A stretch of 64,000 bases of DNA from Verrucomicrobiota bacterium (GTDB taxonomy: Bacteria > Verrucomicrobiota > Verrucomicrobiia > Opitutales > Puniceicoccaceae): NCBI GenBank assembly GCA_038744685.1, contig JBCDMB010000003.1:124001-188000 (forward strand). The letters run 5' to 3'. Numbering within the stretch: position 1 is the stretch's first letter; each line of letters opens with the position of its first letter. The notes below the pieces were generated by a model, which had not been told where the DNA came from, made no database searches, and saw only the letters and a program-made list of their open reading frames with translations. Below are positions 1-64,000 of the stretch, piece by piece. Position numbers and translations under genes: made by a program.

Positions 1-2
1 TC

Positions 3-620
3 CCACTGGATCTGACCACTCTCATCCTTCTTCCTCCCGAATCTTTGAGTGCTATTCGGCCTAAGCCCGAACCTGAACCAGAGCCGGAACCAGAACTAGA
101 GCCAGAGCCCGAACCCGAACCAGAGCCGGAACCTGAGCCTGCCCCCGAACCGGAACCCGAGCGCGTTTCTTACGAAGATTTTGTAAAAATGCATGGGCAG
201 CCAAAACCAATCGTTAGAGAAACCCCGCGGCCTCAAAACCCAGTGGAAATTCCTGACATTCGCCCAGACACAAGTGCTCTTGACGATCTACTCGCCGCCT
301 CGGATCGCGATTTGGCGGCGGGTTTGGGTGCCGCGCAGCAGAGGGCCATTTTGACCTATGTTGAAGCGCTTCGGGCAAGGCTAAACGCAGCTTGGAATCG
401 ACCGCCGAGTCTCTCGGGAAGGGATTTACAGGCCATCGTGAATTTTCGCGTCAATCGCGATGGAACCCTGAGTAATGTTCGAATCATCGACTCGTCTGGA
501 AACCGTCTCTTTGACTCTTCGATCGTCCAAGTGTTCGAGACGGTAAACAGAGTGGACCCGCCCCCACCGCAAGCCGCTCGAAACTACAACATCCCCTTCC
601 GCAATACGGTGGGGAGGTAA
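3..620 (+). CDS. TonB/TolA-like C-terminal domain protein (5' partial)
   Basis: The reading frame is open to the left edge of the window, so the N-terminus, which should carry a membrane anchor, is missing. What remains (205 residues) starts with a linker of about 30 residues made almost only of alternating Pro and Glu, typical of TonB and TolA proteins that span the periplasm. The last 90 residues fit a TonB/TolA C-terminal domain: a predicted helix ending in AAWNRP, then strands around [21 protein letters not shown] and a terminal PPPP-x-IPF stretch. The family transduces inner-membrane proton-motive force to the outer membrane. TolA is as likely as TonB, because SSGN followed by FD is common in TolA-type domains. 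The upstream gene (ExbD/TolR-like or other) cannot be seen. Confidence 0.75.
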
Positions 621-719
621 ATCGAACAGTAGAAGCACCTGAAAAATCGGCCTCGATTGTTTGAAAACCCCAAAATAACGGTTCCATTCCCTCTCCTTTC
701 ACTTAACACCACCACAATT

Positions 720-1259
720 ATGAAAACAAAAATCGCATTAGTCCTCGGCTCGCTTTTCGTTGCAGCCTCAGTTTCCTACGCAGCTTCTTGTGCTGCATGC
801 GCGGGAGGCGCCAAGGCAGCCAAGACATCAACGCCTATCGGTATGGACGTCGTCGAAACCGCGGCCGGTGCTGGAGACTTCGGCACCCTCGTAGCAGCAA
901 TTGAAGCTGCTGGTCTAACTGGCGCGCTTCAGTCGGCTGACAACATCACCGTCTTTGCTCCGAACGACGCAGCATTCGCGGCTCTCCCCGACGGCGTAGT
1001 CGAGACACTGCTCCTCCCTGAGAACAAAGACACTCTTGTCGCAATTCTTACCTACCACGTCATTCCGGTCGAGGTGTTTGCAGCAAATGTGACCCCCGGT
1101 TCGGTAAATACGCTGGAAGGCTCGCCGATTGAAATTGCCATCACCGACGGAACCGTGACGGTCAACGATGCAACCGTGATCGCAACTGACGTGGAAGCCA
1201 GCAACGGCGTGATTCACGTAATTGATCAGGTTATCCTTCCGCCAAGCGTCGAGCTCTAG
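720..1259 (+). CDS. secreted fasciclin (FAS1) domain protein
   Basis: This 179-residue protein has an N-terminal signal peptide (MKTK, then a hydrophobic run ending near SYA). A short Cys-containing segment with SCAAC follows, then one FAS1 domain from about residue 42 to the end. FAS1 hallmarks are visible: the H1-like TVFAPNDAAFAALP motif, the YHV motif (ILTYHVIP) and the closing NGVIHVIDQVILP. FAS1 proteins are secreted or cell-surface adhesion modules. The start was set at the ATG before the lysine-rich signal peptide. An upstream in-frame start at 657 would add residues that do not look like a leader. No Shine-Dalgarno sequence precedes the ATG. A strong terminator follows at 1283. The two cysteines could form a disulfide or bind a ligand; this is inference. 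Confidence 0.88.
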   Translation: MKTKIALVLGSLFVAASVSYAASCAACAGGAKAAKTSTPIGMDVVETAAGAGDFGTLVAAIEAAGLTGALQSADNITVFAPNDAAFAALPDGVVETLLLPENKDTLVAILTYHVIPVEVFAANVTPGSVNTLEGSPIEIAITDGTVTVNDATVIATDVEASNGVIHVIDQVILPPSVEL

Positions 1260-1282
1260 GAAACCCTTTTCTGGTTTGGACC

Positions 1283-1313
1283 AAGCCCGGCAGCAATGCC
1301 GGGCTTTTTTCTT
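1283..1313 (+). terminator. Rho-independent terminator of the fasciclin gene
   Basis: A 9-bp GC-rich stem, AAGCCCGGC and GCCGGGCTT, with a 6-nt loop is followed directly by a T tract. It lies 24 nt after the fasciclin stop codon and isolates that gene from the tRNA downstream. Confidence 0.9.
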
Positions 1314-1327
1314 GTCATCGCCTCGAT

Positions 1328-1345
1328 TCCCACAAGTGTGTGGGA
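1328..1345. repeat. perfect 7-bp inverted repeat before tRNA-Cys
   Basis: TCCCACA and TGTGGGA are separated by AGTG, ending 7 nt before the tRNA. There is no T tract, so a terminator is unlikely. It could be a leader hairpin of the tRNA precursor or a protein-binding dyad. Confidence 0.4.
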
Positions 1346-1352
1346 CGGGAGT

Positions 1353-1427
1353 GGCGCGGTAGCCAAGTGGTAAGGCCGGGGACTGCAAATCCTCTATTCG
1401 ACGGTTCGATTCCGTCCCGCGCCTCCA
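1353..1427 (+). tRNA. tRNA-Cys (GCA)
   Basis: A 75-nt cloverleaf can be drawn. The acceptor arms GGCGCGG and CCGCGCC pair fully. The anticodon loop CTGCAAA has GCA as anticodon, the T arm contains GGTTCGATTCC, and the discriminator is U, a known CysRS identity element. The CCA end is encoded in the DNA. It is a single gene between the fasciclin terminator and the TPR gene. Confidence 0.96.
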
Positions 1428-1494
1428 ATTCTATTTTGACTAGACGGAACCAACCTTTCCTTTAATACTGATCGTTTCTGCTTACCGCAATATC

Positions 1495-2898
1495 ATGTCA
1501 GACCAACCACTCAAAGACCTAGACCCTCGCATCCGCAAACAAGTCGAAAAAGCTCGTAACAGTATCCGTTCAGGAAGCGCCGCTTTCGCGATCGAAATCT
1601 GCATGGGCCTAGTCGAAAAGTATCCTGGATGCGTAGAAGCACGGGAGGTTCTCCATGACGCGCAACGGGCTGCGAATGCTGGAAAGAAGAAGTCGTTTCT
1701 GTCTGGGATCACATCCAAGCCACTTTCGAAAATTAGCTCGGTCTCCCTCAAGAAAGATCCAGCGAAAGCAATGGTCCAAGCCGAAAAAATCCTTAAGGAC
1801 GACCCTGAAAGTGTGGATGCCCTAAAGCTCCTGGGTGAGGGAGCAGCAGCTTGCGAGCTCCCACACACTGCCGCCTTTGCTTTTGAGGCTGCCTACAATA
1901 TCAACCCTGACGACCTGAACGTGGGCAAAAAGCTCGCCACGTTCTATCTGGAAGCCGACCGTGTGGAGGACTGTATCCGCGTGTGCGAAAAAATCATTCG
2001 TGAGCACCCAGGGGATGGAGAGGCACAGGATATTGTGAAGAAGGCTTCCGTCGCACAGTCCATGAAAAAAGGGAACTGGGAAGAGGACGAGGACTTCCGT
2101 TCAAAGCTGGCGGACAAAAACGTTGCCGAAAGTCTCGAACAGGCAAGCCGGTCCCAGACTAGCGAAGAGAGCCTCGAAAAGCTCATTCAAGAGACTTACG
2201 AACGAATTCAAAGCGAACCGGAGAATCTCACCAACTACCGCCAATTGAGTGGTTACTACCAACGGTCGGGCGACTATGAGTCCGCGATCTCTTGGATTCA
2301 GGAAGCGCGCAAACTCGAAGGAGGTAAAGCTGATGTCACCCTCGAACGTCTCGAAACAAAGTTGTATCGGGAGTACGTAGATACCTTGATCGCAGCGAAG
2401 AAAGAGGAAATAGCGGCGAATCCAGAGAATGGAGAACTGCAGTCCGAACTTGAACGCATGGTCAGCGAGCGGAAAGACTACTTGATTGAACAGGCTGCCG
2501 ATATGGTGAAACGCTATCCGAATGACTATTCTGCGCGCCACCAGTATGGAGAGCTTCTTCTCGAAGACAATCAGACGGATGCAGCAATCCAGCAGCTACA
2601 AATTGCACAACGGAATCCGAAGGTGCGTATCTCCAGTCTTAACCTTCTCGGGAAAGCTTATAAGTCCAAAGAGTTCTTCGACATGGCCGCCGAACAGTTC
2701 GCGACGGCAAAAGGAGAAATCAACGGAATGACGGACGTGAAAAAGGACATCATTTACAATCTCGCTCAGTGCTATGAGAGGATGAATGAGGACCAAAAGG
2801 CGATCGATCACTACAAGGAAATCTATTCGTCGGATATCGGCTTCCGCGACGTCTCCAAGAAGATCGACGCGTTTTACGCCAGTAGGAATCAAAGCTAG
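1495..2898 (+). CDS. tetratricopeptide repeat protein
   Basis: This 467-residue soluble protein is built of helical repeats. TPR-like units are recognisable near residues 25-50, 90-180 (with PESVDALKLLGEGA and AFAFEAAYNINPDD), 230-270 (YRQLSGYYQRSGDYESAISWI) and 345-460 (ARHQYGELLLEDNQTDAAI, YNLAQCYERMNEDQKAIDHY). No signal peptide or membrane segment is seen, so it should be cytosolic. TPR proteins are scaffolds for protein-protein contacts; the partner is unknown. It is monocistronic, follows tRNA-Cys and converges on guaA. The ATG at 1495 has no Shine-Dalgarno sequence. Similar large TPR proteins occur in other Opitutae, but I cannot assign a process. Confidence 0.85.
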   Translation: MSDQPLKDLDPRIRKQVEKARNSIRSGSAAFAIEICMGLVEKYPGCVEAREVLHDAQRAANAGKKKSFLSGITSKPLSKISSVSLKKDPAKAMVQAEKILKDDPESVDALKLLGEGAAACELPHTAAFAFEAAYNINPDDLNVGKKLATFYLEADRVEDCIRVCEKIIREHPGDGEAQDIVKKASVAQSMKKGNWEEDEDFRSKLADKNVAESLEQASRSQTSEESLEKLIQETYERIQSEPENLTNYRQLSGYYQRSGDYESAISWIQEARKLEGGKADVTLERLETKLYREYVDTLIAAKKEEIAANPENGELQSELERMVSERKDYLIEQAADMVKRYPNDYSARHQYGELLLEDNQTDAAIQQLQIAQRNPKVRISSLNLLGKAYKSKEFFDMAAEQFATAKGEINGMTDVKKDIIYNLAQCYERMNEDQKAIDHYKEIYSSDIGFRDVSKKIDAFYASRNQS

Positions 2899-2940
2899 AC
2901 TTAGCTTTACCGGGTAGCCAAAAGCCCGTCCTTTAGGGTT

Positions 2941-4482
2941 TTACTCCCACTCGATGGTGCTTGGTGGCTTCGAACTCACATCGAGGACCACCCGGTTTAC
3001 GCCATCCACCTCGTTGATGATGCGATTCGAAATCTTCCGGATCAAATCATGAGGCATTCGTGCCCAATCGGCAGTCATTGCGTCAGCACTTTCGACAATA
3101 CGGAGCGCAACCACATGATCGTAAGTGCGTTCATCCCCCATCACTCCGACTGTCCGGACGGGAAGAAAAACGCAGAAACTCTGCCAGACCTTGTAATAAA
3201 AGTCTGACGCATACATCTCTTCCGTTAGGATAGCGTCGGCCCGCCGGAGGGTTTCCAAATATTCCTCTTTCACCTCTCCCAAAACACGGACTCCAAGACC
3301 GGGGCCAGGGAAAGGCTGGCGCCAGAGGACTTCCTTGGGCAAACCGAGTTCCTGCCCAAGAAGGCGGACCTCATCCTTAAAGAGGTTTCGAAGCGGCTCG
3401 AGAAGCTTGAGTCGCATTTTTTCCGGCAGGCCACCCACATTGTGGTGACTCTTGATCAATGCTGCAGGATTTCCATCAATGGACACACTTTCAATTACGT
3501 CCGGATACAAAGTGCCCTGAGCAAGGAAGGTCACTTCTCCAATCTTCTGGATAGCCATTTCAAAAACCTCCACGAAAGCGTTACCGATCTTTTTCCTCTT
3601 CTCTTCCGGATCCTCGACTCCCTTGAGACGCTCGAGAAAAAAGTCACCCTGCTCTTCGACCCTTAGGTCCATCGCAAAATTCTCCCTAAAGAGAAGCTCG
3701 ACCTGCTCTTTTTCGTTCAGGCGGAGTAAACCGTTGTCGACAAAGACGCAGGTAAGCTGCTTTCCAACTGCTTTATGGATCAAAGCAGCGGCTACCGAAG
3801 AATCCACTCCTCCGCTCAATCCGAGGACTACATGTTCATCACCCACTGCTTCCCGGATATCCTCCACTGAGCGCTCGATAAAGTTGGCCATAGACCAGTC
3901 ACCCGTGCAACCGCACACCTTGATCAAAAAGTTCCGGAGGATCTCCGATCCACATTCAGTATGAGAGACCTCCGGGTGAAACTGTAGACCGAAGATCGCT
4001 CTATCCGCATGCTCAATTCCCGCATATTCAGAGTTCTCCGTCTCAGCTACCGGTCGAAAACCATCTGGTAAACGGATGATCCGATCACCATGAGAGTTCC
4101 AGACCCTCACCTCTTTTGGCAATGATGCAAGGATGCGGCTCTCTCCCACAGTTCTCAGCGTTCCGTGCCCGTACTCGCGTCTATCAGAGCGGGACACCTC
4201 TCCCCCCATCATGTGGGCAATCAATTGAACTCCGTAACAAATCCCAAGGATCGGAACCTCTAGATCAAAGACTGCGGGATCCGGTTTTGGTGCTCCTTCT
4301 GCGAGAACACTCGCAGGACCACCTGAAAAAATAAGGCCTTGAATCTCCTCTTTTTGAAGGGTCTCCGCAGAAACGTTGTAAGGAAAGATCTTCGAATAGA
4401 CGTTGCACTCACGGATCCTACGCGCGATCACCTGCGTGTATTGGGATCCGAAATCGAGAACGGCTATCTTTTGCGATTTCAT
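2941..4482 (-). CDS. guaA: GMP synthase (glutamine-hydrolysing)
   Basis: The enzyme converts XMP, ATP and glutamine to GMP, the last step of guanylate synthesis. The 513-residue protein shows both halves. An N-terminal class-I glutamine amidotransferase carries the nucleophile in GICYG (Cys82) and the His-Glu pair in [10 protein letters not shown] (about 170). An ATP-pyrophosphatase domain has the PP-loop LSGGVDSSV (about 230), followed by the dimerisation domain ending in STIEWE. Length is normal. The ATG at 4482 gives the usual start ([16 protein letters not shown]); a GTG seven codons upstream is less likely. The gene converges with the TPR gene and lies 27 nt downstream of creC, so it may share that transcript. 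Confidence 0.98.
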
Positions 4483-4509
4483 GGGGAGATTGGAACCTCT
4501 CACAATCGG

Positions 4510-5958
4510 TCACGCAAGCGGAACTTCGATTCGCGGGAACATCCACCGAAAGATTGTGCCACCCTCTGAAGGACAATCAAAACTCACCTGAGAGGAATGT
4601 AGCTCGGCAATCTCCTTGACCAAAGACAAGCCCAGCCCTGAGCTCTTTTTCCCACTGTCCGGTCTTGGAAGGGAATAGAGCCGGTCGAACACACGGTCCT
4701 TCGCATAGTCAGGGATACCGGTGCCCTGATCCTCAATTTGGAGGATCGTGCAATCTCCTTCTTCCGCCAGAGAAAGACGCACCTCACCATCGGATGGAGA
4801 GAACTCAATCGCATTTTGCAGCAGGTTTCCAATACCTGCTTTCAGCAGTTCTTCATCTCCAACAACTCCTGATTGCAGCCTTCCATTCAGAGTGAGCTTA
4901 ATTCTCCGCGCATAAGCTAACGGCTGATACTCGGCCATTACCCTATCCGTTAGAGCACAAAGGTCGATCCACTCCTCTCGCTCCAAGGAAACCTTACCCT
5001 CCAAAGTGCTCAAAAGGAGCATGTGCTCGACAATCTTATGAATCCTCTCCGATTCTGCGTCCACGTGTTCGAGAAAACGCAATCGGTCAACCGCTGGAGG
5101 GTCACCTCTAAGGATCTCAACTGCAGAGCGCAGACCGGTTAACGGGCTTTTGATTTCATGAGTGAGGTTTGCCACGTAAGTCTCCGCATATTTCTTTCCC
5201 TCTAGCTCCACCCTCATTTGGTCGATGGCTTCGTGCAACTTGCGAATCTCCGTTGCTCCGGTTATTCGAGGCCCATCGACTCTTTCTCCTCTTCGCACCT
5301 TCATCGCATAAGCGGTCAACCTTTCAATCGGCTTGGAGATCCACCAGGACAGGCCAAACGCGAGCAAGGTTGCTGCCACAAAAAGGAGGATCACTCCGAC
5401 AAGAGCGTGACGGCGACTCTGCTCAATGTAGAGGAAGGGATACTCAATTGGCTTCACTACGGTCACGACACCGACAATCTCGCCGTTGTTTCTGAGTGGT
5501 GCAGCAACGTGAAGTCGCGATGATGCCGGGTCGTCAGGGTCACTCCGGGTTGACCTCACTCCGTACTCTCCACGGAGAGTGAGAAAGACATCATTCCACT
5601 GAGAGTAGTCCGCTCCAATCTCTTCAGGAATGTGGGAATGAAAGACCAGAAACCCGTTCTGGTTCGCGATGTAAAACTCCAAGTCGGAGGATTGTTTTAC
5701 CGAGTCGTAGATCTTCGCGTTGAAACGGTCATTGCGCAAAAACCGCGCAGGACCCTCCATGTCAGGAAAATCGCCCTCAAGCTGTTGGATCTCTTCCCTG
5801 AGAATCGCCGCGAGAAGTCTGGAAGAATCGACAAGACTCTCCTCAACGACTTTCAAGTAGGAAGGCCGTATCTCAACAGTCGTCCATCGGTAGAAAAACC
5901 ATCCGGCCAACGCGAAGAGGATCGCAGAGGAGCATACCAGCGTGGAACGGATTTTCAT
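4510..5958 (-). CDS. creC: CreC-like sensor histidine kinase
   Basis: This 482-residue membrane kinase has TM1 at about 7-25, a periplasmic sensor region 26-186, TM2 at about 187-207, HAMP, and a HisKA domain with His267 in LTHEIKSPL. The HATPase domain has N-box LLQNAIEF and G boxes QGTGIPD and SSGLGLSLV. The periplasmic part carries the block DYSQWNDVFLTLRGEYGVRS, which closely resembles E. coli CreC as I remember it, and the C-terminal FDRLYSLPRP also matches. CreC phosphorylates CreB in response to carbon or fermentation state in enterobacteria; the signal here is unknown. The start codon overlaps the creB stop by 4 nt (ATGA), so the two are translationally coupled. Confidence 0.92.
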   Translation of the reverse strand: MKIRSTLVCSSAILFALAGWFFYRWTTVEIRPSYLKVVEESLVDSSRLLAAILREEIQQLEGDFPDMEGPARFLRNDRFNAKIYDSVKQSSDLEFYIANQNGFLVFHSHIPEEIGADYSQWNDVFLTLRGEYGVRSTRSDPDDPASSRLHVAAPLRNNGEIVGVVTVVKPIEYPFLYIEQSRRHALVGVILLFVAATLLAFGLSWWISKPIERLTAYAMKVRRGERVDGPRITGATEIRKLHEAIDQMRVELEGKKYAETYVANLTHEIKSPLTGLRSAVEILRGDPPAVDRLRFLEHVDAESERIHKIVEHMLLLSTLEGKVSLEREEWIDLCALTDRVMAEYQPLAYARRIKLTLNGRLQSGVVGDEELLKAGIGNLLQNAIEFSPSDGEVRLSLAEEGDCTILQIEDQGTGIPDYAKDRVFDRLYSLPRPDSGKKSSGLGLSLVKEIAELHSSQVSFDCPSEGGTIFRWMFPRIEVPLA

Positions 5959-6674
5959 CGTAAATTGGAAACGAGATCTTTCCCGATCGAGTAGCCTAGA
6001 CCACGGTGGGTTCGAATCACCTCAGTGGATGGGTCAACAGCTCTAAACTTTGCTCGTAAGTTCTTAACGTGGGAATCCACGGTCCGATCCAAACTGGCAC
6101 CGGGATCATCCCAGGCTAGCTCCATTAGTTGGTCCCGCGAAAAAACTCTTCCAGAGCCTTCAACCAGCACCGCGAGAAGACGAAGCTCACTGGCTGAAAC
6201 CTCTACATCGGCTCCGTGCAGCACAACAGTCGCACTTTCTACGTCCACCGAAAGGCCGGAAAAACCGCTTTGCGTCCGAGGTGTTACCGGTCTCTGAATT
6301 CTTTGATGTTCTATCCTCATCCGTAAGAGATTCCTCACCCGCACTACCAATTCCCTAGTGCTGAAGGGCTTTGTTAAGTAGTCCCCGCCGCCCACCTCCA
6401 AACCGACAACTCGATCCACTTCCGAAGAACGAGCAGTCAGAAAAATAATCGGAACCTCAAAAGCAGCACGAATCTCCCGGCAAAAATCAAAACCGTTTCC
6501 ATCGGGAAGCCCGATGTCGAGCACCACAAGATCGCAGTTTTCGGCAGAAATCAGCCCACGCGCCTCACCCAAAGTGTGAGCAGACAAGGTCTCGATTCCT
6601 TCGCTCCCAAGTGCGTAGACAACAGACTCCAATATCGAAGGTTCGTCCTCTACCACTAAAACCCTGCTCATCAC
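5955..6674 (-). CDS. creB: CreB-like OmpR-family response regulator
   Basis: This 239-residue regulator has a receiver domain (Glu9-Asp10-Glu11 acidic pocket, phospho-acceptor Asp53 in VLDIGLPDG, Thr80, Lys102 in LTKPFS). A winged-helix DNA-binding domain covers about residues 140-235, with VDSHVKNLRAKF as recognition helix. It is the first gene of the creB-creC pair and probably of a unit that continues into guaA. The two Met codons (6674 and 6671) are adjacent and cannot be told apart. The closest family by motif layout is CreB; a generic PhoB-like label is the alternative. Target genes cannot be seen from this window. Confidence 0.9.
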   Translation of the reverse strand: MMSRVLVVEDEPSILESVVYALGSEGIETLSAHTLGEARGLISAENCDLVVLDIGLPDGNGFDFCREIRAAFEVPIIFLTARSSEVDRVVGLEVGGGDYLTKPFSTRELVVRVRNLLRMRIEHQRIQRPVTPRTQSGFSGLSVDVESATVVLHGADVEVSASELRLLAVLVEGSGRVFSRDQLMELAWDDPGASLDRTVDSHVKNLRAKFRAVDPSTEVIRTHRGLGYSIGKDLVSNLR

Positions 6675-6695
6675 TCGAAATTACTCTAGTAAGTG

Positions 6696-7253
6696 TTACC
6701 CGCTGAGTTGTGAGGAGGCACCGGAGCGATAAATCCTTAGAACGGCCTCGCGCACCTCCGAAAAAGATCTTCCGTCGGTCGAAACGGCTCGATCCACCTG
6801 ATGGTAGATCGGACTTCTTTCCGCCAACAGTTTCCTAATCTCGGACTCCGGATCCGCCACTTGCAGAAGAGGACGGTTTTTGTTTCTTGAGGTGCGCGCA
6901 AGGATCGTTTCGGGAGAGGCAAAGAGAGCAACGAGTACTCCCCGACTCTCAACCAGTTCGCGCATACCTTCCGGAACAATCAAACCTCCTCCGCAGGCCA
7001 CAACGCACCTTTCGGAGGGATGACCCGTTTCTATAAACTCTCTCTCTCTTTCCCGGAACCACGACTCACCCTTCTCAGCAAAAATCTGCGGTATTTTCAT
7101 CGCAGCCGCTTTCTCAATCGCGCGATCAGAATCGATGAATCGGTATCGAAGAGCTTTCGCCACCTCGCGACCAATCGAGCTCTTACCCGTTCCCATAAAC
7201 CCGGTCAGATACAGGTTTGGTGTAGAGCTGGCAAAACATGGCGAGTCGGGCAT
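6696..7253 (-). CDS. aroK: shikimate kinase
   Basis: The enzyme phosphorylates shikimate at the 3-hydroxyl in the aromatic amino-acid pathway. The 185-residue protein has the P-loop GFMGTGKSS (18-26), the shikimate-binding DSD motif in FIDSDRAIE, the FR in ESWFRERE and the GGG motif in VVACGGGLIV. NKNRPLL lies in the lid. The ATG at 7253 gives normal length; an upstream TTG at 7262 is also in frame. The gene ends 21 nt before creB on the same strand. Another pathway gene, aroC, is 20 kb away, so the pathway is dispersed. Confidence 0.96.
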   Translation of the reverse strand: MPDSPCFASSTPNLYLTGFMGTGKSSIGREVAKALRYRFIDSDRAIEKAAAMKIPQIFAEKGESWFREREREFIETGHPSERCVVACGGGLIVPEGMRELVESRGVLVALFASPETILARTSRNKNRPLLQVADPESEIRKLLAERSPIYHQVDRAVSTDGRSFSEVREAVLRIYRSGASSQLSG

Positions 7254-7286
7254 CGTGACCAAAGATCCAATCCAACCAGTCGCGAG

Positions 7287-7694
7287 TCAAGGGCGGTTGG
7301 GTAGCTTCAATGGGACGCGGTTTGCCTTCTCGCGAATCCAATCGATCGACTTACCCACAGCTGGCACACCAATCAACCTCAACTGCCAATACCTCTTTGC
7401 TGGAAAATCCAAAAGACTAAATCCAACCAGGAGTGTAAGAAGACCCTGCCCCGGCAAGATCAACATGAGAAGTCCCGTCCCTATCAAACCAATACCCAAA
7501 AGATTCTTTAGAACGCGTCGAAGCAAAGCTGCCCGACTCAACTTTCTCCATGAAACCGGATCACGCACGAAATAATCAACAGGCAAACGGACGATCACCA
7601 AAGGTATTAAGAAGATGGAAACCAAGAAGAACAACCCACTCCCGATCCCCAGAACTGTCAGCCAAATGCTGTTATCCTCCAGCCACTCAATCAC
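7287..7694 (-). CDS. small membrane protein, PGPGW family-like
   Basis: This 135-residue protein has two or three hydrophobic segments (about 10-35, 60-85 and possibly 85-100). The central LLMLILPGQGLLTLLVGFSLLDFPAKR resembles the PGPGW family of predicted bacterial membrane proteins, with PGQG in place of PGPG. The function of the family is not known. The start is a GTG at 7694, since no ATG lies before the first membrane segment. It is on the same strand as aroK, 33 nt upstream of it. Confidence 0.75.
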   Translation of the reverse strand: MIEWLEDNSIWLTVLGIGSGLFFLVSIFLIPLVIVRLPVDYFVRDPVSWRKLSRAALLRRVLKNLLGIGLIGTGLLMLILPGQGLLTLLVGFSLLDFPAKRYWQLRLIGVPAVGKSIDWIREKANRVPLKLPNRP

Positions 7695-7731
7695 TACTCT
7701 AATCGTGCAAGCCTATCGCAAGAACAACCAA

Positions 7732-8586
7732 CTACCGGCTGAAAGCTAGACGAAAAGCAGACTTAAGACGGTAGAAAATCATCCGTGGGGAATAGGGCTG
7801 AGGAGAAAGTGGACCCGTCCATGGCGTTCCCAGCCGCAAGTAACAACGGGTAAAGGTAGACTGAGTCATACCCCACTTTCGAAGAAACTGTCTCCGCCCG
7901 TCATTTCTCTCCACTCTACCTGTAGACGCGGATTGGAAGTGATAGGCCCTGCTACCTCCGACCCCTTGAAAATGACGAACCCCTGCCTCCCAAAGCTTTC
8001 GTGAGAAATCAGGATCGGAGGAAATTCCCGGACTAAACTCTTCCGAGTAGCCACCGACTCTGTTCCACAAAGCCCGCGACACCAGATTCGGAGGCCAATT
8101 CGCGCCAGACCAGTCGGCTTTTGGCTGCTCGAGGAATTCTCTAAGCAACTCCGATCTTCGAAAACTTTCTGGAGTCCTACCATAATCGCGCGGTGCGATG
8201 ACGCAGGCGTTCCGGGAAACTGTGGGTTCGATCATTGTCCCGGAAAGAAACCACTCGGAGTGATCGAGATCATCCACAACCGCCGACAACGCCTCATCCC
8301 AACCGGGCAGAACGTACATGTCGTCGTTAACATAACAAATGAAATCGGTGCCCGCCAAAGTAGACGCTTTGTTGAGGGCAACGCAGACTCCCTCGTTTTT
8401 TGGGGTCATGGTGTAGGGCAAATTCTCCTGCTCAACCCACTCCAGGCTTCCGTCCGCTCCCTCGTTGAGATGAATGATCACCTCGTGTTCGGTCGCCGAG
8501 TGCTCACGGATCGCCTCGACACAAAGTTTCAAGAAAGGTAAATTGTTCCATGATGGAATCAGTATGGAAAACCGATCTGCGGCCAT
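7732..8586 (-). CDS. family 2 glycosyltransferase
   Basis: This 284-residue GT-A fold enzyme begins with the typical FSILIPSWNNLPFLKLCVEAI and has the metal-binding acidic motif in ICYVNDDMYVLPGWDEAL. A second conserved block is at LVSRALWNRVGGYSEEFSPGISSDPDFSRKL, where FSPG-x-x-SDPDF corresponds to the acceptor/catalytic ED region. The family transfers sugars from nucleotide-sugars to glycans or lipids; donor and acceptor cannot be read from the sequence. No membrane segment is seen. The ATG at 8586 directly precedes the fold; an upstream TTG at 8622 is less likely. It may belong to a small transcript with the PGPGW-like gene 38 nt downstream. Confidence 0.9.
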   Translation of the reverse strand: MAADRFSILIPSWNNLPFLKLCVEAIREHSATEHEVIIHLNEGADGSLEWVEQENLPYTMTPKNEGVCVALNKASTLAGTDFICYVNDDMYVLPGWDEALSAVVDDLDHSEWFLSGTMIEPTVSRNACVIAPRDYGRTPESFRRSELLREFLEQPKADWSGANWPPNLVSRALWNRVGGYSEEFSPGISSDPDFSRKLWEAGVRHFQGVGGSRAYHFQSASTGRVERNDGRRQFLRKWGMTQSTFTRCYLRLGTPWTGPLSPQPYSPRMIFYRLKSAFRLAFSR

Positions 8587-8906
8587 TGCAGTTACGTTCC
8601 TCCACTCAGGGTAACCCGGCAAGGTAATTTCCGGCCCGCCTCCCGCGATTCATCAATTCCGGTCCCTGTGCCCAAACAAGACGGGCGGAACTACAGCTCT
8701 TTAGTGGAATGATGCGGTAAAACCCGCATTCGTCGATTGACTTGACGATCCGACAAATTGAGGGCTATGCGAAAGCGTCAATTTATGAGAACGAAGAGCG
8801 TTCCCGTTGCGACTTGTCTTCCGTCTTCAGCCAAAAGACTACAGAAAGAATCTCCTTGGCCAGGATCGGCACCCTCTCCCAAGGAGCCTTGCTTTGGGAC
8901 CAATCC
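8587..8906. other. 320-nt gap, no gene seen
   Basis: Between two minus-strand genes. Open frames here have no family signal. A small dyad, ATGCGG and CCGCAT with a 6-nt spacer (8712-8729), is the only structure I see; it lies upstream of the glycosyltransferase and could be an operator or weak hairpin. Confidence 0.4.
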
Positions 8907-10094
8907 TCAGCCGAGATCGATCTTTGTCCAAGCGTTTCCGTTTTTGTGGGAGGTTACTGCGGCGTCGATAAATGCCATGCCCATGCACCCATCCTCAACG
9001 TTCGCATATCGGCTTCCATCGCAGTTCCACGGTTCACCTTCTTTCCAAGCGCGGACGTCCTTTTCAAACTCGCGATGCAACCGAGCATACGCGTCATGAA
9101 ATGCTTCCACGTGGCCAGAAGGAATGGTCGGCTCGTCCAACAGCTCTTGGGGAATGTCTCCGAAGAACCCATCGTTCGGTGAGACTTCTCCCCGCCAGTA
9201 GACTCGATCCGGCTGACCCGGTAGGCAGATCGTGATCGCCTCCGCGTTTTCCTGGTTCCACTTCAAAAGCCCCTTGGTTCCGGCAATGAGAATGCCGAGA
9301 TCGTTCTTGTGCCCATGGCAAATCTGCGATGCACGAACCAAACACTTACCACCATTCGAAAGCTTCCCGTAAACCGTGAAGTGATCATCGATCGGGCGGC
9401 CCGGGACCATGCACTCACAGTGCGCAGAGACTTCAGTCACATCAAGGCCGGTAACAAATCGAAGCTGCTCAAGGGCATGAATTCCAATATCCCCACCAGC
9501 TCCAGAAGCCCCGGCCCGCTTGGGATCTGTTCTCCAAGCCGCTTGCACTTGGCCCGTATCCTCCAGTTTATCAGCAAGCCATCCCTGCAGGTAGTAGCTA
9601 TCGACCCAGCGAACTTCACCGATGAGTCCTGACTGAACGATGAAGCGACTCAACCAACTCGTCCAGTGCCCAACATAGGTATGAGCGACGGCAAACGGAA
9701 TATTGACCTCTTCTACCTTCTTTACGAGCTCCTTTGCCTCCTCAAGATTTACCGTTAGAGGCTTTTCGCACATCACCGGGATACCTGCATCGAGCGCTTT
9801 GTAAGCAGGGTCGAAGTGAACAAAATTCGGCGTGACTATGAGAATGTAGTCGAGACGTTCCTCTTCGGGAAGGTCTTTTTGAGCTGCTATCATCTCGTCA
9901 TAACTCCCGTATCCCTTAACCGGATACGCCCATTCTTTAGCCTCTTCCAAAGCAGCTTCAGGATCGGCACGAAGCACGACAGAGTGGACTTTGCGGGTTC
10001 CGTCAAAATGAATTGCCTTTTGGTGGGGGTTGGCGATGAACGCGCCAGCCCCGCCACCAACCATGCCAATTTTAAGGGGTTGTTTAGATGCCAT
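8907..10094 (-). CDS. Gfo/Idh/MocA family oxidoreductase
   Basis: This 395-residue NAD(P)-dependent dehydrogenase has an N-terminal Rossmann fold with the nucleotide motif GMVGGGAGAFI (about 10-20), the conserved EKP motif in VMCEKPLTVNLEEAKEL (Lys acting at the active site), and the C-terminal substrate domain with GGDIGIHALEQLRFVTG. The family oxidises sugars, inositols or their derivatives. The next gene on the same strand 43 nt upstream is a xylose-isomerase-like TIM barrel, a common partnership in sugar or inositol catabolism. The substrate is unknown. The ATG start is clear and preceded by no Shine-Dalgarno sequence. Confidence 0.93.
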   Translation of the reverse strand: MASKQPLKIGMVGGGAGAFIANPHQKAIHFDGTRKVHSVVLRADPEAALEEAKEWAYPVKGYGSYDEMIAAQKDLPEEERLDYILIVTPNFVHFDPAYKALDAGIPVMCEKPLTVNLEEAKELVKKVEEVNIPFAVAHTYVGHWTSWLSRFIVQSGLIGEVRWVDSYYLQGWLADKLEDTGQVQAAWRTDPKRAGASGAGGDIGIHALEQLRFVTGLDVTEVSAHCECMVPGRPIDDHFTVYGKLSNGGKCLVRASQICHGHKNDLGILIAGTKGLLKWNQENAEAITICLPGQPDRVYWRGEVSPNDGFFGDIPQELLDEPTIPSGHVEAFHDAYARLHREFEKDVRAWKEGEPWNCDGSRYANVEDGCMGMAFIDAAVTSHKNGNAWTKIDLG

Positions 10095-10137
10095 TCTCGG
10101 ATTCGTTGGGGTTAATTCTTTGGAGAAGTGTTCCTCG

Positions 10138-11172
10138 CTACTGGTTTTCTTTATCGAAAGCAGCGTCGAAGGCTATTGAGTTCGGTGGGAAGTCAACTTT
10201 GCGAGTAAATGATGATGCTTCAGTGGCGCCATAAATTCTATCCATGCGGCCATCCTCCCACTCAACGGAAAGTGGACCTGCATAGCCGATATCATTCAAA
10301 GCGACAATTACGTCCTCAAACTTGATGTCACCGTGGCCGAGGGAGCGAAAGTCCCAGTAACGCCGGGGATCCGTGAAATCGGTATGTCCACCAAAAACGC
10401 CGACTGTCCCGTCTCCGTGCCCCCACCAAGCGTCTTTCATGTGGCAATGATAGATACGGTCTGGGAACTCGCGAATGAACTTCACGTAATCAACCCCCTG
10501 ATAACCGAGATGGCTTGGATCGTAGTTGAAGCCGAAACGTTTGTGCGCCCCAACTGCTTCGATCGCACGTTGGGAGGAGGCAATATCGAAAGCGATCTCG
10601 GTCGGATGGACTTCGAGAGCAAAATTTACATCCACTTCCTCAAAAACATCGAGAATCGGCAGCCAACGGTCTGCAAAATCTTTAAAGCCCTTCTCGTAGT
10701 AGTCTTGGGAAGTCGGTGGAAAAGCGTAGATCGAGTGCCAAATCGACGATCCGGTAAAGCCATTGACTACCGGATGGACCACAGATTCATCGGGCCGGGC
10801 ATCAAAGAATTTTCGTGCGGCCCGGGCTGTGTCCATCATCTCAACAGCGGCTCTAGAACGGACACTCTCTGGTTCGCCATCCCCCCACACTTTGGGAGAC
10901 AGAATCGCCTCGTGGCGTTCGTCGATTAAGTCACAGACCGCTTGTCCCACCAAATGGTTGGAGATCGAGTAACAGGTCAGGCCGTTCCCCTGTAATTTCA
11001 ACCAGAGGTCATTTACATAACGATCCGACTCGAGAGCCTTATCCGTCTCGAAGTGATCGCCCCAACAGGCAAGCTCAACGCCGTCGTAGCCCATTTCTTT
11101 GACGAGCGGTAGGAGGTCGTCCAAGGGTAAATCAGCCCATTGGCCGGTAAATAGGGTAACTTTTCGACTCAT
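10138..11172 (-). CDS. sugar phosphate isomerase/epimerase-like TIM barrel protein
   Basis: This 344-residue protein belongs to the xylose isomerase-like TIM-barrel superfamily (AP endonuclease 2 family). Metal-ligand motifs are visible: [14 protein letters not shown] (Glu), [14 protein letters not shown] (Asp and His), [10 protein letters not shown] (His) and [11 protein letters not shown] (Glu). The N-terminal [21 protein letters not shown] is the usual first strand and helix. It probably isomerises or epimerises a sugar or inositol derivative together with the downstream dehydrogenase. The ATG at 11172 gives [10 protein letters not shown]; an upstream TTG at 11196 is in frame but unlikely. 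It is the first gene of the two-gene unit. Confidence 0.9.
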
Positions 11173-11601
11173 TTGAAAACGCAAAACTACTTTCAAAACG
11201 ATGACAACGAAATCTTCTCCACGTCGACCTATCGATCCCGGAAAAACCCCTAAACGCTTGGGTCAAGTTTTGCCGAAACAAGCTGACAAATCGAGAACAG
11301 AACCCTTTCCATCCAAACCTTTCGTGCGAAAGAGAACCGGGAATCCTTTCAATTCTCACCCAGACAACCCTTCCCCTTTTGCAGTTGAACCCGACCGAGC
11401 CGAAGATACTTTTTTACTTCATGCCGGCGAACACAAGAAACCACGAGGAACTGACCCTGCAAAGCGACCTCTATCTCGCTGAAGCTCCTTCAGAGCGGGG
11501 TCTTGATTCAAAAGAGGACAAGTAGTGGAGAGAACTCGGCTAAGCATCCTCGTTGTCGTGGCCATTCTGGAGAAAACCGGAACGAGTTCTTAGAGCAAGG
11601 C
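11173..11601. other. 429-nt divergent intergenic region
   Basis: Separates the minus-strand sugar gene from the plus-strand response regulator. Open frames inside show no family resemblance. A sequence with sigma-54 spacing (GG at 11260-11261, GC at 11272-11273, ten bases between) is the only regulatory candidate; it is weak. Both divergent promoters must lie here. Confidence 0.4.
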
Positions 11602-12966
11602 ATGCCTGCATCGATTCTCATTGTCGACGACGAGCCGCACACACTGGAGGGTCTCGAAACTGCTCTTGAAGACCGCTACGATATCTCGACGGCGAGCAAC
11701 GCAAAGGAGGCATTCAACCACTTGGATAACGATGTCTTCGATGTCGTGCTGACTGATCTTAGAATGGCAGGAAAATCGGGGATGTCGGTAATCGAACGAA
11801 CCCTGAAGCAATCTCCCCAGCCAGTCTGTATCATGATGACCGCCTACGGGAAAGTTGAGACGGCTGTCGAAGCGATGAAACGCGGCGCGTACGATTTCCT
11901 GACGAAACCTGTAAGCCTGGAAAAACTGGAGCTCTTGATCGAACGGGCTCTTAAGTCGGAAAAGCTCAAAGAAGAAAACCAAATTCTCCATGAGCGACTC
12001 GACAAGAAGTTCCGCTTTGACGAAATCCTAGGAAACTCATCTTCCCTCCGGAGCGTTCTCGAAACCGTTCGGCTAGTTGCGCCCTCAAAAGCCACCGTAT
12101 TAATCGAGGGAGAAACGGGAACTGGAAAAGAGTTGATCGCTCAGGCTATCCACCAGAACAGTGAACGCGCGAGACAGCCATTTGTCGCAGTTCACTGTGC
12201 TGCACTAGCCGCAAATCTCCTCGAGAGTGAACTCTTTGGGCACGAGAAGGGAGCCTTTACAGGAGCTACAGAGCGAAGAATTGGAAGATTCGAAGCGGCA
12301 GACTCAGGTACCCTCTTCCTCGACGAGATCGGCGAAATCGATGCCTCGACTCAAATCAAGCTCTTGCGGTTTCTCGAATCACGTTCCTTTGAGAGACTCG
12401 GAAGTGTGAAGCCGGTCGAAGTGGATGTGCGACTCGTCTGTGCGACTAACCGAGATCTCGATTCAATGGCAAGAAAAGGTGAGTTCCGCGAAGACCTCCT
12501 CTACCGGCTCAACGTGATCACAGTTGATCTACCTCCCTTGCGCGAGCGCAAGGAGGACATACCCCTTCTACTGGACCATTACATAGAGACTTTTAGCCGC
12601 GAGAACGGTATCCCTCCTGCTACCTTGTCCTCTGAAGCAATAGAGATATTGACTCGTTACAGCTGGCCGGGAAACATCCGGGAACTTCGAAACTTCTGCG
12701 AAAACACCGTTATTCTCAAACGGGGCGCAAGAATCTCCGAGTATGACCTCGACTCCAAATTCTTTGGGTATGAAGAGCAAAAGACACGAGGTGAACCTTC
12801 GCTAATCTCGAACCCTCTTTCAGTGGAGCAAAATGAAAAAAGACTTCTCCGAAACGCTCTGGCTCAAACCGGCGGAAACAAGACAAAAGCTGCCGATCTG
12901 CTTGGCGTTAGCCGCCGAACGCTTCATCGGAAGCTTGCACGATGGCCGGAACTTACTGATTCTTGA
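11602..12966 (+). CDS. NtrC-family sigma-54-dependent response regulator
   Basis: This 454-residue regulator has three domains. The receiver has acidic residues at DDE (9-11), phospho-acceptor Asp52 in VLTDLRM and Lys102. The AAA+ sigma-54 activator domain has Walker A GETGTGKE (170-177), the sigma-54-contacting loop GAFTGA (217-222) and Walker B TLFLDE (237-242). A Fis-type helix-turn-helix lies near the end ([20 protein letters not shown]). All key residues are present, so it should be an ATP-dependent activator of sigma-54 promoters. No histidine kinase is nearby. It is 12 nt upstream of the binding-protein gene and starts a four-gene unit that includes hemF and hemE. The ATG at 11602 gives a standard receiver start. 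Confidence 0.93.
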
Positions 12967-12978
12967 CATCCCACCAAA

Positions 12979-13851
12979 ATGAAAACTCCCCAATTTTTCG
13001 TCTGTCTGCTTGTTTTCCTTTCCCTAACCCTTTCCGGAAAAGCCAGAGATGTACAAGTTGCTGGATCGGACTACATTCCAGAAGCATTGATTGATGCGTT
13101 GCGTGAATTTGCCTCGAAAGAAGGAGACGAGCTCGAAGTCGATTTAGGAGGGAGCTTACTTGCCTTCCGACAATTCTATGAGGGAGAGGCCGATATCATC
13201 CTCGTTGCCATGCCTTTTCAGCGCCCGGAAGACTTGGAGTTCCCGGTTTTCCCGTTCGGCTTCCAGATTGGTGCAGTCGTCGTCAATGCAGACAACCCAA
13301 TCACTTCGATGACCCAACAGCAATTGGGTGGCGTGTTTGGTGCGCTCAACGAAAACGCCATCGCCCGCTGGTCGGAACTCGGTCTCACCGGAACTTGGCA
13401 AAACCGGAATATCGCTGCAGCCTACGCAAACTCGGGAAAGAGTCCGATCCTCGATCTATTCAGCAATCGTTTCCTTCAAGGGGATCCTATTCGTTCGGGA
13501 ATCCAAGAGTTCTCTTCAGACATTCGGCTAGAGTCTTTCGTAAGCAACGACGATGCTACCATTGGGATCGTAGACTCACTCCCACTTTCCAGCGATTTGA
13601 AGACAATCCGCATTCAGACCTCTGATGGAGGAGTTTCTTTCGGCCCAACGCTAGAGAACATAAACTACGGAGACTACCCTCTTTCCTTGGAATACTTCGT
13701 CTGCGTTCCGATGAGCCAATACCGTTTCCTTGCGCCTTACATCGAGTTTCTCCTGTCCGACGAGGTAGCCGAGATTCTTCAGCGAGAACGCTTCTTTCCG
13801 CTCCTGCGTTCAAGGCGTCTTCAACTCATCGAGGAACTACCCACCAGCTAG
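12979..13851 (+). CDS. PstS-like periplasmic substrate-binding protein
   Basis: This 290-residue protein has a signal peptide (MKTPQFFVCLLVFLSLTLSG, cleavage near KARD) and a type II periplasmic binding fold. PstS-like landmarks are VAGSDYIPEALIDALREFA, a short DLGGSLLAFRQFYEGEADI in place of the usual GGSG phosphate loop, and the C-terminal YPLSLEYFVCVPMSQYRFLAPYIEFLLS. No ABC permease or ATPase gene lies next to it, so it may act as a sensor or stand-alone binding protein. Ligand is unknown. Its stop codon overlaps the hemF start by one base (TAGTG), so coupling to haem synthesis is built into the transcript. Confidence 0.8.
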   Translation: MKTPQFFVCLLVFLSLTLSGKARDVQVAGSDYIPEALIDALREFASKEGDELEVDLGGSLLAFRQFYEGEADIILVAMPFQRPEDLEFPVFPFGFQIGAVVVNADNPITSMTQQQLGGVFGALNENAIARWSELGLTGTWQNRNIAAAYANSGKSPILDLFSNRFLQGDPIRSGIQEFSSDIRLESFVSNDDATIGIVDSLPLSSDLKTIRIQTSDGGVSFGPTLENINYGDYPLSLEYFVCVPMSQYRFLAPYIEFLLSDEVAEILQRERFFPLLRSRRLQLIEELPTS

Positions 13852-14825
13852 TGATCGGAGAGGATCAGAAAGATTCGAATTCTCTGAATCCTGAAGCTGT
13901 AGATCGAGCCTTCCGAAAACTACAGGACGACCTAACGAGCGAGATCACAAAGCGAGACAAAAAGGAGGCGTTGCGACAAAACCGTTGGTCCAAAGAAGGC
14001 GGAGGCGGCGGGATCTCACGCGCGGTAGAAAATGGACTATTGATCGAAAAGGGAGGTGTAAACTTCTCTCGAGTTAGTGGGTCCAGTCTACCCATCCCTG
14101 CTACTGCCACTCGTCCCTCTTTTGCGGGTAGGCCCTACGAAGCGATCGGGGTTTCGGTAGTTTTTCATCCCCGAAATCCATACGCTCCGACAGCCCACAT
14201 GAACGTTCGGGCATTTTTTGTTTATCCGGAAAACAGCGATGAAAAGACAGAATGGTGGTTTGGAGGTGGGTTCGACCTCACCCCCTGCTACGGCTTTGAT
14301 GAAGACGCAATTGCTTGGCACAAAGCAGCAAGCGACGTCTGCAAGACGGTCGACCCTGGGCTTTATCGGCGGTTCAAAGTTGCCTGTGACGAGTATTTTT
14401 ACCTACCTCACCGCCAGGAACAACGTGGTATCGGTGGGATCTTCTACGACGACTTCAATGAAGTCGGCTTTGAAAACGCGTTTCAGCTCAGCCTTCGTAC
14501 CGGTTCCGCTTTTGGAGAATCTTTTTTCTCTATTCTCGATAGAAGGCACACCACTCCCTTCGGGGATCGGGAGAAAGAATTCCAGCGGTTGCGAAGAGGC
14601 CGTTACGTGGAATTCAACCTCCTGTATGATCGAGGAACCCGCTTTGGTCTCGCCTCGGGTGGCCGAACAGAATCAATCCTAATGTCAATGCCCCTTGAGG
14701 CACGTTGGTCATACGATTGGAAGCCACAAGCAAACTCACCTGAGGCACTGCTTCATTCACGCTTTTTACAACCGAGAGATTGGCTAGCCCCAGGAGCTCC
14801 GCTGGAGCCAATTCATTCAACCTGA
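13851..14825 (+). CDS. hemF: oxygen-dependent coproporphyrinogen III oxidase
   Basis: The enzyme decarboxylates coproporphyrinogen III to protoporphyrinogen IX using oxygen. The 324-residue protein carries the family signature in FFVYPENSDEKTEWWFGGGFDLTPCYGF, preceded by HPRNPYAPTAHMNVR, and the blocks FYLPHRQEQRGIGGIFYDDF and RYVEFNLLYDRGTRFGLASGGRTESILMSMP. The start is a GTG at 13851 that shares one base with the TAG of the preceding gene; no ATG fits. The stop overlaps the hemE ATG (TGATG). The oxygen-dependent enzyme implies an aerobic or facultative life style. Confidence 0.97.
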   Translation: MIGEDQKDSNSLNPEAVDRAFRKLQDDLTSEITKRDKKEALRQNRWSKEGGGGGISRAVENGLLIEKGGVNFSRVSGSSLPIPATATRPSFAGRPYEAIGVSVVFHPRNPYAPTAHMNVRAFFVYPENSDEKTEWWFGGGFDLTPCYGFDEDAIAWHKAASDVCKTVDPGLYRRFKVACDEYFYLPHRQEQRGIGGIFYDDFNEVGFENAFQLSLRTGSAFGESFFSILDRRHTTPFGDREKEFQRLRRGRYVEFNLLYDRGTRFGLASGGRTESILMSMPLEARWSYDWKPQANSPEALLHSRFLQPRDWLAPGAPLEPIHST

Positions 14826-15865
14826 TGGGTTTGTCCCGCACACGTTTTCTTGACGCTCTGCATTGCCGAAACAAGGACCGAGCACCGGTCTGGCTTATGC
14901 GTCAGGCAGGACGTTATCTACCGGAATATCGTGCCCTCAAGGATCGCTACTCCTTTCGGACTCTCGTAAAGACTCCTGACTTGGCGACCGAAGTGACCCT
15001 ACAACCCCTTCAACGGTTTCCTACCATTGACGCCGCAATCCTCTTTAGCGATATTCTGGTCATTCCAGAGGCGCTTGGTGTTGATTATCGGTTTCGCGAT
15101 GAAGGCGGTATCGAGCTCGAAAAAACCGTACGCACTTCATCCGAATTGGCCACTCTCGAGCCCGCTGGAACGGCCGAACGTTTAAACTATGTCGGAGATG
15201 CGCTGAGACAGTTGCGCTCCTCGCTCAACGGAGAAAAAGCCCTCATCGGATTCTGCGGAGCTCCTTGGACTCTGGCACTCTACCTCGTTGAGGGTGGCTC
15301 GCCCGGAGAGGGAAAAAACCTTCGTTCCCTGCTCTACCGTTCCTCTGATTTGACAATCCAGTTACGAGACAAAATCACCGATTCGTGTATCGAGTACGTC
15401 CGGTTGCAGTGTGAATCAGGGGCAGATGCGATCCAACTCTTCGATTCCTGGGCGGGCCTATGCCCAGCTGATTTTTACGAAGTCTGGTGCCTTGAACCGG
15501 TGCGAAAGATTCAGGAGGCCTGCAATCGGCCCCTCATTCTCTTTTCTCGTGGAGCAGGCCACCGCCTCCACGATCAATGCGCCCTAAGGCCAAATGCATT
15601 GGGTGTAGACTGGTCCACTCCTCTTTCTCAGGCACGGGAAATCGTAGGGGATAAAGTCGCGCTGCAGGGTAATTTTGATCCGCTCATTCTTGAGACCGAA
15701 CCAGAAATGGTATCCAAAGAAATTCGGAGTCTTTTGGAGGAACGAAAAGACGATCCCGGTTTCGTCCTCAACGGAGGCCACGGCCTAAGTCCATCCACGA
15801 AGATCGAATGCGTGGAGGCCCTCTTGGGGGAAGTCTGCAGAGCGAGTGCAAAACCAGCAAGGTAG
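14825..15865 (+). CDS. hemE: uroporphyrinogen decarboxylase
   Basis: The enzyme converts uroporphyrinogen III to coproporphyrinogen III, the step before HemF. The 346-residue protein has the N-terminal signature PVWLMRQAGRYLPEYRALK, the catalytic-region Asp in AILFSDILVIPEALG, GFCGAPWTLALYLVEG, and the C-terminal GNFDPLIL and NGGHGLSPST. It starts with the ATG overlapping the hemF stop by one base. Its own stop codon (15863-15865) lies inside the left end of a dispersed repeat that recurs at 52720, so the last codons and stop come from, or were captured by, that repeat. Confidence 0.97.
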   Translation: MGLSRTRFLDALHCRNKDRAPVWLMRQAGRYLPEYRALKDRYSFRTLVKTPDLATEVTLQPLQRFPTIDAAILFSDILVIPEALGVDYRFRDEGGIELEKTVRTSSELATLEPAGTAERLNYVGDALRQLRSSLNGEKALIGFCGAPWTLALYLVEGGSPGEGKNLRSLLYRSSDLTIQLRDKITDSCIEYVRLQCESGADAIQLFDSWAGLCPADFYEVWCLEPVRKIQEACNRPLILFSRGAGHRLHDQCALRPNALGVDWSTPLSQAREIVGDKVALQGNFDPLILETEPEMVSKEIRSLLEERKDDPGFVLNGGHGLSPSTKIECVEALLGEVCRASAKPAR

Positions 15866-15889
15866 GGCGCCGCGTTCCGCAAGCCGGGC
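15861..15889 (+). repeat. dispersed repeat family B, copy 1 (gives hemE its stop codon)
   Basis: 29 nt beginning GGTAGGGCGCCGCG and ending AAGCCGGGC are identical to 52720-52748. The GTAG head contains the TAG that ends hemE. A right-hand partner end is not clear here. Confidence 0.85.
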
Positions 15890-16024
15890 AGTTTGAAACT
15901 AGATCCACGTTTCAAATTCATCCAGTACGGCTCGAAAAAATCCGCAAACAGAACCCCGTCTCTCTCGCCCAAAGAATCTCGCCGCACACTTCACCCGACC
16001 GAACGTTTGAGTCCCTTCGCCCGT

Positions 16025-16690
16025 TTACAACAAGTCGGGCCTCCGCTTGGAGGTCCGCTCATTTCGTTTCGCTTTCCGCCACAATTCGATCTTCTGGTGA
16101 TCTCCCGAGAGCAACACCTCGGGCACTTTCATCCCGTTAAACTCGGCTGGCCTCGTGTATTGGGGAATACCGAGGAGACCTTCGACAAAACTGTCCTGTC
16201 CAAGAGACTGCGCCTCTCCAAGCACCCCGGGCAACTGTCTCGATACCGCGTCAATCAAAACCGCCGCGGGAAGCGTTCCATTGGTAAGAACGTAATCACC
16301 GATACTAATTTCATGATCCACTAACTTCTCCCGAATCCTCTCGTCGATCCCCTCATAATGTCCGCTCAAGAGGATAAGATGAGGAACTGTTGCCAAGTCC
16401 ATGACGATTGAATGATTCAATGGTTCTCCGTCCGGTGCCAGATAGACCACGGTCGAATAATCGGTTTGCAGCTCCTCAATCGCAGCAAAAACGGGCTCCG
16501 GTTTCAAAACCATTCCAGCACCACCCCCAAACGGTCGGTCATCGGTTATTTGATGCTTATCGGTTGCCCATTTCCGAAGGTTGTGAACGGCAGCTTCGAC
16601 CAATCCGCGATCGATGGCCTTTCCCACCATACTTTCCGATAGAAATCCATCCAGCATCGCAGGAAAAAGAGTAATCACATCGAATCTCAT
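16025..16690 (-). CDS. trmD: tRNA (guanine37-N1)-methyltransferase
   Basis: The enzyme methylates G37 of tRNAs reading CNN codons, using SAM, and prevents frameshifting. The 221-residue protein has the TrmD blocks MRFDVITLFPAML, DDRPFGGGAGMVLKPEPVF and the SAM-knot region LILLSGHYEGIDERI, followed by YVLTNGTLPAAVLIDAVSRQLPG. The C-terminal PAEFNGMKVPEVLLSGDHQKIELWR is typical. The usual neighbours rpsP, rimM and rplS are absent from the window, so it is outside the common operon. Length is slightly short of the 230-250 typical of the family. Confidence 0.97.
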   Translation of the reverse strand: MRFDVITLFPAMLDGFLSESMVGKAIDRGLVEAAVHNLRKWATDKHQITDDRPFGGGAGMVLKPEPVFAAIEELQTDYSTVVYLAPDGEPLNHSIVMDLATVPHLILLSGHYEGIDERIREKLVDHEISIGDYVLTNGTLPAAVLIDAVSRQLPGVLGEAQSLGQDSFVEGLLGIPQYTRPAEFNGMKVPEVLLSGDHQKIELWRKAKRNERTSKRRPDLL

Positions 16691-16810
16691 CCGACCTACC
16701 GCCTAAAGAAGTGCGATCCAATCGCTATCCTCGGATCATCTAGGTTACCCATCAGCCGCAACACGAGAAACACCCAAAACGAGAGTCGGTCGCTCCCGCA
16801 CAAAACAATC

Positions 16811-17743
16811 TTACAACACCTCCGATGGAATGTTGATCACCCGTGAATACACTTCGGAGTTCTCGACCACGATACCCCACCATTCCGTCCCAGTAAGATT
16901 GTCGTCTCGGAGGGCCCGGAGTAACCGAACTCCTTCTGGAGTCAGAATCCGGATCATTACCTCAATCACGTTCGGGTAGGCCTGCGCTCCTGATCCGGCT
17001 GCGAAATACTCATCTTCACCTTGGTTCAATGGGAAGAGCAGGCCTCGCTGACCCCGGGTAAGAGTGTCGTCACTTATCTCGTAAAACCTTACGCCGAAAT
17101 CGACCACGTTGCTCGCAATAATGTCGTTTTCATCCGGCGAAAGGAGGTCAGGCGGTCCGACAAATGAGCCCGAGTCATAGAGATCATAACCCAGATCGAA
17201 AGTGTCCCTGGCCGGAATCTCAACCCGGTACAAGAGGTACTGGTAAGGCTCGGTGCCAAGATTTGTGACGCTATCAAACTCCATTCGATAACCGATTGCC
17301 CGTACTCCCGTGTCAACATCATTGGCAAGTGTCGGAGCTGCAGAGAAAAAGGTGAGAAAGACGCCTCCCTGATTAAATCGAAGGTCTTCGATCGGATCCA
17401 ATTCATTGAAACGGTCGCCTACACCAACAGGGGGTATGGAAAGTGAATCACCACCGGATGGTTTATCAGATCGAGTCCACTGATAGCCGCTCGGATTTCC
17501 CCGTATGGTGGCACCAAGCATCACGTCAGTCGAACTGCGTAAAACCATACTCTCAACTTCGGTCGCGATCTGGTCCAATACAAACCGGGCCTGACTCTGG
17601 GCAGAGAGGGCACCGCTACTGCGATTATAGGCCGTTAGCAGGTTGGACACCATTGTGATCATTAACCCAACTATAATTGCAGTAACCCCAGTCGCGACCA
17701 GCAGTTCAATGAGGGTAAAACCTTGAACTTTTTTTCTTTTCAT
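16811..17743 (-). CDS. prepilin-type N-terminal cleavage/methylation domain protein (third of three)
   Basis: This 310-residue protein opens with the prepilin signal GFTLIELLVATGVTAIIVG, cleaved after Gly before the Phe, with the conserved Glu at +5. The hydrophobic helix spans about 9-33. The rest has beta-rich character with no domain I recognise and fits a large minor pseudopilin (GspJ-like by order and size). Such proteins build the tip of type II secretion or type IV pilus fibres. It overlaps the preceding pseudopilin by one base at 17743, so the trio is co-translated. Confidence 0.85.
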   Translation of the reverse strand: MKRKKVQGFTLIELLVATGVTAIIVGLMITMVSNLLTAYNRSSGALSAQSQARFVLDQIATEVESMVLRSSTDVMLGATIRGNPSGYQWTRSDKPSGGDSLSIPPVGVGDRFNELDPIEDLRFNQGGVFLTFFSAAPTLANDVDTGVRAIGYRMEFDSVTNLGTEPYQYLLYRVEIPARDTFDLGYDLYDSGSFVGPPDLLSPDENDIIASNVVDFGVRFYEISDDTLTRGQRGLLFPLNQGEDEYFAAGSGAQAYPNVIEVMIRILTPEGVRLLRALRDDNLTGTEWWGIVVENSEVYSRVINIPSEVL

Positions 17744-18321
17744 CAGAATGGCTCCCCAACAACGATCGCTGTGAAATAGGTAAACTCGCTTCGATCTTCT
17801 TCTGCTACCGTCTCAAAGTCATTTGCCCCAACCCCTGTCTTGATGTTGAACGGCCAAGTGATCCTGACCTCAAACGCTACATGGGCATCGCCGTTATTGT
17901 AAGCAAGATTACTCGACGGATCAGGTTGAATGATTTCGATTCCAAAATAACGATCAGCGGCATCGATCCCTGGCGGAGCGCTCCCGTCCCGTGGAATCAC
18001 AGCACCCGGACCATCGATGGTTCCCTGGTAGCCCACGACACGGGATCCATCTTCAGTTCCAAATAGTACCGCTGGCAAATTTTGGGTGCCGTTCAAATTC
18101 TGTAAAACAAAATACTGAAATCCGATCCGATTCAGCTCTTCGCGAATCGGCGCTGGGAGACTGTTGGCAACCTTTGTGTCCTGCAAATCGCGAACCTGCT
18201 GGGCGATAGGCCCAAGAAGTCCAATCACAGCGACGATGGTAAGAGCGAAAACTCCAATCGCCAAAATTACCTCTACAAGAGAGAAACCCTCTCTTCGGCC
18301 TCTTTGTGGAATGCCCGTCAT
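17743..18321 (-). CDS. prepilin-type N-terminal cleavage/methylation domain protein (second of three)
   Basis: This 192-residue protein has the prepilin signal GFSLVEVILAIGVFALTIV, with the conserved Glu at +5 after the Gly cleavage site, then one long hydrophobic helix. Size and the SLVEV motif resemble GspI-like minor pseudopilins. It lies 9 nt downstream of the first pseudopilin gene and overlaps the third by one base. No secretin, ATPase or platform protein is visible in the window, so the fibre must use machinery encoded elsewhere. Confidence 0.85.
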   Translation of the reverse strand: MTGIPQRGRREGFSLVEVILAIGVFALTIVAVIGLLGPIAQQVRDLQDTKVANSLPAPIREELNRIGFQYFVLQNLNGTQNLPAVLFGTEDGSRVVGYQGTIDGPGAVIPRDGSAPPGIDAADRYFGIEIIQPDPSSNLAYNNGDAHVAFEVRITWPFNIKTGVGANDFETVAEEDRSEFTYFTAIVVGEPF

Positions 18322-18330
18322 CGACTCTTT

Positions 18331-18987
18331 CTAATTGTTAGGGAATGCAGCTGGCTCATTGAGAAGAACGAATGAGCCGTACTGCCGGACAATTGCCCCC
18401 CGCCGTGTCTCATCGTTTCTAAACACGCCCGTTAAATCCCCAGAGGAACTAACCTCAGGCTCTCCATAGCTAACCGCTAAAATCGGAGAAGCATTGCCCA
18501 CCTGACGAACCGTTCCGTTGCTGTTGAACTGGATGAATGCATACCTTTCGTTCTCGTTCGAGATGTAAGGAATCGAAAAAGGGGAAGTGTCCATGTTTGC
18601 AGGGTCATCAATGTAAGCATAGACAGACGACGGAAGGGTGATTCCGTCTGTAGCGGGCTCCCATTCGGTCCGATCCGGAGTCCCGTCGTTGTTATCGTCG
18701 TATTCAAAGGGTCCGTAGACGATTCCAAAGAACCGAAGGTAGCGATCAGGGTTTGATATATCGTTATGGACTATCAACCGAACGTTTGAGTTTCTCAAAA
18801 TTGCCACCCCACGGGCTTGGGTCAGTAAAGAAGCGATCTGAGACTGCGCACCTTCGACAGCGACTGTCGGACTACCCGGCCGGAGTGCAGTCGCAAATAC
18901 GCCGACAAAAACCGAGATCACCGCTATCACGACTAGCAGTTCAATGAGCGTAAAAGCAGAACGGGTTTGTTGGGGAGGAGCTTTCAT
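18331..18987 (-). CDS. prepilin-type N-terminal cleavage/methylation domain protein (first of three)
   Basis: This 218-residue protein starts MKAPPQQTRS and carries the prepilin signal AFTLIELLVVIAVISVFVG. Here the residue before the Phe is Ala rather than Gly, which PilD-type peptidases tolerate less often; Glu at +5 is conserved. It resembles GspH/FimT pseudopilins in size and in the SQIASLLTQARGVAILRNSNVRL stretch, typical of GspH. The ATG at 18987 was chosen; the in-frame extension to 19056 adds residues unlike a leader. It is the first gene of the trio. Confidence 0.85.
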   Translation of the reverse strand: MKAPPQQTRSAFTLIELLVVIAVISVFVGVFATALRPGSPTVAVEGAQSQIASLLTQARGVAILRNSNVRLIVHNDISNPDRYLRFFGIVYGPFEYDDNNDGTPDRTEWEPATDGITLPSSVYAYIDDPANMDTSPFSIPYISNENERYAFIQFNSNGTVRQVGNASPILAVSYGEPEVSSSGDLTGVFRNDETRRGAIVRQYGSFVLLNEPAAFPNN

Positions 18988-19077
18988 AGGAGGTTGGGTA
19001 ATCTCGAAGGTAGGCTTAGCCCCGCAACCTGACAAGCGGAAATCCCGATCTCTCATTTCGTTAATCTGGAACGTTCC

Positions 19078-20277
19078 TTATCGACTTTTCCGGATATCCG
19101 CGCCTCCAAAGACAATTCGGAAGCGATAAACCCTCTTTTTACGAAATCGAATCACACCCGTTTTCAGATCCACAGTTTCCGGAGTCGCCTCCTTGCGGAT
19201 ATCCACTACTGCATGAAACCCTCTCTCGGAGAACACGTCGATGAGCATCGCAAGCGCCAGATCGTTGCCGTAAAGGTCACTTTCCGAGTTAATCAATGCC
19301 ATCCCCGGAATGGCATGGCGACTGATAATCGGGAGAAATGATTCCTGGATATCTTCGACGACCCGAGCAAACAACTCCGGGTGGTCCTCTTCGTACGAAT
19401 CGAGGCGATTTACAAGTTCCTGGCGGGCATGCACTACGAGTTTCGACGCAATCGGTATGCGAGCCATCCGATGATAGGTATTCTCATCGAGCTCGAGAGA
19501 GCTTTGGTACTGCAGTTCTTCGACGATCCTGTCCTGGACCTCACCTAGAGTTCCCTGCGCATCAATGTAGTGGTACAAGAAGATCACACCCAGTTCTCGC
19601 AGAGCGTGGTAGGTGATTTCCTTAAAAGTGCGGTATCTTCCACGGGCCGCTTCCTCGCTCAAGTCGGTCCTACGAACTTCGCGAATTTCGCCAACACCCG
19701 ACTCCTGCACTTTCTCGTTGTAGGCAATCATCTGTCGCCCACGGTTGAGCTGCCGGCGGACACTCTCCTCTTCATCGATAAACAAGACGATAATGTGAAA
19801 CCGACACTTTGGAAATAAGCTCTTGCTTCCGTCGTGATACTTCTGATGCAGCTCGTTCAGTTTCGCGTAGAGCTGTTTCAAACACTCCACCTGAACATTC
19901 GTGCGAGGAAAGCCATCGACAATCGCACCGTGTTCATAATCCGGATCGAGCAGCCGACGAAAAACAAGCTCGGTCACCTCCCGATCACCTACCAGCAAAC
20001 CCGCGTCCATCCTTTTTTTGGCTTCCGGGCTTTTCAACAATTCACTGACCGTAATCGGCGATGCTGTGAGGTCGCGCATTCTCATGATAAAGCGCGTATT
20101 GGTTCCTTTTCCAGCTCCTGGAGATCCATTCAGCCAGAAAATCTCTTTAGGGAAGTGAAGGTTCTGTTCGCCGAATTCCTCCGACAAACGTGACCAGACC
20201 CGTTCGAAAATGATATGCGGATCCTTCACCTCGAGGTCTTGGACCTCTACCTTTGCTTCAACCTGCGGAGAACTCAT
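19078..20277 (-). CDS. adenylate kinase-like nucleoside monophosphate kinase with long C-terminal extension
   Basis: This 399-residue protein has an adenylate kinase domain from about 45 to 265. P-loop GSPGAGKGT is at 51-59, NMP-binding DGFPRTNVQVE starts at 121, and a LID-like stretch (VRRQLNRGRQM to RRTDLSEEAARGRYRTF) has no zinc cysteines. Adenylate kinases usually have about 215 residues. Here about 45 precede and about 135 follow the core. The extension (LDENTYHRMARIPIASKLVVHARQEL onward) contains a GMALINSESDLYGNDLALAMLIDVFSERGF block that I do not recognise. The canonical adk is not otherwise present in the window. Substrate preference is unknown. Confidence 0.85.
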   Translation of the reverse strand: MSSPQVEAKVEVQDLEVKDPHIIFERVWSRLSEEFGEQNLHFPKEIFWLNGSPGAGKGTNTRFIMRMRDLTASPITVSELLKSPEAKKRMDAGLLVGDREVTELVFRRLLDPDYEHGAIVDGFPRTNVQVECLKQLYAKLNELHQKYHDGSKSLFPKCRFHIIVLFIDEEESVRRQLNRGRQMIAYNEKVQESGVGEIREVRRTDLSEEAARGRYRTFKEITYHALRELGVIFLYHYIDAQGTLGEVQDRIVEELQYQSSLELDENTYHRMARIPIASKLVVHARQELVNRLDSYEEDHPELFARVVEDIQESFLPIISRHAIPGMALINSESDLYGNDLALAMLIDVFSERGFHAVVDIRKEATPETVDLKTGVIRFRKKRVYRFRIVFGGADIRKSR

Positions 20278-20532
20278 TGGGAACACGCTAGGAGGAAAGT
20301 AAGACTGCATGCAATGCGGAAGGAAGAGTCCCAGATACCGAAAAGAATTGGCCAATCACTTTGAAACCTCTATCGATTCGTGGAGGGAGAGAATCGTCGA
20401 ATGGGCAGATTCAGTTGAAAAGCGACCCTTGTCCATCCCGGTAGATCCTGACCGCCAACGAAATCCTCAGGTTTCGATTGGTAACCCAACAGCATGACAC
20501 CCTCGTAGATCCGAAGACGAGCCGTTTAGGTG

Positions 20533-21003
20533 TTACGTTTCTTCCCTCTGCTTCATCAGAAGTGCAAAAACAATCCCGAACACCCGAGAGTAGATCTCCT
20601 CCTCCTCACTCGCACGAGGACCTGCTACATTGAGGATTTGGATCTTGTTCTCTCTCACCCAAGTGAGGAGCAAATTCACCTCATCAGGATCACTTGGGCC
20701 AAGATGGAGAAAGGGTTTCTCAAACGATTGAGCGAATTCAATAGTCTGTTGGGTTCCCCCTCCTATCCGACCCATCGTGACCACAAGGGTACCATCTGAG
20801 TCTTCTACATTCCTTTGTGTTCGAACGGACACATCTGACGATCCTGTTTCCTTCAAGTTTGGGTACGAATCACTGATGACACCATCCTCTGCCCATCGGC
20901 CGGCTGGAACCCAACCACCGATTCGAATCCCAACTGCGATCGCCGCGTCAAACGCCGCCCGATCCGCACCCGTTTGCCCACCTGAGCGAATTTCGGAAAT
21001 CAT
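20533..21003 (-). CDS. putative molybdenum carrier / cpYpsA-like (LOG superfamily) protein
   Basis: This 156-residue protein opens with SEIRSGGQTGADRAAFDAAIAVGIRIGGWVPAGRWAEDG, which is the signature of the family annotated as putative molybdenum carrier, related to YpsA/LOG nucleotide-binding Rossmannoid proteins. A second block GTLVVT and GGGTQQTIEFA forms the other half of the nucleotide pocket. Members of the wider family are suspected to act on nucleotides or ADP-ribose derivatives; the molybdenum label is historical. It lies 21 nt downstream of the DUF4136 lipoprotein gene on the same strand. Confidence 0.82.
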   Translation of the reverse strand: MISEIRSGGQTGADRAAFDAAIAVGIRIGGWVPAGRWAEDGVISDSYPNLKETGSSDVSVRTQRNVEDSDGTLVVTMGRIGGGTQQTIEFAQSFEKPFLHLGPSDPDEVNLLLTWVRENKIQILNVAGPRASEEEEIYSRVFGIVFALLMKQREET

Positions 21004-21024
21004 CGCTCCAAACCTGAACCATCC

Positions 21025-21699
21025 TCAAGACTGGTCCGGCTCATTTTTCGATGGGAGTGCAACCTCGCCTGCATCACCGGATACCCCTGGGAAATCCAGA
21101 AAAAGTGCCTCAATCATTGTTGGTATAACGGCCGCAAGTTGGCCCGCTGAGCCGCGACTCGTGACTCTCCCTTCGTAAACGATCACCGTCTCTTCCGGCG
21201 TTGATCTCTGGTTGTCGAGAATCGATAGGTCAAAAGATCGGCCATAAACCTCTTTTGTGTAAGGAGCGGAGCCTACCTGCCCAAAAGTAGATGGGGTGTA
21301 GGTCGTTCCGGTAAAACTCGACCTACCTCCGGGTCCGCGAACCGAACCGCTTGTTACGGATATTCCACCGCCGATTTGACCGTAAATCGGTCTGGAGCCT
21401 GAAACCGTTTCTCCTCCGTCGATTGAATAGAGGAACACGACCAGATAGTCGGCATCCTCGGGGTCAGTGCCAGGAACCCAACCATATTGTATCAACTTTT
21501 CTTCAATGAGTTCGGCATAGGCCTCATACTCCAGACTGCCTCTTTGGGACTGGGTCGGGTCGAAAAGAAACGTCTGCCCACTCCCTTCCGGCGGGAGTGT
21601 GTGGAACCTCGCCGTTGAGGACTTGACTTTGACTGTCGAACAACCAGACAGCAAAGCAAGCGAGACCATCGCAGCTACGATGCATAGGTGATTCTTCAT
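21025..21699 (-). CDS. DUF4136-like lipoprotein
   Basis: This 224-residue lipoprotein has an N-terminal signal ending in the lipobox LLSGC (Cys at about 19), so it is lipidated and membrane-anchored. The body resembles DUF4136: ARFHTLPPEGSGQTFLFDP, YAELIEEKLIQYGW, ADYLVVFLYSIDGG, then a Gly/Ser-rich stretch and LDFPGVSGDAGEV. The function of the domain is not established. The ATG at 21699 gives MKNHLC; an upstream start at 21717 would spoil the signal peptide. It is the first gene of a unit with the cpYpsA-like gene. Confidence 0.82.
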   Translation of the reverse strand: MKNHLCIVAAMVSLALLSGCSTVKVKSSTARFHTLPPEGSGQTFLFDPTQSQRGSLEYEAYAELIEEKLIQYGWVPGTDPEDADYLVVFLYSIDGGETVSGSRPIYGQIGGGISVTSGSVRGPGGRSSFTGTTYTPSTFGQVGSAPYTKEVYGRSFDLSILDNQRSTPEETVIVYEGRVTSRGSAGQLAAVIPTMIEALFLDFPGVSGDAGEVALPSKNEPDQS

Positions 21700-22227
21700 T
21701 ATATTTTCCCGGAACATATGACCATCCGCTTCGCTAGTGTGTGCAAGTAAGCATCAATGTCACGGGGACTGTCTCCTTTTTCAGTATACAACGTTTGAGC
21801 AATGAAGATTGATATTCGGGCAGTCGAGCAGTTGGTGATTCCGGAAAGCATTTAAAGGGCACTTCGATCAACCTCCTTTGACTCGTGATTGCGGCACCGC
21901 CGGAATCCGGGTGAGGCTGCGGAGAGGTTTGCGGGCCAGAGGCCCTCGGGACTCTCCGCTAACGCTGCCCGGAACCGGTGCTGCCGCAACCCCTAAAGGC
22001 CGAGGCACTTTTGGGTTTGAGCCGCGTTGCGGCTTCGCAGACGGGCTTCTAGCCCACCAAGCGAAGCCGTCGCCTTGCTCAGAACTAAAATTGCTCTCGT
22101 CACGTCCAAAAGAGGTTAATCGAAGTGCCCTAAAGTTTTGTTCAAAGAAACCTAACCGGGAAACTACGGTTTCCGACTTTGGTCGATCAGTCGAGTGGCT
22201 TCGGGAGCGCCAACCCGAAAACTTACA
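21700..22227. other. 528-nt intergenic region holding a 276-bp inverted-repeat element
   Basis: No protein gene is supported. Most of the region (21856-22131) is an element with matched inverted ends, described separately. The remaining about 150 nt upstream of the lipoprotein gene must contain its promoter. Confidence 0.6.
21856..22131. mobile_element. MITE-like element with terminal inverted repeats (family C, copy 1)
   Basis: The left end AGGGCACTTCGATCAACCTC (21856) is matched, with few changes, by the inverted right end ending at 22131; about 25 nt pair. The interior is GC-rich and folds: GCGGAGAG (21919) pairs with CTCTCCGC (21959), enclosing a GGGCC/GGCCC stem. No transposase is encoded, so it would be non-autonomous. 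A left-end copy recurs at 49593. No clear target duplication is visible. A structured RNA gene is the alternative reading. Confidence 0.7.
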
Positions 22228-22815
22228 CTACAACTGCCTCTGTTTCTTATACTCCTCGACCATAATGTCACGGATGCCGTCATCGCGGGGAAACCCCTTT
22301 ATGATTCGGTCACCTATTTTGATCGCAGGAACGCTCCTAGTCCCCCACTCCTTCATGAGCTCCTTTGCCGTCATAGAAACGTCCAAGTCGTAGTATCTGT
22401 AATTGATATCCTCCGCCTGAAAGTAGTCTTTCGCCTTCGTGCAGTAACCGCACCACTTTGCGCCAACCATGGCGACTGGCAAGGTGCCCTTCGCTTCATC
22501 AAAATAGAAGGAGTCCAGTAGCGTCTTTTCCTCGGACGTCAGATCAATCTTAGACTCCTGTATTTTTTGAACCGAATCCACATTCAGGGTTTCAAAAGCA
22601 ATCTCAAAGACGGCCTGATCCGCATTTCTCTGAACAACAACGGAGTCACTACTCCTGTCCAATAGTTTGCACGACAAACGCCTGCCGCTGTTATCCTCCA
22701 ACTCAAATACACTAAGTGTCGGCAAAGAAACGACGACATCAGACTCGTCATCTTTATTCAGGTAGAAGTAAGCAGCCGCTCCAGCCAGTAAAATAAGTAC
22801 AATAAACAGTTTCAT
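22228..22815 (-). CDS. membrane-anchored glutaredoxin-like protein
   Basis: This 195-residue protein has an N-terminal signal anchor (about 2-18, MKLFIVLILLAGAAAYFYL). An unassigned domain follows (about 30-95, with FELEDNSGRRLSCKLLDRSSDSVVVQR, an SHD1-like basic beta segment), then a glutaredoxin fold (about 110-190). The active site is WCGYC in MVGAKWCGYCTKAKDYF, and the cis-Pro motif is SVPAIKIGD. It probably handles thiol-disulfide exchange outside the cytoplasmic membrane; partners are unknown. The ATG at 22815 precedes the anchor; in-frame sequence further upstream is not coding-like. Confidence 0.85.
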   Translation of the reverse strand: MKLFIVLILLAGAAAYFYLNKDDESDVVVSLPTLSVFELEDNSGRRLSCKLLDRSSDSVVVQRNADQAVFEIAFETLNVDSVQKIQESKIDLTSEEKTLLDSFYFDEAKGTLPVAMVGAKWCGYCTKAKDYFQAEDINYRYYDLDVSMTAKELMKEWGTRSVPAIKIGDRIIKGFPRDDGIRDIMVEEYKKQRQL

Positions 22816-23193
22816 GGGTGGAATCTCAAAATGGGTGAGTAGAAGCCGCTCATGTACCCCCACTTTATGGGTTTCAAAACGAACCAACGCAAGCACGAGT
22901 CTATCCATTGCAGTATTCGAAGTCTCTGTTCGATGCTTTAGTGTAAAAAAACATTCGCTTGGAGCTCCGCCTGGGCGGAACATTTTTCGTATGGGTGGTT
23001 GCTTGTGCGGAAATCGAAAGCTCACGACAACAGCTAACTTGCCAAGCGGTAGTCTCAAGCGGCTTGAACGAAACCCCACATTCGACAAAGAACCGGTATT
23101 TGATCCAGAGTTGAATGAATCAGACGTGTTTCGCGCTGCTCAGACTCCAAAGATCGGCTTGCAAGAACCGCTGCTCTGAAAGACGCTCCTTTC
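22816..23193. other. 378-nt gap with one dispersed repeat
   Basis: Divergent region between the glutaredoxin-like and DUF2281 genes. It holds repeat family D copy 1 (23038-23069) and a small hairpin TCCGC/GCGGA near 22966-22979. No gene is supported. Confidence 0.45.
23038..23069. repeat. dispersed repeat family D, copy 1
   Basis: A 32-nt block CTTGCCAAGC-GGTAGTCTC-AAGCGGCTTGAAC matches 25083-25115 with one mismatch. Both ends contain CTTG/CAAG palindromes. Confidence 0.75.
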
Positions 23194-23406
23194 ATGAGCA
23201 CAGCAGATAAGATCGCTGCCACGGTTGGGGATTTGACCCCCGTTAGACAGGCAGAAGTTCTTGAATTCGCCGAGCTCCTCAAGTCTCGGGAAGAGAAAAA
23301 GGAACTGAGCAAATTTACCGAATTCTCGCTAGAAAGGGCTATGAAAGGAATGGAAGAAGAGGAAGACCTCTACAGCCTCGACGACGTCATCGAGCGGATC
23401 GGATGA
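23194..23406 (+). CDS. DUF2281-like small antitoxin-type protein
   Basis: This 70-residue protein begins MSTADKIAATVGDLTPVRQAEVLEFAELLKSREE, the pattern of DUF2281 proteins (short helix, PxxxQxEVLDFAEFL). These usually sit upstream of a PIN or RelE toxin. No toxin gene follows here: the next gene is on the opposite strand and starts its stop codon at the following base (23407). It may be an orphan antitoxin or a regulator. The two genes converge with no spacer. Confidence 0.7.
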   Translation: MSTADKIAATVGDLTPVRQAEVLEFAELLKSREEKKELSKFTEFSLERAMKGMEEEEDLYSLDDVIERIG

Positions 23407-23943
23407 TTATTCGTTCTCTACTTCCCCCGTAGAGGGCCATTCCAAGAGCATGAACCGTGCAGACTCAACGTCGGGATCTGTCTCGCTTAAACCGAAAGGC
23501 ACTGCGTCGTCAGCATCCATACGCCTAGGGGTCACCAACTTGGAAACGATGCCCGAATAGAACTTCATACCACCAGTGTGGTAGAGAACTTTCGAGGCTG
23601 AGTAGACATTTGAAACGAGAGAAGACACGTGCTTGTCGTATAACGTATACTCAACTCTGCGGGTTTCGGAAAAAAAGAAACTCTCGCTCAATAGTTCAAT
23701 GGCAACCTTTTCCCGTTTCCCATCAAAGTAAGCCAACTCAATCCAGAGATTATCATCCTCCTTGCTTACCATCACTTGAATCACAGATGGTGCAAAGACT
23801 CCCCACGGTTTGTTGGTGTCAGGCTGAATGATGAGAAGGTAGGTTCCTGGTTCCGGTGCCCTGAATTCTTCTTTCCAAGTAGCGAAGCACGTTCCAGTCG
23901 AGAATGTTAGCAAGTAAGCAATAGCAAGAAAATTGACTTTCAT
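23407..23943 (-). CDS. secreted protein of unknown function
   Basis: This 178-residue protein has a signal peptide (MKVNFLAIAYLLTFSTGTCFA, cleavage after Ala21) and no further membrane segment. The mature part is beta-strand-like (FRAPEPGTYLLIIQPDTNKPWGVF, VMVSKEDDNLWIELAYFDGKREKVAIELL) and has no Cys pair or domain I recognise. It should be periplasmic or exported. It ends directly beside the DUF2281 gene with convergent orientation. Confidence 0.7.
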   Translation of the reverse strand: MKVNFLAIAYLLTFSTGTCFATWKEEFRAPEPGTYLLIIQPDTNKPWGVFAPSVIQVMVSKEDDNLWIELAYFDGKREKVAIELLSESFFFSETRRVEYTLYDKHVSSLVSNVYSASKVLYHTGGMKFYSGIVSKLVTPRRMDADDAVPFGLSETDPDVESARFMLLEWPSTGEVENE

Positions 23944-24099
23944 TTTAGATCTAGAGTGACCAGATGCTATTAGCTGATCTCACTGTACGCGAGCGAAACT
24001 GGTTTCACGAAATTCACCTCCGAACCTTGATGTTCTTTCAGTTCCCGAGTGATCTCTCGGATACAAAAGAAGGTCTCTTTTCAATCCCAATACGTTGAT

Positions 24100-24801
24100 T
24101 CAAACCCCGCCAAGAACGCCACTATCCCTTTGATTGATTCTTCGTCCGATAAGCCACGCAAAAATCATGGCGTTGAAGTAGGCAAACAGCAGTAGGCCGG
24201 TCTTGTTTAGAAGTACTGTAATTATCATTCCACCAGTGGTCTGAGCTTGGGTGATCGCTACTTTAGCATTCATGATATTCAGGAAACTCAACCATAGCGC
24301 ATTTTTTGCTGATTGGATCGCTCCATCCGCTCTAGACTCGAACTCGAGAATCAGTGCGCTGCACACTGTGTAGGTCACGAACGTTATGAGAATCACGGCA
24401 AAGGTAACGCTCTGATATCTACTCTTCTGCAACTGATTCAGTAGAACCTTTGTTGACTTAATCGACCTGAGAAACCTCAAAATCCTAACGATCCGAGAGA
24501 TCCTGCCCCAGCGAAGAGGATCTACCAAAGGAATCGACGATAGGAGGTCTATCCATCCCCACTTCAGGTAGCCTAGTTTGTTTCTAGCGGAAAATAAATT
24601 TACGAAAAAGTCTGCGAGAAATACTAGGCAGACAGCTAGATCGATATACTGGAAAACCGATCTAATCTGCGGGTTGGAGACGACGAACGCATCGAGAAAA
24701 AGGACGACCAGAACATAGATGCTTAAAGCAAGTAACGTTAGTTGGTAGGCGGCGTTTCCTTTGTCTTTCATCTTCTCAAAGGCTAGATAAAAATCGTTCA
24801 A
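24100..24801 (-). CDS. voltage-sensor ion channel-like protein with non-canonical pore
   Basis: This 233-residue protein has the six-segment layout of a voltage-gated cation channel: S1 about 20-40, S2 50-70, S3 82-92, S4 98-116, then S5 132-152, pore loop 165-190 and S6 190-218. S4 carries Arg at 97, 100, 103, 106, 109, 112 and Lys115, one basic residue every third position. The pore loop reads NIMNAKVAITQAQTTGG, where potassium channels have TVGYGD. It starts with TTG at 24801 behind a perfect AAGGAGG, only 2 nt away. An ATG at 24771 is the alternative. The start overlaps the stop of the upstream GIY-YIG gene. Confidence 0.82.
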   Translation of the reverse strand: MNDFYLAFEKMKDKGNAAYQLTLLALSIYVLVVLFLDAFVVSNPQIRSVFQYIDLAVCLVFLADFFVNLFSARNKLGYLKWGWIDLLSSIPLVDPLRWGRISRIVRILRFLRSIKSTKVLLNQLQKSRYQSVTFAVILITFVTYTVCSALILEFESRADGAIQSAKNALWLSFLNIMNAKVAITQAQTTGGMIITVLLNKTGLLLFAYFNAMIFAWLIGRRINQRDSGVLGGV

Positions 24802-25052
24802 AACCTCCTTCGGGAAAACTCACGCCCGGATCCTGATTTAAGGTATTTCTCGAAAGCTATTGCTTTCTCTTTCGACCGAAACCGAAGAACCGTTTCATCA
24901 GTCCATGGCCTGAATCTAGAGGTGTGCGGGACGCCACCTTGATTGTGCTTCTTCAATCGGGTATTAAAATCCGCTGTAATCCAGACGTAAAGCCGCGCTG
25001 GATCGATTTTTGAAACCAAAATATAGACGTAAGTGTATTCGCTATCCGACAT
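24798..25052 (-). CDS. GIY-YIG nuclease-fold protein
   Basis: This 84-residue single-domain protein has the GIY-YIG layout: TYVYILVSKIDPARLYVWIT (first tyrosine pair), NTRLKKHNQGGVPHTSRFRPW with the catalytic-region Arg, and a Glu in IAFEKYLKSGSGREF. In typical UvrC/YhbQ-like members the second motif is YVG; here it is YVW. Small GIY-YIG proteins of this type occur widely and their role is uncertain (DNA repair or mobile DNA). The stop codon overlaps the TTG start of the channel gene by 2 nt. The start is the ATG at 25052; an upstream start would add basic residues without a domain. Confidence 0.82.
   Translation of the reverse strand: MSDSEYTYVYILVSKIDPARLYVWITADFNTRLKKHNQGGVPHTSRFRPWTDETVLRFRSKEKAIAFEKYLKSGSGREFSRRRF
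24804..24810 (-). promoter_or_regulatory. perfect Shine-Dalgarno (AAGGAGG) of the channel gene
   Basis: AAGGAGG lies inside the end of the GIY-YIG gene, 2 nt before the TTG start of the channel gene. It is one of few strong ribosome-binding sites in the window and supports the TTG start, although the spacing is short. Confidence 0.6.
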
Positions 25053-25080
25053 AACTAAACGAACGAGAAACGAAATGAGC

Positions 25081-25229
25081 CGGCTTGCCAAGCCGTAGTC
25101 TCAAGCGGCTTGAACACGGGGACTCTCAGTCCGCCTACGCTCTTCGAGACTTCGGTTTATCCCGCCGAAGCTCTTAGAGCGTAGGAGGACGTGACAGCCT
25201 TCGCCCTGCGCTGCGCTTGAGCGAAGAGA
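25081..25229. repeat. dispersed repeat family D, copy 2 (long form)
   Basis: Starts with GGCTTGCCAAGCCGTAG and TCAAGCGGCTTGAAC, continues with a block like TCCGCCTACGCTCTTCGAGA, and ends with a GCCTTCGCCCTGCGCTGCGC block. The order of these blocks repeats at 25301-25411. The first part is also found at 23038. Confidence 0.75.
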
Positions 25230-25300
25230 TCAACGCATCAAACGAAATCGGCTGCTCGGTCATGGTTCTCTTTCCCAATAGCCACAATTTCCGACGTTGC

Positions 25301-25411
25301 TGGCTTGCCAAGCCGTAGACTCAAGCACTTCTGCCGAAACGTAAAAGTCCGCCTGCGCTCTTCGAGACTTCGGCGTGACAGCCTTCGCCCTGCGCTGCGC
25401 TTGAGCGAAGG
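25301..25411. repeat. dispersed repeat family D, copy 3, abutting tRNA-Leu
   Basis: Repeats the same ordered blocks as copy 2 with a shorter middle (tandem-like, about 220 nt apart). It ends 2 nt before the CCA end of tRNA-Leu on the other strand. Confidence 0.75.
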
Positions 25412-25412
25412 C

Positions 25413-25499
25413 TGGTGCTGAGGGCGGGACTTGAACCCGCACATCCGTAAGGACACATGAACCTGAATCATGCGCGTCTACCAATTCCGCCACCCCAGC
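25413..25499 (-). tRNA. tRNA-Leu (CAG)
   Basis: An 87-nt class II tRNA. Acceptor arms GCTGGGG and CCTCAGC pair with one G-U. The anticodon loop TTCAGGT gives CAG, reading CUG. A long variable arm (TGTCCTTACGGATGT) is present, and the CCA is encoded. The D loop has AATTGGTAGA. A repeat copy touches the 3' end. Confidence 0.96.
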
Positions 25500-25621
25500 G
25501 TGCGAAGGAATCGAAAAGGATTTCCCGTTGGAGACCGGCCGTCAAGAATGGAATCCGATGGGAGGCTGAACCGGGTGAGATTCTAGTCGATGTCAGGTTA
25601 GGATAGAATCAAGGGCTAAGT

Positions 25622-25693
25622 GGGAGCGGCTGCTTCAGCTGCCGAATGGGAGTTCCGAGGCATCTCGCTTTCGGCGACTGAAGTCGCCGCTCC
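25622..25693. repeat. REPIN, family A, copy 1
   Basis: Two REP units in inverted orientation. The left unit is GGAG followed by a near-palindrome (CGGCTGCTTCAGCTGCCG). The right unit read on the other strand is GGAG followed by CGGCGACTTCAGTCGCCG. About 27 nt lie between them. Confidence 0.85.
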
Positions 25694-25822
25694 TTTTCCA
25701 TCAGTTAGAATCGACCCGACTGAACCGCCTTCGCCAACAAATACGACAGTCATGAGTCACCGCTTTTAGGATGGAGCACGATCGAAGATTTCATTGACTT
25801 AATTCCTAAGACCTATACATAC

Positions 25823-26068
25823 ATGGGTATGGGTTCAAAAAATGTCTCTATTTCTGAAGATGCTTACCTAATCCTAAGAAGAGCACGGCGTCATCCAGGC
25901 GAGTCCTTTTCCCAAGTCATTCGTAGAGGTCACTGGGACTCGACCACTCCAATCGCTAGGTCCTGGCTGGACAGTTTTCAAAAGACCCCGATCGTTTCCG
26001 ATGCGGTCTTAGACGATTGGGAAGCTGCCCAGAACGAAGATACTCCGCCGAAGGACAAATGGGCATGA
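25823..26068 (+). CDS. VapB-family antitoxin
   Basis: This 81-residue protein has the VapB pattern SKNVSISEDAYLILRRARRHPGESFSQVIRRGHW at the N-terminus, the part that forms the ribbon-helix-helix or DNA-binding half. An acidic C-terminal half (VSDAVLDDWEAAQNEDTPPKDKWA) probably wraps the toxin. It precedes a PIN-domain gene and its stop overlaps the toxin ATG by 4 nt (ATGA), the standard arrangement of an autoregulated toxin-antitoxin pair. Start is the ATG at 25823; the ATG at 25829 is possible. Confidence 0.88.
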   Translation: MGMGSKNVSISEDAYLILRRARRHPGESFSQVIRRGHWDSTTPIARSWLDSFQKTPIVSDAVLDDWEAAQNEDTPPKDKWA

Positions 26069-26451
26069 TGATCGATACCTGCTTCCTGATTGATTATCAG
26101 CGGGAGGCAAAGGCAGGGACGCACGGTCAAACGATTGCCTTCTTGGAGGCGCACCCGGACGAGCGCCTGTCCATTTCTCCCATTGCCTGGGGAGAGTTTA
26201 TGGCGGGTTTCCAAAGCGAAGAAGATCCTTACATCGCCTTCGCTCGCGACCGTTTGGATTTTCCTCATTTAAGCATGAATGTCGCATTGGCTTACCGCCA
26301 CATCTATCGCCATTTGAAAACCGAGGGTCGGCTAATCAGTTCGAACGATCTCTGGATTGCCTGTCACGCGATAACCCTAAAACTGCCGCTCTTGACTCGC
26401 AAAGGAAGCGACTCGCGAAGGGTCCCTGACCTTATCACTCAGGAGTATTAG
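26065..26451 (+). CDS. VapC-type PIN-domain toxin
   Basis: This 128-residue PIN-domain ribonuclease has its acidic metal site visible: Asp4 in MMIDTCFLIDY, Glu44 in WGEFMAGF and Asp95 in SSNDLWIACHAI. PIN toxins of VapBC systems cleave tRNA or rRNA and are held inactive by the antitoxin. The start is set at 26065 because it gives the 4-nt ATGA overlap with the antitoxin stop; longer in-frame starts at 26017 and 26059 are less likely. The 3' end overlaps the convergent gene at 26448-26451. Target RNA is unknown. Confidence 0.93.
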   Translation: MMIDTCFLIDYQREAKAGTHGQTIAFLEAHPDERLSISPIAWGEFMAGFQSEEDPYIAFARDRLDFPHLSMNVALAYRHIYRHLKTEGRLISSNDLWIACHAITLKLPLLTRKGSDSRRVPDLITQEY

Positions 26452-27188
26452 CTTGGCAGCGGTCGGACTTTGCGTTCGCGCTCGCCCGCCGCGTTGCGGC
26501 GCAGGTAGGGGTCGCCCGTGAGCTCCTCCTCTTCCTCCGGCTCATCACCTTCAATTTCATAACCCGCCAAGTCCATTCCCGAGAGATCATCGGGATCAAA
26601 GATCAGCGAGAGCCGACGCGGCTGGCTGTCGAAGATCCATTCGGGATGCTTGGGCACTCCTTTCTTCACCAGATCAAAATAACAGGGATAGTGCTCCTTC
26701 CGATAATGCTCCTGAAAATCCCTGACCCACGCGTCCTCCACGTCTCCTCGGTTATCGAGAAGTACCAGATCCGAAAAATGGATACAGGCGTCGAACCAAG
26801 CTTTGGCCTCGCGACTTTCTTTACACCAGCCACAGTGGACCTGCGTGATGACCCGGCTGATCTCGAAAACGCCGGATTGCGATTCTTTTGCGATGGCCTC
26901 GATCAGCTCGTCGGGAAACGGATTACCACTGTAGAGCAAGAGATTCGCTTCGCCTTCGACAAGAGCTTCGGAAAAACGAATTTTCCCATCCTCCATCGTC
27001 CATAGCACTATTCGAAATCGCTGATCAGCAAGCTCGGAACGTGCCTCGGACTCCTCCGATGGCGCAACCAAAACAGTCAATAGTTCGTCTTTTTGAAGAC
27101 CCAAGGACAAAGCCGCACGGATCACCGGCCAACGGCTCGGATTCGGACCGGATAGCAACAGGGTCAACCAATGCAAAGGCTCGTTCAC
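26448..27188 (-). CDS. protein of unknown function, resembling a G3E (CobW-like) GTPase without its nucleotide motifs
   Basis: This 246-residue cytosolic protein has no clear family label. The order of features resembles a G3E GTPase: LTLLLSGPNPSRWPVIRAAL stands where GFLGAGKTT would be, and FSDLVLLDNRGDV stands where the ADxxxLNKxD motif would be. The P-loop Gly-Lys-Ser/Thr is missing, so GTP binding is not expected. A CxxC-like pair occurs in VHCGWCKES, and the C-terminus is highly acidic. Start is a GTG at 27188. It lies 17 nt downstream of aroC on the same strand and overlaps vapC by 4 nt at its end. Confidence 0.6.
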   Translation of the reverse strand: MNEPLHWLTLLLSGPNPSRWPVIRAALSLGLQKDELLTVLVAPSEESEARSELADQRFRIVLWTMEDGKIRFSEALVEGEANLLLYSGNPFPDELIEAIAKESQSGVFEISRVITQVHCGWCKESREAKAWFDACIHFSDLVLLDNRGDVEDAWVRDFQEHYRKEHYPCYFDLVKKGVPKHPEWIFDSQPRRLSLIFDPDDLSGMDLAGYEIEGDEPEEEEELTGDPYLRRNAAGERERKVRPLPS

Positions 27189-27205
27189 GAGTCTAGGGAG
27201 ACAGA

Positions 27206-28312
27206 CTACTGTCCAAGGTCCGGGAAGGAAAACGTTCCGGTCTGAGCGTTGTGGCGCATCGCGTGATCCACAAGAACAAGTGAGGTCATCGCCTCGACGA
27301 TCGGGATTGCCCGGGGCACCACACAGGGATCGTGGCGCCCTTTGGCTGCCAACTCCGCATCCTCCCCGTCCTTCGAAACAGTCTTTTGGTTCTTCCGCAC
27401 CGTCGCCGTGGGCTTGAATGCAATGCGGAACACGAGCTCTTCCCCATTGGAAATACCGCCTTGGACCCCACCAGACCGATTAGCGGATGTGCGCACTTTC
27501 CCCTCCCTCATCTCAAAAGGATCATTGTGCTCGGAACCTTTGAGCAACGTGCCTGCAAATCCGGAACCTACCTCAAATCCTTTCGTCGCCGGGAGGGATA
27601 ACATTGCTTTCGCAAGATCTGCTTCGAGACGGTCAAAAACCGGGTCGCCCCAGCCAACAGGCAAGCCCTTTACCCGGCATTCTACAACGCCACCAACCGA
27701 GTCGCCCTGATCCCGAACTTCCTTAATCCGCTCGATCATTCGCTCTGCGGTTGGCAAATCAGGGCACCGCACCGGGGTCGCCTCCACTTCCTCCAAAGTG
27801 GGGAACGACAGATCATCGGGTGCTTCAATTCCATGAATGGAACGGATAAAAGCCCGCACCTCGACTCCTGACCCAACCAGCAAAATCTTCTCAGCGATTG
27901 CTCCAGCCGCGACACGGGCGATCGTCTCCCGAGCCGAAGAGCGTCCGCCGCCCGCGTAGTCACGGATCCCGTACTTTTCCTGATAGGTAAAGTCAGCATG
28001 AGACGGGCGAAACTTCTCCTTCATCTCCGTGTAGTCGGACGACCGCTGGTCCTCGTTGAAGACTGCCATCGCGATCGGTGTGCCCGTGGTCTTGCCTTCG
28101 AAGACGCCCGACAAAATCTGGACCGCGTCCTTTTCCTTCCGAGGAGTGGTGATCGTGCTTTGCCCCGGACGTCTTCGATCCAGAGCGGCTTGAATCTCTT
28201 CCTCGCTGATGGGTAAGAGCGGCGGACAACCATCCACAACCACACCAATTCCCTTCCCATGGCTTTCTCCCCAGGACGAAATCCGGAACAGTGTGCCGAA
28301 AATACTACTCAT
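27206..28312 (-). CDS. aroC: chorismate synthase
   Basis: The enzyme eliminates phosphate from EPSP to form chorismate with reduced FMN as cofactor, the last step of the shikimate pathway. The 368-residue protein has the FMN-binding signatures [17 protein letters not shown] near the N-terminus, [26 protein letters not shown] (about 105-130), and the C-terminal [25 protein letters not shown]. Length is normal. It is followed by the G3E-like gene 17 nt downstream. The ATG at 28312 is well supported by the standard start [10 protein letters not shown]. Confidence 0.98.
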
Positions 28313-28426
28313 TCCTTTTTGTGATCCAGTTCCGGCTTTCAGACAACCGGTAAGTTATGGAAGGAGAGATGTAGAAAACGATTTTTTTGGAGCGACGACT
28401 GCCCTGTTGCCTTCATTCGCACTTGT

Positions 28427-28517
28427 GGGAACGGCGGCTTTAGCCGCCGTCCAATGAGATCAATTACAGCTCAAACAATTCTCAAACAAACCCTTCGGCG
28501 ACTGAAGTCGCCGCTCC
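28427..28517. repeat. REPIN, family A, copy 2
   Basis: Left unit GGAA followed by the perfect palindrome CGGCGGCTTTAGCCGCCG (28432-28449). Right unit on the other strand is GGAG followed by CGGCGACTTCAGTCGCCG (28496-28517). It lies between aroC and the methyltransferase gene. Confidence 0.85.
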
Positions 28518-28534
28518 ATGGCTCGATATACTCT

Positions 28535-29275
28535 CTACTCCTCCGGTCGCTGCACCACCCAAAATCGGCACTCATCGGAGAACTCTTTCACACCGGGCGG
28601 TTCATCGGCAATTTGTGAACGCAGGACATCCACCTCGATGCGGAAACCAGCCTCTTTCAGATCGGCTCGGATCAGATTTGGCTCGGGGACGTGGATGTAG
28701 AGGTCTCCCCAAGGAGTCGCCCCGATCCGGTCTCCGAAATCGATGAGATCCGGATCCTGTTTGCCTTCGCGCCAGCGTCTCGTCTCTGCCTTCCAGTATT
28801 TCGGATGCTCCGACGCGTTGCGATCATGACTGGTGAAGACAAACCAAGAACCGGGGCGCAGGACGCGGAAGATCTCCTTCATCGCCTTTTTCCGCATCTC
28901 CCGTTTCGGGATTTGCATGAGCCCGTTAAAGCCAAAAATCGCCCCATCAAAAACCTTGTCTCCAAACGTGAGCTCAGTCGCATCCTGAACCGCAAACTTG
29001 ACGTCATACTCAAGGATTTCAGCTGCACTGCGTGCCCGAGCGACCATTTTTCTCGCATAATCCGTCGCAAATACATCGCGGTAGCCAAGCTCGTAGAGTC
29101 CGATAGCAATACGCCCCGTCCCACATCCCAATTCGAGAATATGCTGTTCAGGACGAAAGACTCTTTGGAAGATTTTTTCTTCCGAGATCCACAATCCCAC
29201 GTGCGAAGTCGCTCGTGCATAATGATCGACGACGTCGTCCTGATTGTAGAACTTACGAATGTCCGAGGACTTCAT
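28535..29275 (-). CDS. class I SAM-dependent methyltransferase
   Basis: This 246-residue protein has the Rossmann methyltransferase motifs: motif I ILELGCGTGRIAIGLYELG (about 45-63), an acidic residue in VFATDYARKMV (motif II), DATELTFGDKVFDGAIF (motif III/IV) and FRVLRPGSWFVF. The substrate is unknown; small molecules, quinones or tRNA are all possible. It ends just downstream of a REPIN copy at its 3' side. No co-transcribed partner is visible. Confidence 0.88.
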   Translation of the reverse strand: MKSSDIRKFYNQDDVVDHYARATSHVGLWISEEKIFQRVFRPEQHILELGCGTGRIAIGLYELGYRDVFATDYARKMVARARSAAEILEYDVKFAVQDATELTFGDKVFDGAIFGFNGLMQIPKREMRKKAMKEIFRVLRPGSWFVFTSHDRNASEHPKYWKAETRRWREGKQDPDLIDFGDRIGATPWGDLYIHVPEPNLIRADLKEAGFRIEVDVLRSQIADEPPGVKEFSDECRFWVVQRPEE

Positions 29276-29580
29276 ACGGGAACCCGACTCATGAAAGTAA
29301 ACAGACCCGGATGACCCCCATGAATCAAGAAGGAAGAGATTTTAGATTGCGAAGCATGGCGCCAACACTGCCTACGGGTTCAATTAAAAGTGCTAGGTAT
29401 CGGGCTGATCGCACTGATGCGGACTGAAGTCCGCGCTCCATTGTTGTAGTCTTTAGGAGCGAGGACTTCAGTCCGCCCCGGTGGAGTGGCGTTTTTTCTA
29501 TAATACCCCGTGGATCTAATTGCATCCCTTCCTACCCTAGGTGTAGAATCACGTTGCAAAACGTTGCTCCCGAGAATCCC
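29276..29580. other. 305-nt divergent gap with one REPIN
   Basis: Separates the methyltransferase and MFS genes. It contains family A copy 3 (29419-29477). I see no gene and no clear promoter. Confidence 0.45.
29419..29477. repeat. REP pair, family A-like, copy 3
   Basis: Left unit GCGGACTGAAGTCCGC followed by GCTCC (a REP on the other strand with head GGAGC). Right unit GGAGC followed by GAGGACTTCAGTCCGCC. Heads face each other, the reverse of the other copies. Confidence 0.75.
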
Positions 29581-31149
29581 ATGCCTAATACAATGGGTCG
29601 CACTAAAAACGCTTTCCGGATCATCGGGATCTGCGGTGGAGCGTTTATTATTGGAGCGGACTCACTTGCCATCGGAGTCGTCATCGGCCCTATGGCTGCT
29701 TCCCTCGATGCGTCCCTTGCTACGACCCAGTGGTTTCTCTCAGGATATGGAATTGGGGTAGCCACATTCTTTATCACGGCAGGGAAAATTTCTGACTCTT
29801 GGGGGATTCGAAAGGCGAATCTTCTCGGCCTACTCCTCTTCGGAATAGGTTCAGCGCTGATCGCAGTAGCCCCAACCAGTCTCTTCGCGATATCCGCAAG
29901 ACTTCTCCAGGGGATCGCTGGTGCTTTTATGATGTCGAGCAGTCTTGCCTTTGCGAGTTCCCGCTATGAAGGACAGGCACGCGCCCGAGTCTTCTCCTAT
30001 ATTATGGCTTCCTCGGGTCTCGGGATGGGCGTCGGTCCACTCATCGCAGGAGCAGTCGTGGATCTCTTCGACTGGAGGGCGGTTTTTTGGATCAATCTAC
30101 CTTATTGTGCACTCTGGATTCTGTTGACCGCGCTCACCCTTGAAAAAGATCCTCCTACACGAAGAGTTCGCCTTGATTTGACGGGACTCCTTCTCCTATC
30201 GGCCACGATCCTGTGTTTAACCATTGCTCTCAGCCAAGGTCCCGATTGGGGCTGGGGAGATCCAATAACCCTTTTGTTGATCGTAGGTTTTCTCCTGGGT
30301 CTACCCCTTTTTCTTATCAGGGAGATCAAGACGGATCATGCTCTCCTGCAGCTTCGCATCTTTCGGATCAAAAGCTATTTTCCAGCGAGCATGATCGGGT
30401 TCTTCTCCTATTTTGTCGCACTGGGATGGCTTTTTCTCACCAGTCTCTATTTGCATCGGGTTGAAGAGCTATCGCCCTTATCCATTGGTATCTCTCTCAC
30501 ACCCTATGCCTTCTCGTTTCTCATAGGAGGAATCCTATCTGCGCCGCTAGGAGCCCGAATCGGATGGACCAATGTGCTCTCGGGAGGACTTGTGATTTTG
30601 GGCACCGCCTTGATCATTCTGGCAATCTGGCAGACAGACTTCAGCAGAATCCTCCTGACCATACCTTTCTTCGCGCTTGGACTTGGATTTGTGGGTGCAA
30701 ACAATGGCTCGCTGACAATCGCCCATGCACATCTTCCGTCTGATCTTGTGGGCGTTTCAACGGGCACTTCGTTGATGTTTCGGTGGCTGGGAACAGCTCT
30801 TGGAATCGCGATCGTCACGATCGTTCTTCATGAAGTTGCCAGTAGAGACCTCGAAAAGAGATACCCCTCCAATCACTCAAACTTTCCTACCCTCCAGCAA
30901 ATGGATGAGTTTCTCGTGTCTCACGGTTCGTGGGAAAACGAGACCAAGGATCTGCCAGATCCCGCGAGAAAGGAAGCGGTAGCCATTCTTTCAAGATCTT
31001 TTTCAACAGGAGTTAGCGCCGGCCTTTTTCTTCTTGGGGGGGTCAGCCTACTCGGTGCACTCACAGGAATCACCCTGCGAAGCAGGCCATCGGAGAAACC
31101 AGAGGAAGATCAAGAGGGACAGGTCGTGCAACCGTTGAACTCTTCTTAA
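29581..31149 (+). CDS. MFS transporter, DHA2 (14-TM) family
   Basis: This 522-residue membrane protein has about 14 hydrophobic segments. It carries the MFS motif A region GKISDSWGIRKANLLGLLLF (about 70-90) and motif C-like GLGMGVGPLIAGAVVDLFDWRAVFWINLP, where the last part is typical of the drug:H+ antiporter DHA2 branch (EmrB/QacA type). Substrate is unknown. The ATG at 29581 was preferred to a TTG at 29554. No regulator or adaptor gene is adjacent; the cca gene follows 67 nt downstream on the same strand. Confidence 0.92.
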   Translation: MPNTMGRTKNAFRIIGICGGAFIIGADSLAIGVVIGPMAASLDASLATTQWFLSGYGIGVATFFITAGKISDSWGIRKANLLGLLLFGIGSALIAVAPTSLFAISARLLQGIAGAFMMSSSLAFASSRYEGQARARVFSYIMASSGLGMGVGPLIAGAVVDLFDWRAVFWINLPYCALWILLTALTLEKDPPTRRVRLDLTGLLLLSATILCLTIALSQGPDWGWGDPITLLLIVGFLLGLPLFLIREIKTDHALLQLRIFRIKSYFPASMIGFFSYFVALGWLFLTSLYLHRVEELSPLSIGISLTPYAFSFLIGGILSAPLGARIGWTNVLSGGLVILGTALIILAIWQTDFSRILLTIPFFALGLGFVGANNGSLTIAHAHLPSDLVGVSTGTSLMFRWLGTALGIAIVTIVLHEVASRDLEKRYPSNHSNFPTLQQMDEFLVSHGSWENETKDLPDPARKEAVAILSRSFSTGVSAGLFLLGGVSLLGALTGITLRSRPSEKPEEDQEGQVVQPLNSS

Positions 31150-31216
31150 AAACTCGAAGCTCGCCGAAAAACGACGTTGCACAGCCGGTAAGGATGCCGC
31201 GCAGTGGAGAGCGTCA

Positions 31217-32596
31217 GTGGCCCTCACCCTCACAGAAATCCCAAAACCCTCTGCGGACTGTATCCAACTACTCGCTCAAAAGACGAAGGAAGTTGGAGGT
31301 CATCTCTACGTGGTGGGAGGCGCGGTCCGCGATCTACTTCTTGGCCAATCACCAAAGGAATTCGACCTTGAGGTTTTCGGACTCACCCCGGATCAAATCC
31401 GCACCCATCTGGGAGAGTCGTTTCATCTCATCCCCGTGGGCCGCTCCTTTCCTGTTTTCAAAATCAAAGATCTTCCTATCGATCTGGCGGTTCCTCGCAA
31501 GGAATGGAAAACCGGAGAAGCCCACACCGATTTTGGTTTCGAGGCAGATCCCACCATCGACTATCCAGCCGCAGCACGCCGCCGTGACTTCACGGTCAAC
31601 TCCATTGCGTGGAATCCACTGACGAACGACATTCTCGATCCCTACGACGGAGAAACTGATCTAAAAAATCGTGTTCTTCGTCCTGTGTCAGAGCAATTTG
31701 GGGAGGACGCTCTCCGCGTTCTCCGCGCCATGCAGTTCATCGCCCGTTTCGAGCTCACCCCATCACCGGATACAATTTCAATCTGTGCCAGCCTCGTCCA
31801 AACCCACCTCGCTGAAGAACGGATCTTCGGCGAATGGAAAAAGTTGATCCTTCAGGGCGTCCGCCCCTCCCTCGGTCTCTTCTTTTTAGAAACTATCGGA
31901 TGGCTTCGCTTTTACCCTGAGCTGGAAGCAACCGTCGATTGTCCGCAGGATCCGCGCTGGCATCCCGAAGGATCGGTCTGGCGGCACACCTGTTTCTGTC
32001 TCGATGCGTTCGCCACTGAACGAATCGGCGATGAAACGGAAGACCTCTTCGTTGGGCTCGCGGTGCTCTGTCACGATTTAGGAAAAGTTCTTACTACCGA
32101 GACCGACCCATCCGGCGGTATCCGCTCTCCCGGGCATGAGAAGGCAGGTATTGAACCAACACGATCCTTTCTGACACGCCTGACACGTGAAAGGTTCTGG
32201 CCCGAGGCAGTCGAACCGCTCGTGGCCACCCACATGCGACCCCGACAACTTTTTGAACATCAATCCGGTGCGAGCGCGGTACGCCGTCTAGCCGAAAAAG
32301 CGGGACGCCTGGACAGACTTCTACGCGTATGTCGTGCTGACTCAGCGGGTCGCCCTCCCCTTCCACCAGGTGATTTCGAGGAGGGTCCTTGGCTTCTCGC
32401 CAAAGCCCGCGAGCTGCAAGTCGAAGCGAGCCGGCCGAAACCGATTCTTCAAGGTCGCGATTTGATGGAAATAGGAGTTCCACCCGGCCCCACTATGGGG
32501 GCGCTTCTCAATGAGCTGTTTGAAGAACAGTTGGATGGTGTGTTCACAGATCGCGAGGAGGGATTAAAGCGAGCGAAGGAAAAGGTCTCTAGTTAG
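31217..32596 (+). CDS. cca: CCA-adding tRNA nucleotidyltransferase with HD domain
   Basis: This 459-residue enzyme has a poly(A)-polymerase-type head: LYVVGGAVRDLLLGQSPKEFDLEVFG with the catalytic DxE-type pair, RRRDFTVNSIAW, DPYDGETDLKNRVLRPV and the ERIFGEW region. An HD phosphohydrolase-like domain follows with LCHDLGKV (about 280). It adds or repairs tRNA CCA ends; the HD part occurs in bacterial CCA enzymes with extra 2',3'-phosphodiesterase activity. The tRNAs in this window already encode CCA, so it would act mainly in repair. Start GTG at 31217 has GGAGAG 5 nt before it. Confidence 0.94.
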   Translation: MALTLTEIPKPSADCIQLLAQKTKEVGGHLYVVGGAVRDLLLGQSPKEFDLEVFGLTPDQIRTHLGESFHLIPVGRSFPVFKIKDLPIDLAVPRKEWKTGEAHTDFGFEADPTIDYPAAARRRDFTVNSIAWNPLTNDILDPYDGETDLKNRVLRPVSEQFGEDALRVLRAMQFIARFELTPSPDTISICASLVQTHLAEERIFGEWKKLILQGVRPSLGLFFLETIGWLRFYPELEATVDCPQDPRWHPEGSVWRHTCFCLDAFATERIGDETEDLFVGLAVLCHDLGKVLTTETDPSGGIRSPGHEKAGIEPTRSFLTRLTRERFWPEAVEPLVATHMRPRQLFEHQSGASAVRRLAEKAGRLDRLLRVCRADSAGRPPLPPGDFEEGPWLLAKARELQVEASRPKPILQGRDLMEIGVPPGPTMGALLNELFEEQLDGVFTDREEGLKRAKEKVSS

Positions 32597-32599
32597 CCA

Positions 32600-33394
32600 A
32601 TGAGCATGAAACCACAGAGTCAGGAATACGGGATTACCTCCAAATACTACGATCAAGCTTACGCTGCTAAGCCCAACTTGGTGGACGCGCCATTTTACTT
32701 GGAGTTGGCCAAAGAAATAGGAGGACCGGTTCTCGAACTGGGATGCGGCACCGGGCGTATCCTACTTCCTATTGCTCGAGCTGGGATCAGGATCACCGGG
32801 CTCGATGTTTCGGAACCTATGCTGACGATTTTGAAAGATAAATTGGCCGACGAAGAGGATGAAGTCCGTTCCAAAGTAGATTGGGTCCAAGACGATATCC
32901 GAACGTTTCGAGGCTTGGGTAGGTTCCCGCTGGTCACCGTGCCATTCCGTGCGATGCAGCACATGTATACCATCGACGACCAGGTGAATGCTCTGGTCTC
33001 AGCAAAAGAGTCGCTCTCCGATGATGGTCTTCTGGCTTTCGACGTCTTTAATCCGAAATTTGATAAAATCTTCTCGGGAGTTGGAGAAGAGTTTCTTGAT
33101 TTTGAGTGGAATCACGATGGACGGGTTGTGAAACGATTCTTTCGCAAAGACAGCGTCGATAAAATCGGCATGAGTTTCACTGGCTCATTCATTTTCCGCA
33201 CTTATGAGGATGAGAAGGTCGTCAATGAAGAGATCGATCAGATTCAAATGAGTTTTTATACCTATCCCCATCTGATGGCACTCTTCCGACTCGCTGGACT
33301 CGAGGTGGTAGAAAATTTTGGAGGATTTAGCAAAGAAGCCTTAACCGCAGAATCGCCAGAGATGATCTTCTTGCTTAAGCGCAAGAGAATCTAA
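32600..33394 (+). CDS. class I SAM-dependent methyltransferase
   Basis: This 264-residue protein has motif I VLELGCGTGRILLPIARAG (about 37-55), motif II GLDVSEPML, motif post-I VDWVQDDIRTF and LVTVPFRAMQHM with a loading region typical of small-molecule methyltransferases. It follows cca by 3 nt and is probably co-transcribed with it. Substrate unknown. Two possible ATGs are 6 nt apart (32600 and 32606). Confidence 0.86.
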   Translation: MSMKPQSQEYGITSKYYDQAYAAKPNLVDAPFYLELAKEIGGPVLELGCGTGRILLPIARAGIRITGLDVSEPMLTILKDKLADEEDEVRSKVDWVQDDIRTFRGLGRFPLVTVPFRAMQHMYTIDDQVNALVSAKESLSDDGLLAFDVFNPKFDKIFSGVGEEFLDFEWNHDGRVVKRFFRKDSVDKIGMSFTGSFIFRTYEDEKVVNEEIDQIQMSFYTYPHLMALFRLAGLEVVENFGGFSKEALTAESPEMIFLLKRKRI

Positions 33395-33424
33395 AATACA
33401 AAGGATCTGAAGAAGACTATTTCA

Positions 33425-33522
33425 TGGAGGGACATCGGCCCTCCCGGCCTGAGCCTGTCGAACGGCGATGTCCGGCTCTAGGGGCAGGATGGAACCCGGA
33501 CGGCGAGGCCGCCGTCCCTCCA
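33425..33522. repeat. REPIN-like repeat family E, copy 1
   Basis: Ends TGGAGGGAC (33425) and GTCCCTCCA (33514-33522) are inverted copies. Inside, CGATGTCC pairs with the left segment GGGACATCG, and the right part holds a GACGGCG/CCGCCGTC stem. The 3' side touches the end of the TetR gene. Confidence 0.75.
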
Positions 33523-33544
33523 GAAAACCGTTCTCTCGATACCT

Positions 33545-34252
33545 CTACTTTCCTCCAAACAGCTTCTTCCGAATCGTTTTCCTCGACTCCTTGTAGTCGT
33601 ATTCACTACTCAGTGGTGTCCACCCGACTCCGTCCAAGAATCGGTCGTAATTGTCGTAGCGAATCCCGATCAGGTCGGCTCCCTCCATCCCTTCAAAAAG
33701 TGGAAGTCCCCCTCCCAAAAGGTGAGACCCCTTCGAAATACTGATCAGTCCCAGCAAAATATTCAGTTCATCCGGTGAGCTTTCAGCAAAGTGACCCTGA
33801 TCATGGGCAAGCTGCATGATCACACTCATCGATTCCATGCATCGCGCTGACGCCTCGTGGAAGCCATTCCTCTGCTCCTCACTTGCTTTATCCCAGATCG
33901 AGTGCGCTCCGGCGAGCTGCATGACCTCAAAGCCATGAGGCAACTCTTCGGCGAGAACCTCATCGGCAACCCCTACCGCACACATACACTCCCGGGACAG
34001 ACCCGAGTAGTCCGCAGCCAGAGCGAAATAATCCGCCCTGCGATGGTAGTGGGAAACCGCAACCGCCAAGAGAATGTCTTCTTTATTCTGGAAGTGATTG
34101 TAGATCGTCGCCTTCGAATACTCGATAGCCTCTGCCAGCTCATCCAAGTTCAGGCCATGGTAGCCGCCCTGCGCGAGCAGACGGTCCGCATGGTTCAGAA
34201 TCAAATCGGTCCGTTCCTGCCATTCTCTCTGCTTTCGCGACAACGTCTCCAC
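33545..34252 (-). CDS. TetR-family transcriptional regulator
   Basis: This 235-residue regulator has a TetR helix-turn-helix near residues 15-60 (ADRLLAQGGYHGLNLDELAEAIEYSKATIYNHFQNKEDILLAV). The C-terminal ligand-binding half is unique to the protein. It is divergent from the RND efflux genes with 69 nt between the two start codons, so it most likely represses them. The short AT-rich gap includes TTGACA (34282) without a convincing -10. The ligand is unknown. Confidence 0.93.
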   Translation of the reverse strand: METLSRKQREWQERTDLILNHADRLLAQGGYHGLNLDELAEAIEYSKATIYNHFQNKEDILLAVAVSHYHRRADYFALAADYSGLSRECMCAVGVADEVLAEELPHGFEVMQLAGAHSIWDKASEEQRNGFHEASARCMESMSVIMQLAHDQGHFAESSPDELNILLGLISISKGSHLLGGGLPLFEGMEGADLIGIRYDNYDRFLDGVGWTPLSSEYDYKESRKTIRKKLFGGK

Positions 34253-34321
34253 GGGATTAGCACTAAATTAAAAACTCATATTTGACAAGTGTTCAGAAAA
34301 TAACTCAAAGTTAAATTTTAA

Positions 34322-35407
34322 ATGAAAGTCATGTTCGCAGGCTCGCTCTCTTTGGTAGCCCTTCTGGCCGGATGCGCTCCGGCACCAGAGGAAGAATCTC
34401 CGAGAGTCCTTCTGGTTGAAGTCGAAACGGCCCAAAAACAGTCTTCGGCGGAAAAGCCAGTCAGCTACTTCGGACTGGTCGAGCCGCGCCAAACCAGCGA
34501 ACTCTCCTTCGAGCTATCCGGCACGGTGGACGAGATACTCGTCGACGAAGGCGAACGAATGACCGCCGGACAGGAGCTGGCCCTCCTCGACTCCACTCGT
34601 TTGGAGGCCCGCATTCAGGCAGCCCAAGCGGCTGTGAAGGAGGCGGAGGCAGGCGCCAAACTCTCTGGAATCACCCTGGATCGGCTGACTCGACTCGTCG
34701 AGCGCGACGCTGCGTCCGTTCAGGAACTCGACGAGGCCCGGCAGGCCCGCGAGACTGCTCTCGCCTCCATCGACCGCCTTAGTGCGGAGGTGGACGCACT
34801 CCAAGTAGATCTGGAAAAGTCAACGCTCATCGCACCTTACGATGGAACGGTAGCGCAACGTTACTTAGACAGTGGGGCCAGTGTAGGTCCCGCCCAACCG
34901 GTACTTCAGGTGATGGAGGACGGCCATCTGGAAGCGAAAATCGGAGTTAGCCCGGTCACCGCCAGAACTTATCAGCCGGGAGATCCCCTTGAGATTGTCG
35001 ATTCTTCGGGCAGATCCCTCGGTGAAATCGCACGGGTGGCACGCGTTGCCTCCAAGCGCGATAACCGCACCCGGACGGTCGACCTAATTGTCGATATCGA
35101 GAGTTCGGAAACGCTGCTTCCTGGAGATCCCATCGAAGTCATCCTGAAAGAGTCCGAGGATCTATCCGGATTCTGGGTGCCGAGAAAAGCCCTTTCAGAG
35201 AACGTTCGAGGGATGTGGGCTCTCTTCGTGCTGGAAGAGGACGAGACTTCAGCAACCAAGGTTTCCCGTCGACCGATTGAAATCCTCTTTTTCGAGACAG
35301 ACCGTGCCTATATCCAAGGACCTCTCCAAGACGGCGACCAATACATCGTCTCTGGACTCCACCGGCTGGTGCCAGGTCAACAAGTTGCGATCAAGCTAAA
35401 CGAGTGA
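34322..35407 (+). CDS. RND efflux periplasmic adaptor (membrane fusion) lipoprotein
   Basis: This 361-residue adaptor has a lipoprotein signal with lipobox LLAGC (Cys about 18), a lipoyl-like hinge (SFELSGTVDEILVDEGERMTAGQELALLDSTRLEARIQAAQAAVKEAEAGA), a coiled-coil segment (about 100-165), and a beta-barrel/MP domain. It links the inner-membrane pump to an outer-membrane channel. It is followed 8 nt later by the RND pump gene. Gene order (TetR divergent, adaptor, pump) matches classic efflux operons, but no outer-membrane factor gene follows. Confidence 0.93.
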   Translation: MKVMFAGSLSLVALLAGCAPAPEEESPRVLLVEVETAQKQSSAEKPVSYFGLVEPRQTSELSFELSGTVDEILVDEGERMTAGQELALLDSTRLEARIQAAQAAVKEAEAGAKLSGITLDRLTRLVERDAASVQELDEARQARETALASIDRLSAEVDALQVDLEKSTLIAPYDGTVAQRYLDSGASVGPAQPVLQVMEDGHLEAKIGVSPVTARTYQPGDPLEIVDSSGRSLGEIARVARVASKRDNRTRTVDLIVDIESSETLLPGDPIEVILKESEDLSGFWVPRKALSENVRGMWALFVLEEDETSATKVSRRPIEILFFETDRAYIQGPLQDGDQYIVSGLHRLVPGQQVAIKLNE

Positions 35408-35414
35408 TCGTGAA

Positions 35415-38400
35415 ATGAGTGAGGAAGCGCCGCATCCGGTAGTCCGACTTCTTTACAAGAACCGGCACCTGCTCGTCCTCTCGATCGTCGTCATCCTCGT
35501 TGGCGGCTACACCGCCTTGCAATCAATGCCTCGTTTGGAGGATCCGGTCATCAACAATCGGAACCCTCAAATCCTCACCCAGTTCCCGGGCGCCAGTGCC
35601 GACCGCGTCGAAGCCCTCGTCAGCGAGCCGATCGAGCAGGCGCTTCAGGAAATCCGAGGGATCAAGTTTATCGAATCATCCTCCAGTGACGGTGTTTCGG
35701 TCGTAGTGATTGAGCTTTTGGACACGATCAACGAACCGGAGAACAAGCGGATCTTCTCGGAAATCCGTGATCGGCTTGGCGATGTCGCTTCACGGTTTCC
35801 CCCCGGCGTCGGCACTCCGTTCTTTGACGACAAACGAAACGCAGTTGCCTTTACCATGATCGTCTCTCTGGGATGGCCAGAAGGTGATCCCAATCTACGG
35901 GTCCTCACCCGAACCGCAAATGAGTTAGCCAATCGCCTGCGCGGCGTATTCGGCACCGAGTTGGTTCGTCTCTTTGGGGCTGCCGAAGAGGAGATCACCG
36001 TAGAAGTGGATCCAATCGCACTCGCCAACCTCGGCCTCACCTACGAATCGGTGGCAAACGCGCTGCAGACCAGTGACAGCAAAGTGCCAGCAGGAACCCT
36101 ATCGACGAGTGAGATCGACCTAAGCATCGAAGTGACGGGTGAGCTTGACTCGGTGGAACGCATCTCGGAAATCCCGGTCGTTCAGACACCGGAAGGCCAA
36201 ACCGTTCGCCTTTCCGATATTGCCACCATCACCCGAAACGAGAGGGATCCGCCGACCGAAGTTGCCCTCGTCGACGGCGAACGCACGGTCTTACTCGCAG
36301 CCCGTATCCGCTCTGACCGTCTCGTCGGAGAATGGACCGAGAGGGCCGAAAGCGTTCTGGAGGATTTTCGCAGCGAGATCGGCGGGGGCCTCAAGATCGA
36401 AACCATCTTTCTCCAAAACGACTACATCGAAGAGCGCCTCCAATCGCTCGGAGAGAACCTACTCTTGGGTGCGGGAGTGATCGTGATCGTCATCCTGCTC
36501 ACAATGGGCTGGCGATCCGCAGTGATCGTTGGATTCGCGCTTCCGCTGACTGCCGCCCTCACCTTCTTCATTCTCAACCTCAACGGCGGGAAGATCCACC
36601 AGATGTCGATCTTCGGCATGATCATCGCTCTCGGGCTCTTGATCGACAACGCGATCGTCGTCACGGATGAAGTTCGGAAACGAAAGAGGGAGGGCCTGTC
36701 GCCAATCCAAGCGGCTTCCGGTGCTGTTCGCCATCTCACTTTCCCTCTTCTCTCCTCAACGCTCACCACCGTCCTCGCGTTCATGCCAATTGCCCTTTTG
36801 GCCGGCGGAGCTGGGGATTTTGTCGGTTCGATCGCGATCAGCGTCATCGTAGCGGTTAGCTCCTCGTTTTTTCTTTCGCTTACCATCATTGCCTGTCTCG
36901 CAGCCTCTGGACGATCTGGGCCGGTCAAAAGAAAGAGCGGAATTGAATGGCTACGAAGCGGGATCGGAAGCGACCGACTGACCCAGGCTGCCTCCTGGTT
37001 CCTCAAGGTGCTCGTTCGTCGTCCGCTACTCGCTGTCGGGCTCAATCTCGTTATCCCTATCCTCGGTTTCTATCTCGCCGGAACTCTTGGTAGCCAGTTT
37101 TTCCCGCGGACCGACCGGGATATGTTTGAGGTGGATCTGTGGCTTCCCCAAGGAACGTCACTGAATGAAACCAAACGATTCGTCGAAAAGATCGATGACT
37201 ACCTCTCCAACGACGCGGAACTGAGGCGGAGTGGATGGCTGGTCGGTTCCAGCTTTCCGACGGTGTATTACAACCTGATCATGGGGGAAGACGGTTCCTC
37301 TCACTACGCTCACGGAACGATCTGGACCGCGAGTCCAGAAGCAAGCGACCGGATGGTTCGCCAGCTTCAGAGTTGGGCCGACAAAGAGCTTCCCGAGATT
37401 CAGATGGTCGCCCGAAAGTTCGCCCAAGGCCCGCCTGCGGATTCGGACGTAGAGTTCCGTCTGTCCGGACCCGACATCAAAACCCTGCGTGAACTTGGCG
37501 AGGAGATCCGCCTGCTCTTGGCTGAGCATCCGGGTATTCTCCACACACAGGCTACTATGCCGAGCGGGCAGCCAAAGATCTGGCTCGATCTCAACGAGGA
37601 GGAGATGGCGTTGACCGGTCTTTCTCCATTGCAAGCCGCGCAACAGCTCGACGCGCAGCTCAGCGGTTTGACTGTCGGCACTGTGATCGAAGAAATCGAG
37701 GATATCCCCATTCGAATCGTTCGACCAATTCGGGCGCGGGATAGCGTTTCTGCAGCATCCGAGTTCATCTTCACAAGTCCTCAAGCCTCAGCAGGTGAAT
37801 GGATCCCGGCGAGAGCTCTCGGTAGTGTTTCTCTCCGTCCGGCACCCGCCGGCATTGATCGCCGCAACAATGAGCGGGTGAACAGCATCCTCGGATTTGC
37901 AGAGACCGGAGCCCTGCCTATCGACATCACCAACGACGTTGTTGGGGCACTCGAGGACTCTGATTTCACTCTCCCACCCGGCTATCAGCTCGAGCTAGGG
38001 GGTGAGTCCGAGAATCAGGGAGACGCGGTCGGCAACCTGGCCAAGTTCCTCCCCGTCATCGGAGTCACTCTGATCGCCACTTTGATCCTGACGTTCCGCA
38101 GCGTCCGCCATGCGATCATTCTGGTCATCGCCGCTCCTCTAGCGATCGGTTACGGACTCCTAGCCACCTGGCTCATGGGCTTTCCGATCAGCTTCAACAC
38201 GATCATCGGTTCGATGGGGCTCGTCGGACTCGCCTTTAACGACAACATTGTTGTCTTGGCGGCGATCACCGCGAGAGCCAAGGAAGGCAAAATGGGGATC
38301 AATGAAATCGTTAAAGAAACCCTCGACTGTGGACGCCACCTCATCTCGACCACCTTTACTACGATTGGAAGCTTCATCCCTCTCCTCCTTATCATCGGAG

Positions 38401-38534
38401 GCGACTTCTGGCCACCGCTTGCAATCATTCTAGTAGGGGGAGTTGGCGGCGCCACCTTCATCGCCTTCACCCTCACACCAGCTCTGTATCGTTGGTTCTT
38501 GGGGTGCGAGAAGGCCTCGGAGAATACTGCGTAG
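35415..38534 (+). CDS. RND-family efflux transporter permease
   Basis: This 1039-residue pump has the RND architecture: TM1 near 13-32, two large periplasmic loops (about 35-340 and 560-870), and TM segments 2-6 and 8-12 in two groups. IALGLLIDNAIVVTDEVRKRKREG carries the conserved Asp of the proton relay, and AFNDNIVVLAAI its repeat in the second half. Resistance-nodulation pumps extrude drugs, bile-like compounds or lipids using proton-motive force. The substrate is unknown. TolC-like partner must be encoded elsewhere. Length is normal for HAE1-type RND pumps. Confidence 0.96.
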   Translation: MSEEAPHPVVRLLYKNRHLLVLSIVVILVGGYTALQSMPRLEDPVINNRNPQILTQFPGASADRVEALVSEPIEQALQEIRGIKFIESSSSDGVSVVVIELLDTINEPENKRIFSEIRDRLGDVASRFPPGVGTPFFDDKRNAVAFTMIVSLGWPEGDPNLRVLTRTANELANRLRGVFGTELVRLFGAAEEEITVEVDPIALANLGLTYESVANALQTSDSKVPAGTLSTSEIDLSIEVTGELDSVERISEIPVVQTPEGQTVRLSDIATITRNERDPPTEVALVDGERTVLLAARIRSDRLVGEWTERAESVLEDFRSEIGGGLKIETIFLQNDYIEERLQSLGENLLLGAGVIVIVILLTMGWRSAVIVGFALPLTAALTFFILNLNGGKIHQMSIFGMIIALGLLIDNAIVVTDEVRKRKREGLSPIQAASGAVRHLTFPLLSSTLTTVLAFMPIALLAGGAGDFVGSIAISVIVAVSSSFFLSLTIIACLAASGRSGPVKRKSGIEWLRSGIGSDRLTQAASWFLKVLVRRPLLAVGLNLVIPILGFYLAGTLGSQFFPRTDRDMFEVDLWLPQGTSLNETKRFVEKIDDYLSNDAELRRSGWLVGSSFPTVYYNLIMGEDGSSHYAHGTIWTASPEASDRMVRQLQSWADKELPEIQMVARKFAQGPPADSDVEFRLSGPDIKTLRELGEEIRLLLAEHPGILHTQATMPSGQPKIWLDLNEEEMALTGLSPLQAAQQLDAQLSGLTVGTVIEEIEDIPIRIVRPIRARDSVSAASEFIFTSPQASAGEWIPARALGSVSLRPAPAGIDRRNNERVNSILGFAETGALPIDITNDVVGALEDSDFTLPPGYQLELGGESENQGDAVGNLAKFLPVIGVTLIATLILTFRSVRHAIILVIAAPLAIGYGLLATWLMGFPISFNTIIGSMGLVGLAFNDNIVVLAAITARAKEGKMGINEIVKETLDCGRHLISTTFTTIGSFIPLLLIIGGDFWPPLAIILVGGVGGATFIAFTLTPALYRWFLGCEKASENTA

Positions 38535-38546
38535 GGTATGGTATGG

Positions 38547-38570
38547 GGAGGGTCCGGCTCCGCCCGGACC
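38547..38570 (+). repeat. single REP unit after the RND pump (family E-like)
   Basis: GGAG followed by the hairpin GGTCCGG/CCGGACC with a 6-nt loop. It begins 13 nt after the pump stop codon, so it may also act as a weak terminator or transcript-end stabiliser. No T tract. Confidence 0.6.
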
Positions 38571-38670
38571 GGGCCGCCAATCCAAATAACCCTTCTTTTA
38601 GCCCGCCACTATCTCCCCCAAGGAATCGCTATCACGATTCGTCTACGGTTGAGTCGAAACCCAAGATAGC

Positions 38671-38689
38671 GCCGTTGGGCCCCAACGGC
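38671..38689. repeat. 9-bp palindrome in the RND/PEP-CTERM gap
   Basis: GCCGTTGGG and CCCAACGGC flank one base. It is perfect but its role is unknown; it could be another repeat unit or an operator. Confidence 0.5.
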
Positions 38690-38728
38690 ACGGGGATCAT
38701 ACCCAAAACGCACGCCCATCCTCAACCA

Positions 38729-38805
38729 TGGAGGGCCGCCGTCTCGGCGTCCACAATTCAGGGCTGTTCGAAGAATCAAACGATCCGCGAGACGCGGACC
38801 CTCCA
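38729..38805. repeat. REPIN-like repeat family E, copy 2
   Basis: Ends TGGAGGG (38729) and CCCTCCA (38799-38805). Each end leads into a hairpin: GCCG-TCT-CGGC on the left and TCCGCG-AGA-CGCGGA on the right. Same head as copy 1 at 33425. Confidence 0.75.
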
Positions 38806-38987
38806 GCGACTCTTTGGCAAAAACAGCGGATTGGCGGCTCAAAAGTCTTTCTAGAAACAAACTCCGCTGATAAAACAATAGTTCTGCCATTCAACCCCCA
38901 TCTGCGGATTGAACCAATCCGCGCTACCAAAAAATCAACTGGGTCTTACACTAATCAACCAATCCTGCCCCAAACAAAGAATCCAAC

Positions 38988-39650
38988 CTACCTGTCCCGC
39001 CGCCAGCGGCGCAACCCCGCAGCACCCAGCGCCAGAAGTCCCAGCCCAACCGCCGCATTCGCCGGCTCGGGGATCGCACCCGCTGCAATCGGGGTATCGG
39101 GCGTGCTTTCGTAATACGCCTCGCTAATCGTTATCCCCCGCCCTACTGGACCGGCTGTCGGCTCTAACCGCAACCACCCGTAGTGAGTGTTCCCCGAAAT
39201 ATCAAACCGGAATCCAATCAGCGAAGACTGACCAATCGAAAAGCCCGCAGATTCTGCATAAACAAAAATCGCACTGTTCACTGTGAATACAACTGGACCC
39301 GTCGAACTCTCCTGCTTGAAGGCATAGCCGGTTGCAAGAGTTGCCCCGATCGAAAACCCTGGTGGCAGAGCATACGCAGCAAACGGCAAAGCCGCCCGCC
39401 CAATGACAGAGCCCCTTCCTGAAAAATTCGCCCCCGTGAGCGCTCCGGCAAAAATGGCATTGTCATCGACGCGGTAAAGAGCGAATTCACCGTCACCGTC
39501 GCCGTCGACACTCCATAGCAACTCATCGCCGAATGCCGGAGGCATAAGTCCACTTCCTACCGTGGGAGATTGAATAATGTGAGCCTGTGCCCCATGACCT
39601 GCAGCGGCTAGAAGCGAGACAATGCCAGCGGATGCTTTGTTTTTTCCCAT
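38988..39650 (-). CDS. PEP-CTERM sorting-domain protein
   Basis: This 220-residue exported protein has a signal peptide (SLLAAAGHGAQA, cleavage near residue 23) and ends with the PEP-CTERM tripartite signal: IPEP, a hydrophobic segment (AAVGLGLLALGAAGL) and a basic tail (RRWRRDR). Such proteins are processed by an exosortase; one is encoded at 59250-60302. The middle part contains beta-strand-like repeats (GDELLWSVDGDGDGEFALYRVDDNAIF, GYAFKQESSTGPVVFTV) but no named domain. It may be displayed on the cell surface or in exopolysaccharide. Operon partners are absent. Confidence 0.9.
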   Translation of the reverse strand: MGKNKASAGIVSLLAAAGHGAQAHIIQSPTVGSGLMPPAFGDELLWSVDGDGDGEFALYRVDDNAIFAGALTGANFSGRGSVIGRAALPFAAYALPPGFSIGATLATGYAFKQESSTGPVVFTVNSAIFVYAESAGFSIGQSSLIGFRFDISGNTHYGWLRLEPTAGPVGRGITISEAYYESTPDTPIAAGAIPEPANAAVGLGLLALGAAGLRRWRRDR

Positions 39651-40039
39651 AAGCTCGCCGCAATCTCATCAAAATTTGGACCAAAAGTCGAAGGTGAAAA
39701 AGACGAAGCTTTGAATTCCCTGACCCTGATTGGCCCGAGGCCAAGAGGAAACAATCTGACCAACCATCAAACTCAATCCTTAGTGTAGAGCCGGTGCTTG
39801 TCCGTCATGAGCCCAGCCGAATGGACGCCGGCCGCCCCTCATTGGCGACTGATGCAACTATCCGATGGCATCGAGTCAAGCTCGAGCCCTACTGGAAGAT
39901 TTAAGCCAAATTTTAGTTCAACCAAGCAACATTCCACACCCACCCAGCCTCTTTCGTATCTTTGCTGAGGCAAACCAAGAGCTCCATTCCTTTTTTTGGA
40001 AATCCAGACCTCACAAACCTCCCCGGAAGCAAAAGTGGT

Positions 40040-40070
40040 CGGGGGTATCCGGAATTACCGAATACCCCCG
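40040..40070 (-). terminator. hairpin immediately downstream of tRNA-fMet
   Basis: CGGGGGTAT and ATACCCCCG form a 9-bp stem, with an inner CGG/CCG pair. It starts 2 nt after the tRNA CCA on the minus strand. The following sequence has only a short T run, so termination is likely but not certain. Confidence 0.55.
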
Positions 40071-40071
40071 T

Positions 40072-40148
<77 letters not shown>

Positions 40149-40164
40149 TCGAATGCAAAGGAAC

Positions 40165-40193
40165 ATCACAAAGAGGCGGTATTTGGAATGCAA
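40165..40193 (-). promoter_or_regulatory. promoter candidate for tRNA-fMet
   Basis: On the minus strand, TTGCAT and TGTGAT are separated by 17 nt, and the tRNA begins 16 nt after the -10-like box. Only partial matches to the consensus. Confidence 0.45.
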
Positions 40194-40322
40194 GTCTGAA
40201 TTCGAAACAGATTTTGAAGATTAAAAGCAGCCGCATCTCTCACACTACACCAAGAGGTTAGTGCCTTTGTCCCTTTCTGGTTGAACCTAAGACAGAGGCA
40301 GGTTCAACATCGTCTCCCGATC

Positions 40323-42062
40323 ATGCATCACCATACCCTCGAGGGACTCGAAAGGCCAAAATTAAAGGGGTTTCTCTGGAGCCAGCGGAAGAAGCTTCTC
40401 CCTTTTCTGACCCTCCGAAGTTTGTCCATCATTGCGATCACCCCATTTCCGGTCATCTCCCAGTTGATCGTCGATAAATCCATACCCAACAAAGACATTG
40501 GTGAGGTTTGGTTCTTTACCTGGCTCTCGATCGTACTGCTCTTGCTCCACCTGATTTTCATGAAGATTGCCGTGTCCTTCCTAACAAAGGAGACCCAAGA
40601 CATCTTCCGCAGAATGCGTGCGCGAATATTTCATAAACTGAATTTCATGCACTTCGGATTCCTCGACTCGACCCAGACGGGTCGGCTCCTCTCGAAGTAC
40701 GCGTTCGATACCAGCAATATCGAAATGACGACCATCCAGTCCGTGGCCATGATCATCCCAGAGATTTTCCGGTCTTTGCTCCTCGTTGCGGCTCTTGCTT
40801 GGATCAACTTATGGCTAGTCGTCATTGTTCTTATCTGTGTCCCGATTTTTGCGTTGGTTCGAATCATCTACTTTGAGCCGCTCGAGAAGAACAATGAGGC
40901 CGTTCGTCGTGCCCGCGAGAAAATGACGGGCCAGGCAAGCGAGTTTATTTCGGCCATCAAGCTGGTTCGTGGCTACGGTCGCGAGGACGAGGCTCGGGAG
41001 GAAATGAACCGACTCAGTCATGAGTATGGAGAGACGCGAGCTGGACAGATGAAGATCAACCAATCTCTTGGTTACATGCTGTTCAGTGTGGTAACGGCCC
41101 TTTCCCTCTTCGCCGTGGCTTTCTGCGGCTGGCTGGTCATTGAGGATCAGATGAGTCTCGGAGCATTGGTCGCCTTGATCGGAGCCCTGCCGGTTTGCCT
41201 GACCCCTGTCACCCTGATTAGTCAATTCAGCACTCAGTATCTCCTCGGTGCGGAAAGCTATCGCAGCATCAAAGAGCTGCTCGATTCCGCCTATGTTGAG
41301 GACTGGAAAGGAACTTTCCAGCCCGAGGAGATGAAAGGAACTATCCGATTCCGCGATGTCTCTTTTACCTACGAGAAGAATTCAGAGGAGCGGACAATCG
41401 ATCACTTCACTATGTTGATCAAGGCTGGCGAACACGTTGCTTTTGTCGGCCCCAGCGGTTCAGGAAAGAGCACCCTCGTAAGTCTCATCCTCGGTTTCTA
41501 TGCTCCGACCGAAGGCGATATCCTCATCGATGGAACTTCCCAGTCCGATTGGGACATTCGGCACCTCCGGCAGAACTGTGCCATCGTGATGCAGGACAAC
41601 CTTCTTCTCTCGGGTACCCTTCTAGATAACATCCGATTCGGAAAACCAGATGCGACGATGGAGGAAGTGCGGGAAGCCGCACAACACGCCTATGCGCTAG
41701 AGTTTATCGACGCACTACCGGACGGATTCAATAGCAAGGTCGGGGAGCGAGGGGTTAGCCTATCAGGAGGTCAGCGTCAGCGAATCGCCATCGCCCGCGC
41801 ACTGCTCCGTGACCCTCCCATCTTGATTCTCGATGAGGCGACCAGCGCACTCGACTATGAGAGCGAGAAGGCCGTTCAGAACGCACTTGATTATCTCGCG
41901 AGCGGCCGGACGACCATCACCATTGCACACCGGTTGAGCACGATTCGAGGTGCCGATCGAATTATTGTACTCCGGTCCGGAAAAAGTGTGGCGGAAGGAA
42001 CTTGGGAGGAACTGGCGGAGGAGGAAGGCCCATTCCGAGACATGCTTCGGGCGCAATCGTGA
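40323..42062 (+). CDS. ABC exporter, half-transporter (MsbA/multidrug type)
   Basis: This 579-residue protein fuses a six-helix membrane domain (about 30-310) with an ATPase domain. The ATPase has Walker A GPSGSGKST (about 380), the Q-loop in VMQDNLLLSG, signature LSGGQRQR, Walker B LILDEATSALD and the H-loop His in TIAHRLST. The fusion with TMD first is typical of exporters of lipids, peptides or drugs and works as a homodimer or with a partner. The ATG at 40323 gives MHHHTLEGLE; a TTG at 40281 is also in frame. No second subunit gene is adjacent. Substrate unknown. Confidence 0.94.
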   Translation: MHHHTLEGLERPKLKGFLWSQRKKLLPFLTLRSLSIIAITPFPVISQLIVDKSIPNKDIGEVWFFTWLSIVLLLLHLIFMKIAVSFLTKETQDIFRRMRARIFHKLNFMHFGFLDSTQTGRLLSKYAFDTSNIEMTTIQSVAMIIPEIFRSLLLVAALAWINLWLVVIVLICVPIFALVRIIYFEPLEKNNEAVRRAREKMTGQASEFISAIKLVRGYGREDEAREEMNRLSHEYGETRAGQMKINQSLGYMLFSVVTALSLFAVAFCGWLVIEDQMSLGALVALIGALPVCLTPVTLISQFSTQYLLGAESYRSIKELLDSAYVEDWKGTFQPEEMKGTIRFRDVSFTYEKNSEERTIDHFTMLIKAGEHVAFVGPSGSGKSTLVSLILGFYAPTEGDILIDGTSQSDWDIRHLRQNCAIVMQDNLLLSGTLLDNIRFGKPDATMEEVREAAQHAYALEFIDALPDGFNSKVGERGVSLSGGQRQRIAIARALLRDPPILILDEATSALDYESEKAVQNALDYLASGRTTITIAHRLSTIRGADRIIVLRSGKSVAEGTWEELAEEEGPFRDMLRAQS

Positions 42063-42237
42063 GTGCTGGCGAACAAAGGTTCAGAATGTTAACGATCCTC
42101 TTCGTAGGATGAAGCTTCATGCCTCGATAATCTCCTCCTATCTCAAGAACAAATGATCGAGGGTTGAACCCTCTTCCCACGTCCACGCCTCGAAATCGCT
42201 ATCGCGCTTCCGCTACAGAGACAGAAAGGGTAAGAGA

Positions 42238-42417
42238 CTACTCCCCTGCCCCAGTCGAACCGGAGATGGAATCATCCATCTCCTCCTGCTCATCCTCCGC
42301 CAGTTCACCTCCTGCTTGCAACCGCTCGAACTCGGCACTGTCGCTGGAATCGAGGGACGAACATCCCGTAAAGATACCCATTAGACCGAATGAGGAGAGA
42401 AAGAGAAAAAATTTCAT
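42238..42417 (-). CDS. small predicted lipoprotein
   Basis: This 59-residue protein has a signal with lipobox IFTGC (Cys about 19), then a short acidic mature part (SSDSAEFERLQAGGELAEDEQEEMDD). It is short, so the evidence is mainly the lipobox. Start is the ATG at 42417. It lies between the ABC exporter and pckG. No function can be assigned. Confidence 0.6.
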   Translation of the reverse strand: MKFFLFLSSFGLMGIFTGCSSLDSSDSAEFERLQAGGELAEDEQEEMDDSISGSTGAGE

Positions 42418-42461
42418 GGGTATAGGACGACAAAAGCTCACTCTCTAGACAATCCGAAAAC

Positions 42462-44267
42462 CTACATCCGACTAATAATCAATTCCCTCTCGTAGGTCAT
42501 TTGAGGCGGGAGGTGCTCCGAGAGTTGTAGGAAGAGTTCTTCGTGCTGAAGGCTTTGCATCTTCATTTTGTGCCGATCCACATGCATCAGTTCATTCCAA
42601 TCCTCTTCCGAAAAATCGAGTCCTTTCCAATCAAAGTCTCGGAAGCGGGGCATCCATCCAACCGGCGACTCGAACGCCTTGGAACTTCCATTCACGCGGC
42701 CAAGAATCCATTTGAGAACCCGCATATTCTCGCCAAAACCCGGCCAGATGAACTTCCCATCCTCTCCTTTGCGGAACCAGTTGACGTGAAAGATCCGGCA
42801 CGGCTCCTTCATCTCCTTACCCATCTTGAACCAGTGGCGCATGTAATTCCCCATATTGTATCCACAAAATGGTAACATCGCAAAGGGGTCACGACGCAGT
42901 TTGCCGACTGTCCCCTCGGCAGCAGCCGTAAGCTCTGACCCCATTGTTGCCCCAAGATAAACTCCATGGATCCAATTGAAGGACTGGAAGACGAGCGGGA
43001 TATCACTCATCCGGCGTCCGCCAAAGAGAAAACAATCAATCCGGACCCCTTTTGGATTCTCCCATTCTGGATCGATGATCGGGCAATTGCGAGCGGGCGC
43101 AGTAAAGCGGGCATTCGGATGGGCGGCAGTGGTCTCCGAATCCGGGGTCCAATCGTTACCCTTCCAGTCAATCAAATGGGCTGGAGGCTCCGCTGTCATA
43201 TCCTCCCACCAGACGTCACCGTCATCAGTAAGTGCGCAGTTAGTGAAGATCGTATCCTTAGAGCACGACTCCATCGCGTTCGGATTGGTTTCGGCTGACG
43301 TTCCCGGAGCTACCCCGAAGAACCCGTTTTCCGGATTGATCGCTCGCAACTCTCCGTCGACTGGCTTGATCCATGCGATGTCATCGCCCACCGTCGTCAC
43401 CTCCCAACCCTCTTCGCGGAAGGGTTTCGGGGGAATCAGCATGGCAAAATTCGTCTTTCCGCAAGCACTCGGGAATGCTGCGGCCACATGGTTCTTGCGT
43501 CCCGAAGGTTCCTTTACTCCAAGGATGAGCATGTGTTCGGCCATCCAACCTTCGTCGTAAGCCATCTTTGAAGCAATCCGGAGGGCAAAGCATTTTTTAC
43601 CCAAGAGCGCATTCCCCCCATAGCCGGAGCCGATCGAGAGAATGGTCCGTTCTTCCGGGAAGTGGGCGATGGTGGTGTTCTCAGGATCGCAGGGCCAGGC
43701 AGGGCCTTTCTCGCCGTCAGCTAAGGGAACACCCACCGAGTGCACGCATTTTACGAAATCGTCGCTCTTGCCAAGGATCTCCCAGACCTTCGCACTGACC
43801 CGCGTCATGATGTGCATGTTGCAAACGACGTAAGGGGAGTCAGAGAGCTCGATCCCGATCTTCGCGATATCGGATCCCAGAGGGCCCATCGAAAAGGGAA
43901 TCACATACATCGTCCGGCCTTTCATACATCCAGCCGACAAAGCGTTCATCTTCTCCTTCATCTCATCCGGATCGACCCAGTTGTTGGTCGGCCCCGCCGA
44001 GTCCGGACCCAGACTGCAGATGAATGTCCGGCTCTCTACCCGGGCTACGTCCCGTGGATCAGACCGAAAAAGAAAGCTGTTGGGCCGCGTCTTTTCGTTG
44101 AGTTTGATTGCAACGCCCGAGTCAACCATCTCCCCCATCAGCGTATCGAACTCCTCTTTCGACCCATCACACCAGTGGACGCTATCGGGTTCGCAAAGAC
44201 GAACGATTCCATCCACCCAACGGCGGACGTATTTATTGACGTTGGGCGGTGCAGATTCAGTAGTCAT
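42462..44267 (-). CDS. pckG: phosphoenolpyruvate carboxykinase (GTP)
   Basis: The enzyme converts oxaloacetate and GTP to PEP, CO2 and GDP for gluconeogenesis. The 601-residue protein has the GTP-type hallmarks: the hyper-reactive cysteine P-loop region [15 protein letters not shown], the metal and substrate motifs [11 protein letters not shown] and [13 protein letters not shown], and the C-terminal nucleotide region [26 protein letters not shown]. Length is normal for this class. A promoter candidate ends just before the ATG (44276-44305), so the transcript may be leaderless. The gene is alone on the minus strand. Confidence 0.97.
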
Positions 44268-44275
44268 TGTTCACT

Positions 44276-44305
44276 CTCATAAGCGACAGAGAGGAAGAGC
44301 GTCAA
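44276..44305 (-). promoter_or_regulatory. promoter candidate for pckG (leaderless)
   Basis: On the minus strand TTGACG and TATGAG are 18 nt apart, and the -10 box lies 8 nt before the ATG. A start of transcription 6-8 nt downstream would place it at or very near the start codon. Confidence 0.45.
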
Positions 44306-44357
44306 CGGATTCCCGATAAAAGACTTTGAAGAACCGGTAGAGACAAAACAGAGCCAG

Positions 44358-44609
44358 TCAATCCGCTGTTCTGGCCTTTCGGGGTGGAGGCACAGGATCG
44401 TATCCGTAGCCACCCCACGGATGGCATCGGGAAAGTCTTCTCATAGCCAGCCAGCTTCCGCGAAAGACTCCGTGAACCCGGATCGCCTCCTCTGCATATT
44501 CAGAACAGGTAGGGATGTAGCGGCAAGTGGCCGAGATCCCAAAGGAAGCCTTTACCGGACTTAGGACCAGCTGATAAAAGCGAATCATAAAGCGAAATAC
44601 GATAGCCAT
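44358..44609 (-). CDS. yidD: membrane protein insertion efficiency factor YidD
   Basis: This 83-residue protein has the YidD pattern: [37 protein letters not shown] with the conserved Cys pair, and [24 protein letters not shown]. YidD assists insertion of inner-membrane proteins by YidC. Family members have about 70-90 residues, so the ATG at 44609 fits; ATG at 44588 also works. In many bacteria yidD lies in the rpmH-rnpA-yidC cluster; none of those genes is in this window. Confidence 0.93.
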
Positions 44610-44725
44610 CCACCAAGAGTCTCCCGAATCACGATTCGTAGAGCGACACCAAAAGTAGCATTTCGTTTGGAGTTTCGGGCAACTGCAAGAGTTCAATCAT
44701 TACAGGTGCCTTCGGTAATCCAGAG

Positions 44726-44751
44726 CGAGCGGCAAGCCGCTGAGCCCTCCA
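44726..44751 (-). repeat. single REP unit, family E-like, upstream of yidD
   Basis: On the minus strand the head TGGAGGG is followed by CTC and the palindrome AGCGGC-TT-GCCGCT. Same head as the family E copies. Confidence 0.6.
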
Positions 44752-44880
44752 GTTTTTCGGTCACCGGTCGACTCAAGCCAGAAAAAAACGAAAGGAGAAG
44801 ACCGCATCTTTCCCTTCCTTTGCTCATTCCAGAGTTCGCATCCGATTGACGAATGGGCATTACACTTTCACGCTCCCGCA

Positions 44881-45405
44881 ATGTCCTCAATTCCAACGAT
44901 TTCTCCGCAAGAAGCGCACACACAACTCTTCTCACCCGACACCATCCTCGTCGACGTGCGTTCTCCTGCAGAGTTTCGCAGGGCGCATGCAGACGGAGCC
45001 GTAAACTTACCCCTTGATCAATTGGATGCTGATTCTCTCCGTTCGATCGCCAATGGATTCTCCCGAGTGTTTTTCATTTGCGAAAGTGGAAAGCGCTCTA
45101 AAAACGCGGTCGAAAAAATCAGCGAGGCAGATGATCTCCCATCTAGCGCGTCCATCTCAGGCGGAACAACCGCTTGGCGAAAAGCATCCCTCCCTCTCTT
45201 CGAAGGCAAAGGCGTAATTTCCATCGAGAGACAGGTTCGGATTGGGGCCGGATCAATCATCTTTGCAGGAGTTCTCCTTGGCGTCTTCGTCGATCCACTC
45301 TGGTTAATTCTCCCTGGTTTCGCGGGCTTTGGTCTAGTCGTCTCGGGAGTAACCGATTTTTGCGGAATGGGACTATTCCTGGCACGGATGCCTTGGAATC
45401 GTTGA
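44881..45405 (+). CDS. rhodanese-domain protein with C-terminal DUF2892-like membrane pair
   Basis: This 174-residue protein has a rhodanese domain (about 8-110) with VDVRSPAEFRRAHADGAVNLP and the active-site loop starting at Cys67 (ICESGKRSKNA). A two-helix membrane tail follows, with ISIERQVRIGAGSI and GVTDFCGMGLFLARMPWN, characteristic of DUF2892. The layout is that of the YgaP-type membrane rhodanese, which moves sulfane sulfur near the inner membrane. It is monocistronic, upstream of the TPP riboswitch by about 160 nt. Confidence 0.93.
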   Translation: MSSIPTISPQEAHTQLFSPDTILVDVRSPAEFRRAHADGAVNLPLDQLDADSLRSIANGFSRVFFICESGKRSKNAVEKISEADDLPSSASISGGTTAWRKASLPLFEGKGVISIERQVRIGAGSIIFAGVLLGVFVDPLWLILPGFAGFGLVVSGVTDFCGMGLFLARMPWNR

Positions 45406-45523
45406 TGGTCAACTCCGAGAACGCCAGCGAGCGGCGAAGAGTATACTTCGAAAATCCAACAGCGAAAGTGTCGTTGGGAGTTCGATGTTTAAAGTTCGGC
45501 TTTCTCTGGTGAAGGCTATCCTC

Positions 45524-45553
45524 TTGACACACAGACGCACTTCTCCGTAGCTT
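45524..45553 (+). promoter_or_regulatory. promoter of the TPP riboswitch transcript
   Basis: TTGACA (45524) and TAGCTT (45548) are 18 nt apart. The -35 is perfect and the -10 keeps the first, second and last bases. Initiation about 8 nt downstream would start the RNA at the riboswitch P1 stem. Confidence 0.55.
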
Positions 45554-45561
45554 CCCGACAT

Positions 45562-45660
45562 CAACCAGGGGTGCTTCCGAATCCGGGAGCTGAGACAGGA
45601 GGGGGCAGCCTCCCAAACCCTTTGAACCTGATCCGGCTCATACCGGCGGAGGAACGGTTG
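45562..45660 (+). promoter_or_regulatory. TPP (thiamine pyrophosphate) riboswitch
   Basis: The THI-box landmarks are present in order: AGGGGTGC, GCTGAGACA, CCCTTTGAACCTGATC, and a final GGCTCATACCGGCGGAGGAA. The ends CAACC and GGTTG close the P1 stem. It lies 47 nt before the TonB receptor ATG, so it likely represses that gene when thiamine pyrophosphate is plentiful. The riboswitch class is firmly known; the control mode (translation or termination) cannot be told, as no terminator stem is evident. Confidence 0.95.
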
Positions 45661-45707
45661 AGGGTTTGGATCGTTCCTCCGATTCTACAATCGGACCCGC
45701 ACTATCA

Positions 45708-47912
45708 ATGATTCAGAAACCGTCTCGTATATTCACACACCTCCTTGCAGGGGCTTTGACCGCTTCAACGGTTCTCGGGCAGACCGCCAATCCCGAGCCG
45801 GAGCCCAAACCCCCGCTTCCTGAGCCAAAGGAAGAGGGGCCTACAACAGAACCCATTGACCAACCTGATCCGAAGGAGCATCACGAATTTGAGCCATTTA
45901 CCGTTGCGGCATCCTCTCTCAACCTAACCGCACAGCAAACCGCCTCGAGCATTTCCGTATTCACTGGCGACGAGCTGCTTGACCCTAACTCCAGCCACCT
46001 CGAAGACCTCGTCCTCGACACGCCTAACCTTACCTTCGCAGGCGGCTCCTCCCGCGCGCGATTCTTTCAAATCCGCGGTATCGGGGAATACGATAACTTT
46101 ATTGAACCCGTTACTCCTTCTGTTGGGCTGGTGATCGATGGGATCGACTTCAGCGGCTTCGGAAACATTGTTTCGCTCTTTGATGTGGAGCGCGTCGAAG
46201 TCCTTCGCGGCCCGCAAAGTGGACTCTACGGAACCCAAGCACTAGCCGGTCTTATCTATGTTGAATCCACTAATCCGACCGACTACTGGACGGGCCAAGC
46301 CGAGGGAACGATCGCAGAATACGATACCTACCGTGGTGGGGTCGCAGTCGGGGGGCCGCTTACAGCGATCGACGAGAACCTCACCATGCGGCTTTCGGTT
46401 TTCCAAAATACCTCCGACGGACCGACAGAGAATGCCTTCATTGGAAGAAATCGTGGCGCAGACGAAGATGAGTTTACATCCCGCCTAAAGCTCCATTGGG
46501 ATCCCTCGGACACCTTCCGTCTTCGCGTAACAGGACTCTATAGCGACTTCCAAAACGGCTACGACAACTTCAGCTTGCGGTCCAACGAGGGCACCCGGAC
46601 CGTCTACAGTGACTATCCGGGATCTGATAACCAACGTTCGAGAGCCCTCGCAGTCGAAGCGGGATTTGGACCTCTTGAAAAGGAGATCCTCTCTCGGACT
46701 ACACTCCAGCGCACCAACACGACCTACAGCTTCGATGCGGATTGGCTCAACACCACGAACGATCCAGAGAACGTTTCCTTCTGGCAAAATGTCTGGGGAA
46801 CCGACGGCCCACAGTCATGGTCGGAGAAATTCGATCGCGAAGCCGAACGCTATAAGCAGGAATTTCTTTACCTTCGCAACGAAGGCCCTGATACCACTCG
46901 CTACACCGTTGGTGTTGGTGGAGACTACATTGACCAGGATTCCAACGGAGAAACCAACTATGGAGTCCCTTTTTTCCGAAGGAACCGCTTCACCGAGACC
47001 CGGTTCTACACTTTTGGAGAAGTTCTTTATCCCTTAAACGAGAGGCATGAATTCGGAGGCACTCTTCGTTTGGAAGGGCGCCGCGTGGATCTGGAGGATG
47101 CCAACAATCCTTCCTTCGACGGAAGCACTGATGATGAAGAGTTTCTCTGGGGAGGGGATGTATCCTACCGCTACCTTTACACTGACGATCAATCCTTCTA
47201 CGCGAAACTCTCACGCGGATACAAAGGCGGCGGAATCAACGCTGACCCAAACGCCCTCGAACTCTTCTACGAGGCAGAGACCCTCTATGCGGTCGAAGGA
47301 GGTTGGACCTACAACAAGCCCGATGGCACACTCGAAACCCGGATTTCTCTCTTTGCCTTCGACCGCGATGACCCACAGGTTCGCCGCTGGGAATTGGATC
47401 CCGGATTTAACTTTGTTCTCACACAAACCAACGCCGAACGTTCCTACGGGTATGGAGCCGAAGGAACAGTGGATTGGGTGGCGAGAGACTGGCTAAAGCT
47501 CGGAGGCTCGCTGGGACTGCTTCAGTCACGGATTGAGGCCAACAACATTCCCACTTTGGTAGACGGCCGTGACCAGGCTATGGCTCCGGCCTACACTTTC
47601 TCCGCTTACGCCGAAGTTCGACCCATTGATCCCGCGTTCGCTAGGGTTACCGTTCGAGGGCAAGATTCGGTCTACTACGATTCTTTCTTCAACGGCCGAG
47701 GAGATGCCTACCAGCTTGTAGATCTCTGGTTCGGGTATCAGCTGGGCGACTTCGAACTGAGTCTCTGGATCACCAACGTCTTTGATACCGACTACGGGAC
47801 AAAAGCCCTTTACTTCGGCGACTACAACGACCCAACCTTTGATCCCAGTGCTCAATATGAAGAGCTTGGAGAGCCGCGGCAGGTCGGAGTGACCTTGCGC
47901 TATTTCTTTTAG
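45708..47912 (+). CDS. TonB-dependent receptor, likely for thiamine or a thiamine precursor
   Basis: This 734-residue outer-membrane receptor has a signal peptide (HLLAGALTASTVLG), a Pro/Glu-rich N-terminal linker and a plug domain (about 65-185, GIGEYDNFIEPVTPSVGLVIDGI, VERVEVLRGPQSGLYGTQALAG). The beta-barrel ends in the C-terminal VGVTLRYFF. The TPP riboswitch upstream indicates a vitamin B1 uptake role, by analogy with known TPP-regulated TonB receptors. Substrate is inferred from regulation only. The ATG at 45708 precedes the signal peptide. TonB energy could come from the TonB-like gene at the left edge. Confidence 0.9.
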   Translation: MIQKPSRIFTHLLAGALTASTVLGQTANPEPEPKPPLPEPKEEGPTTEPIDQPDPKEHHEFEPFTVAASSLNLTAQQTASSISVFTGDELLDPNSSHLEDLVLDTPNLTFAGGSSRARFFQIRGIGEYDNFIEPVTPSVGLVIDGIDFSGFGNIVSLFDVERVEVLRGPQSGLYGTQALAGLIYVESTNPTDYWTGQAEGTIAEYDTYRGGVAVGGPLTAIDENLTMRLSVFQNTSDGPTENAFIGRNRGADEDEFTSRLKLHWDPSDTFRLRVTGLYSDFQNGYDNFSLRSNEGTRTVYSDYPGSDNQRSRALAVEAGFGPLEKEILSRTTLQRTNTTYSFDADWLNTTNDPENVSFWQNVWGTDGPQSWSEKFDREAERYKQEFLYLRNEGPDTTRYTVGVGGDYIDQDSNGETNYGVPFFRRNRFTETRFYTFGEVLYPLNERHEFGGTLRLEGRRVDLEDANNPSFDGSTDDEEFLWGGDVSYRYLYTDDQSFYAKLSRGYKGGGINADPNALELFYEAETLYAVEGGWTYNKPDGTLETRISLFAFDRDDPQVRRWELDPGFNFVLTQTNAERSYGYGAEGTVDWVARDWLKLGGSLGLLQSRIEANNIPTLVDGRDQAMAPAYTFSAYAEVRPIDPAFARVTVRGQDSVYYDSFFNGRGDAYQLVDLWFGYQLGDFELSLWITNVFDTDYGTKALYFGDYNDPTFDPSAQYEELGEPRQVGVTLRYFF

Positions 47913-47956
47913 AGGGGAGATCGTCGGTATTCGTTTTCCCAACTACCATTATTAAC

Positions 47957-47980
47957 TGCTGGAAGTGTAGAATTCCAGCA
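47957..47980 (+). repeat. perfect 8-bp inverted repeat after the receptor gene
   Basis: TGCTGGAA and TTCCAGCA flank an 8-nt loop, 44 nt after the receptor stop. There is no T tract. It might protect the mRNA end or be part of the terminator. Confidence 0.45.
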
Positions 47981-48005
47981 CGGGTGCGGGGAGACACTCC
48001 ATTCA

Positions 48006-48076
48006 GGAGCGGCTGCTTCAGCTGCCGATCAAGTGGTTCAGGCAAGCATTCTATCGGCGACTGAAGTCGCCGCTCC
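48006..48076. repeat. REPIN, family A, copy 4
   Basis: Left GGAG plus CGGCTGCTTCAGCTGCCG; right GGAG plus CGGCGACTTCAGTCGCCG on the other strand. The spacer contains TCAAGTGGTTCAGGCAAG, shared with copy 5 at 49639. Confidence 0.88.
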
Positions 48077-48160
48077 TTGCACGGTCAAACTTTCCCAGCA
48101 AAGCAGGTGAGCCCTTCCACTACGAGATGTACAAATCTACCTTTTCTTACTACCACTTAC

Positions 48161-48571
48161 TCAGACCTGATTCGTTCTTTCCTTGGTTTCTCGAAGCCGA
48201 GGTTCAGCCAACCTCTCTCTGTTGGCCGCCTTCTTCCTCATCTTATCGAAGTTGTACATGTTGAAGAAATGCATCGCTCCAAGGACCAGCATCACTACCC
48301 CTAATTTAGTGGTGGTATACTCAATCCCGGCCACTGCGTCTCTCGGGATTCTACCAGCGCTCAGAAACAGCAGGACGAACCCAATGTTAATCAAGTAGAA
48401 CCCGACTACCAGCAGATGATTGACCGCGTCTGCTCTCTCTTCGTCGCCATGAAATGCATCGACAAGAAAAAGGCGTCCATTTCGGTGAAGCGTCCGGGCG
48501 ACCCAAACCGTCATCAGAAGGCTGACGAAGAAGTAAGTGGCATAGACAATTATCGGTATCGTAGTATTCAT
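48161..48571 (-). CDS. small multi-pass membrane protein of unknown function
   Basis: This 136-residue protein has three hydrophobic segments (about 5-25, 50-70 and 88-108) and a basic, charged tail (DKMRKKAANRERLAEPRLRETKERTNQV). The segment LFLVDAFHGDEERADAVNHLLVVGFYLIN is in a loop before TM2. I do not recognise a family. It lies 24 nt downstream of the TIGR01777 gene on the same strand, so it is probably co-transcribed with it. Confidence 0.7.
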   Translation of the reverse strand: MNTTIPIIVYATYFFVSLLMTVWVARTLHRNGRLFLVDAFHGDEERADAVNHLLVVGFYLINIGFVLLFLSAGRIPRDAVAGIEYTTTKLGVVMLVLGAMHFFNMYNFDKMRKKAANRERLAEPRLRETKERTNQV

Positions 48572-48595
48572 TGGTTTTATCCTTTCGATTGTTCG

Positions 48596-49507
48596 TTAGA
48601 TCAGGTCATCGAGTGCGTTCTCGATTACAGGATACTTAAACGTGAATCCGGCTTCCTGAAATCGTTTGGGGATGCAGCGCCTCCCAAGAAGGGCAAGCTC
48701 CGGCTCTGTCCGTAGAAAGAAACACCCGAATTTAACGAGGAACGTAGGCGCACGAGGCGCCCATGGCCTGCCTATCGCTCTCCGAAGTGCTTGCATGAAA
48801 ATTTTGTTCCTCACAGGCCCGGGACCAGTAGCGTTGTAGAGTCCGGCAATCTCTTCGTGTTCGATAGCCCACTCATACATCCTGCAAAGATCATCGATGT
48901 GGATCCAGCTGTAGAACTGCTTGCCCGTTCCAACAGCTCCACCCAGAAAGAACCGACCGAGAAGCTTGAGCCGCTTAAGCGCTCCGCCATTGCGCCCCAG
49001 AACGAAACTGACTCGAAACAGGACCTTTCGGACGGGATCGACTCTCGCCCAGTTAAAGGCCTCTTCCCAAGCCCGCGCTACGCCAGGTGAGAAACCGTGT
49101 CCCTCAGGAGCCGTTTCATCACAAATCTCCTCTCCGGCATCCCCAAGAATTGCCGTAGTAGCCGTCTGAACCCAGACTTTTGGTGGAATTTTTGCTAGTT
49201 GAATTGCGCGTTCGAGCACACCGACAGAATCGATCCTCGAATCGTAAATTTTCCGCCGGTTTCGCTTATTGTATCGGCAATCAACGTTTCTACCCGTCAA
49301 ATTGATGATCCCCCAAGCTCCATCTATTTGCCCAACCCAATCACCAATCGCCCTACCATCCCATCGCACGTAGTGGAGGCCATCCTCGTCGGACCTTTTT
49401 TGTCGAGTCAGAACCACCACCTCGTAGCCATTGTCGATGAAGTGGCGACTCAATGCCCGACCCATGAAACCCGTTCCCCCGGCTAGAACCACCCTTCTCC
49501 TATTCAT
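48596..49507 (-). CDS. TIGR01777-family NAD-dependent epimerase/dehydratase-like protein
   Basis: This 303-residue protein has the extended SDR Rossmann fold with the nucleotide motif VVLAGGTGFMGRALSRHF (Gly-x-x-Gly-x-x-Gly region) and the TIGR01777 blocks WDGRAIGDWVGQIDGAWGIINLTGRNVDCRYNKRNR and VWVQTATTAILGDAGEEICDE. The DUF1731-like C-terminus is ELALLGRRCIPKRFQEAGFTFKYP. The function is unsettled; related proteins are linked to cell division or stress. It is followed by the small membrane protein gene. Confidence 0.9.
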   Translation of the reverse strand: MNRRRVVLAGGTGFMGRALSRHFIDNGYEVVVLTRQKRSDEDGLHYVRWDGRAIGDWVGQIDGAWGIINLTGRNVDCRYNKRNRRKIYDSRIDSVGVLERAIQLAKIPPKVWVQTATTAILGDAGEEICDETAPEGHGFSPGVARAWEEAFNWARVDPVRKVLFRVSFVLGRNGGALKRLKLLGRFFLGGAVGTGKQFYSWIHIDDLCRMYEWAIEHEEIAGLYNATGPGPVRNKIFMQALRRAIGRPWAPRAPTFLVKFGCFFLRTEPELALLGRRCIPKRFQEAGFTFKYPVIENALDDLI

Positions 49508-49592
49508 AATCTTCTTATAGTTTCAATAGTTATTGAAACTTTGCAAGACTGTTTGTTCTTTTTCAACTTTTGCAAACTCAAATTTCGCCTAG

Positions 49593-49631
49593 AGGGCACT
49601 TCGATTAACCTCCTTTGGCTCGCGATTGCGG
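49593..49631. repeat. family C end copy (solo terminal repeat)
   Basis: 39 nt starting AGGGCACTTCGATTAACCTC match the left end of the element at 21856 with three differences, through the following GATTGCGG. No partner end is visible, so it is a fragment or a deleted element with a REPIN 8 nt downstream. Confidence 0.75.
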
Positions 49632-49638
49632 GAGAAAG

Positions 49639-49709
49639 GGAGCGGCTGCTTCAGCTGCCGCTCAAGTGGTTCAGGCAAGTCTCCTATCGGCGACTGAAGT
49701 CGCCGTTCC
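49639..49709. repeat. REPIN, family A, copy 5
   Basis: Same two units as copy 4, with the final head changed to GGAA. Shares the spacer TCAAGTGGTTCAGGCAAG. Confidence 0.88.
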
Positions 49710-49934
49710 TTGGACGATAGTCAACGCACTAACCAATTACTTTGTATCCCGCTGCAATCAAGCCTCCTTCGTTCCTCACGAATCTTTTTTATGGAGAACT
49801 GGTAAACACTTCGATTACCATCCCGCTGAAAGCTCTTAGATTTTCTCAAGAGATGTATCCCCTCGATAGAATATGCAGTATTCTTTGTCCCTCCCCTACC
49901 AGTTAAATCTGGCCAGCCTACTGACGCAAAAACC

Positions 49935-50930
49935 ATGAAAAGCACTTCTTTCCTTCTTTTTCTGTCGATCGCTTTGTCTGCTCTTTCCCTGTCCTTAGAC
50001 GCGAACAGTTCGATCTTAAACAATGAGACGGGCATTATCCTACCTAAGGAGATTGCCGGGCTGAAGATCGGTGAGAAGCATGTCTATGATGAACCGGGTC
50101 TAGGGAAATCAGTGACGTATTCCGGGGATGGCGCTTACGCAACAGTCTACATATACAACAAGAACCGAACGGACCTGAAAGACGATCCCAACCATCAAGC
50201 TATCGTTGAGGAACTATCGGCAACTCTCGGCGAAATCAGAAAAGTAGAGGAACTAGGCATCTACGAAAACGTGGTATTCGGCAACTCTGCACGCAAATCG
50301 GGTAAAGACGGCACGTTTACATTTCTTTCAATGCCAATCAACTTTGACCAGGTTCTGGATTTCGACACAAGGGAGCCGATTGAGCGTAGACAACGAGTTT
50401 CTCTTGTGGGAGTCGGGCTTTTCGATGGGTCCTATGTAAAACTCAGATATAGCATTAGGAAGGGGAAGAACCTTGAAGAGCAGGAGAGAATCAGGGACGA
50501 GTTCGTCAATGACCTTGTGAATCTGGTGCTGATGGTAGAGATACGATCTCAGGTGGAAGGTTGGCTCACGGAATATATGGCTGATCCTCTTTCGGAGCGG
50601 GGTCGGGAGGTTATCGGAGGGATCGTCGCCTACGCGGAAAAGAGTCCTCTCATTCAGATTTACATTGATCCAGAGTCCATGCCGTGGCTCGAGGTTGATA
50701 ACTACCCATACACGAGCGAGTTGTTGGGAGCCTACCTAGCGGGGCAGGTCAATGCTCAGCTACAGACAAAGATCTTCGAAAGTAATGAAGCGGCCGGAAT
50801 GGGACAGGCTCTTGAGGTTTATCGCCTATTGAGGGAAAAGGATGAGGCGGCAACTCTTGACGATTTTGAGGAAAGGCTGAGCAGCACTCCAAACGTCGCA
50901 ATCGAGCCGACCAAGGATACAAACGAGTAG
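49935..50930 (+). CDS. secreted protein of unknown function
   Basis: This 331-residue protein has a signal peptide (MKSTSFLLFLSIALSALSLSLDA, cleavage near residue 23) and no other membrane segment. The body has a mixed alpha/beta pattern with blocks ETGIILPKEIAGLKIGEKHVYDEPGLG and SVTYSGDGAYATVYIYNKNR, and a helix-rich second half (AEKSPLIQIYIDPESMPWLEVDNYPYTSELLGAYLAGQ). No conserved Cys or catalytic motif is obvious. It should be exported. It stands alone; the recN gene converges on it. Confidence 0.7.
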   Translation: MKSTSFLLFLSIALSALSLSLDANSSILNNETGIILPKEIAGLKIGEKHVYDEPGLGKSVTYSGDGAYATVYIYNKNRTDLKDDPNHQAIVEELSATLGEIRKVEELGIYENVVFGNSARKSGKDGTFTFLSMPINFDQVLDFDTREPIERRQRVSLVGVGLFDGSYVKLRYSIRKGKNLEEQERIRDEFVNDLVNLVLMVEIRSQVEGWLTEYMADPLSERGREVIGGIVAYAEKSPLIQIYIDPESMPWLEVDNYPYTSELLGAYLAGQVNAQLQTKIFESNEAAGMGQALEVYRLLREKDEAATLDDFEERLSSTPNVAIEPTKDTNE

Positions 50931-50979
50931 AGCGTCCGTGATCTCTAATCAGTCCAACCTGCTCTTGGAGAGCGCCTTG

Positions 50980-52647
50980 TCACGCTCCTCCGAGCATCTC
51001 TATTGCGTGCGATCGTGCGGTCTTTGACCTTCGATCTCCAAGCATACGAGCGATCTCGTCGATCCTTTCATCTTGATTGGCAGAAAGGTCCTCAAGATGG
51101 ACCAAAGAATCGTTTTCCGATTGGTCTTTCCTGACAACAAAGTGGCCATCGGCCAAGGCAGCAACCTGCGGCAAATGGGTGATCGTGAAAACTTGATTCT
51201 CTTTAGAGAGGCGCACCATTTCCCTGCCGATCTCCCGACCGACTTCTCCCCCAACATTGGCGTCAATTTCATCAAAGACCAGAACTGCCGTGCGGTCCAC
51301 CGCAGCAAGAACGGTTTTCAGCGCCAAGGTCACACGAGCAATTTCTCCGCTTGAGGCCACTTTTGCCAGCGGTAAGGCACCTTGGCCGGCCGTCCCTGAA
51401 AAAAGGTATTCACAGACCGATGTTCCACGTTTGGACCAACGTTCGGTTGTTTCGACATCGACCCGGAAAGTGGGCCGTTTGAATCCCAGGCGCTTCAAGA
51501 GATCCGTAACTTTATCGGCTAAGGGCTTCGCCTCTGTTTTTCGTTTCTCTGTCAATTTCCTGCCAACCTCTTCTACCTCCACCCGGAGCTTCTGCTCTTC
51601 TTCGCGAAGTCTTCCAAGCGTGCCTTCTAAATCGCCCTGGGCAGCAATTCGCTCCTCCATCTCAGCACACTTTGCGAGAACCGTTTCCACCGAAGCCCCA
51701 TGCTTTCGACGGATCCCCATCCATCGTTTCATATTCTCCTCCACCTCTTCGATCTCGTAGGGGTCGACCTCGAGGATTGACCGCAATCCGTTCAGGTCGG
51801 TAACGAAATCACTCAATTCAATCAGGAGGGCATCCAGTCGGTTTACCTGTGAACTCACCTTTTCCGGCACCAATTCCTGCAGCTTCAGTGCATAACGGTA
51901 GACTTCAGATAATCTCTCGGGAACACCATTCTCACCCGTCAGGGCTTCCTCGATACTCTCAAAGAACCCGTCGATCTCCCGTGCATGAGACACCCGCCGG
52001 AAGTCCGTTTCTAGTTTCTCTACCCACGCCTCGGAGAGAGAAAGACTTCGAATTTCGTCGATCTGGGACTGCAAGAAACTCATTTCATCCTCCGAAAGAA
52101 CCGCTGTTCCTTCAACCGCCTCAATGCGCTTCCGGGTGTCCGTCCAACGACTGAAAATTCCTTCAAACTCTTGCCGCAGTGCACCGTTTCCCGCGAAGGC
52201 ATCCAGCAGGTCGATCTGTTCGGCCTCATGGAACAGAGCAAGCGGGGCATCGGGTCCATGCAGTTCCAACCATGCCTCTCCAACCCCTGCTAACTGTGTG
52301 AGAGTGGATACCGTACCATTGATTTGAATCCGCTGCCCTCCTCCAGCCTGCATGCGGCGAATCAGAATCATCTCTCCATTCTCCAACGGTTCCAGACCTT
52401 GCCGCTCCAGTGCCTCGTTCACCCGCCGCGGATCCGAAAAAAACAGAACTGCCTGCACTTCACAGAATTCGGCCTCATCCCGAATCATTGAACGGTCCGC
52501 GCGCTGACCAGAGAGTAACGCTAAGGCACCCATCAAAAGGCTCTTTCCTGCTCCCGTTTCTCCCGTAACTGCCGTGAATCCCGCCTCACACTCCATCTCG
52601 ACCGAATCGATTAAGGCGAGATTTTCGACTTTGAGAAATTGCAGCAT
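50980..52647 (-). CDS. recN: DNA repair protein RecN
   Basis: This 555-residue SMC-like protein has an N-terminal ATPase half with Walker A GETGAGKSLLMGALALLSG (29-47), a central coiled-coil (about 150-350) and a C-terminal half with the signature ASSGEIARVTLALK (LSSGE-type), Walker B TAVLVFDEIDANVGGEVG and the D-loop. RecN gathers broken DNA ends during recombination repair. Length and start (MLQFLKVENLALID) are typical. No neighbouring SOS genes are present. Confidence 0.95.
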   Translation of the reverse strand: MLQFLKVENLALIDSVEMECEAGFTAVTGETGAGKSLLMGALALLSGQRADRSMIRDEAEFCEVQAVLFFSDPRRVNEALERQGLEPLENGEMILIRRMQAGGGQRIQINGTVSTLTQLAGVGEAWLELHGPDAPLALFHEAEQIDLLDAFAGNGALRQEFEGIFSRWTDTRKRIEAVEGTAVLSEDEMSFLQSQIDEIRSLSLSEAWVEKLETDFRRVSHAREIDGFFESIEEALTGENGVPERLSEVYRYALKLQELVPEKVSSQVNRLDALLIELSDFVTDLNGLRSILEVDPYEIEEVEENMKRWMGIRRKHGASVETVLAKCAEMEERIAAQGDLEGTLGRLREEEQKLRVEVEEVGRKLTEKRKTEAKPLADKVTDLLKRLGFKRPTFRVDVETTERWSKRGTSVCEYLFSGTAGQGALPLAKVASSGEIARVTLALKTVLAAVDRTAVLVFDEIDANVGGEVGREIGREMVRLSKENQVFTITHLPQVAALADGHFVVRKDQSENDSLVHLEDLSANQDERIDEIARMLGDRRSKTARSHAIEMLGGA

Positions 52648-52719
52648 TCAACCCTTCTTCGCAAAGACCCACCGAAACGGCAAACCGAAAGGGTGCATGC
52701 ACTGAGGCGAGGGCAAAAA

Positions 52720-52814
52720 GGTAGGGCGCCGCGTTCCGCAAGCCGGGCCTATTTTGATCAAGACCCCTTTTTAATTTACCACCAGCGAGGATTGTAGAAT
52801 CCTACGCCCTACCC
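52720..52814. repeat. dispersed repeat family B, copy 2 (gives aarF its stop codon)
   Basis: The left end (52720-52748) is identical over 29 nt to 15861-15889. The right end is an inverted GTAGGGCG-type end (CCTACGCCCTAC near 52801-52812). On the minus strand this right end contains the TAG of the AarF gene at 52809-52811. Confidence 0.8.
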
Positions 52815-54146
52815 CACGGCAACCATTAAATCCGAAGACGCCTCGTCTCCCAATTCCGGTAGTCCGGTCTGGATCTTTGCTCCGAGCAATCCCATCAAAG
52901 AGTATAGCCCAAAATAAGCTCGATTCACATAGAGACCGTGAGTCGATCCTCTGCCGGAACCGAGCCGCTTAATATCCGGATCATTTCCAGTCCTCTCCCC
53001 AAACTCGCGAATCTCTTCCATGTAACCCGGATCGCTAAAGTCGAAAGTTCCTTGCGCAAAGGGCCGGGACAGAAGCTCCACAGACTCTCCAAACATTCTC
53101 AGCAAAATCTCCCGGTCTTTTTCCGAATCGGAATCGAGTATCAACTCCAGTCGAAGAAGTGCCGCCGCCATCTCGTCAGTTCGACCGGCAATCCCCGGCT
53201 CGAGAAGCCGAAAATACGCGTTGTGGAAGTCTGCCGGAATCTCTTTGACGCACCCGAAATCCAAGACCCAGAGGTCGTCGCCATGAACCAAGAAATTCCC
53301 CGGATGGGGATCCGCATGAAAGGCTTTCAGCTCGTGAATCTGGAAGTGATAAAAATCCCACAAAGCCTGGCCAATCCGGTCACGGAGACCACCATCCTCG
53401 CAGGTCCTTGAGAACTGGTCGAGTGGAACCCCGTCGACCCAATCCATGGTGAGAACCCGGGCACCAGAGAGTCTCCGGTGATAGCCGGGGAAACGCACTG
53501 GAACTTCGTCCCTCGTTTTCTCAATGAGCTCAAGTGCTCGATTCAACTCCAGGTCGTAGTCGGTCTCCTCAACCAACCGTGCTTCCACCTCCTGGAGGTA
53601 AGGGTCAATTTCCCTTGCTGATAAATCAAAGATCTTCATCGCGAAAGGCCGGATGAGTCGCAAATCATTGCGAAGGCTTTCGGCAACGCCGGGGTACTGC
53701 ACTTTCACCGCGAACTCCTTCCCGTCTAACCTCGCCTTGTGGACCTGACCGATCGACGCACCACTGACTGCGGCTTGGCTGAATTCATCAAACAAGTCGA
53801 GCGGATCTTTTCCGAACTCGCGGACAAAGGTCCTCTTCACTAAAGGGTAAGAGAGCGGAGGAGCCTGGTAGTGTGCCTTGGAAAACTCAGTCGCATACTC
53901 GGACGGAAGAAGAGCCGTATCAATACTGAGCATTTGGGCAATCTTTAGCGGCCCGCCCTTAAGCCTGCTAAGGGTTCCGTAAGTATCGCTCGCGTTTGCT
54001 CGATGGAGACCCTCACGATCGTCCTTTCCAGTAACGAGTTTCTTGGCATGGTACTTGGCATAGTTGCCGCCAATCTTAGCACCGGTTCCAATCAAAGCGG
54101 CAGCTCGCCCTACCTTGCCTTTCGGAATCGAAGTCTGTTCCTTCAT
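52809..54146 (-). CDS. AarF/ABC1/UbiB-family atypical kinase
   Basis: This 445-residue protein belongs to the UbiB (ADCK) family: the KxGQ-like motif is KGGPLKIAQML, followed by Ala-rich nucleotide loop ASIGQVHKARL, the lysine FAVKVQYP, the catalytic segment AFHADPHPGNFLVHGDD and the metal aspartate LDFGCVKE. These ATPases or kinases support ubiquinone synthesis and isoprenoid lipid handling. It overlaps the preceding TetR gene by 4 nt and is co-translated with it. The stop codon lies in the family B repeat at the 3' end. Confidence 0.93.
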   Translation of the reverse strand: MKEQTSIPKGKVGRAAALIGTGAKIGGNYAKYHAKKLVTGKDDREGLHRANASDTYGTLSRLKGGPLKIAQMLSIDTALLPSEYATEFSKAHYQAPPLSYPLVKRTFVREFGKDPLDLFDEFSQAAVSGASIGQVHKARLDGKEFAVKVQYPGVAESLRNDLRLIRPFAMKIFDLSAREIDPYLQEVEARLVEETDYDLELNRALELIEKTRDEVPVRFPGYHRRLSGARVLTMDWVDGVPLDQFSRTCEDGGLRDRIGQALWDFYHFQIHELKAFHADPHPGNFLVHGDDLWVLDFGCVKEIPADFHNAYFRLLEPGIAGRTDEMAAALLRLELILDSDSEKDREILLRMFGESVELLSRPFAQGTFDFSDPGYMEEIREFGERTGNDPDIKRLGSGRGSTHGLYVNRAYFGLYSLMGLLGAKIQTGLPELGDEASSDLMVAVG

Positions 54147-54787
54147 GACTGGCGGCCTGAAAGAAAGCGGAAAAGATCAACTGCGGACTCTGCCAGATTG
54201 GCATCGGCGAGCTCAAAGAAAAGCCTCGTGGACTTTTCGACATAGGCATCCGTTCGCTCAAAACCTTTCGACTTGTCCTCAAGGGCAAACTTAATGATCG
54301 AGCGAAAGTGCGCGTAAAGGAGATTTGCTACGATCGTTTTTGCGTTAATCCGCTTCGCAATCGCACCGTCACGATTCTCCTGCGCGACCTCATTCGCCCA
54401 CTCCATGAAGGATCTCCGAAATCCCTGTAGAAAAAGCGGATCCCGCGAGGGATACTCCCTTGGAAACCGCGCCAGATACCAAGACCTCTGTCCCATAATC
54501 GCCTCCAAAAAAGTGTAGAAGAAAGCGAGGGACTTTTGGTGAGGTGAGTAGTCAGCATAATCCTTGTCACCGTTCAAAGTATCACGCACAAATCGGATCC
54601 GCTCTGCCCAAATTTCGGACTCGAGCGCCTCAAGCGAAGAGAACTCCTTAAAAAACTCCGACTCTTCGATGCCAATTTTTGAACAAAAAGCGTAGACCGA
54701 AGCTGGCGGTTCCCCTTCTTCAAGAACGTGGATACGATAGGCCTCGATCCACCCCTCAACCGGACTGACATTTTCCTCGCTCATCAT
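54143..54787 (-). CDS. TetR-family-like regulator coupled to aarF
   Basis: This 214-residue all-helical protein resembles TetR regulators of the type found beside aarF in Bacteroidetes and Verrucomicrobia. The N-terminal helix-turn-helix (about 12-55, with PASVYAFCSKIGIEESEFFKEFSSLEALESEIW) is more divergent than usual, and the C-terminal ligand-binding half is large. A function as repressor of the aarF unit is inferred. Two adjacent ATGs at 54787 and 54784 are possible. It overlaps aarF by 4 nt. Confidence 0.75.
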   Translation of the reverse strand: MMSEENVSPVEGWIEAYRIHVLEEGEPPASVYAFCSKIGIEESEFFKEFSSLEALESEIWAERIRFVRDTLNGDKDYADYSPHQKSLAFFYTFLEAIMGQRSWYLARFPREYPSRDPLFLQGFRRSFMEWANEVAQENRDGAIAKRINAKTIVANLLYAHFRSIIKFALEDKSKGFERTDAYVEKSTRLFFELADANLAESAVDLFRFLSGRQS

Positions 54788-54971
54788 TGAACCAAAGAAC
54801 CAAAAACCCAATTACTCAAATGTTGGGGTGGGTTTGGGTCCAAAGATAGCGAACCTTACCTCCCAACTCGAAACCTCCAAAGTTAAGAAAAGAGATTGTT
54901 CAAAGTTCAGCGTTGGAAGTTTCAAGTTGAACGTTCGCGATCTCTTCGCCCACCAAATGTGGGCTCCTTCG

Positions 54972-56204
54972 CTAGAAGGAATCCTCTACTTCCACCACTA
55001 CCTCCTTCAACCGATCCAGAAGCTCTTGCCGCCGATCCAGTTCCGAACTCATCCAACCAAACCGTTCGTCACGAAAGAGGAACTGCGCCGTTTTCAACGA
55101 CTCCTCACAAACCCCCAGAGCATCTTCCAGTGTATCAACGAGACGTCCAGATACTCTCTTCATTTTGCTTCTGTAAGGCATTCCCGAGTAATTGAGGGCC
55201 GAGAACTTTGCTACGTCCTTATTGTGATCCTCAGCCACTTCTGCGAGCTCTTTCGAATCAATCGTCCCCACCATTACCCGAGTGAACGGGTCCCCGAGAA
55301 TCTGACTTGTGAGTGCGACACCCTCGTCAAACACTGCGGTTGAATTATTGAACACCTTGTAAGTTTCCACGAATTCGTCGCGGGATACCTTGCGGAAGTC
55401 GATCTCCCGATCAAGGCGAAGCGCAAAGCGGCGAGGCTTTTCGTAACGGGTGTCTTCCATGGTGGCATCAGAGGAGTACTCTCCAAACTTGACGAAAGCG
55501 GACACCCCAATGGCCTCGCCTTCTTCATTCAAGACCGGCCCTCCGGAGTTTCCAGAAACGATCTCTGACGAGACCTCGATCGTCAGCGGAGAAATTCCCA
55601 GAATTTCACCATCGTCCCGTGTGATTACTCCCGTCCCCTGGCTGTTTCCAAAAACCCGGATCGCGTCACCCGTTTTACCGCTCTCCGCTAATTTTAGACC
55701 GCGTTCTACAGTCGTCACAAACCGAGCCAAATCACGGTCGACCGCGAGCTCCAGATCACCCAGCGGTACTTGTTCCCCATTGATATCGAAAGCATTCAAA
55801 TTTACGGCATCACCAATCACATGCTGGTTGGTGTAGACCCAGACTCGACCCATTTCCTGCACCAGAAACCCACTTCCGCGCCCAGTGGGTGTCTCTAAGA
55901 CGAGCACAGCATTGTCTGGCTCTGGAACCATAATTTCAGGCGGTACCCACAGCCGCATCCGTTCGCGGTCTTCCTCGATGAAACGGTCCAAAGGAATCAA
56001 AAACTCACGCCCGTCTTTCCTTTCTATTCGAACGCTGTCGCCATCTCGAAAAACGATACGACCCTCAAGGACACGGCCGTCAATTGATGTCCACTCTTGA
56101 AAGACACCCTCCTCGCCAAGTGAGTAGGAATAAGAGGTGAGGACAAACACAAGGGGTACGAGCCAGTGTTTCAGGCTTCCGATAAACCTCAGTTGTTCCG
56201 TCAC
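54972..56204 (-). CDS. exported trypsin-like serine protease with N-terminal SHD1-like domain
   Basis: This 410-residue protein has a hydrophobic signal segment (about 13-29) and an SHD1-like region (34-80: FQEWTSIDGRVLEGRIVFRDGDSVRIERKDGREFLIPLDRFIEED). A trypsin-type domain (about 95-300) follows, with the full triad His128 (TNQHVI), Asp158 (DRDLARF) and Ser220 (SGNSGGPV). No PDZ domain follows, unlike HtrA/DegP. The C-terminal 110 residues are helical with an acidic tail. It should act outside the cytoplasm in protein quality control or processing. The start is a GTG at 56204. Substrates are unknown. Confidence 0.88.
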   Translation of the reverse strand: MTEQLRFIGSLKHWLVPLVFVLTSYSYSLGEEGVFQEWTSIDGRVLEGRIVFRDGDSVRIERKDGREFLIPLDRFIEEDRERMRLWVPPEIMVPEPDNAVLVLETPTGRGSGFLVQEMGRVWVYTNQHVIGDAVNLNAFDINGEQVPLGDLELAVDRDLARFVTTVERGLKLAESGKTGDAIRVFGNSQGTGVITRDDGEILGISPLTIEVSSEIVSGNSGGPVLNEEGEAIGVSAFVKFGEYSSDATMEDTRYEKPRRFALRLDREIDFRKVSRDEFVETYKVFNNSTAVFDEGVALTSQILGDPFTRVMVGTIDSKELAEVAEDHNKDVAKFSALNYSGMPYRSKMKRVSGRLVDTLEDALGVCEESLKTAQFLFRDERFGWMSSELDRRQELLDRLKEVVVEVEDSF

Positions 56205-56431
56205 GCTCGAAAGACTAGGTAGGATTCCCTCCGCCGCAAGACTGAAGGAAAACTACTTGCCCAAGAGAGAGTATTCTTTCGGCCAAAACCTGTTTTTCAC
56301 AGCATTTCCTCCATTTTGTGACATTTAAGACACACATTTGATTGAGGATTGCCCGTTCGGATTTCGACCGCTTCGATCCGCTCAGCTAGCCCAAATCTCG
56401 GCAAGCGAAACAAAACAAATAAACCCAGAAC

Positions 56432-57631
56432 ATGAAAAACAAAACGAAGATCCTCGGTATTCTAACCGCAGGTGCGTTATTAGGAGCTTCCTCAAGTGCA
56501 TTTGCGGACGAGCAGCTTCTCGATGTGTTGGTCTCCAACGGGTTCATTACCGAAGCTCAGGCGGAAAGCATGAAAGGTTCATCCGACAAAGATGCCGTTT
56601 ATGTAACTCCCAAACGCTCGGATGTGAAAAAGTTGGCCATCCGCGGACGCGCTCAGTGGCAATTTGGCTACGTCTCACCCGATTCTGATATCGAAGGCGC
56701 GCCCACAAACGACTACAGCACTTTTGAGATCCGCCGCCTCCGTATCGGCACCCAAGGTGCACTCTTCCAAAACTTGTCGTTCGACATTCGCGCAAACGTC
56801 CTTCCGGAAGGAGCGGATCTCGATACCGCTGAACTGGTCTATACCGGCCTTGAAGGAATCGATATTGGCGTTGGAAAGACAAAACCAGCAATCGGTATGG
56901 AAGAGTCAACTTCGTCGACAGATATCCTCACGGTTGAACGTTCTTACCCGGCGAACTTTTTCGCAGTCGATAAGAATGTGGGGATCTGGGCAGAGGGAGA
57001 TGCCGGCCCGGTTGGGCTGAACGTCGGAATCTTCAACGGGGAAAACGAGAACGAAAACGCTCTAGATTCGGACAATGACTCTCACTTCCTTTACATCCTA
57101 CGCGCAGGATTTGATGCCGGTGACTATCTTCCTGACGATATGGAAGGCGGAATCTTCTTCGAAACCGTCCAGAACCAAGACAACGACAGCGAAGAGGCTT
57201 ATCAGTTTGAGCAAGCTTACTCAATCGGTGCTGAAATTGAGGTTGGTCCTTTCGGTTTGATGGGTAACTACCTTTGGGGAACTCTCACTGAGGACGACAA
57301 TGACGTATTCGGATTCGTTGTCATGCCTTGGTTCTACGTGACCGAAAAGTTACAGCTGGTTGCACAGTACAACTATCTTGAGTCCGACGAGGGCAACGCC
57401 ATCGGCGTTCAGTCGCGCTACATTGGACGGGCTGCGATTGACGACCAGAGCGATGTAGACGCTGACGAAGGGAATGAGTGGCAGGCTGTATACCTTGGTG
57501 CGAATTATTATATTGCCGGAAACAACTTGAAGCTTATGGGCGGTGTTGAGTGGGCAGAACTCACCAACACTGACGACGTGACCGCTGTCGAAGCGATTAC
57601 CGTTTACGGTGCGCTGCGGATGCGCTTCTAA
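56432..57631 (+). CDS. outer-membrane porin, OprO/OprP-like
   Basis: This 399-residue protein has a signal peptide (GILTAGALLGASSSAFA, cleavage near residue 25) and a beta-barrel ending in the aromatic C-terminal YGALRMRF. The start of the mature part, LLDVLVSNGFITEAQAESMKG, is a short helix as seen in phosphate-selective porins. IRGRAQWQFGYVSPD and FEIRRLRIGTQGALFQNLSFDIRANV fit the OprO/P barrel pattern. It lets small anions or other solutes across the outer membrane; selectivity is inferred from family only. A strong terminator follows at 57669. Confidence 0.87.
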   Translation: MKNKTKILGILTAGALLGASSSAFADEQLLDVLVSNGFITEAQAESMKGSSDKDAVYVTPKRSDVKKLAIRGRAQWQFGYVSPDSDIEGAPTNDYSTFEIRRLRIGTQGALFQNLSFDIRANVLPEGADLDTAELVYTGLEGIDIGVGKTKPAIGMEESTSSTDILTVERSYPANFFAVDKNVGIWAEGDAGPVGLNVGIFNGENENENALDSDNDSHFLYILRAGFDAGDYLPDDMEGGIFFETVQNQDNDSEEAYQFEQAYSIGAEIEVGPFGLMGNYLWGTLTEDDNDVFGFVVMPWFYVTEKLQLVAQYNYLESDEGNAIGVQSRYIGRAAIDDQSDVDADEGNEWQAVYLGANYYIAGNNLKLMGGVEWAELTNTDDVTAVEAITVYGALRMRF

Positions 57632-57668
57632 AGAGATTCAATTCTGCCGATCAGTTGGATAAACCCAC

Positions 57669-57702
57669 GGCGGGCCGGTGAAAGCCGGTCCGCCTTTTTC
57701 TT
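57669..57702 (+). terminator. Rho-independent terminator of the porin gene
   Basis: GGCGGGCCGG and CCGGTCCGCC pair with one mismatch around a TGAAAG loop, followed by a T tract. It starts 38 nt after the stop codon. Confidence 0.92.
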
Positions 57703-57748
57703 AAAAAGATCGAACAAAGCACGTTGCGATGGCTCTGAGTCCGTTTCC

Positions 57749-57767
57749 AGGGCACTTCGACCCAACC
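57749..57767. repeat. possible degenerate end of family C
   Basis: AGGGCACTTCGA is shared with the family C ends; the next bases diverge. Short enough to be chance. Confidence 0.3.
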
Positions 57768-57789
57768 CATTGTTATCCCGAATTCAGGA

Positions 57790-59247
57790 TTACTTCTTTG
57801 CTTCAACTGCCCACTGATAGACGTTTTCGTAGTCTTTGGCAGAGCTTGCCCACGAAGCATCCCGCTTCATCCCATTCTCCTGCAGGGTTTTAATTTCCTC
57901 AGGGGCGTGTTTCCAAAGAGTGGTAGCTTCCAGAATCTTTTCGAGCAACGGTCGAGGATGGGGATCGTCGAAGAGAAAGCCGGTCGCTCCATCCGTTCGA
58001 TAGGGAACTACCGTATCCGCAAGGCCTCCAGTCCTTCGAACGACTGGTATCGTTCCATATCGCATCGCATACTGCTGCCCAAGTCCGCAGGGCTCAAATC
58101 GGCTTGGCATGATAAAGAAATCGCTCCCAGCGATGATTTCGTGAGCAAGTGCCTCATCGAATCCAATCGTTGCAGAGATCAGACCCGGGTGGCGTGAGGC
58201 TGCTTCCTGAAAACAGCGTTCCTCCCATGCTTCTCCCGAACCTAGGATCGCCAGTTGCATTCTTCCTTGATCGACCATCCGCTCCACTACAGAGGCCAAG
58301 AGATCAAGACCTTTTTGATGGAACAGGCGGGAGACCACGCCGAACAAAGGGATGTCGTCCCTGAGCTCGAGTCCCAATCGCCTTTGGAGCAACGCTTTCA
58401 AACGGCGTTTGCCAGTAAGATCTTCAAAAGAAAAGTAGTGATCTTTGAGAAATGGGTCCACCTCAGGGTTCCAAACTTCGGTATCTATCCCATTGAGGAC
58501 ACCGATTAAATCACCTCCCTTAAACCGGAGGACGGAATCCAGTCCAAATCCTCCTTCGGGTGATCGGATTTCCTCCGCATAAGTCGGACTTACCGTCGTG
58601 ATTTTGGTCGCGTGATAAAGCCCACCTTTCATCCAGTTCATCCCACCATAGGATTCGAGCCCATCCTCCCTAAATACAGACTCAGGGAGCCCAGTGTAGG
58701 GAAACACCGAGTAAGGAAAATGGCCTTGGTGCTCAAGGCTATGTATCGTCAATACGGAGGCAGTCCTTGCCAACGGAATCCCCCGATAAAGTGTGTTGAG
58801 ATAAACCGGGACGAGGCAGGTAGTCCAATCGTGGCAATGCACCACGTCCGGGATCCACCCGAGAAACGAACAAATCTCCAACGAGGCCCTTGCGAAGAAC
58901 GCGAACCTCTCGCCGTTATCCTCATGAGCACCCCAGGGACCGTGGTAAACTTCTCCCCTCGCAAAGAACTGCTCGTACTCGATGAAGTAGAGCGGCACTT
59001 GCCCCCGATCATCCAGAAAGGTCTCCCAAACTGCTGCATAGTGGGTTTCGAAGCCACTCGGAACAAAGAGTATCCCATCCCTCCTGTTCCAACTTGACTC
59101 TACCGATAGGCCTCCATGGCGAGGACAAACGACCCTTACATCGTGACCCAAAGCGGCCAACGCCTTTGGAAGTGCACCCACAACGTCAGCCAGACCACCC
59201 TCTTTAATAAAAGGGCTGACCTCCGGAGAGATCATTAGGATTCTCAT
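57790..59247 (-). CDS. glgA: glycogen/starch synthase (ADP-glucose type)
   Basis: This 485-residue GT5 enzyme has the N-terminal ADP-glucose motif KEGGLADVVGALPKAL (15-30, KxGGL) and the C-terminal catalytic block SRFEPCGLGQQYAMRYGTIPVVRRTGGLADTV. The middle contains FHCHDWTT-like VVHCHDWTTCLVPVY and GVLNGIDTEVWNP. It elongates alpha-1,4-glucan. The stop of the upstream exosortase gene lies 2 nt before its ATG (59247), so the two are co-transcribed. No other glycogen gene is in the window. Confidence 0.97.
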   Translation of the reverse strand: MRILMISPEVSPFIKEGGLADVVGALPKALAALGHDVRVVCPRHGGLSVESSWNRRDGILFVPSGFETHYAAVWETFLDDRGQVPLYFIEYEQFFARGEVYHGPWGAHEDNGERFAFFARASLEICSFLGWIPDVVHCHDWTTCLVPVYLNTLYRGIPLARTASVLTIHSLEHQGHFPYSVFPYTGLPESVFREDGLESYGGMNWMKGGLYHATKITTVSPTYAEEIRSPEGGFGLDSVLRFKGGDLIGVLNGIDTEVWNPEVDPFLKDHYFSFEDLTGKRRLKALLQRRLGLELRDDIPLFGVVSRLFHQKGLDLLASVVERMVDQGRMQLAILGSGEAWEERCFQEAASRHPGLISATIGFDEALAHEIIAGSDFFIMPSRFEPCGLGQQYAMRYGTIPVVRRTGGLADTVVPYRTDGATGFLFDDPHPRPLLEKILEATTLWKHAPEEIKTLQENGMKRDASWASSAKDYENVYQWAVEAKK

Positions 59248-59249
59248 GC

Positions 59250-60302
59250 TTACGTTTTAGGCTGCTCCGAGGAAGTGGGATCCTTTCCATCGTCAGGATC
59301 ATCTTCCGTAAACGTTTCGAGGTTCAACCTCAGGTTGAAAAGCGGAAGAAGGATCAAGAGACCGACACAGGTAAAGCCTAGAACTGCATAGCCTGTCACA
59401 TCATGGACCGTTCCTGCAATCGCGTCGGAACCGTACAAATGTGCCCAAGTAGTGAGAAAGAGGCTGCGGAAAATGTTCATGATGAACGCGAACAACATCG
59501 CACAGGCGACCAACAGAATTTTCTTCCACCACTTATTCAGAAAGACCGCAGCGAGGAACGACCCTGCAAACAAGCACGCCATCAAAGAACGAATACCGGA
59601 ACAGGCTTCTTCTACACCAACCCGCCCTTTTTCGAGTATCAGCACATTTCCCTGACGTTCTAATGGAATGCCGAGTATATCGAAGGTGTTGAACACTATA
59701 ATTGTCACCTTATTCAAAAGGAAAAGGCTCACCCGGCGTTCCGCAAAATCAAACATGGGGATCGAGAGTGCCCATATCAAGGCAGGGAATACGAAGAGGC
59801 CGGCAAAAAGGAAACGCTGCTTGGCCGAGACTGTCGTTCCCGGCTCGCGGTTCAGCCAACCTGCTCCGACAAAAGCGATTGAAAGACAGGTCGCGGCAAA
59901 ACCATAGGCGAGAGCTTGTCCTCCGGGGACCAGAGGATTATTTGCAATCGCCTGAAGGAATCCACCGAGAAAAAATAGACCCAGCCCTGCAAAAGCAGTG
60001 CACCACGCCAAGAAAACCAAAATGACCGATATCGGTGCTTCTTTGCTTGGAACTGGAGAACAAACCTCACCATTCCACTCCCGTTTAAGGAGAAAAGCGC
60101 GGATCCTCGGCCACCTTTCATACACCACGTAACCAACGAAAAAAGGAACAATGAACCCAAAACTGTAGTCTTCCCGATCGGCCCACCATTTGAACTGGTC
60201 AAAAACCAGGTAGACTGCCATCGCGATCAAAAGAACCCCCGTGCTGCGCAGATAAAGCGGAAGCAGCGATAGAGAACGATCAGGAGTATTTAAAGCTTTC
60301 AT
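59250..60302 (-). CDS. exosortase/archaeosortase family protein
   Basis: This 350-residue membrane protein has about 8 hydrophobic segments. The family catalytic residues are clear: Cys234 in EEACSGIRSLMACLFAG, Arg279 in MNIFRSLFLT and His300 in TVHDVTGYAVLG. Exosortases cut the PEP-CTERM signal and couple the product to the envelope or to exopolysaccharide. A likely client is the PEP-CTERM protein at 38988. It is followed directly by glgA. The ATG at 60302 is clear. It lacks the EpsI domain found in some exosortases. Confidence 0.94.
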   Translation of the reverse strand: MKALNTPDRSLSLLPLYLRSTGVLLIAMAVYLVFDQFKWWADREDYSFGFIVPFFVGYVVYERWPRIRAFLLKREWNGEVCSPVPSKEAPISVILVFLAWCTAFAGLGLFFLGGFLQAIANNPLVPGGQALAYGFAATCLSIAFVGAGWLNREPGTTVSAKQRFLFAGLFVFPALIWALSIPMFDFAERRVSLFLLNKVTIIVFNTFDILGIPLERQGNVLILEKGRVGVEEACSGIRSLMACLFAGSFLAAVFLNKWWKKILLVACAMLFAFIMNIFRSLFLTTWAHLYGSDAIAGTVHDVTGYAVLGFTCVGLLILLPLFNLRLNLETFTEDDPDDGKDPTSSEQPKT

Positions 60303-60412
60303 TGGAAAAACCGTAAACGATCAAAATCCTGACAAATCGCGTCGAAGACAAGACCGGAACCAGTCGGATTTTCGTTATCGATATTAAAGTCGGGCTTTAA
60401 AAAGAAACCTCT

Positions 60413-60525
60413 GGGTAGGGCGTAGTCCCGCGGACGCGGGACAAGCCGGGCGACTCGAAAACAAATCCCCGTTTCTGGTTCAACCATCGCGGCTTGTCCC
60501 GATGAATCGGGACTACGCCCTTCCC
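60413..60525. repeat. dispersed repeat family B, copy 3 (large inverted repeat)
   Basis: Left arm: GGGTAGGGCG, TAGTCCCG and GACAAGCCGGG; right arm is its inverted copy ending GGGACTACGCCCTTCCC. Each arm contains a GTCCCG...CGGGAC hairpin. The arms pair over about 38 nt with a few differences. It resembles a complete REPIN or MITE of family B. It lies in the divergent region between the exosortase and the methyltransferase. Confidence 0.8.
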
Positions 60526-60590
60526 AAACGCGACAAAACAAAAAGCTAGCCATTGAATGACCAAGAGTATCGACTCGTCTACTGAAGATT

Positions 60591-61364
60591 ATGGTTCGCT
60601 ACATCATTCCTCACTCATTACCGGGAGAGCGGGAAAGGCTGGAAATGTTTGCTTCCATGCTCGATACGAACCTCTTCTTTCGACTGGGAGAGATCGGCGT
60701 AAAGCCCGGATGGAAATGTCTTGAAGCCGGGGCCGGCATTGGAACCGTCTCACAATGGCTTTCCGAGCAGGTTGGGCCGAAAGGCGAGGTCACGGTCTCT
60801 GATCTCGACACCAAATTCATCAATGAACTCGCTGGAGGGAATCTCAAGGTGCGCCAGCTTGACCTGCAGACTGATTTCCTCGGAGAGGGTTACGACCTGA
60901 TCGTGACTAGGAATTGCCTTCATCACCTTCCGATGCGCTACGATATCATCTCGCGGATGGCAGAAGCCCTGAATCCGGGCGGATGGCTCGTCCTCGAAGA
61001 ACCGGACTTTTATCCAGTCCACACTACGCTAAATTCGGCGGTCCAATCGTTCTGGACTGGGTTTCTCGAATGGTCTGAGAATCGAAGCGTCGACTACAAA
61101 ATCGGGCGTCGGTTAGGTCCGTGGTTGAGCGAGCAGGGATTGGTCGATATTTCCGTCAATGGAGACACCAAAACCTTTCAGGGCGGCTCCGATCTCTCCA
61201 AGTTCTGGATTCAGACCTACACCGAGCTGAAATCCCAACTTCTATCAACAGGGTTTTTGTCCGAAGAGGTCTTCGACGCTGCCATGGCACATTTCTCCGA
61301 CCCAAAAGCCTGGGTGACCCAGTGCAGCTTTGTGATTGGAGCAGGAAAGAAGCGGTCTTCCTAA
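60591..61364 (+). CDS. class I SAM-dependent methyltransferase
   Basis: This 257-residue protein has motif I CLEAGAGIGTVSQWLSEQVG (about 43-62), motif II VSDLD, LRQLDLQTDFLGEGYDLIVTRNCLHHLP and LNPGGWLVLEEPDF. The pattern is close to ubiE/COQ5-type and other small-molecule methyltransferases, but the substrate is not evident. The start is the ATG at 60591. The convergent clpC gene ends 16 nt away. Confidence 0.87.
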   Translation: MVRYIIPHSLPGERERLEMFASMLDTNLFFRLGEIGVKPGWKCLEAGAGIGTVSQWLSEQVGPKGEVTVSDLDTKFINELAGGNLKVRQLDLQTDFLGEGYDLIVTRNCLHHLPMRYDIISRMAEALNPGGWLVLEEPDFYPVHTTLNSAVQSFWTGFLEWSENRSVDYKIGRRLGPWLSEQGLVDISVNGDTKTFQGGSDLSKFWIQTYTELKSQLLSTGFLSEEVFDAAMAHFSDPKAWVTQCSFVIGAGKKRSS

Positions 61365-61380
61365 ATTCTTTGCTTACCGC

Positions 61381-63867
61381 TTACACCGAAGACGACGTCT
61401 CCTGACGGAAAGTAAGCTCCTTCTCGTCGGGATCCACATCGATCTGGATCGGTTCTCCGGTTTTGATCGAGCCAGCGAGAATAGACTCAGCGAGGCCGTC
61501 CTCAATATGGCGCTCGATTGCACGCCGAAGCGGTCGGGCCCCGTATTTCTCATCGTAGCCCTCCTCGAGTAGGAAGTCTTTCGCTGCGTCAGAGAGCTCA
61601 AAGGTAATCCCCCGGTCAGCCAACCGCTTCGATACCGCTCCGAGCTCTAGATCTACGATCGCCCTCATGTGCGCTCGATCCAAAGGCTGAAAGATGATCA
61701 GCTCATTCAAACGGTTCAAAAACTCGGGCTTAAACAACCGTTTCGTTTCATCAAGAATCCGGTCGCGTGCCTTTTCGAAGTCTGCAGTTGTGTCCTCCGA
61801 ACCAAAACCCATTGAAGAGTTCTTCTGGAGAATCTCCGCACCCACGTTTGAGGTCATAATCAAAATCGTGTTTCTGAAGTCGACCTTTCGGCCAAGGCTA
61901 TCTGTGAGTCGACCCTCTTCCAAGACCTGCAACAGAAGCTGGACCACATCCGGGTGCGCTTTTTCGATTTCGTCTAGTAGAATCACTGAATAGGGACGAC
62001 GGCGGATCGCCTCGGTAAGCTGCCCTCCTTCTTCATAACCGACGTAACCCGGAGGAGACCCGATCAACCGTGAAACAGAGAACTTCTCCATATATTCCGA
62101 CATATCCACTTGGATGATCGCATCCGAGCTTCCAAACATGGATTCCGCAAGAGTCTTAGCGAGGTGAGTCTTTCCCACACCCGTCGGCCCGAGGAACATA
62201 AACGAGCCTATTGGGCGGCGAGGATCCTTAAGGTCTGCACGAGAACGTCTCAACGCCCGCGAGATCGCAACGGTGGCAGGGTCCTGACCGATCACCTGCT
62301 CCTGTAGGTCTTTCTCCAAATGAAGAAGTTTCGCACTGTCCTTCTCCTCCATCCGAGTGAGAGGGATCCCCGTCCAATCCGAAACGACGTGAAGGATGTC
62401 ATCCTCTCCAACGGTAATCTGCTGCTCCTCCCGGCTCTTTTTCCACTCTTCAAGCTTCTCCTCACGTTCCTTGCGGAGGCGCTTTTCTTCATCGCGAAAA
62501 CGAGCTGCGTCCTCAAAGTTTTGTGCACTAATGGCCTCTTCCTTCCGGGTGCACACTCCTTCGATCCGGTCTGAGAATTCTTCGATTTCCGGAGGTCTTT
62601 TCAATGAGTTGATCCGTGCCCTCGCCCCGGACTCGTCAATCACGTCGATTGCCTTGTCTGGCAGAAACCGTCCAGTGATGTATCGGTCTGAAAGCTTGGT
62701 CGCTGTTTCGATCGCCTCATCTGTGAACTCGACCTTATGGTGCTCCTCGTACTTGACCCGGATCCCCTTCAGAATCTCGATGGAATCCTCAAGCGAAGGT
62801 GGGTCGACCTTTACCGACTGAAAGCGCCGATCAAGGGCACTGTCTTTCTCGATGTGTTTCCGGTACTCGGCAAGGGTGGTTGCACCAATGCACTGAAGCT
62901 CTCCACGGCTCAGTGCTGGCTTAAAGATGTTCGATGCATCCATAGCCCCTTCAGCGGCACCGGCGCCGACTATTGTGTGGAGCTCGTCAATAAACAGAAT
63001 GATGTTACCGCATTTCCGGATCTCGTCCATCACTGCCTTGATCCGTTCTTCAAACTGGCCGCGGTATTTTGTCCCGGCTACCATCAGAGCAAGATCGAGG
63101 GTGATCACCTTCTTATCGAGGATGATCTCGGGTACTACGCCTGAGGAGATCTCCTGTGCCAAGCCCTCTACAATCGCGGTCTTCCCAACACCGGCTTCAC
63201 CAATCAAAACCGGATTGTTTTTCGTCCTGCGGCACAGAATCTGAATGACCCGTCGGATTTCCTTTTCCCGACCTATGACGGGGTCGAGCTCTCCTTTTTT
63301 CGCCATCTCGGTCAGGTCTCGTCCAAAAGACTTCAGCGCTGGGGTTTTTACCTCCTTGCGGTCTTCCTGCGGGTTGCTTCCGACACCTGCCGGTTCGCCT
63401 CCAGCCTCTGGGTTGTCACTAAAGTTGGGGTCCAATTCGATCAGAATCTCATTCCGGCAGCGCTCAATATCCACGTCGAGTGATCTGAGAACCCGCGCGG
63501 CGACTCCGTCCCCTTCTCGCAGCAGTCCAAGCAAAATGTGCTCGGTTCCAACGTAACTGTGGTTGAGAGCCTTTGCCTCTTTGTTCGCAAGGGCTAGAAC
63601 CTGCTTTACCCTCGGGGTATACGGAATGTTGCCGGTCGGTTTCGTCTCAGGACCTGTCCCCACTTGCTTCTCCACCGCACTGCGGACCGTGTCTAGACTC
63701 AAACCGAGCTTCTGCAGAACGTTCACCGCAACACCCTGTCCCAAATTGATCAGCCCAAGCAAAAGATGTTCCGTCCCCACATAGGTGTGGTGAAAACGAT
63801 CTGCTTCCTTCCGCGCCAAAGCCAAAACCTGCTGCGCTCGAGGAGTGAAATTATTCATTGGCTCCAT
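61381..63867 (-). CDS. clpC: ATP-dependent Clp protease ATP-binding subunit ClpC
   Basis: This 828-residue AAA+ unfoldase has two Clp N-terminal repeats (about 1-145), AAA module 1 with Walker A GEAGVGKT (about 223), a UVR-like middle domain (about 425-460) and AAA module 2 with Walker A GPTGVGKT (about 560), and a C-terminal SspB-like sensor region. It unfolds proteins for the ClpP peptidase. The gene starts with [25 protein letters not shown], typical of ClpC; a second ATG nine bases on (63858) also works. No mcsA, mcsB or ctsR gene is adjacent. Confidence 0.97.
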
Positions 63868-64000
63868 GAGTATCTTCTTATGTCTAGTTTCGTGTGAGTC
63901 AAAAGATTAGAATTCTTTGTCTCATGAGGTCAGGATGACGCCGCATCAAAGTCTGGTTCCGGGACCTCTGCAAATACGTTTCTCACTGAAGAAGCGCGAA

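Follow-up and report, generated by a model that had tools for sequence, protein, structure and literature searches.

The gene examined here encodes a putative voltage-sensing protein without the filter of potassium channels, and a small GIY-YIG gene stands beside it on the same strand of a Verrucomicrobiota genome. Does the missing filter mark a genuine non-potassium pore, and do the two genes belong together? The first-pass annotation, made from the sequence alone, answered yes to both, reading the genes as overlapping, jointly transcribed and functionally linked. Positions below are those of the window, i.e. the whole 64,000-nucleotide stretch that was analysed, and the features discussed are collected in Table 1.

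Table 1. Features of the channel locus and their positions in the window.
Feature	Position	Strand	Remarks
Variable segment	23409..25412		178-aa ORF, channel, GIY-YIG gene and repeats; missing at the same tRNA-Leu site of congener G003; low GC
Voltage-sensor channel gene	24100..24771	-	223 aa; Pfam Ion_trans; start from homologues; AF2 model pLDDT 87
S6 Asn189-Lys190	24202..24207	-	Invariant in the eight-member clade; canonical relatives have Met plus a small or hydrophobic residue
Pore-loop motif NIMNAKVAI	24253..24279	-	Residues 165-173, replacing TxTTVGYGD; Lys170 codon 24262-24264
S4 helix	24448..24513	-	Residues 87-108; a basic residue every third position, eight in total
GIY-YIG gene	24798..25052	-	84 aa; PF01541; ATG 25052; Trp in place of the YIG Gly; Arg and Glu retained
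Hairpin repeat block	25070..25412	-	Between tRNA-Leu and GIY-YIG gene; akin to repeats that follow other tRNAs of the genome at the 3′ end
tRNA-Leu(CAG)	25413..25499	-	5′ neighbour of the variable segment

The channel gene is intact, its open frame spanning 24100-24801 on the minus strand, and its product belongs to the ion channel superfamily by its match to Ion_trans (PF00520, E 7.4e-9, 35.6 bits against a curated cut-off of 25). A single-sequence search of the PDB with the channel protein returned no match; a profile was required, and 1orq was among its top matches (E 1e-5). The S4 series runs R, R, R, R, R, R, K, K and is kept in all nine members of the clade described below. The regular spacing first reported for S4 was therefore correct, but the count of seven basic residues was one too low. 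The charge-transfer centre expected of Kv channels (acid, aromatic, acid in S2 and an Asp in S3) is present in 9/9 members as D44, F51 and D54 of S2 and D75 of S3, and the S4 spacing is likewise that of Kv channels. With the Pfam match above cut-off and the sensor residues complete, the description as a six-helix voltage-sensor protein holds. An AF2 monomer model (pTM 0.81) predicted six membrane helices and a pore helix, giving the S5-P-S6 pore fold of Kv channels, and the best Foldseek matches of this model were Kv channels (top fold match 8vc3, E 9.5e-4). Its pore domain, as predicted for the monomer only, is KcsA-like (Z 12.8, rmsd 2.3 Å over 101 residues). Comparison with a control model of a TVGYG relative revealed only a subtle difference at the filter, which is insufficient to infer permeation.

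The pore loop contains no TVGYG and reads NIMNAKVAITQAQTTGG. Its filter, MNAKVAI, aligns without an indel to the TTVGYGD of relatives, so that N-A-K-V-A stands where Kv channels have T-V-G-Y/F-G and Lys occupies the G77 position; the first-pass reading of a pore without the potassium filter is borne out by this alignment. A homologue search across 84,980 species, each represented by one genome, recovered 44 related loci, seven of which carry N-I/V-M-N-A-K-V/I-A/S/T-I/V where most others have T-x-T-T-V-G-Y-G-D. These seven, all from Pseudomonadales (Amphritea, Marinobacter, Gynuella, Ketobacter, Alloalcanivorax and two uncultured members), are 51-64% identical and make up, with the window copy, an eight-member clade (NAK), or nine members once a locus from an Opitutaceae genome (L008) with NILNGKSSI at the filter site is counted. 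In a maximum-likelihood tree the NAK clade and L008 were monophyletic (support 100/100) on a long stem, and the window copy nested within the gammaproteobacterial group (support 99/94). A relic fragment in genome G551 also has MNAKV. The non-potassium pore is thus no peculiarity of a lone degenerate copy: MNAK is shared by seven relatives in a fully supported clade, as would be expected of a genuine feature.

The eight-member clade is fixed at 16 positions for residues seldom seen in 58 canonical relatives, and 13 of these positions fall within the P loop or S6. Among the 16 are Asn for T72, T75, M96 and T107 and Lys for G77 (KcsA numbering by alignment), the last at the first filter glycine, which is Gly in 58/58 of the canonical relatives compared. 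Elsewhere in the filter, the second glycine has become Ala, Ser or Thr and the Asp has become Ile or Val. Mean identity within the clade reaches 0.81 in the P helix and 0.77 in S6, which ranks both with its best conserved segments. Synonymous differences among the eight NAK members are saturated (pS 0.80-0.98), whilst pN is 0.14-0.35 overall and 0.00-0.19 across 14 pore codons; by this measure the pore codons are under strong purifying selection. The concentration of clade-specific substitutions in the P loop and S6 looks like coordinated re-engineering rather than decay, and selection of this strength on the new loop and S6 speaks for some role of the pore. Going by K+ channel chemistry, a coordination cage could not form normally given the Lys, Ala/Ser/Thr and Ile/Val substitutions, and the clade has very probably lost K+ selectivity. 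The window copy has two oddities by the pore helix, W161L and Asn157 where others have Asp or Glu, and given these it may perhaps be less constrained than other members.

Altered filters were also seen outside the NAK clade. In five Kv relatives from the window's order (family f17; L061, L062, L064, L071 and L072) TVG is followed by A, S, G or T rather than Y, possibly another selectivity shift. Filters have been lost in further lineages (L020, GSQSSSRLYP; L025, ISQGSGLYNP; L035, LTGELGEHSP), with L020 and L025 clustering in the tree.

Known channels place the family more closely. KvAP and Kv1-type K+ channels (1orq, 6uwm, 8vc3) share with the window protein the S1-S4 sensor, the charge-transfer centre and the S5-P-S6 pore; the window protein differs in having NAKVAI for TVGYGD and in the Asn and Lys of its S6. 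Bacterial Kv relatives that are uncharacterised and keep TVGYG (such as L029 and L010-L019) are roughly 35-43% identical and have YLKWGWIDL in common with it, and the NAK clade branches from within them in the tree. Most of these relatives end in an acidic or coiled-coil-like C-terminal tail, which the NAK clade lacks. The Kv-like sensor and gate scaffold of the family is well supported by sequence, and the family would descend from a Kv-type K+ channel. NavRh (4dxw), a bacterial voltage-gated Na+ channel, matched by profile (E 1e-5) over the sensor only, and where BacNav channels have an acidic filter of the LESW type the window protein has NIMNAKVAITQAQ, which contains no acidic residue. Nor does the protein belong with the sensor-only Hv1 type, as S5, P helix and S6 are all present in the AF2 model. 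Among the known non-potassium classes that could be tested, none fits the pore.

The channel family is sparsely distributed. It occurred in 1/163 genomes of the Marinobacter family and 1/46 of the Alcanivorax family, and among 273 genomes of the window's order only the window copy and its Opitutaceae sister were found, judged by score and by inspected pores. The window genome holds a single copy with no close paralogue, and the gene is absent from the same-genus genomes searched. At the same tRNA-Leu(CAG) site of congener G003, about 730 bp of other sequence replaces the variable segment, and the GC content of the channel gene is 45% against 53-57% around it. Because the copy nests among gammaproteobacterial ones, is low in GC and is missing at the congener's site, we regard the window channel as a horizontal acquisition at a variable tRNA site. 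A contaminant contig was ruled out, both flanks being syntenic with G003. Also within the variable segment, a 178-aa protein (23407-23943, minus strand) has an N-terminus like that of a signal peptide and matched nothing in Pfam or NCBIfam. Across the tRNA-Leu, on its 5′ side, a VapB antitoxin and PIN toxin pair (25823-26451) takes the place of a stretch of only about 54 nt in congeners G002 and G003; the site is therefore variable on both sides. A tRNA-linked insertion is not a general rule of the channel family, since other carriers have no nearby tRNA, with the exception of L102 (about 2 kb away). Viral contigs and phages contained no relative, PADLOC gave no match and plasmid records yielded only matches about 23% identical to the channel; a phage, plasmid or defence origin was ruled out by these searches. 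Nothing evident is common to the neighbours of the channel at the eight other carriers, where no conserved operon partner was seen. No description of the NAK channel was found in the literature searched, which is weak evidence as preprints and subscription journals were little covered.

The supposed overlap with the GIY-YIG gene disappears once the start codon is set by homology. An overlap at TTGA requires a TTG start at 24801; the N-termini of clade homologues (MKEKG in Ketobacter and Amphritea, MQERG in Alloalcanivorax, also MREKG) align to ATG 24771, and the Marinobacter homologue has GTG at the same codon. From ATG 24771 the channel gene begins 26 nt past the GIY-YIG stop. The perfect AAGGAGG (24810 down to 24804), first taken to argue for the overlap, is 2 nt from TTG 24801 and 32 nt from ATG 24771, badly spaced for either, and codes for Arg-Arg within a C-terminal nuclease motif (GSGR.F..R/K-R/K) common to most other GIY-YIG copies of the genome. 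Translational coupling was ruled out by the start-codon comparison and the Shine-Dalgarno spacing, although co-transcription in this one genome is possible. Moreover, no recognised GIY-YIG gene adjoins the channel at any of the eight other carriers (0/8), so neither the association nor the functional link built on overlap and a joint transcript is supported; in Ketobacter, the ORF that follows the channel gene was suspected of a GIY-YIG-like motif and had no Pfam match.

A closer inspection of the GIY-YIG gene points to the tRNA instead. The gene matches the family profile (PF01541, E 8.7e-11, above cut-off) and keeps YVY, Arg and Glu; with the Gly of YIG lost, the window copy may be inactive. 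Each of the six standalone GIY-YIG genes of the window genome follows a tRNA or tmRNA gene on its own strand (tRNA-Asn, tmRNA, tRNA-Met, tRNA-Leu(GAG), tRNA-Met with a degenerate GIY-YIG and, in the window, tRNA-Leu(CAG)), the domain starting 18-378 nt past the RNA 3′ end; the genome's UvrC has no such linkage. In samples made up of best-scoring loci rather than drawn at random, small GIY-YIG genes were linked within 500 nt in 8/13 testable cases in the order and 14/26 across the phylum. Together with the genes of the window genome, these samples comprise window 24798-25499, L103-L107, L120-L132 and L161-L186. UvrC-type or long GIY-YIG genes were linked in 0/14 cases, and no case within 500 nt was on the opposite strand. 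Chance would give linkage at about 0.3% of positions, assuming some 47 RNA genes per genome. The position of the GIY-YIG gene beside the channel would thus reflect a tendency of such nuclease genes to settle at tRNA genes, and not joint function. With the standalone proteins of the GIY-YIG superfamily, the subject of a published survey (PMC1564403), the window gene shares the fold, by Pfam, and the active-site Arg and Glu, its Trp for the YIG Gly being a difference; the parts of the survey consulted do not mention tRNA linkage. Reports of standalone GIY-YIG genes 3′ of tRNA or tmRNA were not found in the literature searched, where coverage was limited, and the pairing may possibly represent an undescribed tRNA-3′-end element.

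The hairpin repeats at window 25070-25412 recur elsewhere in the genome beside the tRNA genes Leu TAG, Ala GGC, Leu TAA and Val GAC (L112, L113, L114, L116), and at the start of several elements a GCCTTCG hairpin is set directly on the tRNA CCA end. A 46-nt relative lies at window 23024-23069. In congener G003 (L153, 15900-16904) a tRNA-Cys is followed by two tandem units, each of a GCCTTCG hairpin and a GIY-YIG gene of about 84 aa.

How, then, might the rebuilt pore work? We rank a low-conductance path not selective for K+ first and a shut, sensor-only protein second. The former, which we favour tentatively and at somewhat less than even confidence, is a horizontally spread, Kv-derived sensor and pore family whose pore has been rebuilt to low conductance and away from K+ selectivity. 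Four subunits would assemble round a central pore, as in Kv channels, and depolarisation would move S4 and open the S6 gate. With four lysines ringed where G77 formerly stood, and with the Asn rings, the K+ coordination cage would be destroyed, leaving a poorly selective path of low conductance for small monovalent ions, perhaps anions, by which the cell could shunt its membrane potential; the adjacent GIY-YIG gene would be an unrelated element at a tRNA 3′ end. One copy per genome, no close paralogue to pair with and no conserved neighbour speak in favour. However, the four lysines might simply plug a filter this narrow, and the family is small, with nine members found. By analogy, a four-positive ring at a P-loop apex need not forbid conduction: Q/R-edited homomeric AMPA receptors have such a ring at a tetrameric P-loop apex, and homomeric GluA2(R) still conducts, with P_Cl/P_Cs estimated at 0.14 (PMC6754398). 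These receptors differ in being ligand-gated and of inverted topology, and the comparison is one of working, with no homology claimed. That the family is a new voltage-gated channel class, a horizontally spread, Kv-derived homotetramer whose Asn/Lys filter carries anions or non-K+ cations under voltage, is conceivable but on balance unlikely.

The second-ranked reading, to which we give a similarly modest chance, is a silent voltage sensor whose pore is shut by Lys and Asn and which signals the potential through a change of shape or contact with a partner. The loss of K+ coordination, with Lys in place of a Gly kept in every canonical relative compared, the complete sensor and the missing C-terminal coiled coil, which most canonical relatives have, all agree with it; the highly conserved P helix and S6 would be needless in a plugged, unused pore, and neither a conserved partner gene nor an effector domain was seen. 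A gating pore within the sensor itself, whether for protons as in Hv1 or for something else, would leave the central pore a purely structural part; this is improbable. The sensor is intact, the central pore is not a K+ pore and an acidic residue is kept in S1, but the same acid is present in canonical K+ relatives, all S4 Arg and Lys are kept and the substitutions cluster in the pore rather than the sensor. Eukaryotic electrically silent Kv subunits provide a precedent for modifier subunits, and by that model the protein could be a regulatory subunit that silences canonical K+ channels by joining their subunits; this is very improbable here, as searches of the window genome and the eight other carriers revealed no close canonical relative, further matches being absent or very weak. 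Equally improbable is a degenerate K+ channel on its way to a pseudogene. The missing TVGYG, the two odd residues of the window copy and the relic in G551 would suit such decay, which is contradicted for the clade by a motif common to seven relatives over several families, intact frames and strong purifying selection. Least probable of all is a single GIY-YIG and channel module: the genes are adjacent, on one strand and 26 nt apart, but they do not overlap, the YIG Gly is lost, no other carrier has a recognised GIY-YIG neighbour and tRNA linkage accounts for the nuclease gene.

As far as the evidence goes, then, there is no functional link between the GIY-YIG gene and the channel, and each has its own significance. 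The GIY-YIG genes 3′ of tRNA and tmRNA suggest an undescribed kind of small element that would occupy tRNA 3′ ends across the phylum. In the channel, a Kv-derived protein lacks the filter that defines K+ channels and bears, in its sequence, every sign of selection for something else. A Lys fixed at the filter glycine and an Asn/Lys pair in S6, both under strong selection, amount to a natural experiment on the potential of the K+ channel scaffold, for which NAK orthologues are available from the cultured marine bacteria Amphritea atlantica and Marinobacter lutaoensis.
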